The notes under the pieces are model-generated. The model was not told where the DNA came from. It worked only from the letters and a program-made list of their open reading frames with translations, and searched no databases. A stretch of 64,000 nucleotides of DNA, taken from positions 1 to 64,000 of the forward strand of contig NZ_KB902313.1 in NCBI RefSeq assembly GCF_000379485.1. Direction: 5' to 3'. Each line of letters begins with the position of its first letter. The first letter of the stretch is position 1. Shown here piece after piece: positions 1 through 64,000 of the stretch. The DNA is from Wenxinia marina DSM 24838 (GTDB taxonomy: Bacteria > Pseudomonadota > Alphaproteobacteria > Rhodobacterales > Rhodobacteraceae). Both the position numbers and the translations under genes were made by a program.

Positions 1-270
1 CTGGCGGGACTGGCGCCGGTCGCGCGCGACTCCGGGATGCGCAGCCCGCCCCGCAGGATCGCCGGCGGCCGACCGGTGATCCGCTCGCTGCTCTACCTCG
101 CCGGCCTGCAGGCCTCGCGCCGGGACCCTGCCTTCGCCGCCTTCCGCGCCCGCCTCGAGGCCGCCGGAAAGCGTCCCAAGCAGGCCATCATCGCCGTCGC
201 ACGCAAGCTCCTCACCGTCCTCAACGCCATGCTCCGCGACGCCAAGGATTACGCGACAGCCAACCCCTGA
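1..270 (+). CDS. IS110-family transposase, C-terminal fragment (cut by window edge)
   Basis: Only the last 89 codons are present; the frame is open from base 1 and ends with TGA. The sequence opens with GLAPVARDSG, continues with an R/G-rich stretch and a hydrophobic helix (SLLYLAGLQASR), and ends LLTVLNAMLRDAKDY. This pattern is typical of the C-terminal domain of IS110/IS116/IS902 transposases, in which a conserved serine next to the DSG turn is thought to be catalytic. Whether the full element is intact cannot be judged because its left part lies outside the window. It abuts the 3' end of pheT. Confidence in the family is good; the state of the element is unknown. Confidence 0.8.
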   Translation: MAGLAPVARDSGMRSPPRRIAGGRPVIRSLLYLAGLQASRRDPAFAAFRARLEAAGKRPKQAIIAVARKLLTVLNAMLRDAKDYATANP

Positions 271-333
271 GGTTACAGTTGCCGGCTCAAGGCCGGGACG
301 GGTCGATCCGGAGGAAGCAGCGCGCGCCCCGCC

Positions 334-2727
334 TCAACCCCGCAGCGTGCCGCCGGTCGCCTGGGCGACCTTCTCGACCACCTTCGCCGCCACCGCCTCG
401 ATCTCCGCTTCCTTCAGCGTGGCCTCGGTCGGCTGCAGCCGCACGGTGATGGCGAGCGACTTGCGGCCCTCGCCGAGGCTGCCGCCGACGAACTGGTCGA
501 AGACGCGCACGTCCGAGATCAGCGCCTTGTCCGCGCCCTGCGCCGCCGCCAGCACCTGCGCGGCGGTCACGCCCTCGTCCACCACGAAGGCGAAGTCGCG
601 CTCCACCGCCTGCAGGTCCGAGACCTGCAACGCCGGCCGCGTCGCTGCGGCCTTGCGGGGCAGCGGGATCTCGTCCGGCCACAGGGTGAAGCCGACCGCC
701 GGCCCCTTGACGCCCATCGCGGACAGCACCCGCGGATGCACCTCGCCGAACACGCCCAGCACCTTCTTCGGCCCCAGCGAGATCGTGCCGCTGCGGCCCG
801 GGTGCCACCACGCCTCGGCCCCGGCGCGGACCTGCACCCTGTCGGGCGCGCCCATCGCGGCGAGCACCGCCTCGGCGTCGGCCTTGGCGTCGAACAGATC
901 GACCGCCCGCCGCTCGCCATGGACGTCGCGGGGGCCGGTGCGGCCGACCAGCAGGCCGGTCAGCAGCGTCACCTGCTCGCCCGGCTCGGCCCCGGTGAAC
1001 GCGGCCCCCAGCTCGAACAGGGCGAGGTCGGCCTGCCCGCGCGCCTGGTTGCGGGCGGCGGCGCGCAGGAGACCGGGCAGGAGGGCCGGCCGCATGTGGC
1101 TCATCTCGGACGAGATCGGGTTCTCCAGCCGCATCGCCATGAGGTCGGCGCCGAACAGGCCCGCCGCCTCGGCGTCGATGAAGGAGTAGGTCACGCACTC
1201 GTCGTAGCCGAGCGCCGCCGCCGTCCGCCGGCCGAGCGCCTGCCGTACCTGTCCGGGCGTCAGGACCGGCGCCGGGACTCCGACCTCGCGGGGCAGCGGC
1301 GTGCCCTCCAGCCGGGTCAGAGAGGCGACACGCGCGACCTCTTCCACCAGGTCGGCCTGCCCCTTCACGTCCGACCGCCAGGACGGCGGATGCACCATGT
1401 CGCCGTCGAGCCGGAAGCCCAGCGCCTCCAGCGTCGCGCGCTGCTCCTCCGGCGGGATCGCCATCCCGACGAGGCTCTGCACCCTGTCGGTGTCCAGCCG
1501 GTAGGCGCGGTCCGTGTCCGGCACCGCGCCGGCGACGATCACCTCGGACGCCTCGCCGCCCGCCTCGCGCAGGATCATCTCCACCGCGAGGTCGAGGCCG
1601 ACGGGCGTGAAGGCGGGATCGGCGCCCCGCTCGAACCGGTAGCGGGCGTCGGAGTTGATCTTCAGCCGTCGGCCGGTATGGGCGATCTGGATCGGGTCCC
1701 AGTACGCGCTTTCGACGAAGACGGTCGTCGTCTCGGGCGTGCAGCCCGTCTCCTCGCCGCCCATGATGCCGGCGATGCTCTCGGGGCCCTCGTCGTCCGA
1801 GATGATGACCATGCCCGGCTCGAAGGTGTAGGTCCGCTCGTCGAGGGCCAGCAGCGTCTCGCCCCCTTCCGCGCGGTGGACGCGCAGGTGGCCCTTCACC
1901 TTGTCGGCGTCGAAGACGTGCAGCGGGCGGTTCAGGTCGAAGGTGAAGAAGTTCGTCACATCGACGAGGAAGCTGATGGGCCGCAGGCCGATTGCCCGCA
2001 GGCGATCCTGCAGCCACTGCGGCGACGGCCCGTTGCGGACGCCCCGGATCACCCGGCCGCAGAACAGCGGCGCGTCGTCCAGCGTGTCGGCGTCGATGGT
2101 TACCCCGATCGGGCTGTCGAAGGAGCCGGCCACCTGCGGCTCGCGCAGCGGCTTGAGCGTGCCGAGGCCCCGCGCGGCGAGGTCACGGGCGATCCCGCGC
2201 ACGCCCAGCGCGTCGCCGCGGTTCGGGGTGATCGCGATCTCGATCACGGGGTCCACCTTGGCCGGGTCGTGCGCCGCCAGCCAGTCGGTGAACCGCTCGC
2301 CCACCTCGCCCGAGGGCAGCTCGATGATGCCGTCATGCTCTTCGCTGAGTTCCATCTCGCGCTCCGAGCACATCATGCCGAAGCTCTCGATGCCGCGGAT
2401 CTTGCCGACGCCGATGGTCGTGTCGATGCCGGGGACGTAGGTGCCGGGCTTGGCCACGACGACGGTGATGCCCTCCCGGGCGTTGGGCGCACCGCAGATG
2501 ATCTGCGTCTCGCCCTCGTCGGTCAGCACCTTGCAGACGCGCAGCTTGTCGGCGTCGGGATGCTTCTCGGCGTGCAGGACCTTGCCGATGGTGAAGTCGG
2601 CCAGCCGGGCAGCCGGGTTCGACACTTCCTCGACCTCGAGACCGAGGTCGGTCAGCGCCTCGGCGATCTCGTCGACGCCGGCGGACGTGTCGAGATGGTC
2701 CTTCAGCCAAGAGAGGGTGAACTTCAT
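334..2727 (-). CDS. pheT: Phenylalanine--tRNA ligase beta subunit
   Basis: Beta subunit of the cytoplasmic (alpha-beta)2 phenylalanyl-tRNA synthetase, which charges tRNA-Phe and edits mischarged tyrosine. The 797-residue protein matches the usual bacterial length. It has the MKFTLSWLKDHL start, an OB-fold tRNA-binding domain (about 39-150), B3/B4 editing and B5 domains in the middle, and a C-terminal anticodon-binding domain (about 705-797). An upstream in-frame ATG would add 26 residues, but MKFTLSW is the family's normal N-terminus. It runs in the same direction as pheS but is separated from it by a YrhK-like gene and a small opposite-strand gene, an unusual split of a normally tight pair. 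Confidence 0.97.
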   Translation of the reverse strand: MKFTLSWLKDHLDTSAGVDEIAEALTDLGLEVEEVSNPAARLADFTIGKVLHAEKHPDADKLRVCKVLTDEGETQIICGAPNAREGITVVVAKPGTYVPGIDTTIGVGKIRGIESFGMMCSEREMELSEEHDGIIELPSGEVGERFTDWLAAHDPAKVDPVIEIAITPNRGDALGVRGIARDLAARGLGTLKPLREPQVAGSFDSPIGVTIDADTLDDAPLFCGRVIRGVRNGPSPQWLQDRLRAIGLRPISFLVDVTNFFTFDLNRPLHVFDADKVKGHLRVHRAEGGETLLALDERTYTFEPGMVIISDDEGPESIAGIMGGEETGCTPETTTVFVESAYWDPIQIAHTGRRLKINSDARYRFERGADPAFTPVGLDLAVEMILREAGGEASEVIVAGAVPDTDRAYRLDTDRVQSLVGMAIPPEEQRATLEALGFRLDGDMVHPPSWRSDVKGQADLVEEVARVASLTRLEGTPLPREVGVPAPVLTPGQVRQALGRRTAAALGYDECVTYSFIDAEAAGLFGADLMAMRLENPISSEMSHMRPALLPGLLRAAARNQARGQADLALFELGAAFTGAEPGEQVTLLTGLLVGRTGPRDVHGERRAVDLFDAKADAEAVLAAMGAPDRVQVRAGAEAWWHPGRSGTISLGPKKVLGVFGEVHPRVLSAMGVKGPAVGFTLWPDEIPLPRKAAATRPALQVSDLQAVERDFAFVVDEGVTAAQVLAAAQGADKALISDVRVFDQFVGGSLGEGRKSLAITVRLQPTEATLKEAEIEAVAAKVVEKVAQATGGTLRG

Positions 2728-2886
2728 GGCGGCCCCCGGAATTTTCGATCCGGCGCGGCTTAGCGCACTCCCCGCAGGAGGGGAAGGCCGCCCCCTGTGC
2801 GCCATGCCCGGCCGTCACTTGACCCCGGCGTCACCGCAAATCCGACACGCATTACGTTTACCTTGACGTCAACCCAAAGGTGGCCC

Positions 2887-3153
2887 ATGGAACATCGCGG
2901 TCTCGTCCTGATCCTCCTCGCGCTGACGCTGCTGCTGTCGCCGCTGGCCCTGCGTCACGGCGGCGCGGGCGGCACGGGGGGCGGAAGCGACGTGCGCGAG
3001 ACGGTCACGGTCGGAGCGGCCCAGGCGGCCTGCGACGCCGACTCCGTCCAGATCCGGAACCTCCGCCTCGGCTGCCGGGGCGGATCGCAGATCCCGGACC
3101 TCGGCCGCAGGCTGAGTTCGGGCGGCGCGGTGTTCCTCTCGGCGCGGAACTAG
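2887..3153 (+). CDS. Small membrane-anchored or secreted hypothetical protein
   Basis: An 88-residue protein starting MEHRGLVLILL. The ATG follows an AAAGGTGG ribosome site at good spacing, which decides the start over an upstream in-frame ATG. Residues 5-22 form one hydrophobic segment (signal peptide or anchor), followed by a Gly-rich linker and a region with two cysteines. No family was recognised. It sits opposite to pheT and the YrhK gene, its stop overlaps the YrhK stop tail to tail, and a perfect TTGACGTCAA palindrome lies 14 bp upstream of its ATG. Reality is supported by the ribosome site and signal-like start only. Confidence 0.55.
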   Translation: MEHRGLVLILLALTLLLSPLALRHGGAGGTGGGSDVRETVTVGAAQAACDADSVQIRNLRLGCRGGSQIPDLGRRLSSGGAVFLSARN

Positions 3154-3428
3154 CGGTCGCGTTTCGACAGGTCTTTGTAATCGCCCATGCGGTAGAGATG
3201 GATCTCGCGCACCGTGCGGATCGTCGGCTTGGCCGCGAACAGGATCGAGCCGATCAGGAACAGCCACGTCGCGGCGGTCTGCGTGCTGTCGAAAAAGAAG
3301 AAGACCGAGCCGACGACGAACGACAGCGCCGCGCCGAAATCGACGATGGTGTAGAGCAGTTCGGAGCGGGCGTAGTACCGTTTCGACCGCTCGGACTTCT
3401 GCCGGGTCTCGTGGCGGAAGAGCTGCAT
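3150..3428 (-). CDS. YrhK-like small membrane protein
   Basis: A 92-residue protein with a charged N-terminus (MQLFRHETRQKSERSKRYYA), two hydrophobic segments (about 28-46 and 54-68) and a charged tail. The arrangement, with YARSELLYTIVDF ahead of the first membrane segment and KPTIRTVREI after the second, matches the YrhK domain family, whose function is unknown. It is 26 bp downstream of pheS in the same direction, so it is probably cotranscribed with it. A longer in-frame reading upstream is only an antisense-type frame through pheS. The inner membrane location is inferred. Confidence 0.8.
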   Translation of the reverse strand: MQLFRHETRQKSERSKRYYARSELLYTIVDFGAALSFVVGSVFFFFDSTQTAATWLFLIGSILFAAKPTIRTVREIHLYRMGDYKDLSKRDR

Positions 3429-3454
3429 GACGCGTCTCCTTCGCTGGGGCGGGG

Positions 3455-4516
3455 TCAGCCGCCGTGGGTGGTCGGCACCTGCCCCGGGCCGAAGCCGTAG
3501 TGGCGCAGCCAGCGGAGGTCGCTGTCGAAGAACGCGCGCAGGTCGGGGATGCCGTATTTCAGCATCGCGATCCGGTCGATCCCCATGCCGAAGGCGAAGC
3601 CCTGCCACTCGTCCGGATCCACCCCCGCCGCGCGCAGGACGTTGGGATGCACCATGCCAGAGCCCAGAACCTCCAGCCAGTCGTCGCCCTGGCCGACGCG
3701 CACCTGCCCGTCCGACCACTCGCACTGGATGTCCACCTCGGCCGACGGTTCGGTGAACGGGAAGTGCGAGGCGCGGAAGCGGGTCTTCACCTCGGTGCCG
3801 AAGAAGGCCGAGAAGAACTGCTCCAGCGTCCATTTCAGGTGCGCCATCGAGATGTCGCGGCCGATGCACAGCCCCTCGACCTGGTGGAACATCGGCGTGT
3901 GGGTCTGGTCGTAGTCGGCGCGGTAGACCCGTCCCGGCGCGATCACCCGGCAGGGGGCGCCGTGCGCCTCCAGGTGCCTTATCTGAACGGGCGAGGTGTG
4001 GGTGCGCAGGACCGCCGGCGGGCGGTTGTCGCCCTCGGCGCGGGACATGTAGAACGTGTCCATCTCGGCGCGGGCCGAATGGTGCGACGGCATGTTGAGC
4101 GCGTCGAAATTGTACCAGTCGCTCTCGATCTGCGGGCCCTCGGCGACGGCGAAGCCGAGGCTGGCGAAGATCGCGGTGACCTCCTCGGTCACCTGGCTGA
4201 CCGGGTGGATCGTGCCGCGGCGGCGGTGGCGGGCCGGCAGGGTGACGTCCACCGTCTCGGCCGCGAGCCGCGCGTCCAGCGCCGCGTCCTCCAGCGCCGT
4301 CTTGCGGGCGGCCAGCGCCGCCGTCAGCTGATCCTTCAGCGCGTTCAGCGCGGGGCCGGCGACCTGGCGCTCCTCGGGCGACAAGCCGCCCAGCTCGCGC
4401 ATCTTGAGGCTGACCTCGCCCTTCTTGCCGAGCGCACTGAGGCGCACCTCCTCGAGCGCCGCCTCGTCGGCGGCGGCCTCGATCCGGGCGAGATAGCGGT
4501 CTCTCAGGTCGTCCAT
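3455..4516 (-). CDS. pheS: Phenylalanine--tRNA ligase alpha subunit
   Basis: Catalytic alpha subunit of phenylalanyl-tRNA synthetase; 353 residues, usual for alphaproteobacteria. It has an N-terminal coiled-coil arm (about 1-85) for tRNA-Phe contact and a class II synthetase core. Visible core pieces are [12 protein letters not shown], the motif 2 region [18 protein letters not shown], and the C-terminal [14 protein letters not shown] of motif 3. It acts in a heterotetramer with PheT. The start [18 protein letters not shown] is preceded by a GGAGGA ribosome site. The YrhK-like gene follows 26 bp downstream; pheT comes later on the same strand. Confidence 0.97.
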
Positions 4517-4690
4517 CGGGTCCTCCGGAACTCGCCGGTCCGGTTAGCGCGGGGCGGGGCGAAGGGCAAGGTTCGGGGAGTCCGGTCCAATTGTCGGGAA
4601 GGTCCACGCTTTCGCCGCCCGGCCGGCCGGGCGGCGGCGGGCGGGACGGCGAGACAGCCTCATCGACACTTCGGACAGGAGCCGTTCCTC

Positions 4691-4948
4691 ATGCTGCGCA
4701 CCGCCGCCATCGCCGCCCTTCTCTCGCTCACCGCCGGGTCCGCCCTCGCGCAGGCCGCCGCCCGCGTCCACGTCGCGCCGCCGGCCAGCTTCCAGGGCCA
4801 GTGGTTCACCACCGCCGACGGCTGCTCGTACAGCCGCGCCCAGGCGCCGGGCTACGCCCCGACCTGGCATCTCATCATCAACCCGCACCACATCGGCCAG
4901 CCCGCCGCCCACCGCGGCTGCCCGGCGATGCTGACCTCTCGGGGCTGA
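4691..4948 (+). CDS. Small secreted hypothetical protein
   Basis: An 85-residue protein with a clear signal peptide (MLRTAAIAALLSLTAGSALA, cleavage probably before QAAA). The mature part holds a W-F-T-T-A-D-G-C-S-Y-S-R stretch, a WHLIINPHHIG segment and a second cysteine, so one disulphide is possible in the periplasm. The ATG follows a GGACAGGAG ribosome site. Family not recognised. It is divergent from pheS and lies 65 bp before another secreted protein on the same strand. Confidence 0.7.
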   Translation: MLRTAAIAALLSLTAGSALAQAAARVHVAPPASFQGQWFTTADGCSYSRAQAPGYAPTWHLIINPHHIGQPAAHRGCPAMLTSRG

Positions 4949-5013
4949 GCGCCAGCGAAGGAACCTGCGCGCGGGGCCTCGCATTTCCGGGGGAGACACC
5001 GGAAGGACCGCCG

Positions 5014-5589
5014 ATGCTCCGCGCTGCCGCCCTCGCCCTCTGCCTGTCGCCCCTTCCCGCCGCCGCGCAGGAATGGTGCGCCTTCCAGTCGCTCAGCCAG
5101 ACCGAGCAGGCGATCTGCAGCTCGCCCCTCCTCGGCGGGCTCGACGCGCAGCTGACCGAGTTCTACCGCCGTTCCGACGCCAGCGAAGCGTCGCAGACCG
5201 ACTGGCTGCGCCGGCGCAACGAATGCGGCAGCGACCTGTTCTGCATCGAGGCGTCCTATCGCGGGCGGATCGCCGAGCTGACCGAGGCGCCGGGCGCCCC
5301 GCCCGCGCCGGCCCCGGCCGCCCCGTCCGAGCCGTTGCGGCCGTGGTGCGACGCCTCGGGCCTCAACCCGACCGAAGAGACGGTCTGCGCGAACGAGCTG
5401 CTGGCGAACATGGACGCCGCCCTCGGCGCGGTCTACGGCCGGGCTATCGCACGGCCGAACGACCCCTCGCAGGCCGACTGGCTGCGCGGCGACCGCGATG
5501 CCTGCGGCACCGACGCCACCTGCATCGGCCGCGCGTACCTGCGCCGCATCGTGGAGCTGGGCGGCCGCATCCGCGAGAACGGCGGCTGA
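5014..5589 (+). CDS. Secreted protein with two LprI-like repeats
   Basis: A 191-residue protein with a signal peptide (about 1-16, ending PAAAQ). Two similar cysteine-bearing units follow. Each contains W-C, then a T-E-x-x-[IV]-C motif, an aromatic helix, a WLR segment, a C-x(5)-C pair and a [YR]xxRI.EL end (about 19-89 and 110-188), with a Pro/Ala linker between. The spacing resembles the lysozyme-inhibitor LprI-like domain (DUF1311 type), so binding of a cell-wall enzyme in the periplasm is plausible but inferred. A GGAAGGA ribosome site precedes the ATG. It is probably cotranscribed with the small secreted protein just upstream. Confidence 0.75.
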   Translation: MLRAAALALCLSPLPAAAQEWCAFQSLSQTEQAICSSPLLGGLDAQLTEFYRRSDASEASQTDWLRRRNECGSDLFCIEASYRGRIAELTEAPGAPPAPAPAAPSEPLRPWCDASGLNPTEETVCANELLANMDAALGAVYGRAIARPNDPSQADWLRGDRDACGTDATCIGRAYLRRIVELGGRIRENGG

Positions 5590-5629
5590 GCGACGCGCCC
5601 CGCGGCGGCCCTCCCCGGCCGTCTCACCA

Positions 5630-5666
5630 CCCAAACGGAAACCGGCCGCCCGTGGGGGCGGCCGGT
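5630..5666 (-). terminator. Rho-independent terminator after rplT
   Basis: A perfect 11-bp inverted repeat (ACCGGCCGCCC, 4-base loop, GGGCGGCCGGT at 5641-5666). Read on the minus strand it is followed by TTCCGTTTGGG, a moderately T-rich stretch. It lies 27 bp past the rplT stop and 50 bp past the stop of the convergent LprI-like gene, so it can end rpmI-rplT and perhaps both transcripts. Confidence 0.8.
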
Positions 5667-5693
5667 CCGGTCGTGTCGCGAGGGGCGCGGCGT

Positions 5694-6056
5694 TCAGGCC
5701 AGCGCGTCGCGGGCCTTGGCGGCGATGGCGTTGAACGCCTCGGGCTCGTGCACGGCCAGATCGGCGAGGACCTTGCGGTCGACCTCGATCCCGGCCTTCG
5801 CGAGGCCGCCCATGAAGCGCGAGTAGGTCAGGCTCTCGTCGAACGAGCGGACCGCGGCGTTGATCCGCTGGATCCACAGCGCGCGGAAGTTGCGCTTGCG
5901 GTTCTTGCGGTCGCGGGTCGCGTACTGGTTCGCCTTGTCGACGGCCTGGCGCGCGACCTTGAAGGTGCGGCTGCGGCGATCGTAGTAGCCCTTCGCGGCG
6001 TCGAGGACCTTCTTGTGGCGGCGATGGGTGACGGTTCCACCTTTGGTGCGGGACAT
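5694..6056 (-). CDS. rplT: 50S ribosomal protein L20
   Basis: A 120-residue basic ribosomal protein with the family start ([32 protein letters not shown] shortened here to its first elements TKGG and HRRHKK) and the QRINAAVR core. It binds 23S rRNA early in 50S assembly and in many bacteria represses its own operon. It is 14 bp downstream of rpmI, the usual pair; infC is not in the window. A hairpin with a T-rich tail follows the stop. Confidence 0.98.
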
Positions 6057-6070
6057 CTCTCAGACCTCCT

Positions 6071-6271
6071 TCAGCGCGCGTAGGGCATCATGGGTTTCAG
6101 GATGCCCTCGTCCGCCTTGGACAGGACCTGGGTGCCGCGGGCGTCGCGGATGAACTTGTTCGTCCGCTTGATCATGCCGTGGCGCTTGCCCGCCTGGCCG
6201 GCCTTGATCCGGCCCGAGGCGGTCACCTTGAACCGCTTCTTGCAGCTCGACTTGGTCTTCATCTTGGGCAT
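6071..6271 (-). CDS. rpmI: 50S ribosomal protein L35
   Basis: A 66-residue protein starting [17 protein letters not shown], with the diagnostic N-terminus and the [13 protein letters not shown] segment of L35. It is a late-assembly protein of the large subunit. The start follows a GGAGAC-type ribosome site; a longer in-frame reading upstream is not part of the gene. It heads the rpmI-rplT operon. Confidence 0.98.
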
Positions 6272-6399
6272 TTGCTGTCTCCTCTTCGGGACTGAACGCG
6301 CGACTCGGCATGCCACATCGGCCGGACGCGCGGAAAACGAAGGCGCCGTATAGGGGGCTGGCGGCGGCTTGGCAAGCCTGTCGCGACGGGGGCGGCCCG

Positions 6400-6636
6400 T
6401 CAGTCCAGCCACCGCTCCCGCAGGGTCAGCGACACGTCGAGGAACGCCGTTCCGCCGTCCTCCCGCACCCGGATATGGACCTGCCACTCGTCCCCGTCGG
6501 GCAGGGCGTCGCGCGCGATCTCGGGGAGAGCCTCGATCGCGGTGTCGCGGGCCGACTTCCGGTGAGGCAGATCCTGCCCGGTCTCGTCGCGGGTCGTCCG
6601 GTCACCGTCGCGCGTGTCGAAATAGTACGTCGGCAT
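6400..6636 (-). CDS. DUF6894-type small protein
   Basis: A 78-residue cytoplasmic protein starting [14 protein letters not shown]. The start is decided by a GGAGG ribosome site 6 bases upstream; an ATG nine codons earlier lacks one. The pattern YYFDxxDG, then D-x-x-G-x-[DE]-L, A-x-x-x-A-x-x-x-L, and an alternating beta end ([20 protein letters not shown]) fits the DUF6894 family common in alphaproteobacteria. Function is unknown; such genes often lie near stress regulators, and here it is 39 bp downstream of a Crp/Fnr gene on the same strand. Confidence 0.8.
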
Positions 6637-6675
6637 GGACTGCCTCCACTCGTGTCGCACCACCGTCCGGAGGCG

Positions 6676-7395
6676 CTACCCCGCCGACCCGTTCAGATGC
6701 AGGTAATCGTCCTCGAACTCGGCGAAGTCGCGCAGCGCCTCGATGTCGGGAACGGTGATCTTGCGATCCTCGATGGCGATCAGCCCGTCCTGCCGGAGCC
6801 CCGCCATGATCCGCTGCGCATGGACCGTGGTGATGCCGAGGAGGTCGGCGATCATTTCCTGCGTCAGCGACAGGTGAAAGCCGTCCCGCCGCCCGACCGC
6901 TTCGAGGCGCAGGTGGATCTCGCATAGGAAGTGCGCCAGTTGCCTGTCGGCCCGCCGGCGGCCCATGTTGACCAGCCACTCCCGCAGCACCGCCTCGTCC
7001 ACTAGGGTGCACCACCACAGGGCGCGGGTGAGAGGCGGGTGCTTCTCGACGATCTCGTCGATCGCCTCGCGGGGAATGTCGACGATAGTGCAGGCCGTCA
7101 GCGTGCCGATGGCATGGTCCATGTGGCCGAGGATCGCGACGTTCAGGTCGCAGAAGTCGCCCGGCAGCAGAAGCGCCATGATCGAGCGTCGCCCGTCGGG
7201 AAGCAGCTTGTAGCGGCAGGCGATCCCCTCGAGCACGAGGTGGACGTTGGAGGTCGGATCGCCGCGGTCGATGATGTCGGTGCGCGCCTGCACGGTGCGC
7301 GGGTTCGCGACCAGCCCCTCGACCACGGCGAGGTCTTCTTCCGGGAGGGGACCGGCGAGCAGCAGCTTTCGGCTGAGGACGTTCAACATGTGCAT
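6676..7395 (-). CDS. Crp/Fnr-family transcriptional regulator
   Basis: A 239-residue regulator with an N-terminal cyclic-nucleotide-binding-like beta barrel (about 15-125), a long dimer helix (about 125-150) and a C-terminal winged helix (about 165-220). The helix-turn-helix reads LSLTQEMIADLLGITTVHAQRIM. There is no N-terminal cysteine cluster, so it is not an iron-sulphur FNR; ligand unknown. The start was placed at the ATG overlapping the end of the upstream kinase (TAG-G-ATG); a second ATG two codons later is possible. The kinase gene ends 1 bp before this start, so the two are translationally coupled. Confidence 0.9.
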   Translation of the reverse strand: MHMLNVLSRKLLLAGPLPEEDLAVVEGLVANPRTVQARTDIIDRGDPTSNVHLVLEGIACRYKLLPDGRRSIMALLLPGDFCDLNVAILGHMDHAIGTLTACTIVDIPREAIDEIVEKHPPLTRALWWCTLVDEAVLREWLVNMGRRRADRQLAHFLCEIHLRLEAVGRRDGFHLSLTQEMIADLLGITTVHAQRIMAGLRQDGLIAIEDRKITVPDIEALRDFAEFEDDYLHLNGSAG

Positions 7396-7396
7396 C

Positions 7397-8056
7397 CTAG
7401 CACTGACGGCCCACGTAGGGCACGTCGACCCTGACGACCGTACCGCCAAGCGGGTCGGCATGCCAGCTTGCCTTTCCACCCGCATAGCGCGCGAGATCGG
7501 CGATCAGCGCCCGCCCGTTGCCATGATCCCGCAGCGTCGGAGCGACCCAGTCGAGCTGCGGTGGCTCCGCCGACTCGTCGTCCGGCAGCCCGACGCCGTC
7601 GTCGCGCACGGTCAGGACCAGCCGGCCGTCGCCGTCGCGGCCGAACCGAACCTGGATGAGACCGGGTCCGCCGTCGGGGTAGGCATGAGCGAGGCTGTTG
7701 GTGATCGCCTCCTGCACCAGCAGAGCCAGCATCATGGCCGCCCCGTCCTCCACCTGCGGCGCGCCGTCGGTGTCGATCTGGACCTGGACATTCCGCTCGG
7801 CCCCCAGCCGCGCCCAGAGCTGACCGACCTCGCGCAGGTGAAGCGACAGCCCGTCGCCCGTCGTGACACCGACAGCGCGATGCAGCTGCGTCGCCGTCAG
7901 GATGCAGTCCAGCACCCATGACAGCCGCTCGCGCGCCTCCTCGGTGTTGGCCTGCCGCGCCTGCGACCGCGTCAGCGCGGCCAGCGAGGCGAGAATGTTG
8001 GTGGTCCGATGCCGCATTTCCGCCAGCTGCATGCGCAGACCGTTCCCGTCGTCCAT
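7397..8056 (-). CDS. Sensor-less HWE/HisKA_2-type histidine kinase
   Basis: A 219-residue protein that is essentially a kinase core. The H-box MRHRTTNILASL lies near residue 15, followed by a dimer helix and a HATPase_c-type domain (N-box QEAITNSLAHAY, G1 DDGVGLP, G2-like GNGRALI). The H-box style is that of HWE/HisKA_2 kinases. No PAS, membrane or receiver domain precedes it. The ATG has a GGGAG ribosome site; an upstream ATG would add ten residues. No response regulator is near: the next gene is a Crp/Fnr regulator. Signal and phosphotransfer partner are unknown; inference from context is that both serve one stress circuit. Confidence 0.85.
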   Translation of the reverse strand: MDDGNGLRMQLAEMRHRTTNILASLAALTRSQARQANTEEARERLSWVLDCILTATQLHRAVGVTTGDGLSLHLREVGQLWARLGAERNVQVQIDTDGAPQVEDGAAMMLALLVQEAITNSLAHAYPDGGPGLIQVRFGRDGDGRLVLTVRDDGVGLPDDESAEPPQLDWVAPTLRDHGNGRALIADLARYAGGKASWHADPLGGTVVRVDVPYVGRQC

Positions 8057-8161
8057 GGATCGACTCCCGGATTGCCCCGCCTGCAAGCGTCGCCCATGGG
8101 GCCGGGTCGGCGCTTCAACAATTGATGCGCGCGCGTGTGCTCCGGCGCTCGACCGGTCGCA

Positions 8162-8386
8162 TCAATTCACGATACGGGCGGCCACGCGGACCAGGACGTC
8201 GGGGATCTCGGCGAAGGTGTAGCCGCCCGGCCGGCTGGTCACCGCGAAGGCGACAAGCCCGCCGCCGATCAGCAGGACGACCGCGGCGAGCCGCGGCGGC
8301 CGCCCCTCCGTCAGGGCCGAGACAATGGCCGGGAGCGTCAGGACCAGCAGGACGAGCCCCGTGGCGAGATAGAGATCGGTATCCAT
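8162..8386 (-). CDS. Small two-segment membrane protein beside pyk
   Basis: A 74-residue protein with two hydrophobic helices (about 6-24 and 34-50) joined by a short ALTEGRPPR loop, and a C-terminal tail GGYTFAEIPDVLVRVAARIVN. It is 42 bp downstream of pyruvate kinase on the same strand and probably cotranscribed. Similar small membrane proteins next to pyk are familiar in Rhodobacteraceae, but no function is known. Confidence 0.75.
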   Translation of the reverse strand: MDTDLYLATGLVLLVLTLPAIVSALTEGRPPRLAAVVLLIGGGLVAFAVTSRPGGYTFAEIPDVLVRVAARIVN

Positions 8387-8428
8387 GCCTGTCCGCCTGC
8401 AACGTTATCCGTTGACTTTGCGTAAAGG

Positions 8429-9874
8429 CTACTCCGGCTCGCCCGAGAAGATCAACCGTTCCTCGCAGGGCGCCACCCGCAGGATGTTGGTGGAGCCGGG
8501 CGTGTTGAAGGGCACGCCCGCGGTGACCACGATCAGGTCCTTCGGCCCGGCGAGGTTCTCCTCGCGTGCGGCGCGGACGCCGGCGACGACCGCCATCTTG
8601 AACCGGTCCACCGGATCCACGATCACGCAGTTGCAGCCCCAGGTCAGGCACAGGCGCCGGGCGGTCGATTCCTGCGAGGTGAGCGCGAGGATCGGCACCC
8701 GCGGCCGCTCGCGCGCGACGAGGCTGGCGGTGGTGCCCGACTGGCTGAAGCAGGCGATAGCCTTGATGTCGGTGGCCTCCGCGATCTCGCGCGCGGCCGA
8801 CACGATGCCGTCCGCGACCGAGCGGCGCTCGATCCGGCGGCTGCTCTCGATCACCTCGCGGTAGGTCGGGTCGGCCTCGACCTCGTAGGCGACGTTGTCC
8901 ATCGTGCGCACCGCCTCGACCGGGTAGCTGCCGGCCGCGCTCTCGGCGGACAGCATGACGGCGTCGGTGCCCTCGTAGATCGCGGCGGCCACGTCCGAGA
9001 CCTCGGCCCGGGTGGGCATCGGGCTCTCGATCATGCTCTCCAGCATCTGGGTGGCGACGATCACCGGCTTGGCCGCGGCGCGGCACTTGCGGACCAGCCG
9101 CTTCTGGATCGGCGGCACGTTCTGCACCGGCAACTCGACGCCGAGGTCGCCGCGAGCGACCATGATTCCGTCCGAGACGGCGAGGATGTCGTCGAACGCC
9201 TTCACGGCGGCCGGCTTCTCGATCTTGGCCAGCACGGCGGCGCGGCCCTTCGCGAGATCCCGCGCCTCGATCATGTCGGCGGGGCGCTGCACGAACGACA
9301 GCGCCAGCCAGTCGACGCCCAGCTCGCACGCGAATTCCAGGTCGGTGCGGTCCTTGTCGGACAGGGCGGCGAGGCCCAGCACGACGTCCGGCACGTTCAC
9401 GCCCTTGCGGTTCGAGATGGTGCCGCCCACCGTCACCTCGCAGGCGGCGAAGTCGCGGCCGCAATCCTTCACCTTGAGGCGGATCTTGCCGTCGTTGACG
9501 AGGAGCGAGGCCCCCGGCTCCAGCGCGTCGAAGATCTCGCGGTGGGGCAGCTGCACCCGCGTCGCGTCGCCCGGCGCGTCGTCGAGGTCGAGGCGGAAGT
9601 CCTGTCCCGCCTCCAGCTCGGCCGAGCCGTCGGCGAACGTGCCGACGCGCAGCTTGGGCCCCTGCAGGTCGGCGAGGATCCCGATGGGCGAGCCCATGTC
9701 GGCCTCGACCTTGCGGATGATCTCGTGCCGGGCACGCTGTTCGTCGTGGGTGCCGTGGCTCATGTTCAGGCGGAACACGTCGGCCCCGGCCTCGGCCAGC
9801 GCGCGGATCACCTCGTAGGTGGAGGAGGCGGGGCCGAGGGTGGCCACGATCTTGACGTTGCGGTGGCGGCGCAT
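8429..9874 (-). CDS. pyk: Pyruvate kinase
   Basis: Last glycolytic step: phosphoenolpyruvate + ADP to pyruvate + ATP, in the cytosol. The 481 residues match the family. It starts MRRHRNVKIVATLGPAS, with the RLNMSHG motif (about 35-41), LAKIEKP carrying the active-site lysine region, the metal-binding stretch DGIMVARGDLGVELP, and a C-terminal regulatory domain with ACFSQSGTTA. It is divergent from the N-formylglutamate amidohydrolase gene across a 149-bp gap that must hold both promoters. Confidence 0.97.
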   Translation of the reverse strand: MRRHRNVKIVATLGPASSTYEVIRALAEAGADVFRLNMSHGTHDEQRARHEIIRKVEADMGSPIGILADLQGPKLRVGTFADGSAELEAGQDFRLDLDDAPGDATRVQLPHREIFDALEPGASLLVNDGKIRLKVKDCGRDFAACEVTVGGTISNRKGVNVPDVVLGLAALSDKDRTDLEFACELGVDWLALSFVQRPADMIEARDLAKGRAAVLAKIEKPAAVKAFDDILAVSDGIMVARGDLGVELPVQNVPPIQKRLVRKCRAAAKPVIVATQMLESMIESPMPTRAEVSDVAAAIYEGTDAVMLSAESAAGSYPVEAVRTMDNVAYEVEADPTYREVIESSRRIERRSVADGIVSAAREIAEATDIKAIACFSQSGTTASLVARERPRVPILALTSQESTARRLCLTWGCNCVIVDPVDRFKMAVVAGVRAAREENLAGPKDLIVVTAGVPFNTPGSTNILRVAPCEERLIFSGEPE

Positions 9875-10023
9875 GGATGTCCCCGTCTGCTGTCCCTTGT
9901 CCGGCCGGCGGGCCTGTGCGGTCCGTTAGCGGATCCGCGTTACGGCCGTGTTACCGCTAACCGCCCGGTCGGCCGTCTTATGGCGCAATTCCATTCCCTT
10001 CTCAACTAGCCTAAGTCCGCACC

Positions 10024-10797
10024 GTGCAAAGACCCGACGGACCTGACGACGCCGTGACCACGGACGCCTACACGATCAGCGGAGCGGACCGCCGCTCGCG
10101 CTGGCTCATCACCTGCGACCACGCGACGAACCGCGTGCCGGACTGGGTCGCGGGCGGCGATCTCGGCCTGCCGGCCGAGGACATGGCGCGGCACATCGCC
10201 TGGGACGTCGGCGCCCTCGGCGTGGCCGAGGCGCTGGGCGAGGCGCTGGACGCGACGGTCGTGTCTTCCCGCTTCTCGCGCCTCGTGATCGACCCGAACC
10301 GCGGCGAGGACGACCCGACGATCCTGATGCGCCTCTACGACGGGACCGTGATTCCGGCGAACCGCGCCGCCGATGCGGCCGAACGCGAACGACGGCTCGA
10401 CCGGCTTTGGCGCCCCTACCATGCGGCGATCGCCGATCTTGCGGGGCGGCGGGAGGACACCGTCTACCTCGCCATTCACTCCTTCACGCCGCAGCTGAAG
10501 GGCCGGCCGTTCCGGCCGTGGAAGGTGACGGTGCTGTGGTCCCACCTCGACGGCCGCCTCGCGCAGCCGCTGATCGAGGCGTTCGGAGAGGACGAGGACC
10601 TCTTCGTCGGCGACAACGTCCCCTACTCCGGCCACCTGCCCGGCGATTCGATCGACCGCCACGCCCTGAAGCCCGGCCGGCCGAACGCGCTGATCGAGGT
10701 CCGCAACGACCTGATCGCCACGCCCGAGGCGCAAAGCGCCTGGGCCACGCGGCTGGCGCCGTACCTGACCCGTGCGCTCGTCGCGGCGGGGGTCTGA
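10024..10797 (+). CDS. N-formylglutamate amidohydrolase family protein
   Basis: A 257-residue hydrolase. The hallmark CDHATNRVPDW lies near residue 35, followed by the DVGALGVAEALGEAL helix and SRFSRLVIDPNR, as in N-formylglutamate amidohydrolase (HutG type) proteins that release formate from N-formyl-L-glutamate. Members outside a hut cluster have uncertain substrates. The start is a GTG without a clear ribosome site; a second GTG ten codons later (10054) is equally possible. The next gene begins 2 bp after its stop. Confidence 0.85.
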   Translation: MQRPDGPDDAVTTDAYTISGADRRSRWLITCDHATNRVPDWVAGGDLGLPAEDMARHIAWDVGALGVAEALGEALDATVVSSRFSRLVIDPNRGEDDPTILMRLYDGTVIPANRAADAAERERRLDRLWRPYHAAIADLAGRREDTVYLAIHSFTPQLKGRPFRPWKVTVLWSHLDGRLAQPLIEAFGEDEDLFVGDNVPYSGHLPGDSIDRHALKPGRPNALIEVRNDLIATPEAQSAWATRLAPYLTRALVAAGV

Positions 10798-10799
10798 CC

Positions 10800-11453
10800 A
10801 TGCGCTACAAGGCGGTGATCTTCGACATGGACGGCACTCTGATCGACAGCGAGCGGCTGGTGATCGAGGCCGGCCTCGCCGCGTTCCGGGCGATGGATCT
10901 GCCGGAGCGGCGGGACGTGCTGACCGATCTCATCGGCACCGTGGGAGAGGCCGCGCCGACGCTGCGTGCCGCCTTCGGCGCGGCCTTCGACCACGAGGGC
11001 TTCGGCGCATTGTGGGATCTCGAGGTGCAGCGCATGTTCGCCTCGGGCATCCCGCTGCGGCCCGGCGCGGACGAGCTGCTGGGCCTCCTCGCCGACAGCG
11101 GGGTTCCCGTCGCGCTCGCCACCAACTCGCGCACCCAGACGGCGCGCGAGAGCCTGCGCAGCGCCGGCATCGCCCACCGCTTCCCCGAGGCGCATGTCTG
11201 GGGCCGCGACCGGGTGGACCGGCCGAAACCGGCCCCGGACCTGTACCTGCGCGCCGCCGAGGGCCTCGGCGTCGCGCCCGCCGACTGCCTCGCCTTCGAG
11301 GATTCCGACGTCGGGACCGTGGCCGCCCTTGCCGCGGGCATGACCGTGATCCAGATTCCCGACCAGAGGCCGCCGGCGACCCGGGATGCGCACATCCTCG
11401 CCGAAAGCCTGCTGGACGGCGCCCGCGCCGCGGGCGTGCTGCCCGCCGCCTGA
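10800..11453 (+). CDS. HAD-superfamily phosphatase (subfamily I)
   Basis: A 217-residue haloacid-dehalogenase-like hydrolase. The nucleophile motif FDMDGTLID has Asp9 and Asp11; a helical cap follows (about 18-85), then motif II LATNSRT, motif III lysine in DRPKPAPD, and the metal motif FEDSDVG. This is the beta-phosphoglucomutase/phosphoglycolate phosphatase type; the substrate cannot be told from sequence. It starts 2 bp after the amidohydrolase stop, so it is translationally coupled. Confidence 0.9.
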   Translation: MRYKAVIFDMDGTLIDSERLVIEAGLAAFRAMDLPERRDVLTDLIGTVGEAAPTLRAAFGAAFDHEGFGALWDLEVQRMFASGIPLRPGADELLGLLADSGVPVALATNSRTQTARESLRSAGIAHRFPEAHVWGRDRVDRPKPAPDLYLRAAEGLGVAPADCLAFEDSDVGTVAALAAGMTVIQIPDQRPPATRDAHILAESLLDGARAAGVLPAA

Positions 11454-11477
11454 CCCGCGCCGATGGAGGACACGCCC

Positions 11478-11789
11478 ATGGACGACGCCACCCGCACCGA
11501 GATCGAGGCCGCCGCCTTTCGCCGCCTCCGCCAGCACCTGATGGAAGAGCGGCCGGACGTGCAGAACATCGATCTGATGAACCTCGCCGGCTTCTGCCGG
11601 AACTGCCTGTCGCGCTGGATGCAGGAGGCCGCGGCCGAGCGCGGCATCGAGATGTCCAAGGACGAGGCGCGCGAGGACTTCTACGGGATGCCCTACGACG
11701 ACTGGAAGGCGAAGCAGCCCGAGGCGGACGCGGCCAAGCAGACCGCGTACGAGGTCGCCTACACCCAGAACGTCGGCTCGCGGAAGTGA
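11478..11789 (+). CDS. DUF1244 family protein
   Basis: A 103-residue cytoplasmic, mostly helical protein. The pattern AAAFRRLRQHLxxRxDVQNIDLMNLAGFCRNCL and WMQEAA followed by MPYDDWK is the DUF1244 family of proteobacteria; two cysteines in FCRNCLSRW could bind a metal. Role unknown. The internal ATG at 11478 was chosen because a GGAGGA ribosome site lies just upstream of it, between the two in-frame ATGs. Its stop overlaps the next start (GTGA). Confidence 0.88.
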   Translation: MDDATRTEIEAAAFRRLRQHLMEERPDVQNIDLMNLAGFCRNCLSRWMQEAAAERGIEMSKDEAREDFYGMPYDDWKAKQPEADAAKQTAYEVAYTQNVGSRK

Positions 11790-12307
11790 TCGCGGGCGCC
11801 CACGCCGTCCTCTGGACCGGCCGCGCCCACGCCGGCACCGACGCCTGCCGCTTCATCGCCACGGGGAACGGCCTGCTGATCGAGGGATCCGCCTCGCTCG
11901 CCGCCGACACCGTGCGCTACCGGGTCCGCGCGGATGCCGAAGGGCGGACGGTGCGGGCCCGGGTGGGCCTGGCGCCGTCGCTGCGGATCGAGAGGGATCC
12001 GGAGGGCCGCTGGACCCTCAACGGCGCCCGCGTGCCCGAGGTGGACGGCGCCGAGGACGTCGACCTCGGCTTCACGCCCGCGACCAACACCCTGCCGATC
12101 CGCCGCCTGCGGCTGGAAGTCGGGCAGTCGGCCGACGTGACGGCGGCGTGGCTGGACGACCGGGACTGGACGCTGAAGTCGCTGCGGCAGACCTACCACC
12201 GGACCGGCGAGACGGCCTGGCACTACACCGCGGGAGAGTTCGAGGCCGACCTGGAGGTCAACCGGTTCGGCGTTGTGGAGAGATACGGGTCCCTGTGGAC
12301 CATATGA
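11786..12307 (+). CDS. Putative glycolipid-binding-domain protein
   Basis: A 173-residue protein starting at a GTG that overlaps the DUF1244 stop (GTGA). It is all-beta in appearance, with VLWTGRAHAGTDACRF at the start, YRVRADAEGRTVRARV, GRWTLNGARVPEVDGAEDVDLGFTPATN in the middle and an aromatic end (FGVVERYGSLW). These match the putative glycolipid-binding family seen in many bacteria. No signal peptide, so cytoplasmic. Fourth gene of a tightly packed run with an amidohydrolase, a HAD phosphatase and DUF1244; the shared task is unclear. Confidence 0.8.
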   Translation: MIAGAHAVLWTGRAHAGTDACRFIATGNGLLIEGSASLAADTVRYRVRADAEGRTVRARVGLAPSLRIERDPEGRWTLNGARVPEVDGAEDVDLGFTPATNTLPIRRLRLEVGQSADVTAAWLDDRDWTLKSLRQTYHRTGETAWHYTAGEFEADLEVNRFGVVERYGSLWTI

Positions 12308-12323
12308 GCCGGGACCGGCGCGC

Positions 12324-12962
12324 CTACTGCCGCCGGATCGTGAGCGTGAAGCCTGCCGCCCGGATCGCGATCGATGAGAGCGCCCCGCCCTGATAGGTCA
12401 GCGTCGCCGCGATCTGCCGCAGCCCGAGCGGAGAGGCATGACCCGGCCCGGCCACGACGCGATAGTCGAGGTCGCAGGCCACGGTGTCGCCGTCCCGCCG
12501 CTCGGCCACGATGCGCCCCTCGGCCACGCGGCGCCCGTCATACTGCCGGAACGGGGCCGGACAGCCCCCCGCCGTGACCATCCCGTGCACCACCCCGACC
12601 GGATCGCGCACGTCCGCAGGATACCGCGCCGGGTCCGACATCTCGGTCGCCTCGCTCTGCGGCAGGATCTCGGTCTGCCGCACCGAGCCGTCGTCCGCGA
12701 ACAGGACCGAGACGGTCCGCTCATCATTTCGGAAATAGTACTGCGACACCACCGCGCCGTCGTCGGCCTGCACCCGGCCCAGCGTCGCCACCGTCTCACC
12801 GTCGGCGATACCGAAGGGCGTGTTGTCGAGAACGGTGCGAAGCAGATCGGCCCGGGACTCCATCGTCCCGATCAGCCGGTCGCCGAGAAGGACGTCAAAG
12901 GTCTCGGCTCGCGCCGGCAGGGCGGCGAGGGTCAGGCACAGGGCGGCAAGAGTGCGGAGCAT
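12324..12962 (-). CDS. Secreted protein, unknown family (resembles DUF6134/DUF3108-type)
   Basis: A 212-residue protein with a signal peptide (MLRTLAALCLTLAALPARA, cleavage before ETF). The mature part is beta-rich and opens FDVLLGDRLIGTMES, then runs through YYFRNDERTVSVLF and two cysteines (near GGCPAPF and VACDLDY). The opening (short repeat of a polypeptide that names a rigid outer strand and G-[TS]-x-E) reminds of periplasmic DUF3108/DUF6134 proteins, but the match is by eye. It lies 65 bp downstream of the D-amino-acid transaminase on the same strand, so cotranscription is likely. Confidence 0.65.
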   Translation of the reverse strand: MLRTLAALCLTLAALPARAETFDVLLGDRLIGTMESRADLLRTVLDNTPFGIADGETVATLGRVQADDGAVVSQYYFRNDERTVSVLFADDGSVRQTEILPQSEATEMSDPARYPADVRDPVGVVHGMVTAGGCPAPFRQYDGRRVAEGRIVAERRDGDTVACDLDYRVVAGPGHASPLGLRQIAATLTYQGGALSSIAIRAAGFTLTIRRQ

Positions 12963-13027
12963 CGGGCGTCCTTCGAGAGGGGTCGAGTCACAGCTAGCGC
13001 CTTGCGTCCGGGCGCCCAGCCGCGGAC

Positions 13028-13888
13028 TCAGACGGCGACCTTGCGGCTCTCCTCGAGGTAGATCTCCCGCAGGCGCGTCGCCACGGGCCCCGGCGCGCCG
13101 GAGCCCACCGCATCGCCGTCGATCTCCACCACCGGCATCACGAACATCGAGGCCGAGGTGATGAACGCCTCGTCCGCCGCCTTCGCCTCGTCGATGGTGA
13201 AGGCGCGCTCCTCCACCTTCATCTGCGCCTCGCGCGCGAATCGCAGGACCGCGGCGCGGGTGATGCCGTGCAGGATCTCGGTGCCGAGGTTGCGGGTCAC
13301 GATGGTCCCGTCCTTCACGATGTAGGCGTTGTTGGACGTGCCTTCCGTCACCGCACCGTCCTCGACCATCCAGGCGTCGTCGGCGCCCGCCTTCTTGGCC
13401 ATCATCTTGCCCATCGACGGATACAGCAGCTGCACCGTCTTGATGTCGCGCCGCCCCCAGCGGACGTCGGGGATCGAGATGACGCGGATGCCCTGTTTCG
13501 CCAGCGGGCTGTCGGCCAGCCCCGGCTTGGACTGGGTGAACAGCACCACCGTCTGCGGCGTCCCCTCGGGCGGAAAGGCGAAGTCGCGGTCGCCGGGGGC
13601 GCCGCGGGTGACCTGCAGGTAGATCATGCCGTCGGTCAGGTCGTTGCGCACCACCAGCTCGCGGTGGATCGTCAGCAGCTCGTCCCGCGACATCGGCATC
13701 CCCATGCCGAGCTCGCCGAGGCTGCGCTCCAGCCGCGCCGCGTGGCCGTCGAAGTCGATGAGCCTGCCGCCGAGGACGCTCGTCACCTCGTACACGCCAT
13801 CCGCCATCAGGAACGCCCGGTCGAAGACGCTGACTTTCGCCTCCGCCTCGGGGACGTACTCGCCGTTTACGTAGACGGTGCGGGACAT
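13028..13888 (-). CDS. dat: D-amino-acid transaminase (class IV aminotransferase)
   Basis: A 286-residue PLP enzyme interconverting D-alanine/D-glutamate type D-amino acids and 2-oxo acids. It opens SRTVYVNGEYVPEAEAKVSVFDRAFLMAD in family style, has the PLP lysine at Lys150 within RDIKTVQLL, and the cofactor-binding EGTSNNAYIV segment. The family also contains branched-chain aminotransferase and aminodeoxychorismate lyase; the DRAFLMADGVYE start and length favour D-amino-acid transaminase. It is 65 bp downstream of dgcA in the same direction, which supports a role in D-amino-acid use or supply. Confidence 0.85.
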   Translation of the reverse strand: MSRTVYVNGEYVPEAEAKVSVFDRAFLMADGVYEVTSVLGGRLIDFDGHAARLERSLGELGMGMPMSRDELLTIHRELVVRNDLTDGMIYLQVTRGAPGDRDFAFPPEGTPQTVVLFTQSKPGLADSPLAKQGIRVISIPDVRWGRRDIKTVQLLYPSMGKMMAKKAGADDAWMVEDGAVTEGTSNNAYIVKDGTIVTRNLGTEILHGITRAAVLRFAREAQMKVEERAFTIDEAKAADEAFITSASMFVMPVVEIDGDAVGSGAPGPVATRLREIYLEESRKVAV

Positions 13889-13953
13889 GGCCGACTCCTC
13901 GTGATCGCGGCGCCCTCTTCGGCGCGCCCGGCCGCCGCGTCAAGCCCGCCGGC

Positions 13954-14919
13954 CTAGCCCCACAGCGCCGCCTCGGGCGGATGCACGCCGGCCGCGTCGT
14001 AGGCGAGCGGCGTCTCCCGGTCCTCGGCCAGCAGGAGCGGCCCGTCGAGGTCGGTCACCTGCGCCCCCTGTGCCACCAGCACCGCCGGCGCCATCGCGAG
14101 GGACGAGCCGACCATGCAGCCGACCATCACGCCGAACCCTCCCGCCCGCGCCGCGTCCCGCAGCGCCAGCGCCTCGGTCAGGCCGCCGGTCTTGTCGAGC
14201 TTGATGTTCACCACGTCGTAGAGGCCGGCGAGCGCGGGCAGCGACGCGCGGTCGTGGCAGCTTTCGTCCGCGCAGAGTGGCACCGGCCGGTCGAGGCCGC
14301 GCAGCGCCTCGTCCTGGCCCGCCGGCAGCGGCTGCTCGACAAGGCCGACGCCGAGGCGGACGAGGTGCGGGGCGAGGTCGGCGTAGACCTCCGCCGACCA
14401 GCCCTCGTTGGCGTCGACGACGATGCGCGCCTCAGGCGCGCCCCGGCGCACCGCCTCCAGCCGGGGCATGTCGTCCGGCGTGCCGAGCTTGATCTTCAGC
14501 AGCGGCCGGTGCGCGTTCTCCCGCGCCCGCGCCTCCATCTCCTCGGGGGACTCCAGCGACAGGGTGTAGGCGGTGATCTCCGGCCCCGGCGCCGGCAGGC
14601 CGGCAAGCTCCCACAACCGCCGCCCAGCCGCCTTGGCCGCGAGGTCCCACAGCGCGCAGTCGACCGCGTTGCGCGCCGCGCCGGCGGGCAGCGCCTGCTG
14701 CAGCGCGGCCTGGTCGATCCCCTCCGGCAGGCCGCGGATCTGCTCGGCGACGCTCTCCAGGCTCTCGCCGTAGCGGGCGTAGGGCACGCACTCGCCCCGG
14801 CCCGTCACGCCGCCCCGCTCCACGCTCACCGTCAGCACCCGCGCCTCTGTGCGCGAGCCGCGGCTGATGGTGAAGGCCCGGGCGAGCCGGAACATGTCCT
14901 CGCGGACGGTGATGGTCAT
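13954..14919 (-). CDS. dgcA: N-acetyl-D-glutamate racemase / dipeptide-epimerase-type enolase superfamily enzyme
   Basis: A 321-residue enolase-superfamily enzyme of the muconate-lactonizing subgroup. An N-terminal capping domain is followed by a barrel with the KxK base (LLKIKLG), metal ligands in VVDANEGW, VEQPLP and CADES, and the second base in NIKLDKTGG. Alone this would be called a dipeptide (L-Ala-D/L-Glu) epimerase. Immediately upstream is a DUF1611 gene; that pair is known in marine proteobacteria as dgcN-dgcA, where DgcN acetylates D-glutamate and DgcA racemises the N-acetyl product. The name is therefore from context; the fold is certain. Confidence 0.85.
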   Translation of the reverse strand: MTITVREDMFRLARAFTISRGSRTEARVLTVSVERGGVTGRGECVPYARYGESLESVAEQIRGLPEGIDQAALQQALPAGAARNAVDCALWDLAAKAAGRRLWELAGLPAPGPEITAYTLSLESPEEMEARARENAHRPLLKIKLGTPDDMPRLEAVRRGAPEARIVVDANEGWSAEVYADLAPHLVRLGVGLVEQPLPAGQDEALRGLDRPVPLCADESCHDRASLPALAGLYDVVNIKLDKTGGLTEALALRDAARAGGFGVMVGCMVGSSLAMAPAVLVAQGAQVTDLDGPLLLAEDRETPLAYDAAGVHPPEAALWG

Positions 14920-14987
14920 GGGCCGCGCCCTCCCCTTCGCATGTCACCCAAATACGCCGGCATGACACCGCCGCCGGGCGCACCGTT

Positions 14988-15989
14988 TCAGATCGCCGCC
15001 AGCGCGTCCACCAGCCGGCCGGCGCCGTGCCGGTAGGGATCGACCGTCGGCAGGCCGAGCCGGTCCTCGATCTCCTGCAGGCACGCCTTCGCCGCGTCCT
15101 CGTCCAGCGCCTTGGTGTTGACCGAGACGCCCACCGCGACGCAGGCCGGGTTCACCCGGTGCGCCATCGTCAGCGCCAGGTCGCGCACCTCCTCCAGCGA
15201 GGGCAGCGGGTAGCCCGGCAGGCCGCGCATGTGGGTCCGCGTCGGCTCGTGGCACAGGATCAGCGCGTCGGGCTGACCGCCGTGGATCAGGGCCAGCGAG
15301 ACGCCGGAGTAGGACGGGTGGTGCAGGCTGCCCTGCCCCTCGATCAGGTCCCAGTGGTCGGGGTCGTTCGCCGGGCTGAGCCACTCGATCGAGCCGGCCA
15401 TGAAGTCGGCGATGACGGCGTCGAGCGGCACGCCCTCGCCGGTGATCAGGATGCCGGTCTGGCCGGTGGCGCGGAAGCTGCATTTCATGCCCCGCTCGCG
15501 CATCTCGGCGTCCATGGCGAGCGCGGTGTACATCTTGCCGACCGAACAGTCGGTGCCGACGGCGAGGCAGCGCTTGCCGGTCCGCTTCGTGCCGTCCGCG
15601 ATCGGGTATTGCACCGTCGGGATGCGCACGTCGTGCAGCGTGCGGCCGGTCGCGTTCGCCGCCTCCACCAGCGCCGGCTGCGCCCGCAGCAGCGTGTGCA
15701 GGCCCGAGGCGAGGTCGAAGCCCTGCGCCAGCGCCTCGGTCAGGACGGACATCCAGGCGGGGGAGATGACGCCACCGCGGTTGGCGACGCCGATGACCAG
15801 GGTCTTGGCGCCCGCCGCCTTCGCCTCCGCCAGATCCATGTCCGGCAGGCCGAGGTCGGCGTTGCAGCCGGGCAGGCGCATCTGGCCGACGGCGTAGTCC
15901 GGCCGCCAGTCGCGGATGCCCTGCGCGACCTTGGCGGCCAGGGCGTCCGGCGCGTCGCCGAGGAACAGGAGGTAGGGCGTCTCGATCAT
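14988..15989 (-). CDS. dgcN: D-glutamate N-acetyltransferase-like DUF1611 protein
   Basis: A 333-residue cytosolic protein of the DUF1611 family. An N-terminal Rossmann-like domain is followed by a P-loop-like GTDCSVGKMYTALA (near residue 155), the FRATGQTGILI and LIEGQGSLHHPSYSGVSLAL segments. In described systems DgcN N-acetylates D-glutamate for racemisation by DgcA and growth on D-glutamate. The start at MIETPYLLFLG is the family's; an upstream ATG would add 51 low-quality residues. It heads the dgcN-dgcA-dat run, with 68 bp to dgcA. The 455-bp gap upstream is full of GC palindromes. Confidence 0.85.
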   Translation of the reverse strand: MIETPYLLFLGDAPDALAAKVAQGIRDWRPDYAVGQMRLPGCNADLGLPDMDLAEAKAAGAKTLVIGVANRGGVISPAWMSVLTEALAQGFDLASGLHTLLRAQPALVEAANATGRTLHDVRIPTVQYPIADGTKRTGKRCLAVGTDCSVGKMYTALAMDAEMRERGMKCSFRATGQTGILITGEGVPLDAVIADFMAGSIEWLSPANDPDHWDLIEGQGSLHHPSYSGVSLALIHGGQPDALILCHEPTRTHMRGLPGYPLPSLEEVRDLALTMAHRVNPACVAVGVSVNTKALDEDAAKACLQEIEDRLGLPTVDPYRHGAGRLVDALAAI

Positions 15990-16159
15990 TGGCGGCCTCG
16001 TCGAAGGTTGGTCGTCGGCGACACTGCCGCGCCGCGGGTGGAATGTCCTGCGAAATGCGTGCCTGCCGGGATGTGGGCCGCGCGGATGCGGCGTCAAACG
16101 CCGCCCGTGCGCAAGGATGATGCGCCGTGGTGGCGGCGGCACCGCGATCGCAGGCGCAC

Positions 16160-16385
16160 GGACGCCCGGAGAAGCAGCCTCCCCGGCAAGGCAGCCGCCC
16201 CGGCACCCCGGGCCGGGACCTCACGCAGTCTCGAGCGGGGTCCCGGGTCAGGCCCGGGGCGGGGTCATCCTGTGTCGAGCCCCTCCCCGGCAAGGCAAGG
16301 CAGCCCGCCCCGGCCCCCGAGCCGGGGCCCGGCGCCACTCTGCGGGAGGTCCCGGGTCAGGCCCGGGACGGGTCATCTCTTGTGA
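16160..16385. repeat. Dispersed GC-rich palindromic repeats in a gene-free gap
   Basis: The 455-bp gap between dgcN (ends at 15989) and the PPOX gene (16445) holds no credible gene. It contains two copies of a near-perfect palindrome, GTCCCGGGTCAGGCCCGGG plus one or two bases (16240-16260 and 16349-16369), each followed by a GGGTCAT-type end, and between them CCCCTCCCCGGCAAGGCA pieces that recur at 16186-16205. The same palindrome core recurs at 42.6-43.3 kb and, weaker, at 45.9 kb. These look like mobile-type REP-like elements of alphaproteobacteria; they could also end transcripts. Confidence 0.75.
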
Positions 16386-16444
16386 CGGGACCGGGAATGC
16401 CGGGGAGCGCGGATTGCGTTTTCACCCCGCACCCGCCGCCCCTC

Positions 16445-17047
16445 CTACCACATCGTCCTGGCCGCGCGCCCGCTCCACTCGGCGTCGTAGGCCGCGCCGT
16501 CGAAGCCCGTCTTCGCCTCGGCGAGCAGCTCGCCCACCGTCGGCAGCGCGGCGCTGCGGTCCTCGCCGGACCACAGGCCGGCGCGCAGGATCGCGCGGGC
16601 GCACTGGGAATAGACCTCGGCCACCGTCACCACGGTCACCGTCCGCGGCCGCGCGCCGTCCCGGTCGAACCGGCCCAGCACCCCCGCATCGTCCGTCAGC
16701 ACCGCGATGCCGTTCACCCGCACCACGTTGGCCGATCCGGGGACCATGAACATCAGGCTCACCCGGCCGTCGCGCACGATGTTGCGCAGCGAATCCATCC
16801 GGTTGTTGCCGCGCCAGTCCGGCAGCAGGATCGTCCCGTCGTCCGGCATCTCGACCACCGGGCCGTCGTCGCCGCGGGGGCTGGCGTCGGTGCCTTCCGG
16901 TCCCACGGTCGTCAGGATGCAGAACCGCGATTCCGCGATCCAGCGCCGGTAGAGCGGCGTCAGCCGCGGCGCGACCTTGATGAGCGACGCCTCGCCGGGC
17001 GCCCCGTACAGCGCCTCCAGCGCCGCGATGTCGTCGATCGTGCGCAT
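16445..17047 (-). CDS. PPOX-class FMN-dependent flavoprotein
   Basis: A 200-residue split-barrel flavoprotein. LTPLYRRWIAESRFCILTTVGPEG begins the barrel, DASPRGDDGPVV and LPDWRGNNRMDSLRNIVRD give the FMN-contacting part, and a helical tail (AEVYSQCARAILRAGLW) follows. This is the pyridoxamine-phosphate-oxidase-like group often labelled MSMEG_1061 or DR2398 type; the substrate is unknown. It is the last gene of the ftsE-ftsX-plsC run and its ATG overlaps the plsC stop (ATGA). Confidence 0.88.
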   Translation of the reverse strand: MRTIDDIAALEALYGAPGEASLIKVAPRLTPLYRRWIAESRFCILTTVGPEGTDASPRGDDGPVVEMPDDGTILLPDWRGNNRMDSLRNIVRDGRVSLMFMVPGSANVVRVNGIAVLTDDAGVLGRFDRDGARPRTVTVVTVAEVYSQCARAILRAGLWSGEDRSAALPTVGELLAEAKTGFDGAAYDAEWSGRAARTMW

Positions 17048-17796
17048 CACGCCTCCCGCGGGGGCGCGACCAGCGGGAACCCCGCCTCGGCCATCAGCCG
17101 GTCCGAGTTCGCCTCGATCTCGCTTTCGATCAGCGCCATGAACGGCGCCGCCGCCATGCCCGCCGGAATCCGCGGCAGGAACTCGATGACCGCGGTGCCG
17201 GGGCGGCGAAGGATACCCCGGCGCGGCCAGAACAGGCCGACGTTGCAGGCGACGGGCACGCAGTCCTGCCCCAGTTCGCCGTACAGGACGCTGGTGCCGA
17301 TCTTGTAGGGCGCCTTCTCGCCGGGCGCGAGGCGCGTGCCCTGGGGATAGATTATCAGCTGCCCCGGATCCGCCCGGCCCGCGTTGACGTCCGCGATCAT
17401 CTTCTTGATCGCCTGGGCCCGGCGGCCCCGGTCCACCGGGATGCAGCCGATGCGCAGGGCGAACCAGCCGAGGATCGGGGCACGGGTCAGCTCCTTCTTC
17501 ATGATGAACTTGCCGCGCGGCAGCGCGGCGTACAGCATGATGATGTCGAGGAACGACTGGTGCTTGGACGCGATCAGGCAGGCGCCGTCCGGCGGCGTGC
17601 CGCGCACCTCGGACCTGAGGCCCAGCATCAGGTCGGCGAGGCGCAGGACGAACCGGCTCCACCCCCGGCAGGCGGCGACGGCGCCGTCTCGCGAGCGCAG
17701 GGCGGCGGGCAGGTACCACAGGCCGTAGGGGACCATCGCGGCGTAGATGATGCCGCTGAAGAGCAGCGACTTCAGCCACTGCCAGCCGGTTCTCAC
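17047..17796 (-). CDS. plsC: 1-acyl-sn-glycerol-3-phosphate acyltransferase
   Basis: A 249-residue membrane-associated acyltransferase of phospholipid synthesis (lysophosphatidate to phosphatidate). It has an N-terminal hydrophobic segment (about 8-30), the catalytic ASKHQSFLD (H-x4-D, near residue 75), IGCIPVDRG and the substrate-binding YPQGTR. The start is a GTG overlapping the ftsX stop (GTGA); its own stop overlaps the next start. So it is the third of four coupled genes after ftsE and ftsX. Confidence 0.93.
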   Translation of the reverse strand: MRTGWQWLKSLLFSGIIYAAMVPYGLWYLPAALRSRDGAVAACRGWSRFVLRLADLMLGLRSEVRGTPPDGACLIASKHQSFLDIIMLYAALPRGKFIMKKELTRAPILGWFALRIGCIPVDRGRRAQAIKKMIADVNAGRADPGQLIIYPQGTRLAPGEKAPYKIGTSVLYGELGQDCVPVACNVGLFWPRRGILRRPGTAVIEFLPRIPAGMAAAPFMALIESEIEANSDRLMAEAGFPLVAPPREA

Positions 17797-18695
17797 GCCT
17801 GCTCCCTCAAGGAGCGCAGGGCGGCGGCGCGGGTGGCGAAGAACGCGACGATGCCGGCCAGCGGCGGGATCAGGACCGGCCACAGCCAGCCTGCCCCCTC
17901 GAAGCCGAGGCCCGACAGGAACCCGCCCGCCACGTCCCGCCGCGGCAGCAGCAGGACGGCGGCGAGACCCGCGACGGTGCCGGCGCCCGCACCGGTCAGC
18001 GCGCGCAGGGTGAAGCGGCGGACGAAGGCGCGCGCGATGTAGACGTCGCGCGCCCCGACGAGGCGGAGCACGCGGATCACCTGCGCATTGGCGGCCAGCG
18101 CCGCCTGCGCCGCCAGCGTGATCATCGCGGCCATCGACGCGAAGATCAGCGCCACCGACAGCGCCCCGATCAGCCGCAGCCGGCCCGCCGCCGCCACCAG
18201 CGGCTCGCGCCAGGCGGCGTGATCGTCCAGCACCGCGCCCGGCACCTCGGCCGACAGGCGGGCGCGCAGGCCGGCGGGATCGTAGCCCTCGCCCTCCTCC
18301 ACGATCTCGATCAGCTGCGGCACCGGCAGGCTCTCGACCGGCAGGTCGGGGCCGAACCACGGCTCCAGCAGCTGGCGCTGCTCGTCGGCGGTCAGGGCGC
18401 GGGCGTCGGCGACGCCCGGCGTCTCCTCCAGCACCCGCAGGGCGGCTTGCGTCTGCAGCTGCACCTGTCCGGCGGGCGCGCTGATGCGCAGGGTCGAGGT
18501 CCGGGCCAGTTCCTCCCCCCAGCGCGCGGCGAGGCGGCCGGTGGTGGTGGACAGCGCCAGCGCGAAGACCGCGAGGAACGCCATCGCGCCGGCGGTGAAC
18601 AGGGTCAGCCGCGCGGTGAAGCCGGTGGGCGGCACCGCCTTGTCCGCCTGCGGGTCGCCCGCGAGCAGCGACAGGATCATGCCGAACCGCCTCAC
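17793..18695 (-). CDS. ftsX: Cell-division ABC transporter permease FtsX
   Basis: A 300-residue permease that with FtsE controls septal peptidoglycan hydrolases. One membrane segment lies near 32-50, a large periplasmic domain at about 55-170, and three more segments at about 175-197, 225-245 and 265-285: the usual FtsX topology. The N-terminal cytoplasmic tail is short. The start is a GTG overlapping the ftsE stop (GTGA); an ATG five codons later (18680) is an alternative. Confidence 0.92.
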   Translation of the reverse strand: MRRFGMILSLLAGDPQADKAVPPTGFTARLTLFTAGAMAFLAVFALALSTTTGRLAARWGEELARTSTLRISAPAGQVQLQTQAALRVLEETPGVADARALTADEQRQLLEPWFGPDLPVESLPVPQLIEIVEEGEGYDPAGLRARLSAEVPGAVLDDHAAWREPLVAAAGRLRLIGALSVALIFASMAAMITLAAQAALAANAQVIRVLRLVGARDVYIARAFVRRFTLRALTGAGAGTVAGLAAVLLLPRRDVAGGFLSGLGFEGAGWLWPVLIPPLAGIVAFFATRAAALRSLREQA

Positions 18696-19366
18696 AGGTC
18701 GGCCCCCGCCACCTGAAGCCGGCCGCCCCGCAGACGAAGCACCCGGCTCTGCACCTGCGCCTTGGCGGCGCGGATCAAATTGAGGTCATGGGTCGCGACG
18801 AGGACCGCCTTGCCCATGCGGTTCAGCTCGATCAGCAGGCGCAGCAGGCGCTGCGACATCTCCCAGTCGATGTTGCCCGTGGGCTCGTCCGCCAGCACCA
18901 CGTCCGGCGACATGATGACGGCGCGGGCCAGCGCGGCGCGCTGCCTCTCGCCTCCCGACAGCTGCGGCGGCAGCTGTTCGGCCTGGGCCGACAGGCCGAC
19001 CCAGTTGAGAAGATCCGGCAGATTGCCCGCCGCCTCGGACTGGCGGCCGGCCACGGTCAGCGGCAGCGCGACGTTCTCGGACAGCGGCAGATGGTCGAGG
19101 AACTGGCAGTCCTGGTGCACCACGCCGATGCGCCGCCGCGCCAGCGCCACGCCGTCGCGGTCGATGCCGCGGGCGTCCTGACCGAACAGGGTGACGGTGC
19201 CCGAAGTGGCGCGCAGATCGCCGTAGCAGAGCTTCAGCAAGGTGGTCTTGCCGGCGCCCGAGGGGCCGGTGAGGAACTGGAACGAGCACGGCGCCAGCTG
19301 CAGCGACAGCTGCGAGAACAGCTCGCCCCCGCCGTAGCTGTAGGACACGTCCTTCAGTTCGATCAC
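18692..19366 (-). CDS. ftsE: Cell-division ABC transporter ATP-binding protein FtsE
   Basis: A 224-residue ATPase. It shows Walker A GPSGAGKTTLL, Q-loop region VVHQDCQFLDHL, signature LSGGERQRAALARA, Walker B VVLADEPTGNID and the H-loop ATHDLNL. The second GTG (19366) was taken as start because IELKDVSYSYGGGEL matches family N-termini and a GGGGA ribosome site lies seven bases upstream; an upstream GTG would add eight residues. It forms the FtsEX complex with the next gene at the division site. Confidence 0.94.
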   Translation of the reverse strand: MIELKDVSYSYGGGELFSQLSLQLAPCSFQFLTGPSGAGKTTLLKLCYGDLRATSGTVTLFGQDARGIDRDGVALARRRIGVVHQDCQFLDHLPLSENVALPLTVAGRQSEAAGNLPDLLNWVGLSAQAEQLPPQLSGGERQRAALARAVIMSPDVVLADEPTGNIDWEMSQRLLRLLIELNRMGKAVLVATHDLNLIRAAKAQVQSRVLRLRGGRLQVAGADL

Positions 19367-19551
19367 GTCAGGGTCCCCACCTCGGACCACCGGGGCCCGC
19401 GCGCCCTTGTGCCGAAAAGGTCGCGCCAGTTCAATCGGGTGCGGGGGAACGAATCGTTAAACCTTGGCCCCCGCCCCGCGGATTGCTAGGCTCCGCGCCA
19501 CCGAACAAGAGCAGGAGACACTTCCTGCCGGCGAGGCATGGGACGACGAGC

Positions 19552-20619
19552 ATGCGGCTGATCTGCCCGAACTGCGACGCGCGCTACGAGGTGCCGGACG
19601 ACGCGATCCCGGTCGGCGGGCGCGAGGTCCAGTGCTCGAACTGCGGCCATACCTGGCTGGAACGGCCGGGCGCATCCGACGGCGGCGAGGGCGCGGCCAT
19701 CGTGCCGCCGGAGATGCCGCCCGTTCACGACGACGGCGAGGAGCCGGATCCGGAGCCGATGCTCGACCCCGAGGAGGAGGACGATCTCGCGGACGCCGCG
19801 GCCGAACCGTGGGCCGAGCCGGAGCCGGAGCCGATCGTCGCACCACAGGATGAGACGAGGTCCGATTTCGTGGAGACGGACGCGGCTGACGCTCACGTCG
19901 CTGCCGTCGACCCGCGGGACGACGAGGACGGGGACGGGACCGAGGCGGACGATCCGGCCGAAGAGGCCGTCGCGCCCGGCATCGCCGCCGCGGCGATGGC
20001 CCGTCGCCAGACCGTCTCTCCCGACGTGCAGCAGATCCTGCGCGAGGAAGCCGCCCGCGAGGAGGCCGCCCGGCGTGCCGCGCGAGAGACCTTCGGAACG
20101 CAGGAGGATCTCAACCTCGACGCGCCGCCGCCGCCCTCGCCGCCGGACACCCTGTCCGCCGTCCCCACCGCCCCTGTCCCCGGCGACGAGCAGCGCGCGG
20201 AGGAGAGCCGCCGCCGCATGGCGCGGATTAAGGGCGAGCCGGCGCCGCCGACCTCGGCCGCGGTCACCGGCGGCCCCGCCGCGCGGCGCGACCTGCTGCC
20301 CGACATCGAGGAGATCAACTCCACCCTGCGGCCGCGGACCGAGCGGGCGCCGCCGCCCGCGCCGGAGCCGACCGAGGGCGAGCGGCGCGAGAAGGAATGG
20401 CGCCGCGGTTTCCGCCTCGGCTTCGGCATCGTGGCGATCGTGATGGTGCTTCTCGCCGCCGTCTACATTCAGGCGCCGCGGATCGCGGCGTGGCTGCCGG
20501 CGGCCGCGCCCGCGCTGGGCGGCTATGTCGAGGCGGTGGACGAGGGGCGGCTGTGGCTGGACCTGACGGTGCAGGGCTTCCTCGACGGCGACACCGCCGC
20601 GGCGGACGACGCCGGCTAG
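19552..20619 (+). CDS. MJ0042-type zinc-ribbon membrane protein
   Basis: A 355-residue protein. The N-terminus MRLICPNCDARYEVPDDAI and CSNCGHTW form a zinc ribbon with two CxxC pairs (residues 5-8 and 30-33). A long acidic, proline- and alanine-rich disordered region follows (about 45-285), then one membrane helix (about 293-312: FGIVAIVMVLLAAVYIQ) and a short C-terminal part. Such proteins are widespread in Rhodobacteraceae divergent from ftsE; their role is unknown, perhaps envelope regulation. The start is at the ribbon motif; an upstream ATG would add 23 residues. Confidence 0.85.
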   Translation: MRLICPNCDARYEVPDDAIPVGGREVQCSNCGHTWLERPGASDGGEGAAIVPPEMPPVHDDGEEPDPEPMLDPEEEDDLADAAAEPWAEPEPEPIVAPQDETRSDFVETDAADAHVAAVDPRDDEDGDGTEADDPAEEAVAPGIAAAAMARRQTVSPDVQQILREEAAREEAARRAARETFGTQEDLNLDAPPPPSPPDTLSAVPTAPVPGDEQRAEESRRRMARIKGEPAPPTSAAVTGGPAARRDLLPDIEEINSTLRPRTERAPPPAPEPTEGERREKEWRRGFRLGFGIVAIVMVLLAAVYIQAPRIAAWLPAAAPALGGYVEAVDEGRLWLDLTVQGFLDGDTAAADDAG

Positions 20620-21140
20620 TTGCCGGCGGGCGGCGCCGTGGGGACCGTGATCCCGGCGGCGCGGAACCTCTCCAGTTCGGCGTAGGCGTCGAGGGCCTGG
20701 CTGCGATAGGCGCGGTAGTACAAATCGCTGCCGAACAGGTTGAACGCCTGCAGGTACGAGGCCCGGCCGCGGAACGCGGCGTCCTCGTTCGCGACCACCT
20801 GCCGGATGTCGGCGGTCACGCCCCCCTGCGAGACGGCGGCGACGAGCGCCGCGTCCCGCGCCGGCACACCGCCCGCGACGGCGGCGCCGGGATTGCCGTT
20901 CATCGCGACGACGGCATCGCTGAGCGGCGCGATGTCGGCGCGGTTTCGCCCGCCCGGCGTCGGCGGCGGCAGGGCCGTCGTCGCGGGCAGCTGCAGCGGC
21001 CGCTGCGGCATGATCGAGAACTCGTCGGGCCCGCCGCCGGGCGCGTCCAGCTGGTGCAGGCTCCCGTCGGTCGCGGTGCAGGCGCCCAGCGCCGCCAGCG
21101 CGGCGGCCAGGACCAGGCTCTTGCCGTGTGCCGTCCTCAC
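20616..21140 (-). CDS. DUF3035 lipoprotein
   Basis: A 174-residue lipoprotein with a signal peptide ending in a lipobox-like LGAC. The mature part has GGGPDEFSIMPQRPLQLP, PPPTPGGRNRADIAP and the C-terminal YAELERFRAAG pattern of the DUF3035 family, often encoded beside lspA in Rhodobacteraceae and possibly tied to the outer-membrane assembly machinery. The GTG start at 21140 gives a normal signal peptide and has an AAGGGA ribosome site; an ATG at 21179 would give an overlong n-region. Convergent with the zinc-ribbon gene, with overlapping stops. Confidence 0.85.
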   Translation of the reverse strand: MRTAHGKSLVLAAALAALGACTATDGSLHQLDAPGGGPDEFSIMPQRPLQLPATTALPPPTPGGRNRADIAPLSDAVVAMNGNPGAAVAGGVPARDAALVAAVSQGGVTADIRQVVANEDAAFRGRASYLQAFNLFGSDLYYRAYRSQALDAYAELERFRAAGITVPTAPPAGN

Positions 21141-21199
21141 CCGTGTTCCCTTCCCGTCTCCGTCCCGTGCCGCCGTCATAGCCCAGCCGCCGCGCCCCG

Positions 21200-21691
21200 T
21201 CACGTCTTGCGGCGTTTCGGGCGTTTCGCCCCGTCCTTGCCGTCGCCGGGGAACACCACCAGCCCCAGCGCGCCGAAGAACACCGCGATGTCCGCGACGT
21301 TGAAGGCGTAGGGGTTCTCGATCCCGCAGCAGGACATGTTGAGGAAGTCCGCGACCGCGCCGTAGAGGATGCGGTCCACCACGTTGCCGATCGCGCCGCC
21401 GACCAGCAGGCCGGCGGAGACGTGCATCCACTTGCCCCCGTCGCCGCGCCAGACCCAGGTCAGCACCAGCGCCGAGACGGTCACCGCGACGGCCACCAGC
21501 ACCCAGCGCATGTCGGCCTCGCCGAAGAGGCCGAAGTTCACGCCCCGGTTCCACGCCATGCGGAAGTTCAGCAGCGGGGGGACGACGTCGATCGCCTGCC
21601 GCTCCATCAGGTTCAGCGCGTGGACGACGAGGTACTTCGTCGCCTGGTCGGCGAGGAACACCCAGAAGGCGGTCCAGAGGGTGAGCCGCAT
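21200..21691 (-). CDS. lspA: Lipoprotein signal peptidase (signal peptidase II)
   Basis: A 163-residue inner-membrane aspartic protease that cuts prolipoprotein signal peptides before the lipidated cysteine. Four membrane segments are visible; catalytic aspartates are Asp115 (AVADF) and Asp134 (FNVADIAVF), and NRGVNFGLF is the conserved loop. The basic tail (KRPKRRKT) is cytoplasmic. It lies between purH and the DUF3035 lipoprotein, itself a likely substrate. Confidence 0.97.
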
Positions 21692-21701
21692 CGGTCCTCC
21701 T

Positions 21702-23318
21702 TCAGTGCCGGAAATGGCGCATGCCGGTGAACACCATGGCGATGCCCGCCGCGTCAGCCGCCGCGATCACCTCGTCGTCGCGCATCGACCCGCCGGGCTG
21801 GATCACGCAGGTCGCGCCCGCCTCGACCGCCTCCATCAGGCCGTCGGGGAACGGAAAGAAGGCGTCCGAGGCGACGGCCGATCCCTGTGCCGGCGACGCC
21901 GGCAGGCCCAGCGCGTCGGCCATCCGCTGCGCCTTGCGCGCTGCGATCATGGCGCTGTCGACGCGGCTCATCTGGCCGGCGCCGATGCCGACGGTGGCGA
22001 GGTCGCGGGCGTAGACGATCGCGTTCGACTTCACGTGCTTGGCGACGGTCCAGGCGAACATCAGGTCCGCCATCTGCGCCTCCGTCGGCTGCGCCTGCGT
22101 CACCACGCGCAGGTCCGCCGGCTCCACCCGCCCCGCGTCGCGCTCCTGCACCAGGAAGCCGCCCGCCACCTGCCGCCAGGCGAGGCCGGGCGCGCGGGCG
22201 TCGGGCAGGCTGTCCGTCGTGAGGAGGCGCAGGTTCTTCTTGGCCGCGAACGCCGCGACCGCGCCCTCGTCGGCGCCGGGGGCGATCACGACCTCGGTGA
22301 AGATGCCCGCGATCTCCTCCGCCGTCGCGGCTTCGAGCGGGCCGTTCAGCGCGACGATCCCGCCATAGGCGGAGGTGCGGTCACAGTCGAAGGCCTTGCG
22401 GTACGCCTCGGCCAGCGTGGCGCCGCGGGCGACGCCGCAGGGATTGGCGTGCTTGACGATGACGCAGGCGGGGCCGTCCACCGGATCGAACTCGGCCACC
22501 AGCTCGAACGCGGCGTCGGTGTCGTTGATGTTGTTGTAGCTCAGCTCCTTGCCCTGCAGCTGCCGGGCGGTGGCGACGCCGGGGCGGGCCGAGCCGTCGG
22601 CGTAGAAGCTGGCGGACTGGTGCGGGTTCTCGCCGTAGCGCAGCGTCTGCGCCAGCGTCCCGGCCATCGCCCGCCGCCGCGGCGTCGCCTGCCCGATCGC
22701 GCCCGCCATCCAGGTCGAGACGGCGGCGTCGTAGGCGGCGGTCCGGGCGAAGGCGATCTGCGCCTGCCGCCGGCGGAAGTCGCGGCGGGTCGCGCCGTCG
22801 GCCGCGTCCAGTTCGGCCAGCAGCGCGTCGTAATCCTCGGGGTCGGTGAGGACCGTGACGTAATCGTGGTTCTTGGCCGCCGCGCGGATCATCGCGGGGC
22901 CGCCGATGTCGATGTTCTCGACGGCGGTGGCGTAGTCGGCACCGCCCGCGACGGTGGCCTCGAACGGGTAGAGGTTCACGACCAGCAGGTCGATCCCCTC
23001 GATCGCGTGCGCCTCCATCGCCGACCGGTGCTCCGCATCCTCGCGCACCGCCAGCAGTCCGCCATGCACCCTGGGATGCAGCGTCTTGACCCGCCCGTCC
23101 ATCATCTCGGGAAAGCCGGTCACATCCGCGACGTCCGTCACCTCCAGCCCCGCCTCCCGCAGCATCGCGGCCGAGCCGCCTGTGGAGACCAGCGCCACGC
23201 CGCGGCCCGCCAGCGCCGTCGCCAGCTCCACCAGCCCGGTCTTGTCCGACACCGAGATCAGCGCCCGCCGCAGGGGCGCGGCGTCGGGGGCGGGCGGCAG
23301 GGCTCTGGCGGTGACCAT
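21702..23318 (-). CDS. purH: Bifunctional AICAR transformylase / IMP cyclohydrolase
   Basis: Last two steps of IMP synthesis. The 538 residues are normal for the family. The N-terminal cyclohydrolase domain (about 18-160) has [11 protein letters not shown] and [13 protein letters not shown]; the transformylase domain holds [21 protein letters not shown] and, near the end, [10 protein letters not shown] and IQPGGSMRD. The start at MVTARALPP was chosen because upstream sequence belongs to an antisense-type frame. lspA follows 10 bp downstream; the heparinase-like gene ends 17 bp upstream. Confidence 0.97.
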
Positions 23319-23335
23319 GGGCGATCCTCTCGGCG

Positions 23336-25066
23336 TCAGTCGGCGTCCGAGCCGGCGGCCGGCGCGTAGTCCCGCACCGCGTCCGGCGTCTCGTGCGCCT
23401 TGGACAGCGACCAGCGCACGCGCGTCGCATAGGACATGGCGCGCCCGGATAAAACCACCTGCTGCGTCGCGCGGGGGCGCAGGCGCCCGCTTTCCAGGTA
23501 GACCGACTTCTCCAGCGTCATCCGCGCCGCGCCGTCCTGCCGGAACACCCAGATCTCGCCCGACCGCAGCGCGAGGCTGACGGCGTGGCCGCCGAGATCG
23601 AGCCCCGCCTCCACCTCGGGATGCAGGTGGAAGCGGACGGTCCAGCGCAGGCCGGCCAGCTTCTCGGCCTCCATCACGCGGTCGAAGACGGTCTCGTCGG
23701 CCTTGGTGAGGGTGGTGAGGACCTCCTCGCCCACGAGGCCCCGCCCGTCGAAGCCGAGGTCGAGCGTGCGGGCGTGGACCAGGCCGTGGCTGCGCCGCCA
23801 GCCGTCGTGGCTCAGCTCCAGCCGCGTGCCGTCGGCGAGCGCGGTCCATTCGGCCTGCACCGCCTGCGGGCCGTCGGCGATCAGGTCGGCGCCGGTCTCG
23901 CCATCGTCCGCGAGGCGGGCGGAGGAGACGCCGTCGATGCACAGGGTGGAATGCGACGGCGTCGCCCGCCCCGCGCGGCGCCAGTCCGGGCCGAAGCTGC
24001 GGCCCGAGCCGCAGTTCACGACGACCGGCCGCCGGGCCGAGGTCAGCTCGAACGCCAGCGTCGAGGCGTGCGCCTCGGCCGAGACCGCCCCCCGCGGCGG
24101 CGGCGCGGCGTCGGCGATCAGCGTCGTCCGGCCGCCCTGCATCCGGGCGAAGCCCATGGCGAGGCCGCCCGTTCGCCGCCCCCGCACGCCCGCCGCAGAC
24201 AGCGCCTGCTCCAGCCGGCCGTCGATGCCCCGCCCCCCGCCATGGAACCGCGCCAGCCCGCCGTCCGCGTGCCGCAGCGCCCGCAGCGTCGGCGCGATCC
24301 TCGTGATTGCCGCCGCGATCGCCTCGGGAACCGGCCGCCCCGCCTCGTCCAGCGCCTCCGCGGCCCAGGTGAGGAGCGTCAGCACCTCGAGGAGGTCCTC
24401 GGGGTTGCGGCTGGCGATCCCACCGTCGCCATCGACCTGATGGATGCACTCGCGCGACAGCGCGAGAATGGCCGGCGCGGCCAGATCCTCCTGCCCCTCC
24501 AGCGCGAGCGCGGCGTAGATCAGCCCGGTCAGCGCCTCGAACCGCGGCAGTCCCGGCGGGGCCGAGCGCCAGCGGCGGGACAGGAACAGGGTCTGCCCGC
24601 CGAGGCTGCGGAAGACCCGCTGCTGCGCGTCCGCCTCCCGGCCCTGCAGCAGGAAGATCGCGTGGGTGATCCAGCGGATCAGCCGCCGCCCGGTCAGGCC
24701 CGGCGTCCAGCCCGGCCCCTGCCCCCCGCCATACCGGTCGAGCCAGGCCCCCTGCCAGTCCTGCGCCCGGGCCCGGGCCCGGCTGTCGCCCACGGCCGCC
24801 AGATCGTCCAGCCAGCCGAACCCGTGCAGCTCGGCCTCCGCCGGGCGCCCCGACACGGCGTCCCACGGCGCCTCGGCCCCCAGCTGCAGCAGCTCGCCCC
24901 CGATCAGGAGGTTGCCGGCGACGATCTGCCGACCGCGGGCGAAATGGCCGACGGTGCGCGGCTCGGGCATCGTGTGGAAGGCGGCCGCGGTGCCGCGCCG
25001 GGCCGAGCGACGGGCCTCGACCCGGTCGAGCAGCCGGGCCAGACGGCCGGTCCACCTGTCGCGCAT
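23336..25066 (-). CDS. Heparinase II/III family protein
   Basis: A 576-residue protein with a mainly helical N-terminal half (toroid-like, about 60-320) and a beta-sandwich C-terminal half (about 330-560) carrying [12 protein letters not shown] and [18 protein letters not shown]. Heparinase II/III domain proteins are polysaccharide lyases by homology. In Rhodobacteraceae this gene sits with rsmB, purH and lspA, and its real substrate is unknown (capsule or peptidoglycan-related sugar are possibilities). No signal peptide is seen. An ATG at 25066 is preferred to a TTG two codons upstream. Confidence 0.85.
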
Positions 25067-25162
25067 GCCCAAGAGCCGCCTCGCCTCGCCGGGGCCGTTG
25101 GCCGGCCCGTTCTTGAAGGGGAAGGATACCCCAGCGGGCGCCCTGCGTCCATCGCGCGGGGG

Positions 25163-26464
25163 TCAGGCCCGGCGGAGCCGCGCCATGTAGAAGCCGTCGA
25201 TGCCGCCGCGCCCGGCCCAGTGGTGCGGCAGGACACGAAGCCCGCCCTCGGGCGAGGACCAGCGGGCGTCGATCCAGGCACCCTCCGGCGGCTCGGCCCT
25301 GACGCCCTCATGCCGCTCCACCGCCGCCCGGACCTGCGCCTCGCCCTCCTCCGGCAGCAGCGAGCAGGTGCAGAAGACGAGCCGCCCGCCGGGGCCGAGC
25401 AGGGCCAGCGCCCGGTCGATCATCCGCGCCTGCAGGCCGATCAGGTCGCCCAGCCCCTCGCCGGACCGGGCGAACGGCAGGTCGGGGTGGCGGCGGATCG
25501 TGCCGGTCGCGCTGCAGGGCGCGTCGAGGAGGATCGCGTCGAACGGCCCGCCCTCCCACGTCAGCGCGTCGGCGACGACCACCTCCGCCGGCAGCCGCGT
25601 CCGGGCCAGGTTCTCCCGCAGCCGCCCCAGCCGCTCGTCCGACAGGTCGAGCGCGGTCACCTCCGCCCCCGTGGCGGCGAGCTGCATCGTCTTGCCGCCC
25701 GGCGCGGCGCAGAGGTCCAGCACCCGCTCGCCCGGGCGCGGGTCCAGCAGCCGCACCGGCAGCGCCGCGGCGGCGTCCTGCACCCACCAGTCGCCCGCGT
25801 CGTAGCCCGGCAGGGCCGACACCTGCCCCGCCCCGTCCAGCCGCACCGATCCCGTCGGCAGCAGCGTCCCGCCGAGCGAATGCGCCAGCACCGCCGGATC
25901 GCCCCTGGCGGTGAGATCCAGCGGCGGCGGCATCGCATGCACCGCCTCCATCGCGGCCACCGTCTCGGCCCCCCAGGCCCGCACCAGCGGCCCGCGCAGC
26001 CACTTCGGCAGGCGCGGCGCCGGCAGGTCGGCCCAGCGCGCCTCGGCGTCGGGGGACAGCCGGCGCAGGACCGCGTTCACGAGGCCCCGCGCCCCGGCGG
26101 TGCGCTTGCCGCGGCCGGCGATGCCGACGAGGTCGTTCACCACGCCGTGCGCCGCCGCGCCGTGCGCCAGCTCCACCGCGCCGAGGCGCAGGATGTTGAG
26201 CACCGGCATCGGCGGCCGCCGCTCCACCAGCGGCGCCAGCAGCGCGTCGGCGCGGGCGAGGCCGCGCAGCGTGTCGGTGGCGAGGCGCTGGGCGCGGGCG
26301 CGGTCGGGCGGATCGAGGGGGGCGAGGACGGGGGCGGCGTCGGAGAGGAGCCGGCGCTCGGCGAGGACAAGGGTCAGCAGGCGCAGCGCGGCCTGGCGGG
26401 CGGCGGCGCCGCCGGGGGCGGGCGCGGCGGGGCGCGCCGTGCGGTCCGGCCTGGTGCGGCGCAT
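25163..26464 (-). CDS. rsmB: RsmB/NOP-family RNA cytosine-C5 methyltransferase
   Basis: A 433-residue SAM-dependent enzyme. It has a NusB-like N-terminal domain (about 20-150) and a Rossmann methyltransferase domain with the SAM motif [11 protein letters not shown], catalytic cysteines in [16 protein letters not shown] and CTCSLLPEE. This is the layout of RsmB, which makes m5C967 in 16S rRNA; the exact target base is inferred. Divergent from the SDHAF4-like small gene. Confidence 0.9.
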
Positions 26465-26547
26465 CGCCCGTCTCCCTTGCGACCCCGGCGGGGACCGCCC
26501 TATATCAGGGGAGAACCCCTTACAAGCTTGGCCTTGCCGGGACCGCC

Positions 26548-26721
26548 ATGACCCAACCGGACACCCTCCCCCCCGCCGCCCGCCGCGCCCTGCAGGAGGC
26601 CGAGGCCCGCCGCAAGGCGGCCGCGCCGCTGGACCTGCCGACCGAGCTCGGCGGCCGCGACGGGCCCGAGCCTGTGCGATTCGGCGACTGGGAGCGCAAG
26701 GGGATCGCCGTCGATTTCTGA
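26548..26721 (+). CDS. DUF1674 / SDHAF4-type succinate dehydrogenase assembly factor
   Basis: A 57-residue protein (MTQPDTLPPAARRALQEAEA at the start). The conserved end ELGGRDGPEPVRFGDWERKGIAVDF-type motif, here split as LPTELGGRDGPEP, RFGDWE and KGIAVDF, identifies DUF1674, the family of mitochondrial SDHAF4, which binds flavinylated SdhA before complex II assembly. Function in bacteria is inferred. It is divergent from rsmB across an 83-bp gap. No sdh genes are in the window. Confidence 0.85.
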   Translation: MTQPDTLPPAARRALQEAEARRKAAAPLDLPTELGGRDGPEPVRFGDWERKGIAVDF

Positions 26722-26752
26722 GCCGCGGCGCGGTCGTCCGGCCGCCCCGGCC

Positions 26753-27225
26753 CTACTGGTAGGGCACCGGCCGGGCGTCCGCCCGCAGGTACAGCGGGTG
26801 CCGCGGATGGCCGTCCTTCGTGAGGCCGAGGCAGAGCGGATCGCGCCCGGCCAGCATCGTTCGCACCTCGGCATCCCGCCCGGCGAGCGCGCCGTGGACG
26901 CCCCAGGCGCAGAGGACCGAGCCGGCCCCGCGCACCTCGCGCCGCAGGATGCGGTCGGTGCGCGGGCCGACCGGATCGGCGGCCTGCCGCAGCGCCTCCG
27001 GACGGGTGGCGCGGAAGGCGAAGAGGTTGCACACGACGAACCCCGGCCAGCCCCACAGACGCGTCCGCGCCTCGACCCGGGCGATGGTGGGGTCGTTCCG
27101 GTGCGCGTCCGCCGTGGCGGGGTTCAGCATGATCCACAGGAGCGGCGGGCCGTCGGCCAGCGGCGGGTCAGGCGGTAGCGGTAAAGGCCGCAGCGGGAGA
27201 CGTGGGCGGTGGAGTCGAAGGTCAC
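26753..27225 (-). pseudogene. DUF1643 gene with a one-base frameshift
   Basis: The N-terminal DUF1643 pattern, starting at a GTG (27225) as MTFDSTAHVSRCGLYRYRLTRRW, is in one frame. The rest (PPLLWIMLNPATADA, NDPTIARVEARTR, GFVVCNLFAFRAT, ending at TAG 26753) is in the next frame. Joining them needs one extra base at about 27155-27159, where TGGCC probably was TGGGCC. So this is either a recent single-base deletion or a sequencing error in a short G run. Families of DUF1643 are about this length with unknown function. The open frame through the region would give an odd Pro-rich N-terminus instead. Confidence 0.75.
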
Positions 27226-27477
27226 GGGGAGGGGGGGACGGCAAGCGGTCGTTCGCTGCGACGACGATCAACGCTGCGACGACGATGAACGTTGTGGAAG
27301 GGCGGGAAGCGCACCTTAGCTGCGAAGCCGAAATGCTTTGGGACAATCTGCGAAAGCGGACATCAGGGTGGAATGCGTGCTCTGAGCCCCGCATGCTGAG
27401 CAGTAGCCACGACGAGTGTCTGCCGCCACTCATTTCGACGCATCCGGGTCAGTCTTGGGACTAATGGAGGATTGACC

Positions 27478-27627
27478 ATGGCTTTCTTCTTTCGGTTGCA
27501 GTCGCCTGCATGGCTTCAGGAAGATCTGAGGGTGCGCCACCCCAAAAGGGTTCACAGCCTCCGACTGAAGCCAAGCCGCACCATGTCCATCTTGATGGCG
27601 CGTCACAAGTTCGTTACAATGTCCTGA
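27478..27627 (+). CDS. Small ORF (49 residues) coupled to a membrane protein
   Basis: The ATG at 27478 has a strong GGAGG ribosome site seven bases upstream. The ORF runs 49 codons and its TGA overlaps the ATG of the next gene as TGATG (27625-27629). The product begins MAFFFRLQSPAWLQEDL and is basic and arginine/lysine-rich; no family recognised. The downstream gene has no ribosome site of its own, so this ORF may be a leader through which the membrane protein is translated, whether or not the peptide itself has a role. Coupling is inferred from sequence. Confidence 0.5.
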   Translation: MAFFFRLQSPAWLQEDLRVRHPKRVHSLRLKPSRTMSILMARHKFVTMS

Positions 27628-28313
27628 TGAAGCCTGATGCCTTTTTCGTATCGTCTCGCAAACTTCTGCTTGCACTCACTTTGTCATGGCTTCTGCTCTG
27701 GTTCGGCAGCGTTATACAGGATCTGGTCATTCTCGCTACCGGCACCGAAGAGAAGATCTGGCTTCTTGATGTTGACAGCGAGGTTAGCGTTTACACCTGG
27801 CTCTCGACCATTCTGCTGAGCGGTGCTGCTCTCCTATCCTTTGTTCTAGCGTCCCATGGGAATGACGCGCCTCAATGGCGCGCTATCGGAGTTATATTCT
27901 TGGCCATGTCCATGGACGAGATGCTATCCCTGCACGAAAGGCTCTCCGGAGTTCTAAGTTCCTCGCTGACAACTTCAGGCCCATTCTTTTTCGCTTGGGT
28001 CATACCAGCAGCAGTTTTCATTCTCATGGTCGCCGTCGTCTTTTTGCCCTTCGTTTTTCGATTGCCGCGCAGTGTGGCGATCATGATCATAGCCGCAGGC
28101 TTCGTTTACATTTTGGGCGCTCTCGGCCTCGAAATGGCGGCTGGGCTATTCCTTTCCGGAGAAGAGAATTTGGCTTCAGCGCTCGAGTCGCCGCGCTACC
28201 GGATCATGACAAACCTGGAGGAGGGACTCGAAGTGCTCGGGGTAATCATTTTCATCGCGGCGCTTCTCATCCGGTGTGCGCAAGTCTTTCCTTCGACCTT
28301 CGAGACTGATTGA
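27627..28313 (+). CDS. Multi-pass membrane protein with SMDE...HE motif, unknown function
   Basis: A 228-residue inner-membrane protein with about six hydrophobic segments (near 14-35, 52-72, 84-100, 118-142, 148-172 and 198-216). Between segments 3 and 4 lies AMSMDEMLSLHERLS, a (S/M)-D-E-x5-H-E arrangement of acidic and histidine residues that could bind a metal at the membrane face; I have seen similar LSLDE..HE motifs in uncharacterised membrane proteins but can name no family. Start at MKPDAFFVSSRK fits the overlap with the small ORF; a longer in-frame reading begins at 27510. Codon use is less GC-rich than its neighbours, suggesting transfer. Confidence 0.7.
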   Translation: MKPDAFFVSSRKLLLALTLSWLLLWFGSVIQDLVILATGTEEKIWLLDVDSEVSVYTWLSTILLSGAALLSFVLASHGNDAPQWRAIGVIFLAMSMDEMLSLHERLSGVLSSSLTTSGPFFFAWVIPAAVFILMVAVVFLPFVFRLPRSVAIMIIAAGFVYILGALGLEMAAGLFLSGEENLASALESPRYRIMTNLEEGLEVLGVIIFIAALLIRCAQVFPSTFETD

Positions 28314-28532
28314 GTGACGCGGGCGTCGCGCAGAGACGTGCCGAAGTAGTGCGCGACCGGCACCGAAGGCGTTCGGCGCGAAGCCTTTGCGCCCGCGATG
28401 TCCGCAATGGGCCGATTGTGTTGAAAAACCCGGCCTCGTCACCGCGGGATGCGCAGGTTCCCCTTGAGCGCGTGCGCCCTCTGCTGGGGATCGCATTCAG
28501 TTCAACGCCGCTACTAATGCATAAAGCCCCCC
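28314..28532. other. Gene-free gap, possible insertion-element remnant
   Basis: No supported gene. The sequence around 28410-28440 (GGGCCGATTGTGTTGAAAAA, then a CCCGGCC-type stretch) resembles text often seen next to IS5-type insertions in alphaproteobacteria, but no terminal repeat pair or transposase frame is visible. ORFs here lack ribosome sites. Confidence 0.3.
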
Positions 28533-28904
28533 TCACCCCAACCCGAACGTCGCGCTGTCCCCCGTCCCATGGTCGCTGGTGAAGCGCACCCGGCCGGGCT
28601 CCACCTCGACGAGTTGGCAGTTGTAGGGGATGGCGGTGCCGCTCCAGTCCATCTGGCGGCAGAGGTAGCTGCCCTCCCAGCTCCACGAGCCGGTGACGGC
28701 CCAGCCCTGGGCCTGGCCGCTGATCGTGCCGTCGGCGTTCACCACGATCTCCACCCCGAGGAGGCGGTGGACGATGGGGCGGCCGACGACCGTCGAGAGG
28801 AAGGCGTCGCGGGTCGGCACCGGCTCGAACGCCAGCGCGGCGGCGGGGGCGAGGGTCAGGGCGAGGGCGAGGGCGAGGGTGCGGGGGGCGGCGGGCAGGG
28901 GCAT
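28533..28904 (-). CDS. Small secreted protein of unknown function
   Basis: A 123-residue protein with a signal peptide (about 1-25, ending ALA before FEPVP). The mature domain is small and beta-like: a D-F/AFLSTVVGRP start, NADGTISGQAQGWAVTG, W-x-W then LCRQMDW, and a second cysteine in NCQLVEV, likely a disulphide. Similar small periplasmic proteins are common in Rhodobacteraceae and are sometimes mislabelled dihydrodipicolinate reductase because they sit near dapB, as here (57 bp downstream of the true dapB's end, opposite order). Function unknown. Confidence 0.7.
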   Translation of the reverse strand: MPLPAAPRTLALALALTLAPAAALAFEPVPTRDAFLSTVVGRPIVHRLLGVEIVVNADGTISGQAQGWAVTGSWSWEGSYLCRQMDWSGTAIPYNCQLVEVEPGRVRFTSDHGTGDSATFGLG

Positions 28905-28960
28905 GGGCGTCTCCTTGGCGGGGCGTTCGCCCGGAGATACGCAGCCGCGCCCGGATCAGT

Positions 28961-29803
28961 TCACGCCCCCGTGCGCGGCGCCCCGACCGGCGCCCGCAGG
29001 CCGAGCACGTCGATCATGTCGAACTCGCCCGGCCCCTTGTCCTGCCCCCATAGGACGGCCCGCAGCGCGCCGCGGGCGAACAGCGCCCGGTCGGTGGCGA
29101 CGTGGCGCAGCACGATCCGCTCTCCCTGACCGGCGAAGATGACGTCGTGCTCGCCCACGATGTCGCCGCCGCGGATGGCGGAGAAGCCGATGGCGCCGGG
29201 GCGGCGGGGGCCGGTGTCGCCGTCGCGGCCGCGCTCGGAGCAGGTGTCGAGCGGAACGCCGCGGCCGTCGGCGGCGGCGTGGCCCAGCATCAGTGCGGTG
29301 CCGGAGGGGGCGTCGACCTTGTGGCGGTGGTGCGCCTCGACGATCTCGATGTCGAACTCCTCGCCCAGCGCGGCGGCGACCTGACGGGTCAGGGTGACGA
29401 GGAGGTTGACGCCGAGGCTCATGTTGCCGGCGCGGACGATGGTGGCGTGGCGCGCGGCGGCGGCGATGGCGCGCAGGTGCCCCTCGCCGAGGCCCGTGGT
29501 GCCGATGACGTGGACCGCACGGGCCTGGGCGGCGAGGCCGGCATACTCGGCCGTGGCGTCGGGGGCGGTGAAGTCGAGGACGCCCTGCGCGGTGGCGAAC
29601 GCCTCCACCGCGTCGTCGGTCACGGTGACGCCGAGGGGCGCGCCGCCCATCGCCTCGCCCACGTCGCGGCCGATCCAGTCGTGGCCGGGACGTTCGAGCA
29701 CCGCGGTGAGGCGGGCGGCCTGGCTGTCGGCGACGGCGCGGATCAGCATGCGGCCCATGCGGCCGGAGCCGCCGGTGACCACGATGCCGGGAATGTCGGT
29801 CAT
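28961..29803 (-). CDS. dapB: 4-hydroxy-tetrahydrodipicolinate reductase
   Basis: Second committed step of lysine/diaminopimelate synthesis, using NAD(P)H. The 280 residues show the Rossmann [10 protein letters not shown] (about 10-19), [13 protein letters not shown] and the catalytic [14 protein letters not shown]. Diaminopimelate feeds peptidoglycan, as does the dapA gene at 37.7 kb. The ATG has an AAAGGA ribosome site. It is divergent from rbfA across an 81-bp gap. Confidence 0.97.
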
Positions 29804-29884
29804 GGGCGTGTCCTTTCGATTGCCCTCTGATAGCGGCGGGTCCGGGCATTGGCAAAGCCGGGCGGGACCTCTATCTGGCGGGGC

Positions 29885-30268
29885 ATGTCCCGCTCCGGTT
29901 CCACCCCGTCCCAGCGCCAGCTCCGCGTCGGCGAGCTGATCCGCCGCACGCTGTCCGACGTGCTGATGCGCGGCGACGTGCACGATCCCGACCTGCAGGC
30001 GACGTCGATCACCGTCGGCGAGGTGACGGTGACGCCGGATCTGAAGATTGCGACGGCCTACGTGTTGCCCCTCGGCGGGCGGAACGCCGAAGGCATCCTG
30101 GGCGCGCTGCGGCGCAACAAGGCCGAGCTGCGGCATCAGGTGGCGAAGGCGATGAGCCTGAAGTTCGCGCCGGATCTGAAGTTCGCGCTGGACGAGACGT
30201 TCGACCGGATGGACGAGACGCGGCGGATGCTGTCCGAGGACCGCGTGCGGCGGGACGTCGAGGAGTGA
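29885..30268 (+). CDS. rbfA: 30S ribosome-binding factor A
   Basis: A 127-residue KH-fold protein for late 30S maturation and cold adaptation. It has [14 protein letters not shown], the [22 protein letters not shown] strand and the [19 protein letters not shown] end typical of the family. Start at [12 protein letters not shown]; an upstream TTG/ATG reading would add 12 residues. Its stop overlaps the next gene's GTG. Confidence 0.95.
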
Positions 30269-30996
30269 TTCGCGGGCTGGCGGCGCTGCTCGCCGCCCTG
30301 TTCGGCATCGTCGCGGTGCCGGCGGGCGCGCTCGAGTGCCGGGACGTCGTCTTCGAGGGCCAGCGCTACACGACGTGCGAGGTCGATCCGGCGGCGGACG
30401 ACCTGCGCACGTTCCTGACCGGCGGCGACGGGCGGACGCTCGGCAGCTTCTCGACGGTGGAGGCGGCGGCGGGGCGGCCGCTGCTGTTCGCGATGAACGC
30501 CGGCATGTACCATGCGGACCGCGCGCCGGTGGGCCTGTATGTCGAGGACGGGCGAGAGGTGCGGGGCATCGTGACGGCCGAGGGGCCGGGGAACTTCGGG
30601 CTGCTGCCGAACGGCGTCCTGTGCATCGGCGACGGCCGGGCGCGGGTGATCGAGAGTCGCGCCTTTGCGGCCGATCCGCCGGCCTGCCGTTATGCCACCC
30701 AGTCGGGGCCGATGCTGGTGATCGGGGGCGACCTGCACCCGCGCTTCCTGCCCGACTCCACCTCGCGCTACGTGCGCAACGGCGTCGGCACCTCGGCGGA
30801 CGGCACGCGGGCGGTGTTCGCGATCTCCGCCGCGCCGGTCACGTTCTGGGAGTTCGGGCGGCTGTTCCGGGACGGGCTCGGCCTGCCGGACGCGCTGTAC
30901 CTCGACGGCAGCGTCTCGCGCCTGCACGCGCCGTCGATCGGGCGGTCCGACAGGGGCGTGCGGATGGGGCCGATCGTGGGCGTGCTGGGCGAGTAG
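30265..30996 (+). CDS. Secreted phosphodiester glycosidase (NAGPA-domain) family protein
   Basis: A 243-residue protein with a signal peptide (about 1-22, before LECRD). The NAGPA-type domain carries [15 protein letters not shown], the [11 protein letters not shown] segment, RNGVG and [13 protein letters not shown]. Relatives hydrolyse phosphodiester-linked sugars or act on exopolysaccharide; the substrate here is unknown. The GTG start overlaps the rbfA TGA (GTGA) and uses GAGGA just before it. Confidence 0.85.
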
Positions 30997-31044
30997 CGCC
31001 CCCGGCACTGGCGCGGGCGGCGCCCGGGCGCTATCTCACTGGCC

Positions 31045-31755
31045 ATGCAGCTTTGGGTCGGCCTCGGAAATCCGGGCGGGAAGTACGCCCGCAATCGTCA
31101 CAATATCGGGTTCATGGCGCTGGACCGGATCGCGGAGGATCACGGCTTCTCGCCGTGGCGCGGCCGGTTCCAGGGCGAGGTGGCAGAGGGTCGCCTCGGC
31201 TCCGACAAGGTGACGCTGCTCAAGCCCTCCACCTTCATGAACCTCTCGGGCCAGTCGGTGGGCGAGGCGATGCGCTACCTCAAGCTCGAGTCGACGGACA
31301 TCACCGTTTTTCACGACGAGATCGACCTCGCGCCCGGCAAGCTTCGGCTGAAGGCCGGCGGCGGGCACGCGGGGCACAACGGGCTGCGGTCGATCCACCA
31401 GCATGTGGGGCCGCATTACGACCGGGTGCGCCTCGGCGTCGGGCATCCGGGGCACAAGGACGCGGTGCCGGGCTACGTGCTGCGGGACTTTCCCAAGGCG
31501 GACGAGGACTGGCTGGACGATCTGCTGCGCGGGCTGTCGGACGGGGCGCCGATGCTGGCGGCCGGGGACGGGCCGGGCTTCCTGAACAAGGTGGCGCAAA
31601 GGCTGACGCCGGCGCGGTCGGGCGGGGGCGAGCGGGCGAAGACGCCCGGCGGGGCGGCGGGACCGGACAGCGCACCTGCGAAACCGCCCGGAACGGCAGA
31701 GGAGCCCGACGACCGGCGCTCGCCGCTGCAGAAGCTCGCCGACAGGTTCCGGTGA
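31045..31755 (+). CDS. pth: Peptidyl-tRNA hydrolase
   Basis: Recycles peptidyl-tRNA released from ribosomes. The core (about 1-190) has GLGNPGGKYARNRHNIGF with His19, PSTFMNLSG and HDEIDL, with GGGHAGHNGLRS. A 40-residue C-terminal extension, rich in Gly/Ala/Pro and ending SPLQKLADRFR, is usual in Rhodobacteraceae. The stop overlaps the GTG of the DUF2332 gene. Confidence 0.96.
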   Translation: MQLWVGLGNPGGKYARNRHNIGFMALDRIAEDHGFSPWRGRFQGEVAEGRLGSDKVTLLKPSTFMNLSGQSVGEAMRYLKLESTDITVFHDEIDLAPGKLRLKAGGGHAGHNGLRSIHQHVGPHYDRVRLGVGHPGHKDAVPGYVLRDFPKADEDWLDDLLRGLSDGAPMLAAGDGPGFLNKVAQRLTPARSGGGERAKTPGGAAGPDSAPAKPPGTAEEPDDRRSPLQKLADRFR

Positions 31756-32777
31756 CGGAGGACGCGCCGATCCGCGACCGGTTCCGCGGCCAGGCGCGGG
31801 CCTGCGCGGACCTTGGCTCGCCCTTCATGGACCGGCTGATGACGCTGTTCGCCGAGCGGCTGTCGCCGGACGACGGGCCGGTGGCCGAGGCGCTATTCGG
31901 CCGGGACTGGCCGAAGGAGGCGGTGGCGCCGCTGCGGATCGCCAGCGGGTTGCACTGGCTGGCGCGGGGCGGCGACGCGGCGCTCGTGGCGGTGTATCCG
32001 CCGCAGGATGCACCGGATGATGCGCTGTGGAGCGCGGTGCGAGACGCGATGGAGCGCGAGGCGGAGACGCTGCTGCGCTTCCTCGCCCAGCCGCCGCAGA
32101 CCAACGAGGTGCGCCGCTCATCGGTCCTGATCGCCGGAGCTCTGGTGGCGGCGGAGCGCCACGCGCTGCCGATCGAAGTGACCGAGCTGGGCGCGAGCGC
32201 GGGGCTGAACCTGAATTTCGACCGTTTCACGCTGGAAGGGCCGGGCTGGCGGCGCGGGCCGGCGGAGCCGGTTCTTACGCTGCGGCCGGACTGGCGCGGG
32301 CCGCCGCCGCCGGAGGGCGTTCTGGACATCCGGGCGCGGGAGGGCGTCGACCTCGCCCCGCTCGACCCCACCGATCCCGCGGCGCGGGCGCGGCTCATGG
32401 CCTATCTCTGGCCGGACCAGCCGCAGCGGCTGGCTCTGACCGAGGCGGCGCTCGCGGCGGCGGACACGAAGGTGGAGGGGGCGGACCTGCTCGACTGGCT
32501 GCCCGGGCGGCTGGCGCCGCGGGAGGGGCGGCTGCACCTCGTGACCCACACGATCATGTGGCAGTACCTGCCGCCGGAGGGCCGCGCCAAGGGCGAGGCG
32601 CTGTTCGCCGAGGCGGGCGCTCGGGCGACCGCGATGGCGCCGCTCGCGCGGCTGTCGCTGGAGGCGGACGATGGCGGCCCCGGCGCGGCGGTGCGGCTGA
32701 CGACATGGCCTTCGGGCGCGACCGAGACGCTCGGCCGGGCCTGCTTCCACGGGCGCTGGGTGGACTGGGCGGGCTGA
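31752..32777 (+). CDS. DUF2332 family protein
   Basis: A 341-residue protein of the DUF2332 family: RFRGQARACADLGSPF start, PPQTNEVRRSS, a TELGASAGLNLNFDRF segment resembling a SAM-binding loop, HTIMWQYLP, and an end FHGRWVDW. Members are thought to be methyltransferase-like but have no proven role. Starts at a GTG overlapping the pth stop (GTGA). Confidence 0.88.
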   Translation: MTEDAPIRDRFRGQARACADLGSPFMDRLMTLFAERLSPDDGPVAEALFGRDWPKEAVAPLRIASGLHWLARGGDAALVAVYPPQDAPDDALWSAVRDAMEREAETLLRFLAQPPQTNEVRRSSVLIAGALVAAERHALPIEVTELGASAGLNLNFDRFTLEGPGWRRGPAEPVLTLRPDWRGPPPPEGVLDIRAREGVDLAPLDPTDPAARARLMAYLWPDQPQRLALTEAALAAADTKVEGADLLDWLPGRLAPREGRLHLVTHTIMWQYLPPEGRAKGEALFAEAGARATAMAPLARLSLEADDGGPGAAVRLTTWPSGATETLGRACFHGRWVDWAG

Positions 32778-32784
32778 GCCCGCC

Positions 32785-33822
32785 TCAGAGCGACGCCTCC
32801 GGGCGAAAGCCTTCGGGGATGCGGTCCTCGCCGGTTAGGATCGCCGCCGCCAGCACCTCCCCCGCGAGCGGCGCCATGCCGAAGCCGATCTTGAAGCCGC
32901 CGTTCGCGATCCAGTGCCCCGGCCGCCCGGGCCAGGGGCCGAGGATCGGCGCGCGGCTGCGGGCACGCGGGCGCAGGCCGGCCCAGCGCTCGACGACGGG
33001 GGCGTCGCGCAGCGCCGGGACCGCCGCGCGGGCGGCGGCGACGACGTCGTCCAGCTGCGCGTCGGTGGCGGCGGGGTCGTGCCACTCCCGCTCGGTCGTG
33101 GAGCCGACCGCGACGGTGCCGTCGGCATGCGGCACGACGTGGACGCCGCCGGCGAAGAGTTGCGGCGCGTCCGGTGCGTCGTAGCGCATCAGCGCGGCCT
33201 GCCCCTTGATCCCCTGCCCCGCCGGTCGGCCTTTCGCCGAAACCAGCTCCGCCAGACCGGCCGCGCCGGTGGCGTGGACGATGGCGCCCTCCTCCGGCCC
33301 CGCCGCGACGACCTCTCCGCCCCGCGCCCTCACCGCCGCGGCGAGGGCGGCGACGGCCTGCCGGGGATGCAGGCGGGCGGAAAGGGTGTCGCGGACCCAG
33401 AGACCGGTCGGGCTGTCCGGGCGGAAGGGGCCGGCGGCGGTCTCGTCCACCACCTCCCACACCGCGCGGCCCTGCCAGAGGTGGGCCGCGGACGCCGCCC
33501 GGGCGCGGGCCAGCGCGACGGCCTCCACGTCCGCGAGGGGCTGCAGGCGGCCGGTGCGGGCATAGCCGGGGGAGCGGGCGGAGGCGGCTTCGACGTCGGC
33601 CCAGAAGGTTTTGGCCATCAGCAGGCTTTCCAGCTGGAACGCCTTCTTCTCGTTCCACGCCTCGGGCACGTGCGGCGCCAGCGCGCCGACGATGCCGCCG
33701 GAGGCGCCGGCGCCCGGACCCCAGGGGTCGATCACGCGCACCCGCGCGCCCCGGGCGAGGGCCGCCCAGGCGACCGACAGGCCGAAGACGCCCGCCCCCT
33801 TTATCGTCACGTCCGCCCGCAT
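32785..33822 (-). CDS. FAD-dependent oxidoreductase (glycine/D-amino-acid oxidase fold)
   Basis: A 345-residue DAO-fold flavoenzyme. The dinucleotide motif is KGAGVFGLSVAWAA (N-terminal), GASGGIVGALAPH follows, and the C-terminal part has GLRPRARSRAPILGPWPG and NGGFKIGFGMAP. It could be a D-amino-acid or ThiO-like oxidase. It is divergent from mnmD across 65 bp. Since MnmC is a fusion of an MnmD-like methyltransferase with a DAO-fold oxidase, this gene may be the stand-alone oxidase half; that is an inference. Start at MRADVTIKG, not the upstream ATG. Confidence 0.85.
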   Translation of the reverse strand: MRADVTIKGAGVFGLSVAWAALARGARVRVIDPWGPGAGASGGIVGALAPHVPEAWNEKKAFQLESLLMAKTFWADVEAASARSPGYARTGRLQPLADVEAVALARARAASAAHLWQGRAVWEVVDETAAGPFRPDSPTGLWVRDTLSARLHPRQAVAALAAAVRARGGEVVAAGPEEGAIVHATGAAGLAELVSAKGRPAGQGIKGQAALMRYDAPDAPQLFAGGVHVVPHADGTVAVGSTTEREWHDPAATDAQLDDVVAAARAAVPALRDAPVVERWAGLRPRARSRAPILGPWPGRPGHWIANGGFKIGFGMAPLAGEVLAAAILTGEDRIPEGFRPEASL

Positions 33823-33887
33823 CGGCGCGACCCTAGGGGCGGCGGCGCGGCTTGCCAATCGCCCGGCCGGGGCGGAGGGTGCGGCCC

Positions 33888-34565
33888 ATGACCGGCGATG
33901 GCCCCGACCTCGACTGGCGGGACGGGCGCGTGCCGGTCTCGCGCCGCTACGGCGACCCGTACTTCTCGTTCGAGGACGGGCTGGCCGAGACGCGGCACGT
34001 GTTCCTCGCGGGCAACGGGCTGCCGGGGCGGATCGGGCCGGGCTTCGCGGTGGCGGAGCTGGGGTTCGGGACCGGGCTGAACCTGCTGGCGCTGCTGGCG
34101 GCGCTGCCGGAGCCGCCGCCGGGGGTGGGCTTCACGACCTTCGAGGCGGCGCCGCTGGACGCGGAGACGGCCGCGCGGGCGCACGCGTCCTTCCCCGAAC
34201 TAGCCGAGGTGTCCGCGGACCTCCTCGCCGCGTGGGGCGCGCTGGCGGGCGGGGCGACCGTCCGCGGCGTGCGGGTCCGGGTCGTCGTCGGCGACGCGCG
34301 CGAGACGGTGCCGGCGTGGGACGGGGCGGCGGATGCGTGGTTTCTCGACGGGTTCGCGCCAGCGCGGAACCCCGAGTTGTGGGATCCAGCCCTGCTCGCC
34401 TCCGTCGCCTCGCACATGCGGCCCGGCGGCACGCTGGCCACCTACAGCGCGGCGGGAGCGGTGCGGCGGACGCTGGCGGGGGCCGGCCTTGTGGTGGAGC
34501 GGCGGGCGGGCTACGGCCGCAAGCGGCACATGACCGTCGCCGCCAAGCCCGGACACCCCACCTGA
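33888..34565 (+). CDS. mnmD: tRNA 5-methylaminomethyl-2-thiouridine methyltransferase (MnmD)
   Basis: A 225-residue SAM enzyme. It carries RRYGDPYFSFEDGLAETRHVFL, the SAM loop AELGFGTGLNLLAL, and DAWFLDGFAPARNPELWD, the pattern of the MnmC N-terminal domain acting on wobble U34 of tRNAs. The oxidase domain found in E. coli MnmC is absent here. TGATG couples its stop to the next gene. Confidence 0.92.
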   Translation: MTGDGPDLDWRDGRVPVSRRYGDPYFSFEDGLAETRHVFLAGNGLPGRIGPGFAVAELGFGTGLNLLALLAALPEPPPGVGFTTFEAAPLDAETAARAHASFPELAEVSADLLAAWGALAGGATVRGVRVRVVVGDARETVPAWDGAADAWFLDGFAPARNPELWDPALLASVASHMRPGGTLATYSAAGAVRRTLAGAGLVVERRAGYGRKRHMTVAAKPGHPT

Positions 34566-35434
34566 TGCGCAACGACACGCGCCTCGGCATCCTGCTGATG
34601 ATCGCGACGACCTTCGTCTTCGCGATGCAGGACGGCCTCAGCCGGCACCTGGCCGAGACCTACAACGTGCTGATGATCGTCGCGATCCGGTTCTGGTTCT
34701 TCGCCGCCTTCGTCATCGCGGTCGCGCGGCGCCAGTCCGGCTCGCTCCGCGCCGCCGCGCGGACGGCGCAGCCCAAGGTGCAGGTTCTGCGCGGCGTGCT
34801 GCTGGCGACCGAGATCTGCGTGATGGTGCTGGCCTTCGTCCTGCTCGGCCTGGTGCAGAGCCATGCGGTCTTCGTCTGCTATCCGCTGATCGTCGCGGCC
34901 CTGTCCGGCCCGATCCTGGGAGAGCGGGTGGGCTGGCGCCGCTGGGTCGCCATCGCAGTCGGCTTCGTCGGCGTGCTCATCATCCTGCAGCCCGGCGTCG
35001 CGGTGTTCTCGCCCGCGGCTCTGGTGCCGCTCTTCGCCGCGACGATGTTCGCCTGCTACGCCCTCCTCACCCGGTTCGTGGCGCGCAAGGACAGCGCCGC
35101 GACCTCGTTCTTCTGGACCGGCGTCGCGGGCGCGGTGGCGCTGACGCCGATCGGCCTCTGGGCGTGGGAGCCGATGACGGCGCCGGACTGGGGCATGATG
35201 CTGGCGCTGTGCATCACCGGGGCGGGCGGGCACTGGCTGATGATCAAGGCCTACGAGGCGGCCGAGGCGTCGGCGATCCAGCCCTTCGCCTACCTGCAGA
35301 TGCCCTTCGCCTCGGCCATCGGCATCGCGGTCTTCGGCGAGGTGCTGGAGGCGCGTCTCGTCCTCGGCGCGTCGATCATCGTCGGCGCGGGCCTCTTCAC
35401 CCTGTGGCGCGAGCGGCGGGCGACGGCGAGCTAA
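34565..35434 (+). CDS. EamA/DMT-family transporter
   Basis: A 289-residue membrane protein with ten hydrophobic segments in two EamA repeats (start MRNDTRLGILLMIATTFVFAMQDG; second repeat around 150-280 with AYEAAEASAIQPFAYLQMP). Such drug/metabolite transporters export metabolites such as amino acids or nucleotides; the cargo is unknown. The ATG overlaps the mnmD TGA. Its stop overlaps the end of the convergent transglycosylase. Confidence 0.9.
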   Translation: MRNDTRLGILLMIATTFVFAMQDGLSRHLAETYNVLMIVAIRFWFFAAFVIAVARRQSGSLRAAARTAQPKVQVLRGVLLATEICVMVLAFVLLGLVQSHAVFVCYPLIVAALSGPILGERVGWRRWVAIAVGFVGVLIILQPGVAVFSPAALVPLFAATMFACYALLTRFVARKDSAATSFFWTGVAGAVALTPIGLWAWEPMTAPDWGMMLALCITGAGGHWLMIKAYEAAEASAIQPFAYLQMPFASAIGIAVFGEVLEARLVLGASIIVGAGLFTLWRERRATAS

Positions 35435-37545
35435 CCGCCGGGCCGGGCGATCGGGCGGATCGCGGCGGGCGCGGCGGGGCCACCCGGCGCGGCGGGCTCG
35501 GGCGTCACCGCCTCGATCGGGGCCCCAGTCTCGACCGGCGACTCCGATCCGGGCCGCGCGACGGGCCGCACCACGGGCGGCGCCCCGGTCAGCAGCGCGG
35601 CGAAGCGGACAGGGCCGCCCGGATCGGTGCCAAGGCGGGCGCGGTAGATCGGGATCGCCTCGGTCACGCGCATCACGTAGTTCCGCGTCTCGTCGAACGG
35701 GATCGACTCGATCCAGTCGATCACGTCGGCCTCGCGCCGGGGATCGCCCCGCTCGCCCATCCAGGTCATCGGTCGGCCGGGGCCGGCGTTGTAGCCGGCG
35801 GCGATCAGGACGGGGCTGTCGCCGAACCTCTCCTGCAGCATCTGCAGGTAGCGCGTCCCGAGCGCCGCGTTGTAGGCCCAGTCCGAGGTGAGACGCGCCC
35901 GCGAGTAGGGCAGGCCGAGGTCGCGCGAGACGTCCTGCGCGGTGCCCGGCATCAGCTGCATCAGCCCCAGGGCGCCGACGGGCGAGCCGACCCCCTCGTT
36001 GAACTCGCTCTCCTGCCGGGCGATGGCGAGCGCGAGCGGCGTCTCGACCGGCCAGTCGCGGTCGGCCATCGCGTGCAGCGGGTGGTAGATCGCGGGGATC
36101 AGGATGTTCCGCCGGACCGCGATCTTGCCGACGAGGAGCGACAGCCACGTCTCGTCCCGTTCGGCCAGCCAGGCGCCGAGGGCGGCGACCTCGTCCTCGG
36201 GCAGGGTCTCGGCCAGCGCCACGATGAACAGCACCGCCGCGCCGCGGTCCCCGCCGTCGAGGAGCATCGTCGCCGCCTCGCCCAGCGGCTGCGACGGGAA
36301 GGCGGCGGCGCGCCAGTCGGGCGTTTCGTGCTGGTCGGCCAGGGCCGGGTCCAGCGGCACGCCGAGCCGGTCCGCGGCGAGGAGGCCGTAGAAGGAGGTC
36401 TGGTAGTCGGCCCCCTGCGCATAGGCCGCCTCGGCCGCGGCGACGTCGCCCTGCGCCTCGTAGGCGCGCCCGCGCCAGTAATGCGCCCGGCCGAGCGAGA
36501 TCGGCCCCTCGACCGCGGCCGCCATCCGGTCGAAGTGGAACAATGCCGCCTCCGGCCCGTCCAGACGGGTGAGGGCGATGTAGCCGGCCAGCCACTCGAG
36601 GTCGGCGTAGAAGTCCCCCTCCGTCAGCCAGTGCCGCGAGGCGAGGTCGTAGGCCTCCTGCGGGCGCCCCTCGCGCATCAGCCACCGGGCGAGCCGTGCC
36701 CGCCAGCTGGCCCAGCGGAACGGCTGGCCGAGGCTTTCGGCAGAGCCCGTCCGCTCGCTCAGCAGGGCGATGGCGTCGGTGTAGTCGCCGCCGTTCGCGA
36801 GGCGGTTGAAGCGGTCGTAGGCGAGGCCGGGATGACCGGAGAGGGGCTCGGGCACGGCCTCCGCGAGGTCGTCCGCGTTCCGGTCGCCCCGGATCAGCGC
36901 GGTGCGCGCCCGTGTCAGGGCCTGGTCGCCCTCGGGCAGCAGGTCCATCAGGCCCGCCGCGTCAGAGGTGCGCCAGCGCCACAGCATCGCCTCGGCACGG
37001 GCGGCGTGGTACGGCTCCAGCAGCTCGCCGAACGCGGCGAGTATCGCGGTCTGGCCGGCGCGGTCGAGGCCCAGGGTGAGCCAGGCCTCGATCACCGCCG
37101 CCTCCGCCTCCTCGCCGCGGCCGAGCTCCTCCAGCGCGCGGGCGCGCATCACGACGCCGCGGCCGGTCTGCGGGGCCTGCTCCTCGAAGTAGGCGACGAC
37201 GGCGGCGGGATCGGCGTCCGCCGGGATCGCCGCCTCGCCCGCCTCGCGCAGTCCGTCGAGGCCGGGCCAATCGGCGTGGGTGGCGGCGAAGTCCGTGTAT
37301 TCCTCGAACGTGCCGGCGCCGGCCCGCAGCCTCTCCCACGTCACGAGGTCGCGGGCGGTCTGCCCCATCGGCGCGGCGAGGAGGTCGGCGCTGTCCCAGC
37401 TCTGGTCCTCCATCGCGGCGATGACGGTCGCGAACGAGCGCGCCTCCGGCCGCAGGTCGGCGGCGGCCGGCTCCTCCTGCGCGAGGGCGGGCGCGACGGT
37501 GCACGCGACTGCGAGGAGGGCGGCGGCGAGACGGAAAAATGTCAC
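35431..37545 (-). CDS. Soluble lytic murein transglycosylase (Slt70-type)
   Basis: A 704-residue periplasmic enzyme with a signal peptide (about 1-22, to PALA). A helical superhelix domain (about 40-420) is followed by the catalytic domain with the glutamate in IARQESEFN, GALGLMQLMPGTAQD, and YNAGPG. It cleaves peptidoglycan with formation of anhydromuropeptides. The tail is Pro/Ala-rich. The start is a GTG with an AGGAG ribosome site, chosen because it gives a signal peptide. Divergent from dapA. Confidence 0.93.
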   Translation of the reverse strand: MTFFRLAAALLAVACTVAPALAQEEPAAADLRPEARSFATVIAAMEDQSWDSADLLAAPMGQTARDLVTWERLRAGAGTFEEYTDFAATHADWPGLDGLREAGEAAIPADADPAAVVAYFEEQAPQTGRGVVMRARALEELGRGEEAEAAVIEAWLTLGLDRAGQTAILAAFGELLEPYHAARAEAMLWRWRTSDAAGLMDLLPEGDQALTRARTALIRGDRNADDLAEAVPEPLSGHPGLAYDRFNRLANGGDYTDAIALLSERTGSAESLGQPFRWASWRARLARWLMREGRPQEAYDLASRHWLTEGDFYADLEWLAGYIALTRLDGPEAALFHFDRMAAAVEGPISLGRAHYWRGRAYEAQGDVAAAEAAYAQGADYQTSFYGLLAADRLGVPLDPALADQHETPDWRAAAFPSQPLGEAATMLLDGGDRGAAVLFIVALAETLPEDEVAALGAWLAERDETWLSLLVGKIAVRRNILIPAIYHPLHAMADRDWPVETPLALAIARQESEFNEGVGSPVGALGLMQLMPGTAQDVSRDLGLPYSRARLTSDWAYNAALGTRYLQMLQERFGDSPVLIAAGYNAGPGRPMTWMGERGDPRREADVIDWIESIPFDETRNYVMRVTEAIPIYRARLGTDPGGPVRFAALLTGAPPVVRPVARPGSESPVETGAPIEAVTPEPAAPGGPAAPAAIRPIARPGG

Positions 37546-37636
37546 GATATTGCGGCTCCTTGGACGGCCAGCGGAGTCGGATGGCAGCGACGGCGAAGAG
37601 CCTAGCGCCCGTGCGCGCGGGACGAAACACACAAAC

Positions 37637-37665
37637 TTGGCAACAGGCGCAAACCCGACTAGGTT
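37637..37665 (+). promoter_or_regulatory. Candidate sigma-70 promoter for dapA
   Basis: TTGGCA (37637-37642) and TAGGTT (37660-37665) are separated by 17 bp, an optimal spacing, and the -10 element lies 51 bp upstream of the dapA ATG. Both hexamers match the consensus only partly, so this is a moderate candidate. Confidence 0.35.
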
Positions 37666-37716
37666 CCGCCCGCTTTTCGGGGCCTGTCGCCCCGGCGTCA
37701 TCAAAGGAAGCGTGTC

Positions 37717-38589
37717 ATGATCAAGGGGTCCATTCCCGCCCTCGTCACGCCGTTCGCGAACGGCGAGCTCGATCTGGACACGCTGAAGAAGCTCGTCGAC
37801 TGGCACGTCGCCGAGGGCAGCCACGGCCTGGTCCCCGTCGGCACCACGGGCGAAAGCCCGACCCTGACGCACGAGGAGCATGACCGGGTCGTCGCGACCG
37901 TGGTCGAGCAGGCCGCGGGGCGGATCCCGGTGATCGCCGGCGCCGGGTCGAACAACACGGCCGAGACGATCCGCCTCGTCGACGCGGCCAAGGCCGCCGG
38001 CGCGGACGCGGCCCTCGTCGTCACGCCCTACTACAACCGCCCCACCCAGCGCGGCCTGATCGCGCACTTCACCGCCGCCGCCGACCGCGGGCTGCCGATC
38101 ATCATCTACAACATCCCCGGCCGCTCCTGCGTGGACATGACGCCCGACACGATGGGCGAGCTGGCGAAGCATCCCAACATCGTCGGCGTCAAGGACGCCA
38201 CCGGCGACCTCAGCCGGGTGTCCAGGCAGCGGATCACCTGCGGCACCGACTTCTGGCAGATCTCGGGCGAGGACCCGACCGCGGTCGGGTTCAACGCGCA
38301 GGGCGGTATCGGCTGCATCAGCGTGACCGCGAACGTCGCGCCGAGTCTTTGCGCGCAGCTGCAGGAGGCGACGCTGGCCGGCGACTACCGCGCCGCGCTG
38401 GAAGTCCAGGACCGCCTGATGCCGCTGCACCTGGCGATCTTCACCGAGCCGGGGCTGGTGGGCGTGAAATACGCGATGCACATGCTCGGCCTCTGCCGCG
38501 ACGAGGTGCGCCTGCCGCTGGTGCCGCTGTCCGAAGGGACGCGCCTGGCGGTCAAGGATGCGCTTAAATACGCCGGCCTGCTGGACTGA
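37717..38589 (+). CDS. dapA: 4-hydroxy-tetrahydrodipicolinate synthase
   Basis: Condenses pyruvate and aspartate semialdehyde at the start of DAP/lysine synthesis. The 290 residues show GTTGESPTL, Tyr131 in IIYNIPGRS and the Schiff-base lysine Lys159 in VGVKDATGD. Works with dapB (28.9 kb). It is divergent from the murein transglycosylase across a 171-bp gap. Confidence 0.97.
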
Positions 38590-38677
38590 CTCGCCTCTGC
38601 CACAATCCGGCCCGCTGAACGCCCCACCCTGCGCCTAGGTCCGCGTCCAACAAGAGACGCGAGCGAGGAGGCGCAGG

Positions 38678-39430
38678 ATGGAGCAGACCCCGATCACCCG
38701 GTTCGGCACGCAGGACGCGATCCTGGTGGCGCGGTCGCAGCGCGACGTCGCCCGCGCCATCGCCGCCCTGCTGACCTTCTCGGCCGAGCCGGACGCGCCG
38801 CCGCGCGCTGGCCTCGTCGGCCGGCTGCTGGGCCGACGCCGTGCGGCCGCGCCGCAGGCGCGCGCCCTGCCGACCTACACCTTCCGCGCGGTCACGCCGG
38901 CCGAGGCCGATCTGCCGCTGATCGGCTGGCGCCTCGCCGACGGGCGCACCGCCGAGGCGGACGAGACGATCCGCCTCTCGACCCCGGTCGCCGCGCCGGA
39001 CTGGACGCTGGTCGAGACCTGCGAGACCGTGCATGGCATCTCGATGACGGCGCTCGGCCTGTCGGCGCACCTGCCGGGCAGCGAGGCGTTGTACCTGCGG
39101 CGCACCATCGGCAAGGGCGGGCCGCGGCAGGCGGCCTTCCACGTCTACCGCGAGGCCGAGGCGGTGCGCCGCATCGCCTGCACCGCAATCTGGGCCGACG
39201 GCAGGCCGGCGTCGGAATGGTGGGAGCGGATCGCCGACGGCGCGCCGACCGCTTACGAGCCGGCGGGGCTGATGACCGAGGGCGCGTTCGGCGCCGACCA
39301 TTTCGGCGAGGCCGGCATCGAGGCGATCCTCGGCCGGCTCGGCCTGTCGCTGGACACGCTGCTCGGCCCCCGCGCCCGCCGCGACGCGCACGCCTTCGAA
39401 CGCGCGGCCGAGGTGCCCGCCGCGGCCTGA
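38678..39430 (+). CDS. Hypothetical protein, no family recognised
   Basis: A 250-residue cytoplasmic protein starting MEQTPITRFGTQDAILVARSQ, with GGAGG-type ribosome site (GAGGAGGCGCAGG) just upstream. No signal peptide or membrane helix. Noted stretches are RLLGRRRAAAPQARALP, an RLSTPVAAPDWTLVETCETVHGI segment with one cysteine, WADGRPASEWWERIADG, and a helical end. It looks like a real GC-rich gene (strong third-position bias, good start) and is separated from dapA by 88 bp. Function unknown. Confidence 0.65.
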   Translation: MEQTPITRFGTQDAILVARSQRDVARAIAALLTFSAEPDAPPRAGLVGRLLGRRRAAAPQARALPTYTFRAVTPAEADLPLIGWRLADGRTAEADETIRLSTPVAAPDWTLVETCETVHGISMTALGLSAHLPGSEALYLRRTIGKGGPRQAAFHVYREAEAVRRIACTAIWADGRPASEWWERIADGAPTAYEPAGLMTEGAFGADHFGEAGIEAILGRLGLSLDTLLGPRARRDAHAFERAAEVPAAA

Positions 39431-39433
39431 CCT

Positions 39434-40624
39434 TCAGTCAGCGGACGCCACCTCGGCGATCGCCTTCGCCAGCACCGGCACGGTGTCCTGGTTCAGGCCC
39501 GCAATGTTGATGCGGCTGTCGCCGACCATGTAGACGCCGTGATCCTTGCGCAGCACCTCCACCTGCTCGGGCGTGAGGCCGAGGCGCGAGAACATGCCGC
39601 GGTGGCGCGCGATGAAGTCGAACCGGTCGGAGTTGGTCAGCCGCCGCAGCTCGTCCGCGAGCGCCTGGCGCAGGCCCAGCATGGTATTGCGCACCTCCTC
39701 CAGCTCGCTCTCCCAGTCGGCGCGCAGGTCGGCGTCGGTCAGGATCTCGGTCACCACGCGGGCGCCGTGGTCGGGCGGGAAGGAGTAGTTCTGGCGGTTC
39801 AGGAAGGCGAGCGTCCCTTGCGCGACCTTCGCCTGCGCGGCGTCCCGCGCGACGGCCATCAGCAGGCCGGTCCGCTCGCGGTAGATGCCGAAGTTCTTGG
39901 AGCAGGAGGCGGCGATCAGGCACTCCTCCATCGCGCCCGCGACCGCGCGGGTGCCCGTCGCGTCGGCGCCGAGGCCGTCGCCGAAGCCCTGGTAGGCGAT
40001 GTCGATCAGCGGCACCGCGCCGGCGGCCCTTACCGCCGCGATGGTCTGCTGCCACTGGTCGGCGGTGAGGTTCGCGCCGGTCGGGTTGTGGCAGCAGCCG
40101 TGCAGCAGGACGACGTCGCCGGCGGCCACGCCCCTCAGGTCGGCGAGCATGCCGTCGAAATCGACGCCGCCCGTCGCCTCGTCGAAGTAGCGGTACTCGG
40201 CGGACGGCATGCCGAGGTATTTGATGATGGACGGATGGTTCGGCCAGGTCGGGTTGGACAGCCAGACCGTGGCGGAGGGCGCGGCAAGGCGGATCAGCTC
40301 CAGCGCCTGCCGGATCGCGCCGGTGCCGCCCGGGGTGGCGACGGCGGCGACGCGGTCGCGCGGGACGGCGTCGCCGAGGACGAGGCCGATCATCGCGTCG
40401 GCGAAGGCCGGTTCGCCGGCGAGGCCGGTATAGGCCTTCGTCTCCTGGCTGGACCAGATGCGCCGCTCGGCCTCCTTCACGGCGCGCATGACCGGCGTGT
40501 TGCCGGTGGGGTCCTTGTAGACGCCGACGCCGAGGTCGATCTTGTCGTCCCGCGGGTCGGCGCGATACGCGCCCATCAGGGCGAGGATCTTGTCGGCGGG
40601 CTGTTCCTTCAGCGCTTCCAGCAT
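39434..40624 (-). CDS. Aromatic/aspartate aminotransferase (class I)
   Basis: A 396-residue PLP enzyme of the AspC/TyrB group: ADPRDDKIDLGVGVYKDPTGNTPVM at the start, GCCHNPTGANLT, the PLP lysine in SCSKNFGIYRERTG, and a C-terminal DSRINIAGLN. Family members transaminate aspartate and aromatic amino acids; preference cannot be told. It starts 2 bp after the sseA stop, so they form one unit. Confidence 0.9.
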   Translation of the reverse strand: MLEALKEQPADKILALMGAYRADPRDDKIDLGVGVYKDPTGNTPVMRAVKEAERRIWSSQETKAYTGLAGEPAFADAMIGLVLGDAVPRDRVAAVATPGGTGAIRQALELIRLAAPSATVWLSNPTWPNHPSIIKYLGMPSAEYRYFDEATGGVDFDGMLADLRGVAAGDVVLLHGCCHNPTGANLTADQWQQTIAAVRAAGAVPLIDIAYQGFGDGLGADATGTRAVAGAMEECLIAASCSKNFGIYRERTGLLMAVARDAAQAKVAQGTLAFLNRQNYSFPPDHGARVVTEILTDADLRADWESELEEVRNTMLGLRQALADELRRLTNSDRFDFIARHRGMFSRLGLTPEQVEVLRKDHGVYMVGDSRINIAGLNQDTVPVLAKAIAEVASAD

Positions 40625-40626
40625 TC

Positions 40627-41493
40627 TCAGGCGTCTCCGGTGGCGATCGGCAGGTCGGCGTACATGCCCCATTCGGACCACGAGCCGTCGTAGAGGGAAT
40701 GATCGGTCTTTCCGATCCGGGTCAGGGCGAGCGACAGCACGGCCGCCGTCACGCCCGAGCCGCAGGTGGTGATGGCGGGCTTGGACAGATCCAGGCCCGC
40801 GGCCTCGAACACGGCGCGCAGCTCGGCCGGCGGCTTCATCGTGCCGTCCTCGTGCAGCAAGGTGACGAAGGGCACGTTGCGCGCGCCCGGAATGTGGCCC
40901 GAGCGCAGGCCCGGCCGTGGCTCGGCCGCCTCGCCGCGAAACCGGGCGGCGGCGCGGGCGTCGATGATCTCGTGCGTGCCGAGCTTGGAGGCGCGGGCGA
41001 CCTCGGTCACGTCGCGCACCATCTGGTTCTGCCGGGCGACGGTCATGTGGCGGTCGCGGATCTGCGGCGGCGCGCCCGTGACCTCGCGCCCCTCGGCCCG
41101 CCATTTGGGCAGGCCGCCGTCGAGCACGGCCACGTTGCGTTGGCCCATCAACTGGAACAGCCACCAGACGCGGGCGGCGCTGAACAGCCCGGCGCCGTCG
41201 TAGACGACGACCTGGTGGCCGTCGCCGACGCCCATCGCGCGGACGCGGGACATGAACTTCTCGACCGGCGGCACCATGTGCGGCAGCTCGGACCGGTTAT
41301 CGCTGACGTCGTCGATGTCGAAGAAGCGGGCGCCGGGGATGTGCGCGGACGCGAACTCGGCCTTCGCGTCGCGGCCGGCGTCCGGCAGGTACCACGAGGC
41401 GTCGAGGATCCGCAGGTCGGGGTCGCCGAGATGGTCGGCGAGCCAGCCGGTCGAGACGAGCGTTCGGGGATCGTCGGCGGTGTCGGCCATCAT
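40627..41493 (-). CDS. sseA: 3-mercaptopyruvate sulfurtransferase
   Basis: A 288-residue tandem rhodanese. The first domain is inactive and the second has the catalytic Cys244 in TTCGSGVTA, the mercaptopyruvate-type loop (rather than the thiosulfate-type). It transfers sulphur from 3-mercaptopyruvate. The start was placed at the first of two ATGs (41493); a longer in-frame reading goes into the asparaginase stop. It is 65 bp downstream of the asparaginase gene and ends 2 bp before the aminotransferase. Confidence 0.92.
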   Translation of the reverse strand: MMADTADDPRTLVSTGWLADHLGDPDLRILDASWYLPDAGRDAKAEFASAHIPGARFFDIDDVSDNRSELPHMVPPVEKFMSRVRAMGVGDGHQVVVYDGAGLFSAARVWWLFQLMGQRNVAVLDGGLPKWRAEGREVTGAPPQIRDRHMTVARQNQMVRDVTEVARASKLGTHEIIDARAAARFRGEAAEPRPGLRSGHIPGARNVPFVTLLHEDGTMKPPAELRAVFEAAGLDLSKPAITTCGSGVTAAVLSLALTRIGKTDHSLYDGSWSEWGMYADLPIATGDA

Positions 41494-41558
41494 GCACACC
41501 CGCGGCTTTCGGTCGCCGTGGTCCCTAGCGTGACGCCCGTGGGGGCGCAAGGTGGCCG

Positions 41559-42509
41559 TCAGAGGCTCGCCTCGCCGCACAGCGGCCTGGCGAGCATCGC
41601 GTGCCGGTCCTCGGGGCCCAGGTCGCGGGACAGGACGTGGGCGAGTTTCGCATAGGCCGCTTCGACACTCATGTCGGCGCCGTCGGCGACGCCCGCCTCG
41701 ACCAGCAACGCCCCGGCGGCGTAGGTGCCGAGCGCCAGCCGCCCCTGCGGCGCCTGGCTGACCGCGATCACCGGCTTGCCGGCGGCGCGGGCGGCCATGA
41801 GGCCGTCCCGCAGCTGCGGCAGGTCCGGCACGGTGCCCGAGCCGTAGCAGCGCAGCACCAGCCCGTCACAGAGCTCCAGCGCCGCGGCGACGAGGCGGCC
41901 GGAGACGCCGGGGGCCATGGTGAGGATGCCGATCTCCGGGGCGCGGTAGGGGTGGAGGGTGAGTTTCGGGCCAGACACGCGCGGCGGGCGAGCCTCGTCC
42001 GCGGCGGTGAAGGCGTCGTCGGCGCTGGAGTGGCTCTTGCGGACGCGCGCGCCATGGAGCCGCCGGCCGGCGAACTGCACCCACACGCCCGGCGGCGCGA
42101 GGAGGGCGGTGTCGAGCGCGTCGCTGAGGTTGCGGGGTCCGTCGCTGCCCGTCTCGCCCAGCGGCCGCATCGCGCCAGTGACGATCACCGGCCGCGCCAG
42201 TCCCTCCAGCGCGAAGGCGAGCGCGGCGGCGGTGTGCGCCAGCGTGTCGGTGCCGTGGGTGACGACGAAGCCCTTCGCGGCGTCGTGCCGTGCGGCGATG
42301 GCCTCCGCGATCCGGGTCCAGTCGGCCGGGGTCGCGTTCGCGCTGTCGATCAGCGGGTCGAGGCGGGCGATCTCCACCTCGGCGCGCAGCTCGTGTCGTG
42401 CGATCAGCCTGGCGACCTCGGCCTCCACCAGCCCCGCCTTCGGCGCATAGCCCCGCGGCGTCCGGGCCATGCCGATCGTCCCGCCGGTATGGATGAGGCA
42501 CAGGTCCAT
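41559..42509 (-). CDS. Asparaginase family protein
   Basis: A 316-residue L-asparaginase/glutaminase fold protein. The first nucleophile motif is HTGGTIGM near residue 8, the second HGTDTLAHTAAAL near 85. No signal peptide, so a cytoplasmic type. It converts asparagine to aspartate and ammonia, or acts on a related amide. The gene is followed by sseA and the aminotransferase. The 1151-bp gap upstream holds tandem repeats. Confidence 0.9.
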   Translation of the reverse strand: MDLCLIHTGGTIGMARTPRGYAPKAGLVEAEVARLIARHELRAEVEIARLDPLIDSANATPADWTRIAEAIAARHDAAKGFVVTHGTDTLAHTAAALAFALEGLARPVIVTGAMRPLGETGSDGPRNLSDALDTALLAPPGVWVQFAGRRLHGARVRKSHSSADDAFTAADEARPPRVSGPKLTLHPYRAPEIGILTMAPGVSGRLVAAALELCDGLVLRCYGSGTVPDLPQLRDGLMAARAAGKPVIAVSQAPQGRLALGTYAAGALLVEAGVADGADMSVEAAYAKLAHVLSRDLGPEDRHAMLARPLCGEASL

Positions 42510-42597
42510 GTCGCTCCCCTGCGCGGAGGGTGGCAGAGGTGGAGGGGGATGTCATGGGGGGGCGTTCCGAAGGGGGGGTGTGCTTTCCCGCGGGGGA

Positions 42598-43488
42598 AGA
42601 GCAACCCGTCCCGGGCCTGACCCGGGACCCCAGCGCGAGAACAGCTCGCCCACTTCTGCAAGGCCCCGGGTCAAGCCCGGGGCGGGTGACACGGAGACGA
42701 CGGAGGGCGGCGTCTGGCCGCGGTCGGACGCTCCGACGATGCGGTGGGGGCCCTTCATCCCGCGGGGTAAAAGCAAACCCGTCCCGGGCCTGACCCGGGA
42801 CCCCAGCGCGAGAACAGCTCGCCCCACTTCTGCAAGGCCCCGGGTCAAGCCCGGGGCGGGTGACAAGGAGACGACGGAGGGCGGCGTCTGGCCGCGGTCG
42901 GACGCTCCGACGATGCGGTGGGGGCCCTCTATCCCGCGTTGCCCGGACGACCTCCAGCGTCTCGCAGGGGGCGAGGAAGCGGCTGGCCGGGGGGCGGCCA
43001 GACGCTGCCCGGGCCGCTTGCGCGGCTGTTTCCGGGCGGGGGAAGAGCAACCCGTCCCGGGCCTGACCCGGGACCCCGGCGCGAGAACAGCTCGCCCGCT
43101 TCTGCAAGGCCCGGGTCAAGCCCGAGGCGGGTGACAAGGAGACGACGGAGGGCGGCGTCTGGCCGCGGTCGGACGCTCCGACGATGCGCTGGGGCCCTTC
43201 ATTCCGCGGGGCGAAAGCAACCCGCCCCCGGGCCTGACCCGGGACCCCAGCGCGAGAATAGCTCGCCCGCTTCTGCAAGGCCCCGGGTCAAGCCCGGGGC
43301 GGGTGACACGGAGACGACGGAGGGCGGCGTCTGGCCGCGGTCGGACGCTCCGACGATGCGGTGGGGGCTCTTTATCCCGCGTTCCCCCGGACGACCTCCA
43401 GCGTCTCGCAGGGGGTGAGGAAGCGTCTGGCCGGGGGGCGGCCAGACGCTGCCCGGGCCGCTTGTGCGGCTGATTCCGGGCGGGGGGA
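42598..43488. repeat. Tandem GC-rich repeat array (two ~446-bp superunits)
   Basis: The 1151-bp gap 42510-43660 has no credible gene. It holds a nested array: a B element (CCCGTCCCGGGCCTGACCCG and onwards, ending in a CGGGTCAAGCCCGGGGCGGG palindrome half) begins at 42605, 42778, 43051 and 43221, each followed by an A element (GGCGTCTGGCCGCGGTCGGACGCTCC-like hairpin). After the second and fourth A comes a C element with a long hairpin (GCGTCTGGCC paired with GGCCAGACGC). So B-A-B-A-C is present twice, 446 bp apart. ORFs read through it are artefacts of the repeats. Confidence 0.9.
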
Positions 43489-43660
43489 GGGATTGCATGA
43501 TGGGGCGCGACCCGCCGGTGGCGGGCGTGGTGGGTTGCACCCACCCTACGGGGCGGCGATGTCGCCTTTCGCGGGGGTGTCCCGTGATCGGTCGACGCCG
43601 GGGGTCTGGCCCCCTCCCCGGGCCGCCGCTAGGGTCGCGCCCACCGTCCGTCCGAAGATC

Positions 43661-44107
43661 ATGATCCTCCAGCTCGCCCTCGGCACCGTCATGATGACGC
43701 TCACCCTGCTCGCCATCGGCGTCGGGTTCTGGGCCATCGAGCTGTGGCTGGCGCGGTCGCGGGACTGGCTGGTGCGGCCGCCGCACCGGCCGCGGCTGCT
43801 GGCGGCGCTGGGCGTGCTGGGGGCCTGGGTCATCGCCGAGATGACGGTCGCGGTCTGGGCCTGGGCGCTGCTGTTCCTGGCGCTCGGCCTGTTCGACCAC
43901 GTCGAGCCGGCGGTCTACTTCGCGCTCGTCGTCTTCACCACGCTCGGCTTCGGCGACATCATCCTCGGCCACGACGAATGGCGCCTGCTGTCCGGCCTCG
44001 CCGCCGCCAACGGCCTGCTCTCCTTCGGCGTGATGACCGCGCTGCTGGTCGAGGGCGTCCGGGGCATCCGGGTGGACCAGATGGCGGCGGACGAGGCGCG
44101 GCGGTGA
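43661..44107 (+). CDS. Ion-channel-type membrane protein (TTLGFGD filter)
   Basis: A 148-residue membrane protein with segments near 5-27, 44-70, 76-95 and 110-132. Between segments lies VVFTTLGFGDIILG, a potassium-channel-like selectivity filter (TLGFGD, close to TVGYGD). It is smaller than full channels and probably acts as a homotetramer, a two-TM style ion channel; the ion is not certain. The start follows the repeat-rich gap. Its stop overlaps the ycaQ-like GTG (GTGA). Confidence 0.85.
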   Translation: MILQLALGTVMMTLTLLAIGVGFWAIELWLARSRDWLVRPPHRPRLLAALGVLGAWVIAEMTVAVWAWALLFLALGLFDHVEPAVYFALVVFTTLGFGDIILGHDEWRLLSGLAAANGLLSFGVMTALLVEGVRGIRVDQMAADEARR

Positions 44108-45315
44108 GCCGGCCGGTCCTGTCCAACGCCCGCGCCCGGCGGTTGTTCATGGCGCGGCACGGTCTGCTGGTGCCGGAGGGCGGGCCGGGGCGCGGGGCGG
44201 ATCTGGCGCGGGTGATCGACGGCATCGGCTTCGTCCAGCTGGACAGCGTGAACACCGTCGCCCGGGCGCACGACATGATCCTGTGGGCGCGGCGCGGGCA
44301 GTACCGGCCGCGGGCGCTGGACCGGCTGCTCGCCGACCGCGCGCTGTTCGAGCAGATGACGCACGACGCCTCGGCCGTGCCGATGGCGCGCTATCCGCTG
44401 TTCCGGCACAAGTTCGCCCGCGACCGCGAGCGGCTGCCGGCGAAGCTGTCGCAGTGGCAGAGCCACGAGTTCCTGCACGAGACCGAGCGCGTGCTGGCCC
44501 AGATCGCCGAGCGCGGGCCCTGCACCACGTCCGAGGCCGGGCCCGAGGGCACCGCCGGCAAGGGCGGCGGCTGGTGGGACTGGCATCCCTCGCGGACCGC
44601 GCTGGAGTTCCTGTGGCGCACCGGGCAGATCGCGGTGACGCGGCGGGATGCGTTCCGCAAGGTCTACGACCTGACAGAGCGGGTTATCCCGGCGGAGGTC
44701 CTCGGCCAGCGCGTCGATTGCGTGGACGGGGCGATGGAATGGGCGCTGGACCGGCTGGGGTTCGGCACGCACAGCGACCTCGTCGCCTTCTCGATGATCC
44801 CGACCTACCCCGAGGGCCGCGCCTGGGCCGAGGCGGCGCTGGCGGACGGGCGGGTGGAGGAGATCGCGGTCGAGGGCGCGGACGGGCGGCTGAAACCGGC
44901 GCTGGCGCGCCCCGGTCTGCTGGACGAGGCGGCGGACCTGCCGGACCCGCCGGGGCGGGTGCGGGTGCTGTCGCCGTTCGATCCGATGCTGCGCGACCGG
45001 GCGCGGGCCGAGCGGCTGTTCGGCTTCGCCTACCGGATCGAGATCTTCGTGCCCGAGCCGAAGCGGCTGTACGGGTACTACGTCTTTCCGGTGTGGGAGG
45101 GCGACCGCGCGATCGGCCGGATCGACATGAAGCGCGCGGGAGGCACGCTGGCGGTGCGGGCGTTCTGGACCGAGCCGGGGGTCCGGCCCGGCCGGGGCCG
45201 GCTGGCGCGGCTGGCGGCGGAACTCGAGCGGATGGCACGGTTCGCGGGCTGCGACGGGGTGGCCTACGCCGACGGGTGGCTGCGGCAGGGGGACGGGCGA
45301 ATCCGAATTCCTTGA
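44104..45315 (+). CDS. YcaQ/AlkX-type winged-helix DNA glycosylase
   Basis: A 403-residue protein of the YcaQ/HTH_42 family, which unhooks DNA crosslinks and bulky alkyl lesions. The catalytic QxD motif is in GFVQLDSVNTVARAHD near residue 40, followed by winged-helix domains and a C-terminal beta part with RVLSPFDPMLRDRARAERLF and LYGYYVFPVW. Starts at a GTG overlapping the channel gene. Its TGA stop lies in the loop of a perfect stem-loop. Confidence 0.88.
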   Translation: MSRPVLSNARARRLFMARHGLLVPEGGPGRGADLARVIDGIGFVQLDSVNTVARAHDMILWARRGQYRPRALDRLLADRALFEQMTHDASAVPMARYPLFRHKFARDRERLPAKLSQWQSHEFLHETERVLAQIAERGPCTTSEAGPEGTAGKGGGWWDWHPSRTALEFLWRTGQIAVTRRDAFRKVYDLTERVIPAEVLGQRVDCVDGAMEWALDRLGFGTHSDLVAFSMIPTYPEGRAWAEAALADGRVEEIAVEGADGRLKPALARPGLLDEAADLPDPPGRVRVLSPFDPMLRDRARAERLFGFAYRIEIFVPEPKRLYGYYVFPVWEGDRAIGRIDMKRAGGTLAVRAFWTEPGVRPGRGRLARLAAELERMARFAGCDGVAYADGWLRQGDGRIRIP

Positions 45316-45369
45316 GGAATTCGGAACGAAAGCCGATGCGGCTTTCGACGCGAAGTCCGGAACGGACTT
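45302..45369. repeat. Three consecutive stem-loops between ycaQ-like and smpB
   Basis: Three adjacent perfect hairpins: 45302-45325 (TCCGAATTCC, TTGA loop, GGAATTCGGA), 45327-45347 (CGAAAGCCG, ATG loop, CGGCTTTCG) and 45353-45369 (AAGTCCG, GAA loop, CGGACTT). The ycaQ-like stop codon sits in the first loop. No T-run follows on either strand, so a simple terminator is doubtful. May slow ribosomes, protect the upstream 3' end, or control smpB 47 bp later. Confidence 0.75.
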
Positions 45370-45416
45370 TGCCGCGCCGCTTGTGACGCGGGCGGCGGTG
45401 GCCTATCTCGGCCGGC

Positions 45417-45890
45417 ATGGCCAAGGACAAGGGCAATCCGAACTACAAGGTCGTCGCCGAGAACCGGCGCGCGCGCTACGACTTCGCCATCGAGGAGGAT
45501 CTCGAGGTCGGCATCGTGCTGACCGGGTCGGAGGTGAAGTCGCTGCGCACCGGCCAGTCCAACATCGCCGAGAGCTATGCCGAGGTGAAGGGCGGCGAGC
45601 TGTGGCTGGTGAACGGCTACGTCGCGCCCTACGAGCAGGCGATGTTCGGCCACGAGGAGCGGCGGCGGCGCAAGCTCCTGGCGTCCAAGCGCGAGATCGC
45701 GCGGATGTGGAACGCGACCGAGCGGCAGGGCTACACGCTGGTGCCGCTGGTGATGTACTTCAACGACCGCGGCATCGTGAAGCTGAAGATCGCGACGGCG
45801 AAGGGCAAGAAGGTCCACGACAAGCGCGAGACCTCTGCCAAGCGGGACTGGAACCGGCAGAAGCAGCGGCTTCTGAAGGAGAACGGGTAG
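45417..45890 (+). CDS. smpB: SsrA-binding protein
   Basis: A 157-residue RNA-binding partner of tmRNA in trans-translation: [31 protein letters not shown] at the start, the GYVAPYE segment, [23 protein letters not shown], and a basic tail. The ATG lies in a [11 protein letters not shown] start. The tmRNA gene is not in the window. Confidence 0.97.
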
Positions 45891-45894
45891 AGGG

Positions 45895-46180
45895 AACGCC
45901 CGCCCCGGGCCCGGGGCCTTGCGGACCCGGGATCTTGCGGCATTGAGCCTGACCCATCGTGGTCCCGGCTCAGGGCTGGGACGGGTCGCTTCTCCTTGCC
46001 ATACGCCGAAATTCGTTCCCGCCCGGAATCAGCGGCGCAAGCCGCCCGGGCAGCGTCTGGCCACCCCCGGCCAGACGCTTCCTCGCCACCTGAGAGACGG
46101 TCGAGGTCGTGCGGGGGTGGCGGGATGAAGCGCCTCGACCTTTACGTCGGAGCGTCCGTCCGCGGCCAGACGCCGCCCTC
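45895..46180. repeat. Repeat-rich gene-free gap with reversed A-C element
   Basis: The 450-bp gap 45891-46340 has no credible gene. At 45902-45981 are degraded palindromes related to the B element. At about 46014-46180 is a copy, on the opposite strand, of the A-C element seen at 42.9, 43.4 and 62.4 kb: the C hairpin GCGTCTGGCCACCCCCGGCC-type stem at 46053-46080, and the A end CGTCCGCGGCCAGACGCCGCC at about 46154-46175. A terminator follows at 46281. Confidence 0.85.
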
Positions 46181-46280
46181 CGGAGCGCTCGGGAATGCCC
46201 GATGATGGGGTTGGACCCCATCCTGCAGCGCCGCCGGAGGAGGGTCGGCCCACCCCGGCGCCCACCCCTCCCCGGACAAC

Positions 46281-46309
46281 AAAAAAACCCGGGCACCGAG
46301 GTGCCCGGG
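46281..46309 (-). terminator. Rho-independent terminator after amt
   Basis: A 10-bp stem (CCCGGGCACC at 46288-46297, GGTGCCCGGG at 46300-46309) is followed, on the minus strand, by seven T (46281-46287 read in reverse). It lies 32 bp past the amt stop. Confidence 0.9.
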
Positions 46310-46340
46310 GGAGTTTGCGAATGGCTGACAGGAAGGAGGG

Positions 46341-47897
46341 TCAGCCTTTCGAGAACTCGGGGTAGGCCTCCATCCCCAGCTCGGCCATGTCGAGACCCAT
46401 GACCTCGTCCTCCTCGCTGACCCGGATGCCCATGAGGCCCTTGAGGACCACCCAGACGACCAGGCTGACGACGAAGACGAACACGCCGACGATGATGATC
46501 GACAGAAGCTGCCCGCCGATCGTGGCGTCGCCGTTGGTCAGGACGACCGCGAGCGTGCCCCAGATGCCGGCGAACAGGTGGACCGGGATGGCGCCGACGA
46601 CGTCGTCGATCTTGAGCCGGTCGAGGAACGGCACCGCGAACACCACGATCACGCCGCCGACCATGCCGATCAGCGTCGCCGCGCCGAGGCTCGGCGTCAG
46701 CGGCTCGGCGGTGATCGAAACGAGACCCGCCAGCGCGCCGTTCAGCACCATCGTCAGATCCGGCTTCTTGTAGAGAAGCTGGGTCAGGATCAGCGCCGCG
46801 ATCGCTCCGCCCGCCGCCGCCGTGTTGGTATTGGCGAAGATGCGGGAGATGTCGGCCACGTTGCCGGAGGTGTCCATGTAGAGCTGCGAGCCGCCGTTGA
46901 ACCCGAACCAGCCGAGCCACAGGATGAACGTGCCCAGCGTGGCGAGCGGCAGGTTGGCGCCCATGAACGGGATCGTCCGGCCGTCACGGTACTTGCCGAT
47001 GCGCGGGCCGAGGATCAGCGCGCCCGCCAGGGCCGCCCAGCCTCCGACCGAGTGCACCACGGTGGAGCCGGCGAAGTCGAGGAAGCCGAGCTCGGCGTCG
47101 AGGTAGCCGCCGCCCCACTTCCAGCTGGCCTGGATCGGGTAGATCAGGCCGGTGAGGATCACCGTGAAGATCAGGAACGGCCACAGCTTGATCCGCTCGG
47201 CCAGGGTGCCCGAGACGATCGATGCGGTGGTCGCGCAGAACATCAGCTGGAAGTAGAAGTCCGAGCCGACCGAGGCGTAGGTGAGGTCGGTCTCGGTTTC
47301 GGCGAGGCCCACCGGCTCCAGCCCGGTGATCGCGAAGGCGCCGAGCCAGTTCGAGATCGTCCAGCCGTCGCCCGGATACATCAGGTTGTAGCCGATCAGA
47401 TAGTACATGATCGCCGCGATGCTGAAGAGCGAGACGTTCTTCAGAAGCTGCATCGTCGTGTTCTTCTGCCGCACCAGCCCGGCTTCGAGCATCGTGAAAC
47501 CGGCGGCCATCCACATCACGAGGAAGCCGCAGACGAGGAACATGAAGGTGGTGAAGATGTAGCCGATCTCGTCGTTCGTCGGCGTGCCGTCCACTTCGGC
47601 AGCATCGGCGCCGCCCATCTCGGGTGCGCCCTCGGGCGCGTCGGTGATGTCGTCGGCGGCCGCCTCGATGGCGTCGCCGGTTTCTTCGACCGCGTCGCCG
47701 GTGGCCTCGGCCGCGTCCTCGACGGCCTCGCCGGCATCCTCGGCCGCGTCTTCGGTCGCCGCCTCGGCGTCGTCGACCGCCTCCTCGGTGGCGGTGTCGG
47801 TATCCTGGGCCATCACCGCGTGCGGTGCGGCGAGGCCCGCGCCCAGCGCCAGGATCAGCGCGAAGAGCCAGAGCTTCAGTTTCGTCATGCGTTCCAT
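46341..47897 (-). CDS. amt: Ammonium transporter with acidic N-terminal extension
   Basis: A 518-residue Amt/MEP channel for ammonium uptake. A signal peptide (1-30) is followed by an acidic, Ala/Glu/Asp-rich stretch (31-110) and then the eleven-helix core from about 111. Core marks are MAAGFTMLEAGLVR, the pore histidines in STVVHSVGGWA and IPVHLFAGIWG, and WLGWFGFNGGSQL. Start choice between two nearby ATGs (47897 or 47888) is uncertain. It follows glnK by 21 bp, the usual glnK-amtB order. Confidence 0.95.
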   Translation of the reverse strand: MERMTKLKLWLFALILALGAGLAAPHAVMAQDTDTATEEAVDDAEAATEDAAEDAGEAVEDAAEATGDAVEETGDAIEAAADDITDAPEGAPEMGGADAAEVDGTPTNDEIGYIFTTFMFLVCGFLVMWMAAGFTMLEAGLVRQKNTTMQLLKNVSLFSIAAIMYYLIGYNLMYPGDGWTISNWLGAFAITGLEPVGLAETETDLTYASVGSDFYFQLMFCATTASIVSGTLAERIKLWPFLIFTVILTGLIYPIQASWKWGGGYLDAELGFLDFAGSTVVHSVGGWAALAGALILGPRIGKYRDGRTIPFMGANLPLATLGTFILWLGWFGFNGGSQLYMDTSGNVADISRIFANTNTAAAGGAIAALILTQLLYKKPDLTMVLNGALAGLVSITAEPLTPSLGAATLIGMVGGVIVVFAVPFLDRLKIDDVVGAIPVHLFAGIWGTLAVVLTNGDATIGGQLLSIIIVGVFVFVVSLVVWVVLKGLMGIRVSEEDEVMGLDMAELGMEAYPEFSKG

Positions 47898-47918
47898 TCC
47901 ACTAGTCCCCCGTCGCGA

Positions 47919-48257
47919 TCAGAGCGCGTCGTCGTTGAGTTCGCCGGTGCGCACGCGCAGCGCGCTCTCGACGTCGAGGACGAAGACCTTGCCGTCGCCG
48001 ATCTTGTCGGTCTTCGCCGTCTGGGCGATGGTCGAGACGACCTGGTCGGCCATCGCCGCGGGCACGACGATCTCCAGCTTGATCTTCGGTACGAAGTTCA
48101 CGGCGTATTCGGCGCCCCGGTAGATCTCGGTGTGGCCGGACTGCGAGCCGAAGCCCTTGATCTCGGTCACCATCATGCCGCGCACGCCGATGGAGGTGAG
48201 CGCCTCGCGCACCTCCTCGAGCTTGAACGGCTTGATCGTTGCGATGATGAGTTTCAC
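47919..48257 (-). CDS. glnK: Nitrogen regulatory protein P-II (GlnK)
   Basis: A 112-residue P-II signal protein. The T-loop has Tyr51 in RGAEYAVNFVPK, the uridylylation site; ATP-binding residues are in the C-terminal part. It senses 2-oxoglutarate, ATP and ADP, and plugs the AmtB channel when nitrogen is plentiful. Placed upstream of amt, so GlnK rather than GlnB. Divergent from the PBP gene. Confidence 0.95.
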   Translation of the reverse strand: MKLIIATIKPFKLEEVREALTSIGVRGMMVTEIKGFGSQSGHTEIYRGAEYAVNFVPKIKLEIVVPAAMADQVVSTIAQTAKTDKIGDGKVFVLDVESALRVRTGELNDDAL

Positions 48258-48406
48258 GTTCTTCCCCTTGCTCAGGTCGCGTCAGCGGGCAGTCAGTCCC
48301 CATGGGAAGGCACAGGAAGGTGCGCCCTCTTGGCGGTCACAAGGAAAGGAAGCGCGGAGCGGGACAAGCCGTGGCGGCCCTTGCCGGGCATGGCCCTGAG
48401 GCAGAC

Positions 48407-48425
48407 TTGCACATTTTTTGCACAT
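48407..48425. promoter_or_regulatory. Direct-repeat site between glnK and the PBP gene
   Basis: Two copies of TTGCACAT (48407-48414 and 48418-48425) lie 11 bp apart, about one helical turn, in the 292-bp divergent gap. Each contains TGCAC, the half-site of NtrC, but as direct repeats rather than the usual inverted pair. A regulator for glnK-amt or the PBP gene is a guess. Confidence 0.4.
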
Positions 48426-48549
48426 ATCCGGATGGACGCCTAATTTCCGGGCGATCAAGAAAACGCCGGGCGCGGCCATTGCATCTCTACATTCGCTCGC
48501 GGCGCGCCTATCCTTGCGCGACACGGCACAAGACCGGCAGGCGGAGCAG

Positions 48550-50802
48550 ATGAGCGGAAACGGCAAGCGGACCCTCGTGGCGGACCGGCGCCACACCTCT
48601 GGCGGAGGCGCGGGCGCGACGCCGCGCAAGGCGGCGGAGGGCGGCGGGCGCCGGTCGGGCGGCGGCTCCGGGAACGGCTCGGGCGGCGGACCGCGCAAGC
48701 CGCGCCGGCAGCCGGCGCCCCGGCGGCGACGGAGTCCCCTCGGGATGCTGGTCGCCGCGATCCTCCTGCCGTTCCGGCTGGCCTGGAAGCTCGCCTGGCG
48801 CGCCGGCGTCGTGGTCGCGGTCTTCATCGCCCTCGGCATCGCCTACTACGCCTCCACCATGCCGCCGATCGAGGAGCGGGTGGACGGGCGCGCCCGCGGA
48901 TCGGTCACGCTGATGGACCGCAACGGCCAGACCTTCGCCTGGCGAGGGGAGCAGTTCGGGGGCATGGTCACCGCCTCGACCGTCAGCCCGCACCTGCGCA
49001 ACGCCGTCATCGCGACCGAGGACCGCCGCTTCTACTGGCATCCGGGGGTCGATCCGGTCGGCACCGCGGCGGCGATGTACCGCAACGTGAACGAAGGGCG
49101 CGGCCCGCTCGAGGGGCAGGGCGGCTCGTCGATCACCCAGCAGACCGCGAAACTCCTCTGCCGCGGGACCGAGTTCGATCCCCAGCGGTGGGAGACCGAA
49201 CGCGCCTACGAGGACGACTGCCGGCGCACCACCCTGTGGCGCAAGGTGCAGGAGGCGGTCTACGCGCTTGCGATGGAGGTCCGCTACACCAAGGAAGAGA
49301 TCCTCACGATCTACATGAACCGCGCCTACCTCGGCGCCGGCAGCCGCGGCTTCGAGGCGGCGGCGCAGCGCTATTTCGGCAAGTCCGCGGCCGAGGTCAG
49401 CCCGGCCGAGGCGGCGATGCTCGCGGGACTCCTGCGGGCGCCGTCGGCCTACGCGCCGACCTCGAACCTGCAGCGCGCACAGGACCGCGCGAACGTGGTG
49501 ATCGGCCTGATGCAGGAGCAGGGCTACCTCTCCGCCTCGGCCGCCCAGGAAGCGCGCACCAACCCGGCGCGCCTGTCGTCCGAGGCGCAGCAGGATTCGG
49601 GCGGCTTCTTCGCCGACTGGGTGATGGACACCGGGCCCGAGTTCTTCACCCGCGACACGACCGAGGACGTGGTGATCCGCACCACGCTGGACCCGCGGAT
49701 CCAGGCGGCGGCGGAAGAGGCGCTGATCCACGTGTTCGAGACCCAGGTACGGGACGGGTCCGACGCGCAGGCCGCCATCGTGGTGATGAGCGCCGACGGC
49801 GCGGTCCGCGCCATGGTCGGCGGGCGCAACATAGACGCGACCGGCGCCTTCAACCGCGCGACCCAGGCGCTGCGGCAGACCGGCTCGTCATTCAAGCCGT
49901 TCGTCTACGCCGCCGCGCTCGACATGGGGATGACGCCGCTCGACACGGTCGAGGACCGGCCGCTGACCATCGACATCCCGGGCTCGGGCCCGTGGACGCC
50001 GGACAACTACGACCACGAGTTCCACGGCACGATCACCCTTCTGGAGGCGCTGCAGGAGAGCCGGAACATCCCCGCCGTCCGCCTCGCCCGGCAGGTGGGC
50101 CTGCAGAACGTCGTCACGGTGGCCGAGATGTTCGGCATCGCCCACGACCTGCGGGCGGTGCCGTCGATGGCGCTGGGTGCCAACGAATCGACCCTGCTGG
50201 AGATGACGGGCGCCTATGCCGGCATCCTCAACGGCGGCTCGTCGGTGACGCCCTACGGCCTTGTCGAGCTGCGGCTGCAGGGCGACCCGGAGCCGATCAT
50301 GGGCCAGGGCGGCGGCATCGGCGAGCGGGTCATCCAGGAGCATGCCGCGCGGGAGCTGGTCTGGATGATGTACAACGTCGTCGAGAACGGCACCGGCCGG
50401 CGCGCCCGCGTCGACGGCCACCAGATCGCCGGCAAGACCGGCACGACCTCGGCCGCGCGGGATGCGTGGTTCATCGGCTTCTCGGGCGAGTACGTGGCGG
50501 GCGTCTGGATGGGCTACGACAACAACACGCCGCTCAGCGGCGTCACCGGCTCCGGCCTGCCGGCGGAGATCTGGCGCGAGACGATGGCGCGGGTGCTCGC
50601 AGGGCAGATCCCCGTGCCGCTGCCGATGGACCGGCCGACGGCGCCGAGCGGCGTGGTCGCCGGCGCGACCGACCCGGCGCTCGACGCCGCGCTGCGCGAG
50701 GCGTTCGGCGAACCGGTCGCGGCACCGCCACCGCCGGCCGGCACAGACGGGACCGACGACGCGCTGATGGACGTCCTGTCGAACATCCTGTCGGGGAACT
50801 AG
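48550..50802 (+). CDS. Penicillin-binding protein 1A-type (class A)
   Basis: A 750-residue bifunctional peptidoglycan synthase. After a Gly/Arg-rich cytoplasmic tail (about 1-60) there is a membrane anchor (about 75-100), the glycosyltransferase domain with Glu157 (ATEDRRFYWHPG) and SSITQQTAKLL, and the transpeptidase domain with Ser446 (SSFK), Ser504 (SRN) and Lys629 (KTGTTS). The internal ATG at 48550 is preferred; an ATG 44 codons earlier would make the start an unlikely hydrophilic leader. Convergent with the secreted-protein gene downstream. Confidence 0.92.
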   Translation: MSGNGKRTLVADRRHTSGGGAGATPRKAAEGGGRRSGGGSGNGSGGGPRKPRRQPAPRRRRSPLGMLVAAILLPFRLAWKLAWRAGVVVAVFIALGIAYYASTMPPIEERVDGRARGSVTLMDRNGQTFAWRGEQFGGMVTASTVSPHLRNAVIATEDRRFYWHPGVDPVGTAAAMYRNVNEGRGPLEGQGGSSITQQTAKLLCRGTEFDPQRWETERAYEDDCRRTTLWRKVQEAVYALAMEVRYTKEEILTIYMNRAYLGAGSRGFEAAAQRYFGKSAAEVSPAEAAMLAGLLRAPSAYAPTSNLQRAQDRANVVIGLMQEQGYLSASAAQEARTNPARLSSEAQQDSGGFFADWVMDTGPEFFTRDTTEDVVIRTTLDPRIQAAAEEALIHVFETQVRDGSDAQAAIVVMSADGAVRAMVGGRNIDATGAFNRATQALRQTGSSFKPFVYAAALDMGMTPLDTVEDRPLTIDIPGSGPWTPDNYDHEFHGTITLLEALQESRNIPAVRLARQVGLQNVVTVAEMFGIAHDLRAVPSMALGANESTLLEMTGAYAGILNGGSSVTPYGLVELRLQGDPEPIMGQGGGIGERVIQEHAARELVWMMYNVVENGTGRRARVDGHQIAGKTGTTSAARDAWFIGFSGEYVAGVWMGYDNNTPLSGVTGSGLPAEIWRETMARVLAGQIPVPLPMDRPTAPSGVVAGATDPALDAALREAFGEPVAAPPPPAGTDGTDDALMDVLSNILSGN

Positions 50803-51203
50803 TCCGCCGCGTCGTCCGGACCGGCGGCCCCCGCCGCGCCGGGCTCCACCGGAACCGTGTCGTCGGGACAGCGGTCGTAGCGGAACGCATAGCCGTTCCA
50901 GATCATGAAGAGGCCGTCGCGGTCCGGCGTGTGCATCAGCATCGCCCGCTCGGTCCATGCCTCGCCGCCGGCCGCGCACTCCATGGTGTAGAGCGTCGCG
51001 TCCATGTCCACGACGTCGACCGGCAGAGTCATCAGGCACTGACTGCCGACACCCTCGAAGACGCCGTCCGCGATGCGGACGCTGCCGCCATCGGCGCCGA
51101 CGAGGGCGCAGTCGGCGTTCTCGGCCTGTCGGTAGATGCCGTCGTAGGGCTCCGCCGCGGCGGACGCGGGGAGGAGGGCGAGGGCGAGGGCCGCGCCCCG
51201 CAT
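50799..51203 (-). CDS. Small secreted hypothetical protein
   Basis: A 134-residue protein with a signal peptide (about 1-17, ASAAAEPYD). The mature part has YDGIYRQAENADCALVG, SQCLMTLPVDV, a MECAAGG stretch and RYDRC, so up to four cysteines could form two disulphides in the periplasm. A GCAGGG ribosome site precedes the ATG. No family recognised. Its stop overlaps the PBP stop tail to tail. The 299-bp gap upstream has a CCCCGG/CCGGGG hairpin near 51312 and no gene. Confidence 0.65.
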   Translation of the reverse strand: MRGAALALALLPASAAAEPYDGIYRQAENADCALVGADGGSVRIADGVFEGVGSQCLMTLPVDVVDMDATLYTMECAAGGEAWTERAMLMHTPDRDGLFMIWNGYAFRYDRCPDDTVPVEPGAAGAAGPDDAAD

Positions 51204-51502
51204 CAGCCCTGCGGCAGCTCGGCGTGGAACTCGAGTTGCAGCGGCGACCGACCCCGGAGCAGGAGCCGCGTCTGCCGACAGCAGGACCGCCACGCCGCCT
51301 GCGGAATTCGGCCCCGGAGCCGGGGCGCGGAAAGGAAATCCTTCGCTCTTCATCGTATCCTGCGTTAGACAGGAGGCTGCCGCGAAACTCAATTGCAGCA
51401 GCGCAACAGGTGGTGCCATCGGCACCGGGAATCGATTTGAACCCTTCGTCCGCCTCGTCCATGCCGGCGAGCCGAGACGGTCGCAAAGGCGAGAGTACGC
51501 TC

Positions 51503-53236
51503 ATGGCACAGGATCCCGCCAAACTCGGTGCCGCGGAGCTGAAGGCCGCACGACGCGAAAGCAGGGGGCTCTACGTCGCCGTCGGCCTGTTCAGCCTGCT
51601 CGTCAACATGCTGATGCTGACGGGTCCTCTGTACATGCTCAACGTCTATGACAGGGTCCTCGGCTCGCAGTCGGTCGAGACGCTGATCGGCCTGACGATC
51701 CTCGTGGCGTACCTGTTCGGGATGATGGCCCTGCTCGACGTCGTGCGGACGCGGGTGATGGGCCGGATCGCGGCGCGTTTCCAGGCACGGCTCGACCAGC
51801 GGGTCTTCGATGCGCAGATCCGCGGCGCGGCCCATCCTCAGGTCCATGCCGAAGCGTCGAGCGGCCTGCGCGACCTGTCCTCGTTGCAGCGCCTCCTGGC
51901 TTCTCCGGCCCTGATGGCCCTGTTCGACCTGCCCTTCGCCCCGCTCTTCTTCTTCGGGATCTTCCTGTTCCACCCCTGGCTCGGATATCTAGGGCTCGCG
52001 TCTGCCGTCATTCTCGTCGCGCTCGCCATCATCAACCAGGCCGTGTCACGACACCCGCTCGAGACGGCCAACAACACGACCGTGCGGGCCGAGATGATGG
52101 GCAACCAGATCCGCCAGGAGGCGGAACTGGTCCAGGCGCTGGGGATGCGGCGGTCCGCCTTCAACCGCTGGAACGATGCCCGAGCCCGATCGCTCACCAG
52201 CAGCCTGCGCGCCACCGACACCACCGGCAGCTTCTCGTCGTCGATCAAGTCGTTCCGGCTGTTCGTGCAGTCCGCGATGCTGGGCCTCGGCGCCTTTCTC
52301 GTGCTGCAGGGCGAGATGACGTCGGGCGCGATGATCGCGGGCTCGATCCTGCTCGGGCGGGCCCTGGCGCCGATCGAGATGATCGTGAACCAGGCCTCGG
52401 TGTTCGAACGGGCCCGCGAGGGGTGGCGCAACCTGTCCGTCCTGCTCGGCACCATCCGGCCGGAGCCGCCGCGCACCGCCCTGCCCCGGCCGAAGGCGCG
52501 GCTCGCGGTGGAGCAGCTGACCCTCGTCATTCCGGGCGAGACCCAGGCCACGCTCAGGATGATCTCGTTCAAGGTCGAGCCGGGCCAGGCGGTGGGCGTG
52601 ATCGGCCTGTCGGGGTCCGGGAAATCCACGCTGGCGCGGGCGCTCACCGGGTACTATCGACCCGCGGCGGGGAGCATCCGGCTCGACGGCGCCGCGCTCG
52701 ACCAGTACGACCCCGAGACGCTCGGCACCTACATCGGCTACCTGCCCCAGCGCGTCACGCTGTTCGACGGCACGATTCGCGACAATATCGCCCGTCTCTC
52801 GCCGCAACCGGACGACGCGGAGGTGGTCAAGGCGGCGCAGCGCGCCGCGGCCCACGATCTGATCCTGAACCTGCCCGACGGATACGACACCCGCGTCACC
52901 GCCCTCGGCGGACGTCTGTCGGGCGGGCAGATCCAGCGCATCGGCCTCGCCCGGGCGATGTACGGCAACCCCGAGGTGATCGTCCTCGACGAGCCGAACT
53001 CGAACCTCGACAACGACGGCAGCCTCGCGCTCAACCAGGCGATCCGGGCGCTGAAGCAGGAGGGCAAGACAATCCTCATCATGGCGCACCGCCCGGCGGC
53101 GATCCAGGAATGCGACCTGCTTCTGGTTCTCGAGAACGGTACGCGCCGGGCCTTCGGCCCGCGGGAAGAGGTCCTTCGCTCGATGGTCAAGAACCACCAG
53201 GAAATCCAGGCCGGCGGAGCGGGAGGCGTGTCATGA
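51503..53236 (+). CDS. Type I secretion permease/ATPase (PrtD-type ABC exporter)
   Basis: A 577-residue exporter half-transporter. Six hydrophobic segments (about 22-310) precede an ATPase with Walker A GLSGSGKSTL, signature LSGGQIQRIGLARA, Walker B VIVLDEPNSNLD and H-loop MAHRPAA. In type I secretion it works with the membrane-fusion protein encoded next and a TolC-like outer-membrane channel to export unfolded RTX-like proteins. The substrate gene is not adjacent. The ATGA overlap couples it to the adaptor. Confidence 0.9.
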   Translation: MAQDPAKLGAAELKAARRESRGLYVAVGLFSLLVNMLMLTGPLYMLNVYDRVLGSQSVETLIGLTILVAYLFGMMALLDVVRTRVMGRIAARFQARLDQRVFDAQIRGAAHPQVHAEASSGLRDLSSLQRLLASPALMALFDLPFAPLFFFGIFLFHPWLGYLGLASAVILVALAIINQAVSRHPLETANNTTVRAEMMGNQIRQEAELVQALGMRRSAFNRWNDARARSLTSSLRATDTTGSFSSSIKSFRLFVQSAMLGLGAFLVLQGEMTSGAMIAGSILLGRALAPIEMIVNQASVFERAREGWRNLSVLLGTIRPEPPRTALPRPKARLAVEQLTLVIPGETQATLRMISFKVEPGQAVGVIGLSGSGKSTLARALTGYYRPAAGSIRLDGAALDQYDPETLGTYIGYLPQRVTLFDGTIRDNIARLSPQPDDAEVVKAAQRAAAHDLILNLPDGYDTRVTALGGRLSGGQIQRIGLARAMYGNPEVIVLDEPNSNLDNDGSLALNQAIRALKQEGKTILIMAHRPAAIQECDLLLVLENGTRRAFGPREEVLRSMVKNHQEIQAGGAGGVS

Positions 53237-54564
53237 GCCAGCTTGCCACCAATCCTGCGCGCCCCTCCGCAGACGAAGGCCGCTTCGGTGCTGCGGGACC
53301 CCTGATCGTCGGGTTCCTCGGCGTGCTGCTGCTGGTCGGCGGGCTCGGCGGCTGGTCGGTCTACGCCCGGATCGCCGGCGCGGTCATCGCGTCGGGACAG
53401 ATCGTCGTCGACCAGAACCGGCAGACGGTCCAGAACCTCGACGGCGGCATCGTGGACGAGGTCCTGGTCCGCGAGGGCACCGAGGTCGAGGCCGGCGAGG
53501 TGATGATCCGTCTGCGCGCCGACGACATCGTCTCGGAGCTCGCCGTGGTCGAGGGTCAGCTGTTCGAGGTGCTGGCCCGGGCCGGCCGCTTCGAGGCGGA
53601 GCGGGACGATGCCGAAAGCATCACGTTCGACGAGCTTCTTCTCGAGACCGACAATCCGGTCGCGGCCGAGCTGATGGAGGGGCAGGCCCGCCTGTTCGAG
53701 GCCCGCCGCGACACCTATGCCTCCCAGGCCGAGCAGCTGACCCGGCGGCGCGAACAGATCGATTCGCAGATCGAGGGGATCCGCGCGCAGCAGGCGGCCC
53801 TGAACGAGCAGCTCTCCCTCATCGACGAGGAACTGACGGACCAGCAGGGGCTTCTCGACCGCGGCCTCGCCCAGGCGAGCCGCGTCCTGGCCCTGCGGCG
53901 CGAGGCCGCCAGCCTCGCCGGCCGCGTCGGCGAGCTGACCGCCGCCATCGCGCAGGCCGAGGGGCGGATCACCGAGACCGACATCGAGATCATCCGTCTC
54001 GGCGTCGATCGCCGGGAGGAGTCGATCACCCGCCTCCGCGACCTGCAGTTCAACCAGATCGAGCTGAGCGAGCGGCGCCGCACCCTCACCCGGCAGCTCG
54101 AGCGGCTGGAAATCCGCGCGCCCGTGGCGGGTACGGTGTACGGCCTGCAGGTGTTCGGGCCGGGCGCTGTCATCCGTCCGGCCGAGCCGATCCTGTCCAT
54201 CGTGCCGTCCGACCGCCCGCTGATCATCGCGTCTCAGGTTTCGCCCAACGACATCGACCAGGTGTTCCCCGGCCAGCAGGTGCTGCTGCGCTTCCCCGCG
54301 CTCGACAGCCGCCGCACGCCGGAGCTGTTCGGCGAGCTGATCCGCGTCTCGCCCGACGCCTTCACCGACGAGGCGTCGCGCCGGTCCTACTACCGCGCCG
54401 AAATCTCTCTCAGCGAGGGCGAGCTCGACAAGCTGCCTGAGGACATCAACCTGATCCCGGGCATGCCGGTCGAGGCCTTCCTCGCCACCGCGAACCGCTC
54501 GCCGCTCGATTTCATCATGAAGCCGATGTACGACTACTTCGCGAAAGCGTTCCGCGAGAGCTGA
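53233..54564 (+). CDS. HlyD-family type I secretion adaptor
   Basis: A 443-residue membrane-fusion protein: a short cytoplasmic tail, one membrane helix (about 23-45), a biotinyl-lipoyl-like half, a long coiled coil (about 140-300) with repeated Glu/Gln/Leu heptads, and a beta-barrel part with RAPVAGTVYGLQVFGPG. It links the inner-membrane ABC exporter to the outer-membrane channel. No TolC gene is nearby. Start overlaps the exporter stop (ATGA). Confidence 0.9.
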   Translation: MSQLATNPARPSADEGRFGAAGPLIVGFLGVLLLVGGLGGWSVYARIAGAVIASGQIVVDQNRQTVQNLDGGIVDEVLVREGTEVEAGEVMIRLRADDIVSELAVVEGQLFEVLARAGRFEAERDDAESITFDELLLETDNPVAAELMEGQARLFEARRDTYASQAEQLTRRREQIDSQIEGIRAQQAALNEQLSLIDEELTDQQGLLDRGLAQASRVLALRREAASLAGRVGELTAAIAQAEGRITETDIEIIRLGVDRREESITRLRDLQFNQIELSERRRTLTRQLERLEIRAPVAGTVYGLQVFGPGAVIRPAEPILSIVPSDRPLIIASQVSPNDIDQVFPGQQVLLRFPALDSRRTPELFGELIRVSPDAFTDEASRRSYYRAEISLSEGELDKLPEDINLIPGMPVEAFLATANRSPLDFIMKPMYDYFAKAFRES

Positions 54565-54595
54565 GCGCGCGTGTATCGACGGCGAAGGGGACGGC

Positions 54596-55060
54596 ATGGC
54601 CGACACGATCGAAGACAGGCTGGGCGCGATGGGGCTGTCGCTGCCGGACGCTCCGGCGCCGGCGGCGAATTACGTGCCGTTCGTCGTCACCGGCGACCTG
54701 GTGTGGGTGTCGGGCCAGATCTCGGCCGGGCCGGAGGGGCCGCTGCGCGGCAAGCTTGGCGCCGACATGGACGTGGCGGCCGGCGCGGACGCGGCGCGCA
54801 GCTGTGCGCTGTCGCTGCTGGCGCAGGTGCGCCGGGCCTGCGAGGGCGACCTGTCGCGGCTGAAGCGGGTGGTGAAGCTGACCGGCTTCGTCAATTCCAC
54901 CGCCGACTTCACCGACCAGCCCAAGGTGGTGAACGGCGCCTCGGACCTGCTGGTCGAGCTGCTGGGCGACGCCGGCCGGCACGCCCGGTCCGCCGTCTCG
55001 GCCGCCTCGCTGCCGCTCGGCGTCGCGGTCGAGATCGAGGGCGTGTTCCAGATCGCATGA
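54596..55060 (+). CDS. RidA/YjgF family protein
   Basis: A 154-residue protein of the YjgF/YER057c/UK114 family: LPDAPAPAANYVPFV, VSGQISAGPEG, a KLTGFVNSTADFTDQPKV segment and RSAVSAASLPLGVAVEIEG. The RSAV-A-LP pattern keeps the arginine typical of imine/enamine deaminases, which hydrolyse reactive PLP-enzyme by-products. ATGA overlap with the next gene couples the two. The 31-bp gap from the T1SS adaptor suggests independent or read-through expression. Confidence 0.88.
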   Translation: MADTIEDRLGAMGLSLPDAPAPAANYVPFVVTGDLVWVSGQISAGPEGPLRGKLGADMDVAAGADAARSCALSLLAQVRRACEGDLSRLKRVVKLTGFVNSTADFTDQPKVVNGASDLLVELLGDAGRHARSAVSAASLPLGVAVEIEGVFQIA

Positions 55061-55821
55061 GCCGCGTGCCCCTGCCGCAGGCGTTCCTGCGGCGTCCGAT
55101 CGCGCACCGCGCGTACCATGACCGCGCCGCCGGCCGGCCCGAAAACTCGGCCGAGGCGATCCGCGCGGCGGTGGAGGCGGGCTACGGGATCGAGGTGGAC
55201 GTGCAACTGACCGAAGACGGCGCGGCGGTGGTGTTCCACGATGACGACCTGAAGCGCCTGACCGGCGTCGCCGGACCCGTCCGGGGCAGGACCGCGAGCG
55301 CGCTCGCGGATCTGCCCCTGCTCGGCGGCACGACGGGGGCGCCGACGCTGGTCGAGGCCCTGGGCCTCGTGCAGGGTCGGGTGCCGCTGCTGGTCGAGAT
55401 CAAGGACCAGGACGGCGCCATGAGCGCGGGAGGCGTCGGTCCGCTGGAGGAGGCGACGGCGCGGGCGCTGCACGGCTACGAGGGCGAGGTGGCTGTCATG
55501 TCGTTCAATCCGCACAGCGTCGCCGCGATGGCCGACCTTGCGCCGGACGTTCCCCGCGGCCTGACCACCTCCGCCTACGACCCGGACGGCTGGCCGACGC
55601 TGCCGGCGGGGGTGCGGGACCGTCTCCGCGGCATACCGGACTACGACGGCACCGGCGCCTCCTTCATCAGCCACGAGGCCGCCGACCTGTCCCGCCCGCG
55701 GGTGGCGGAGCTGAAGGCGGCGGGCGCCGCGATCCTCACCTGGACCATCCGCTCGGCCGCGGCGGAGCGGGCGGCGCGGGCGGTCGCGGACAATGTCACG
55801 TTCGAGGGATACCCCGCTTGA
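55057..55821 (+). CDS. Glycerophosphodiester phosphodiesterase
   Basis: A 254-residue TIM-barrel enzyme. It has the catalytic HRAYHDRAAGRPENSAEAI (His and Asn-Ser), the EVDVQLTEDG and HDDDLKRLTG metal/acid motifs, and the LVEIKD strand. It splits deacylated phospholipids into glycerol-3-phosphate and alcohol. No signal peptide, so cytosolic. Start overlaps the RidA stop (ATGA). Confidence 0.92.
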   Translation: MSRVPLPQAFLRRPIAHRAYHDRAAGRPENSAEAIRAAVEAGYGIEVDVQLTEDGAAVVFHDDDLKRLTGVAGPVRGRTASALADLPLLGGTTGAPTLVEALGLVQGRVPLLVEIKDQDGAMSAGGVGPLEEATARALHGYEGEVAVMSFNPHSVAAMADLAPDVPRGLTTSAYDPDGWPTLPAGVRDRLRGIPDYDGTGASFISHEAADLSRPRVAELKAAGAAILTWTIRSAAAERAARAVADNVTFEGYPA

Positions 55822-55853
55822 CCCCGCGCCGTGGCGGGCCACCCTTGGCCGCC

Positions 55854-57041
<1,188 letters not shown>

Positions 57042-57053
57042 CGGAGACCCGAC

Positions 57054-57353
57054 ATGGCCGACCTGCTGCCCGAGTCCGAGCGCGACGCCGCGCTCGCCCC
57101 CCTTCTGGAGTCCGGCTGGACCGTCGCGGACGGCCGCGACGCGCTGACCCGGTCGTACCAGTTCCGCAACTTCATCGACGCATTCGGCTTCATGACGCGG
57201 GCGGCGATCTGGGCCGAGAAGTGGAAGCACCACCCCGAGTGGTCCAACGTCTACAACCGTGTGGACGTGACCCTGACGACCCATGACGCGGGTGGACTGA
57301 CCGAGCTCGACGTGAAACTCGCGAAGAAGATGAACCAACTGGCAGACGACTGA
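57054..57353 (+). CDS. phhB: 4a-hydroxytetrahydrobiopterin dehydratase (PCD)
   Basis: A 99-residue enzyme that dehydrates carbinolamine pterin. It has [20 protein letters not shown], the catalytic [15 protein letters not shown] motif and THDAGGLT. In proteobacteria PCD recycles the cofactor of phenylalanine hydroxylase or pterin-dependent enzymes, but no phhA is in the window. TGATG couples it to the MscS gene. Confidence 0.95.
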
Positions 57354-58303
57354 TGCAGAACCTCCTCGACACCGCCATCTGGAACGGACGGACCCTCGGC
57401 GACCTCCTGACGCTGGAATTCCTGATCTCGATCTTCGGCAACCTCGTCGCCGCGATCCTGATCCTGATCGCCGGCTTCATCCTGGCCAGCTGGATCAAGA
57501 ACCGGATCCAGGGCCTCGCCGAGAAGCACGCCCGTCTGGACCAGACGCTGTTCGACTTCCTCGGAAACGTCGCGCGCTACGTGGTGATCGGGTTCGCGTT
57601 CCTGTTCGTGCTGAACACGTTCGGGGTGCAGACGACGTCGCTGATCGCGGTGATCGGTGCCGCCGGCCTCGCCATCGGCCTCGCCCTGCAGGGGACGCTG
57701 TCGAACGTGGCGGCCGGGATCATGATCATCTTCTTCCGGCCCTTCAAGCTGGGCGACTTCGTCGACCTGAACGGCAAGCTGGGAACCGTGAAGTCGATCA
57801 ACCTCAACTTCACCGAGCTCGCCTCGATCGGGAACGTGCAGATCATCGTGCCGAACGCCGAGATCTGGGGGAACACGATGCAGAACTACTCCGCCTACCC
57901 GCTGCGCCGGGCGGAGTGGACGTTCGGCGTCGGCTACGGCGCCAACCTGGCCGAGGCGGAGCGGGTGATCCGCGAGACGATCATGGCCGACGAGCGCTCT
58001 CTGGCGGAGCCGGAGCCGTTCCTGCAGGTGAACGAGCTGAACGCCAGCTCGGTCGATTTCCTGTGCCGGGTCTGGGTGCCGAGCGCGGACTTCTTCCAGT
58101 ACCAGGCCGACATGAAGCGCAAGGTGAAGGAGGCGCTGGACGCGAACGGCGTGCCGATCCCGTTCCCGACCCGGACGCTGCACATCGCGCGCGACGAGGA
58201 CGACGACGAGGAGGGCGGCACGGACATGGCCGCCCCCGGCTTCGAGAGCGCGCCGCAGCCCCGCCCCGCCGGGCGCGACGCCGCGGGCGACGTCGCGGGC
58301 TAG
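57353..58303 (+). CDS. Small-conductance mechanosensitive channel (MscS family)
   Basis: A 316-residue channel with three hydrophobic segments (about 20-48, 72-92 and 96-125). The pore helix GAAGLAIGLALQGTLSNVAAG is typical, followed by the cytoplasmic beta domain FFRPFKLGDFVDLNGKLGTV and a mixed C-terminal cage domain. The tail (from about 285) is acidic and proline-rich. It releases osmolytes under hypo-osmotic shock. Start overlaps the PCD stop (TGATG). Confidence 0.95.
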   Translation: MQNLLDTAIWNGRTLGDLLTLEFLISIFGNLVAAILILIAGFILASWIKNRIQGLAEKHARLDQTLFDFLGNVARYVVIGFAFLFVLNTFGVQTTSLIAVIGAAGLAIGLALQGTLSNVAAGIMIIFFRPFKLGDFVDLNGKLGTVKSINLNFTELASIGNVQIIVPNAEIWGNTMQNYSAYPLRRAEWTFGVGYGANLAEAERVIRETIMADERSLAEPEPFLQVNELNASSVDFLCRVWVPSADFFQYQADMKRKVKEALDANGVPIPFPTRTLHIARDEDDDEEGGTDMAAPGFESAPQPRPAGRDAAGDVAG

Positions 58304-58863
58304 CCGTCCGCCGCCATCAGCGCGACCCAGCTGTCGCCGTAGCGCCGCGCGTCCAGACGGGCGAAGCCCGGCGGCGGCGGCGGCTCTGCCGCCTCCTCCC
58401 AGACGATCACGGCGCCGGGGGCGATCCAGCCGCCGGCCAGCGCGGCGGCGAGGGCGGGGGCGCCGAGGTTCCGACTATAGGGCGGGTCGAGGAAGACCAG
58501 CGACGCAGGCTCGCCGGGGTTCGGCCCGATCCGGGCCGCGGGGCGGGCGATCAGGGCGGCGTCGTCCTGCCGCCGGGCGCGGGACAGGTTCTCGCGGATC
58601 AGCTTTCCCGCCGGGCGGCCGTCGTCGACGAAGGTGGCGAAGGCGGCGCCGCGGGACAGCGCCTCCAGCCCCAGCGCGCCGGTGCCGGCGAAGAGGTCGA
58701 GGACGCGGGCGTCCGTCACCGGATCGCCGAAGCGGCCGCCCTGCAGCAGGTTGAAGATCGCCTCGCGCACCCGGTCCGTCGTCGGCCGCAGGTGGGCGCC
58801 TGGATCGCCCTTGCCGACGCCCGCCAGCGCCAGTCCCCGGTGCGCGCCGCCGACGATCCGCAT
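58300..58863 (-). CDS. rsmD: 16S rRNA (guanine966-N2)-methyltransferase
   Basis: A 187-residue SAM enzyme: MRIVGGAHRGLALAGV, RPTTDRVREAIFNLL, LDLFAGTGALGLEALSRGA and the catalytic FLDPPYSRN. It methylates G966 of 16S rRNA on the assembled small subunit. The stop overlaps the end of the convergent MscS gene, and the start follows 5 bp after the stop of the flavoprotein, so it is coupled to it. Confidence 0.93.
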   Translation of the reverse strand: MRIVGGAHRGLALAGVGKGDPGAHLRPTTDRVREAIFNLLQGGRFGDPVTDARVLDLFAGTGALGLEALSRGAAFATFVDDGRPAGKLIRENLSRARRQDDAALIARPAARIGPNPGEPASLVFLDPPYSRNLGAPALAAALAGGWIAPGAVIVWEEAAEPPPPPGFARLDARRYGDSWVALMAADG

Positions 58864-58868
58864 GTCCC

Positions 58869-60086
58869 TCAGCCCCTCAGCAGCGCCTTGAGGTCCGTCG
58901 CCGGATCGGTCGCGACCGCCGGATCGGGAGACCGGCCCGCCTCGATCAGCCGCTTGCCGACCATGTAGGCGCGGCTGTCGTTCATCGCGTCGACGGCGAT
59001 GAGTGCGCCGTCCGCGTAGTACCAATGCGAGGCGGACCGCTCGCCCGCGCCGGGGCGGACATGGACGTCGGTCCAGCCGCGGTTGAGGCCGGCGATCTGC
59101 AGGTGCACGTCGTACTGGTCGGACCAGAACCACGGGCGCGGGTGATACTCGGTCTCGCGCCCGAGGATGTTCAGCGCCGCCGCCTCGGCCATGTCGATGG
59201 CACCGCCGACGCTTTCCAGCCGGATCCGCTCGCCCCGGTACAGGTGCGAGGCGCAGTCGCCGGCGGCCCAGATGTGCGGATCGGACGTGCGGCAGTGCAG
59301 GTCGGTGGCGATGCCGTTGTCGATGGCCAGACCGGCCGTGTCGGCGAGGATCGTCGCGGGCTGGATGCCGACGCCGACGATGGCGAGGTCGATCTCCAGC
59401 TCGGTTCCGTCTTTGAGACGGGCGCCGGTGACGCGGTCGTCGGCGTCGCCGATCAGCGTCTCCAGCCCCACGCCCTCGCGGATATCGACGCCGTGGGCGC
59501 TATGCAGGGCACGGAACCAGTCGGAGGTGACGGGCGCCGCGATGCGCTGCAGGATGCGTTCCGCCGCCTCGACCAGCGTCACCTGCAGGCCGGACTTCGC
59601 CGCGACCGCCGCCGCCTCCAGCCCGATGTAGCCCCCGCCGACCACCAGCACGCGCCGCCCCTTCACCAGCTCGGGGCGCAGCGTGTCGGCGTCGCGCAGG
59701 TCGCGCATGGTGAAGACGCCGTCCAGGTGCCCGCCCACCGCCTCGGGCAGGGTCCGGGGGTAGGAGCCGGTGCAGAGGGCGAGCGCGTCGTAGGGCAGCG
59801 CCTCGTCGCCCTCCAGCGTCACGACCTTCGCCGCCGGGTCGAGGGCGACGGCGCGGGTGCCGAGGCGCAGGGTCACGTCCTGCTCGCCGTACCAGGCGGC
59901 GGGGCGGAGGTAGAGCCGCTCCTCCTCCATCTCGCCAAGCAGGTACGCCTTGGACAGCGGCGGGCGCTGGTAGGGCGGCACCGGCTCGGCCCCGACCAGC
60001 GTGATCGGGCCGTCGAAGCCCTCTGCCCGGAGCTTGCCGATGAGGCTCGCGGCGGCCTGCCCGGCCCCGATCACGACGACATGCAT
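58869..60086 (-). CDS. NAD(P)/FAD-dependent reductase (ferredoxin/rubredoxin reductase type)
   Basis: A 405-residue two-dinucleotide-fold flavoprotein. The FAD motif is VVIGAGQAAASLIGKL, then PYQRPPLSKAYL, the NAD motif VLVVGGGYIGLEAAAVAA and the FAD motif IWAAGDCASH. This is the pyridine-nucleotide-disulfide-like group that reduces ferredoxin or rubredoxin for monooxygenases. No ferredoxin or oxygenase gene is in the window, so its partner is unknown. Transcribed toward rsmD. Confidence 0.9.
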   Translation of the reverse strand: MHVVVIGAGQAAASLIGKLRAEGFDGPITLVGAEPVPPYQRPPLSKAYLLGEMEEERLYLRPAAWYGEQDVTLRLGTRAVALDPAAKVVTLEGDEALPYDALALCTGSYPRTLPEAVGGHLDGVFTMRDLRDADTLRPELVKGRRVLVVGGGYIGLEAAAVAAKSGLQVTLVEAAERILQRIAAPVTSDWFRALHSAHGVDIREGVGLETLIGDADDRVTGARLKDGTELEIDLAIVGVGIQPATILADTAGLAIDNGIATDLHCRTSDPHIWAAGDCASHLYRGERIRLESVGGAIDMAEAAALNILGRETEYHPRPWFWSDQYDVHLQIAGLNRGWTDVHVRPGAGERSASHWYYADGALIAVDAMNDSRAYMVGKRLIEAGRSPDPAVATDPATDLKALLRG

Positions 60087-60167
60087 CTCTCACTTCCCTC
60101 GTGGCCGGCCCGACGCCGGCACCCTATATCGCCGGCGAGCGAGAACAACCAAGACAACGGAGACCAC

Positions 60168-60656
60168 ATGACCATCGACGTCGGAGACCGCCTGCCCGAG
60201 GCGACGTTTCTGAAGATCGGGCCCGAAGGGCCGCAGCAGGTGACGCTGGCCGACCTGATCGGCACCGGCAAGGCGGTGATCTTCGGCCTGCCCGGCGCCT
60301 ATACCGGCACCTGCACCACCGCCCACGTGCCGAGCTTCATCCGCACGATGGGCCGCTTTCAGGAGAAGGGCGTCGACAAGGTGATCTGCGTCGCTGTCAA
60401 CGACCCGTTCGTGATGAACGCCTGGGCCAACGAGACGGGCGCCAAGGCGGCGGGGATCGAGATGGCGGCGGATGCGTCGGGCGAGTTCACCAGGGCGATC
60501 GGCATGGACTTCACCGCTCCGCCGGCGGGCTTCTACGGGCGGTCGCGGCGGTACTCGATGTATGTCGAGAACAGGACGGTCCGCATCCTGAATGCCGAGG
60601 AAAGCCCCGGCATGTGCGAGACGTCGGCGGGCGAGACGCTGGTGGAGCAGCTCTGA
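60168..60656 (+). CDS. Peroxiredoxin, hybrid-Prx5 type
   Basis: A 162-residue thioredoxin-fold peroxidase. The peroxidatic cysteine Cys49 lies in PGAYTGTCTTAHVPSF, with NDPFVMNAW and SRRYSMYVENRTVRIL further on. Other cysteines (VICVAV and GMCETS) may act in resolution. It removes peroxides using a thiol donor not identified here. The ATG follows an AACGGAGACC ribosome site. Convergent with map across a small hairpin. Confidence 0.93.
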   Translation: MTIDVGDRLPEATFLKIGPEGPQQVTLADLIGTGKAVIFGLPGAYTGTCTTAHVPSFIRTMGRFQEKGVDKVICVAVNDPFVMNAWANETGAKAAGIEMAADASGEFTRAIGMDFTAPPAGFYGRSRRYSMYVENRTVRILNAEESPGMCETSAGETLVEQL

Positions 60657-60662
60657 CAGTGC

Positions 60663-60689
60663 GCGGGGCGGGCGGTGGCCCGCCCCCGC
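60663..60689. terminator. Possible bidirectional terminator hairpin
   Basis: GCGGGGCGGGC (60663-60673) pairs with GCCCGCCCCCGC (60678-60689) with a one-base bulge, between the convergent peroxiredoxin and map genes. No clear T-run follows, so a bidirectional or factor-aided role is only possible. Confidence 0.4.
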
Positions 60690-60690
60690 T

Positions 60691-61521
60691 TCAGAAGCTG
60701 TCGCCCTGCCCCGTCGCCCAGGTCGGGTGGAAGCGGTTGCCGGGCGAGAGGGTGAAGACCTCGCAGCCTTGGTCGGTGATGCCGATGGAATGCTCGAACT
60801 GCGCCGACAGCGACTTGTCGCGGGTCACGGCGGTCCAGTCGTCGGCGAGGACCTTGGTCTCGGGCCGGCCGAGATTCACCATCGGCTCGATGGTGAAGAA
60901 CATGCCCGGCTCCAGCCGCGGGCCGGTGCCGGGGCGGCCGTAATGCAGCACGTTCGGCGGGGCATGGAACACGCGGCCGAGGCCGTGGCCGCAGAAGTCG
61001 CGCACGACGCTCATCCGCTGGCCCTCGACGTAGGTCTGGATGGCGTGGCCGATATCGCCGAAGGTGTTGCCGGGCCGCGCGGCCTCCACCCCCAGCATCA
61101 ACGCGTCATGGGTGACCTGCATCAGCCGCTCCGCCTTGCGGGAGGGCTTGCCGGCCACGTACATCCGGCTGGTGTCGCCGTACCAGCCATCGACGATCAC
61201 GGTGACGTCGATGTTGAGGATGTCGCCGTCCTTGAGCTTCTTGTCGCCCGGGATGCCGTGGCAGACGACGTGGTTCACGCTGATGCAGCTGGCGTGCTGG
61301 TAGCCCTTGTAGCCGATGGTGGCGCTGGTCGCGCCGGCGGCCTTCACCCACTCCTCGATCAACTGGTCCAGCCGGCCGGTGGTCTGGCCGGGCACGACGT
61401 GGTCCGCGATGTCGTCGAGGATCTGCGCGGCAAGACGGCCCGCCCGCTCCATCCCCGCGAAGTCGGCGGGGTGGTACAGGCGGATGCCGTCGCGTGTCAG
61501 GTGCGTCTTGGTGTCGTCCAT
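60691..61521 (-). CDS. map: Methionine aminopeptidase type I
   Basis: Removes N-terminal methionine. The 276 residues include metal ligands in NIDVTVIVDGWYGD and DTSRMY, CGHGLGRVFH, FTIEPMV and EHSIGIT. Close to the usual length with a short N-terminal extension (MDDTKTHLTRDGIRLYHPADF). Next gene on the strand, upstream, is sfsA. Confidence 0.97.
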   Translation of the reverse strand: MDDTKTHLTRDGIRLYHPADFAGMERAGRLAAQILDDIADHVVPGQTTGRLDQLIEEWVKAAGATSATIGYKGYQHASCISVNHVVCHGIPGDKKLKDGDILNIDVTVIVDGWYGDTSRMYVAGKPSRKAERLMQVTHDALMLGVEAARPGNTFGDIGHAIQTYVEGQRMSVVRDFCGHGLGRVFHAPPNVLHYGRPGTGPRLEPGMFFTIEPMVNLGRPETKVLADDWTAVTRDKSLSAQFEHSIGITDQGCEVFTLSPGNRFHPTWATGQGDSF

Positions 61522-61600
61522 GGCGGAACGTCCTGAAAAACTTGCGCCACAGGTAGTCCGAAAAGGGCGGAGATTCCAGCCCCGCGGGCGTCCGGCGCCG

Positions 61601-62305
61601 TCACGCGACCGGCAACGGGCCGGTCAGGCGGATCGCGTCCCGGCCGATCGCGGTCGCGTGTGCCATCACCTCGACCCCCGCGTCGCGGGCCGCGGCGAAG
61701 GCGCGGGCATAGCCCGGGTCGAGATCGGCGGCGATGGACAGGCGCGTGCAGTCGGTGCGCTGGACCACGAAGAAGAGGACGGCGCGGCCCCCGGACTGCG
61801 CGACCGAGGCCAGCTCGCGCAGGTGCTTCGTCCCGCGCAGCGTCACGCAGTCGGGGAACTCGCACAGGTCTCCGGTGCGGCGCAGGTGGGCGTTCTTGAC
61901 CTCGACGTGGGCATCCGGCTCGGCGCCGCCGGCGAGGTGGAAGTCGACGCGGCTGTTCTCCTGCCCGTAGCGGACCTCGGGGCGGTGGACCCTGTAGCCC
62001 GCGAGCGCCGGAATGCGCCCCTCGACCAGCGCCTCGGCGACGAGGCGGTTGGGCAGGCCGGTGTCAATGCCGGCGAAGTGCCCTCCCGGCAGTTCCACCA
62101 GCCGCCAGCCGAAGGGCAGCTTGCGCGTCGGGCCGGGCGTCGGCTCCAGCCACACGCGGGCGCCGGGGGTGTCGAGGCCGAGCATCGCGCCGGGGTTGGG
62201 GCAGTGGACGGTGACCTCGGTGCCGTCGTCCAGCGCCACGTCTGCAAGGAAGCGCTTGTAGCGGCGCAGGAGGGTCGCGGGGACGAGGGGGCGGGCGAAG
62301 TGCAT
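61601..62305 (-). CDS. sfsA: SfsA-family protein
   Basis: A 234-residue protein of the sugar-fermentation-stimulation family, a DNA-binding nuclease-like fold of unknown in vivo role. Marks are RRYKRFLADVALDDG, HCPNPGAMLGL, SRVDFHL, VEVKNAHL and GRAVLFFVVQRTD. The upstream 422-bp gap has repeats; map lies 79 bp downstream. Confidence 0.93.
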   Translation of the reverse strand: MHFARPLVPATLLRRYKRFLADVALDDGTEVTVHCPNPGAMLGLDTPGARVWLEPTPGPTRKLPFGWRLVELPGGHFAGIDTGLPNRLVAEALVEGRIPALAGYRVHRPEVRYGQENSRVDFHLAGGAEPDAHVEVKNAHLRRTGDLCEFPDCVTLRGTKHLRELASVAQSGGRAVLFFVVQRTDCTRLSIAADLDPGYARAFAAARDAGVEVMAHATAIGRDAIRLTGPLPVA

Positions 62306-62344
62306 GGCGGCGGGGTCGGTCAGGCAACGCGCGGTGTCAATCTT

Positions 62345-62525
62345 GGAGTGCGACAGGAGGGCAGCGTCTGGCCGCGGTCAGACGCTCCGATGCCGCGGTA
62401 GGGGCGATCTATATTGGCTTCATCGGACGACCCCGATCGTCTCGCAGGTGGCGAGGAAGCGTCTGGCCGGGGGCCGGCCAGACGCTGCCCGGGCCGCTTG
62501 CGCGGCTGATTCCGGGCGGGTGCGG
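62345..62525. repeat. A-C dispersed repeat element upstream of cinA-like
   Basis: A copy of the element also found at 42.9, 43.4 and 46.1 kb. It opens with GGCAGCGTCTGGCCGCGGTC-like A (about 62355), then CATCGGACGACCCCGATCGT, and the perfect C hairpin: AGCGTCTGGCCGG (62458-62470), 3-base loop, CCGGCCAGACGCT (62474-62486), ending in a GGCTGATTCCGGGCGGG tail at about 62521. It fills much of the 422-bp gap between sfsA and the cinA-like gene, which holds no other gene. Confidence 0.9.
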
Positions 62526-62646
62526 GGAAGCGGGGCCATTCGCACCGGGTCGGATTGGAAATCCCGCGGCGGCGGTTTAGCCTCCGCGGCGAAGGAAGGG
62601 CGCACCCCCGGCGCGACCGACAAGCGCCAGGGAGCGCGACGACAGC

Positions 62647-62717
62647 GCGCGCCTCCGGCGCGATCAGAGGGCGCGCCTCCGGCGCGATCAGAGGGCGCGC
62701 CTCCGGCGCGACGAGGA
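62647..62717. repeat. Three tandem 24-bp units before the cinA-like gene
   Basis: The unit GCGCGCCTCCGGCGCGATCA followed by GAGG occurs at 62647-62670 and 62671-62694, and a third copy at 62695-62717 changes to GCGACGAGGAGG. Each unit has a GCGCC-TCC-GGCGC stem. The third copy supplies the GGAGG ribosome site of the gene starting at 62728, suggesting that repeat copy number could affect expression or spacing. Confidence 0.85.
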
Positions 62718-62727
62718 GGCCAGAGCC

Positions 62728-63459
62728 ATGCCCAACCCCACCGCCGCGATGCTGGTAATCGGCGACGAGATCCTGTCGGGACGGACCCGCGACGCCAACA
62801 TGCACCACCTCGCCGGCGCCCTTGCGAAGGCCGGGATCGACCTCGTCGAGGTGCGCGTCCTGCCGGACCGCCCCGACCGCCTCGTCCCCGCGATCCGCGA
62901 GATGGCGGCGGCGCACGACCACCTCTTCACCTCGGGCGGAATCGGGCCGACCCACGACGACATCACCGCGGATTGCGTGGCCGAGGCGATGGGCGCGCCG
63001 ATCGACGTCCGCGACGATGCCCGCGCGATCCTGCAGGCGCACTACGACCGCTCGGGGCAGGAGCTGAACGCGGCGCGCCTCAGGATGGCGCGGGTCCCGG
63101 ACGGGGCGGAGCTGATCGACAACCCGATCAGCGCGGCGCCGGGCTTTTCCTTGCGCAATGTCCACGTCATGGCGGGCGTGCCGACGATCTTCGAGGCGAT
63201 GGTGGCGAGCCTGCTGCCGCGCCTCACCGGCGGCACGCCGCTGCTGTCCCAGTCCCTGCGGATCGAGCGGGGCGAGGGCGACATCGCCGGGCCGCTGGCG
63301 GAGCTGGCGGCGGAGTACCAAGACCTCTCCTTCGGCTCCTACCCGTTCAACCGCGACGGCATCTACGGCGCCAACGTGGTCGTCCGGGGCAGCGATGCCG
63401 CCCGCGTCGACGCCGCGCTGGTGCGCCTGTCCGAGCTGTTTCCCGATGCCGTCGCCTGA
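62728..63459 (+). CDS. Molybdopterin-binding (CinA N-terminal/MoaB-like) protein
   Basis: A 243-residue protein with MLVIGDEILSGRTRDANMHHLA, the SGGIGPTHDDIT loop and PISAAPGF. The MoCF/MoaB-type domain occupies the whole length; the C-terminal nicotinamide-amidase domain of full CinA is absent, as in many competence/damage-inducible A-like proteins. Its role may be pyrophosphatase or molybdopterin-related. It is preceded by a GGAGG ribosome site. Its end overlaps the start of the next gene. Confidence 0.88.
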   Translation: MPNPTAAMLVIGDEILSGRTRDANMHHLAGALAKAGIDLVEVRVLPDRPDRLVPAIREMAAAHDHLFTSGGIGPTHDDITADCVAEAMGAPIDVRDDARAILQAHYDRSGQELNAARLRMARVPDGAELIDNPISAAPGFSLRNVHVMAGVPTIFEAMVASLLPRLTGGTPLLSQSLRIERGEGDIAGPLAELAAEYQDLSFGSYPFNRDGIYGANVVVRGSDAARVDAALVRLSELFPDAVA

Positions 63460-64000
63460 CGCGGCCGCCTGGGCTGCGGCGGCCGAGGCGACGTGGCCTG
63501 CGGCGGCGACCGCGCGCGTCGGGATCTGGACGATCCGCGAGGGGCGCGGCGGCGGCAGCCGGGTCAGTTCGGCGACGACCGACACGGACCCGACGGCGGC
63601 CGACCTCGCGACGGGCGTGGCGGCGATGGAGGCCCTCGGCCAGATCCCGCAGGTGATGGTGAAGGCCGGGCAGGACGCGCTCGACCGGCTGCTGGAGGCG
63701 GAGGGCTGGGCGGTGAAGGACCCGGTGGCCGTCCTCGCCGCGCCGGTGGAGGCGCTGACGACAGAGCGGCCGCCCCCGGTCACGGTGATCGAGGTCTGGC
63801 CGCCGCTGGCGATCCAGCGCGAAATTTGGGCCGCCGGAGGCATCGGCCCCGCCCGCCTCGCCGTGATGGAGCGGGCGCCGGAGCCGAAGACCACCCTGCT
63901 CGGCCGCGTCGACGACCGCCCGGCCGCGACGGCCTACGTCGGCGTCCACGACGGCCTCGCCGTCCTGCACGCGCTGGAGACCGCCGCCCGATTCCGCCGC
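63446..64000 (+). CDS. GNAT-type acetyltransferase, partial (window end)
   Basis: The frame opens at an ATG inside the end of the cinA-like gene (overlap of 14 bp) and stays open to the window end (185 codons, no stop). The visible region, with VGVHDGLAVLHALETAARFRR at the end, looks like a GNAT N-acetyltransferase that is cut before its acetyl-CoA loop completes. Not classifiable further. Confidence 0.6.
   Translation, partial: MPSPDAAAWAAAAEATWPAAATARVGIWTIREGRGGGSRVSSATTDTDPTAADLATGVAAMEALGQIPQVMVKAGQDALDRLLEAEGWAVKDPVAVLAAPVEALTTERPPPVTVIEVWPPLAIQREIWAAGGIGPARLAVMERAPEPKTTLLGRVDDRPAATAYVGVHDGLAVLHALETAARFRR

Follow-up and report, generated by a model that had tools for sequence, protein, structure and literature searches.

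The question raised by this locus is whether an AT-richer patch in the window (the whole stretch of 64,000 nucleotides that was analysed) is a recently acquired and undescribed unit, as a first-pass annotation had proposed, and whether that unit joins a membrane protein to the short open reading frame (ORF) that runs into its start codon.

Insertion of an AT-richer segment between two host genes

The drop in G+C on which the proposal was built is real. The segment at 27224..28532 (approximately 1.31 kb, no strand assigned), lying between a DUF1643 gene and a 123-codon ORF, has a G+C content of 0.568 against a window mean of 0.720 (sd 0.032 in 1300-bp windows), with values of 0.532 for 27501-28000 and 0.592 for 28001-28500, and the lowest-G+C 1300-bp window (50-bp steps) starts at 27251 with 0.564. 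The GC3 of the membrane gene that it carries is 0.607, compared with 0.895-0.976 in six other window genes, the dapB row (0.538) having been left out with its stretch out of frame. Some window genes bear putative names (heparinase-like, RsmB-like, dapB, pth and glycosidase-like). Close to the left edge of the insert, an 18-bp unit is present as two head-to-tail copies at 27254-27289. The left part of the insert (27223-27640), searched as a conserved DNA leader, gave one 37-base plasmid match and did not recur elsewhere in the genome, and no Rfam family reached its gathering score in 26700-29000.

The empty-site comparison draws on one congener, G050 (locus L075), in which the same neighbours occur in the same order, namely DUF1674, DUF1643, a short ORF and then a gene that in both genomes we take to be dapB. 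In the window, the DUF1643 gene occupies 26753..27223 on the minus strand (Pfam PF07799, start inferred) and the 123-codon ORF 28533..28904, also on the minus strand. The congener's short ORF (2011-2415 of L075) shares 36% identity with the latter over 96 residues (E 1e-21), and the DUF1643 proteins share 59% identity over 131 residues, in an alignment that starts only at residue 35 of the congener's gene. The 123-codon ORF's counterpart in G050 ends at 2415, and the DUF1643 gene opens at 2429, leaving 13 bp between the two genes, as opposed to approximately 1310 bp in the window. Because these flanking host genes are nearly adjacent in the congener, the 1.31-kb patch is an insertion. No copy of the membrane gene was found in G050 by sequence or by profile.

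Two further observations concern the DUF1643 gene itself. The window frame is broken near 27165 while the congener's copy is intact, which may represent a decayed gene or a sequencing error. Near-identical tandem repeats of approximately 210 bp, identified by eye, lie between DUF1643 and DUF1674 in the congener (approximately 2900-3560 of L075) and resemble the 3' end of DUF1643.

Approximately 80 bp past the membrane gene, the stretch at 28391..28434 (plus strand) is an IS1182-type terminal inverted repeat remnant. It resembles plasmid stretches that adjoin transposase genes in Agrobacterium, Methylocystis and Yoonia, the Yoonia one being annotated as IS1182, and in Agrobacterium the copy belongs to an inverted repeat flanking a DUF772/DDE transposase; the IS1182 label for the Agrobacterium element is our assumption, the label itself standing in the Yoonia record. 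In total, 57 plasmid records aligned with at least a portion of the 121-base query at E <=10, and a transposase was nearby in three of the five matching plasmid places that were opened, the others being an Azotobacter match, with no transposase within the stretch shown, and an R. gallicum record without annotation. Within the window, there was no transposase domain (Pfam) in nine further ORFs within the patch or at its edges, no recognised IS end at the left end of the insert, and no inverted copy of the right end better than one matching at 17 of 27 bases.

The proposed acquisition is thus supported by the empty site in one congener, the foreign composition, the IS1182-type end and the finding, described below, that two of the three closest relatives come from plasmid records, and the patch is a foreign single-gene insertion on this evidence. 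Mechanistically, a DNA segment with a single foreign gene would have entered between two host genes, probably by way of plasmids and insertion sequences. The locus clearly exemplifies one acquired gene lodged between a pair of host genes.

An unnamed family of membrane proteins

The one convincing gene in the insert (27627..28313, plus strand) encodes, on homology and structural models, a 228-residue membrane protein with six predicted long helices that belongs to an unnamed family. Searches of the window protein against Pfam, NCBIfam, PHROGs and PADLOC returned no family at E 1 in any of the four, and among 33 members no Pfam family was matched by more than two, the best match being that of one member to MerC (E 2.6e-5). 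No paper on the family motif was found among the matches listed in a search of published text, a type of search by which sequence families are hardly findable. The description of the protein as undescribed is accordingly upheld as far as the four family libraries reach.

Relatives are sparse and widely scattered. At the level of the taxonomic family, 5 of 198 genomes carried the gene when searched by single sequence and 15 of 394 when searched by profile, and the profile found it in 29 of 299 genomes at the phylum level, the window's own genome being counted in each case; the weakest profile matches (E of approximately 1e-4 to 1e-3) are questionable, above all those of L039 and L119. Relatives were present in 7 of 72,556 plasmid records. 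The window gene matches the family profile at 4.5e-80, the profile including the window gene itself. Its nearest relative is WP_217847003.1 on the Paracoccus marcusii plasmid pCP157_07 (L006), with 46-48% identity over its length (E 3e-36, residues 25-222), followed by a gene from a Rhodobacter plasmid record of 860 kb (L007, 39%) and by one from Mesorhizobium (L041, 36-38%), such that two of the three nearest relatives are on plasmid records. In the gene tree, the window gene groups with the P. marcusii gene (100/98), these are joined by L007 and L041 (99/91), and this group stands apart from L002-L005, which are genes of other genomes of the window's own taxonomic family. A longer subfamily (L114, L115 and L121; approximately 400-450 residues) has an extra hydrophobic C-terminal part.

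A viral origin was considered and rejected, there being no confirmed relative in IMG/VR pattern scans for the window protein and its near kin or for distant members, none in 50,697 phage records and no PHROGs match, and a defence system was likewise rejected in the absence of a PADLOC match. A conserved partner gene was also sought among the neighbours of family members, which were called by a longest-ORF rule, some of the calls surely being wrong. Genes next to or near members include those for glycosyltransferases, sulfatases, hybrid histidine kinases, a thioesterase, UvrA and a RecQ-like helicase, and the domains among 62 neighbours (first 25 of 77 families listed) include histidine kinase four times, sulfatase three times, epimerase three times and COX1 once. 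These neighbours differ from member to member (62 scanned, twenty of them read singly) and do not outline a pathway; this absence of a fixed partner fits single-gene transfer. Two local arrangements were observed: in Mesorhizobium camelthorni (L041, 5790-9522) genes for cytochrome oxidase subunits II and I come after the family gene, and in the family-level genome group f28 (L024, L026, L030, L035, L036 and L037) the family gene lies near a gene whose putative product resembles the type IV pilus protein PilM.

Conserved residues and predicted fold

The first-pass annotation had pointed to an SMDE-x5-HE motif at the membrane face, a spacing that has to be corrected: the family core motif is D97-E98-x4-H103-E104, with codons at 27915..27938 on the plus strand. 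In an alignment of the 33 members, the window protein included, E52, W84, D97, H103, W124, E199 and E202 are invariant, positions 98 (D or E) and 169 are acidic throughout, E104 is kept in 32 and E198 is altered once. When the alignment was extended to 43 rows with ten more distant members, D97, H103 and the acids at 98 and 169 were kept in all. Six of the distant members (L113, L116, L117, L118, L120 and L122) depart at one or more otherwise invariant residues: E52 in L118, W84 in L113 and L116, and W124 in L118, with a gap at the last position in L117, L120 and L122, while E199 is replaced by D in L118 and E202 by K in L117, L120 and L122. Positions 98 and 169 are both E in 22 of the 43 rows and both D in the other 21, with no mixed rows. 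Covariation of the two positions was considered and rejected as not significant, as the tree needs only two changes.

Structural prediction gave a weak model of the window protein (AlphaFold, two-row alignment; mean pLDDT 66.4, pTM 0.63), with helices at 9-38, 55-75, 81-110, 119-145, 148-178 and 189-220, and a model of the Mesorhizobium protein showed a like helix pattern at lower confidence (pLDDT 57.3, pTM 0.47), so that both the helix count and the clustering of residues are tentative readings of predicted structures. With placement read from the helix limits rather than from coordinates, the acidic and histidine residues occupy the loop that follows helix 1, the middle to late part of helix 3, the late part of helix 5 and the early part of helix 6, which brings them towards one face, and W84 is placed towards the opposite face. 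An excess of K/R is found on the N-terminal side in 30 of 33 members, and since there are more K/R on the side opposite the conserved residues, the conserved face would be outside. Six membrane spans with both ends inside are the most likely topology in these models, and the conserved acidic and histidine residues would probably lie near one, periplasmic, face. There were no Foldseek matches at E <=0.001, and a search of solved structures by sequence returned two weak matches only (E 0.85 and 2.8).

Under this topology, E52, D97, E98, H103, E104, E169, E198, E199 and E202 are predicted to gather near the periplasmic face. Such residues would most likely form a carboxylate-histidine site, perhaps for a divalent metal or for acid-base chemistry, and so make the protein an enzyme or sensor at the outer leaflet, a function for which the chance is put not far below even. 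A broader proposal, that the joint exchange of E98/E169 for D98/D169 marks two deep branches of a superfamily whose members would be membrane metalloenzymes or metal sensors with a periplasmic carboxylate-histidine centre, moving as single-gene cargo in Proteobacteria and Deinococcus, is offered at a probability well below even. The family is sizeable, unnamed in the libraries searched and unusually rigid in its acidic and histidine set, and thus offers a target on which the idea of a new membrane enzyme or sensor can be tested; it is this family, and not the short ORF, that is the most interesting lead of the locus.

The short ORF and the start of the membrane gene

The arrangement upstream of the membrane gene was borne out as first described. 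A GGAGG ribosome site at 27466..27470 (plus strand) precedes the ATG at 27478 of a 49-codon ORF (27478..27627, plus strand), the TGA of which (27625-27627) overlaps the ATG of the membrane gene (27627-27629) as TGATG, and the 228-codon frame that begins there ends at 28313. The anti-SD duplex energy is -9.3 kcal/mol for the 49-codon ORF and -0.1 kcal/mol for the membrane start, confirming that the latter has no ribosome site of its own. The short ORF has no homologues above noise and a weak coding signal. In 72,556 plasmid records its best match was at E 8; in genomes of the taxonomic family, 21 of 295 reached E 0.1 (own genome included), and the best match outside its own genome (E 0.0048, 38% over residues 2-45, with an internal stop) is at the chance level for 295 searched genomes. 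Of the six frames, that of the ORF ranks first in codon score, at 0.05 per codon, as compared with 0.03 for the 95% point of shuffled sequence, 0.03 for the best frame of the upstream stretch and a median of 0.17 for true coding segments.

Homologues were then compared at guessed starts, with a ribosome-site cut-off of -3.45 kcal/mol, as used in PMC3616915. Of the 38 homologues counted, 19 of which come from one related-genome group (f28), a site at or below the cut-off was present in 25 and lacking in 13, L004 being counted among those without since the position taken for it lacks a start codon; 17 of the 38 had a site at -5 or below. Outside f28, the corresponding counts were 11 and 7 of 19. 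An ORF of 20-80 codons ends near the start in 8 of the 38; the two of these that were read, one of 49 codons in L013 and one in L041 that encodes a hydrophobic peptide of 39 residues and stops 1 nt short of the ATG, are unlike the window's 49-codon ORF by eye. The nearest relative, L006, has a site of -3.0 kcal/mol and no short ORF at that place.

The idea that the short ORF is a translation switch or leader therefore finds no support as a conserved feature, there being no homologue of the ORF above noise and homologues of the membrane gene often having a site of their own. Relatives with their own site and without the short ORF had been named in advance as what would remove the coupling idea, and this pattern was indeed frequent (25 of 38 with a site), but it was observed in distant relatives, none closer than approximately 48%. 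Whichever route of expression applies, the short ORF looks like a local arrangement rather than part of a conserved unit, on a sequence comparison in which all relatives are distant.

Translation of the membrane protein would start at ATG 27627, with which the starts of L006 and L007 align. As this ATG has no ribosome site, expression would require either that ribosomes reinitiate after the 49-codon ORF or that a site inside that ORF gives rise to a leaderless mRNA, the former being thought possible at somewhat less than even chance and the latter a credible minority alternative. In the former case, which is plausible mechanically, ribosomes would start at the GGAGG-preceded ATG 27478, read 49 codons to the TGA and restart at ATG 27627, with the leader setting or switching synthesis. 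The contrast between -9.3 and -0.1 kcal/mol argues for this, as does the rank of the ORF's codon score, and when sequence with the composition of the patch was simulated, an ORF of at least 20 codons from upstream overlapped a fixed start in 10% of cases, falling to 0.4% when a ribosome site of -9 kcal/mol or below was also asked for, a figure that is post hoc. Against it stand the lack of ORF homologues in the genomes and plasmid records searched, the many homologues with their own site, L006 among those without a short ORF, a codon signal that is under the true-coding median and little above the control stretch, the lack of a 9/12 promoter-like site upstream of the ORF in the patch, and the fact that the reading was made from the sequence after the fact. 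For a leaderless mRNA, by which a sigma-70-type promoter inside the short ORF would dispense with a ribosome site and leave the ORF irrelevant, the evidence is a promoter-like site, TTGATG-17-TACAAT (27592..27620, plus strand), identified by consensus match only, which ends 6 nt before the ATG, places the predicted transcription start at the A of ATG 27627 and is the sole one of that quality in 27200-28560 (0.4 expected); a site so placed was seen in 0.05% of simulated cases, also post hoc and not on one scale with the 0.4% for coupling. Such mRNAs are documented in alphaproteobacteria: PMC3616915 gives 171 leaderless starts against 4,430 mRNA starts in S. meliloti and names Rhodobacter sphaeroides beside it, PMC7566282 gives 119 of 2,675 pairs in Zymomonas mobilis, and they also appear in PMC4287350. 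The low S. meliloti proportion nevertheless counts against a leaderless start here, as do the ribosome sites of homologues such as L005, L007 and L009, and a 9/12 consensus match found after the fact is not evidence of function.

Two other explanations were considered. The membrane protein could start at the in-frame ATG at 27510, giving 267 residues and making the 49-codon ORF accidental, as the frame is open to 27465 and the first helix is preceded by tens of extra residues in some relatives; however, the extension (27510..27626, plus strand) is probably not coding, with a codon score of -0.13 per codon, under that of the 49-codon frame, and a third-position G+C of 0.44, the ribosome site at 27510 is weak (-2.4), and the position corresponding to 27627 is where L006 and L007 start, making this the least probable of the readings. 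Ordinary decay, in which the patch would be an eroding remnant and its gene unexpressed, is consistent with the single IS end left and the broken frame of the adjacent DUF1643 gene, but is improbable given that the membrane frame runs unbroken through its 228 codons and retains all the residues invariant among 33 members. The best overall explanation, which we hold to be somewhat better than an even bet, is an acquired single-gene segment encoding a six-span membrane protein with a predicted carboxylate-histidine site, starting at ATG 27627 and preceded by a short ORF that is a local arrangement. The locus provides a small test case for the expression, in a GC-rich host, of a foreign gene that lacks a ribosome site.

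Comparison with known systems

Microbial rhodopsins have a retinal-binding lysine in the last helix. The window model gave fold matches to them in helical-bundle outline (best Z 8.7, rmsd 4.9, 183 aligned residues, a Z within the range given by common helical bundles), but the window protein has no lysine in its last helix, residues 189-220. Translationally coupled leader ORFs are a known class, which the window resembles in the strong site of the short ORF, the stop-start overlap and the lack of a site on the gene itself, and from which it differs in that the arrangement is not conserved among relatives, all of which are at 48% identity or less. Similarly, the right end of the insert resembles the ends that adjoin transposase genes in IS1182-family elements elsewhere, whereas the patch has one end only, with no Pfam transposase domain in the nine other ORFs in and around it. 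The closest single counterpart is the P. marcusii gene, which has all of the conserved residues and lies with IS genes (IS66 and IS3) on one side, followed by glycosyltransferase genes, and which differs in having no overlapping short ORF. The broadest likeness is to the unnamed DE/DD-x4-HE and EE-x2-E membrane family as a whole, with which the window gene shares both homology and the invariant residues.
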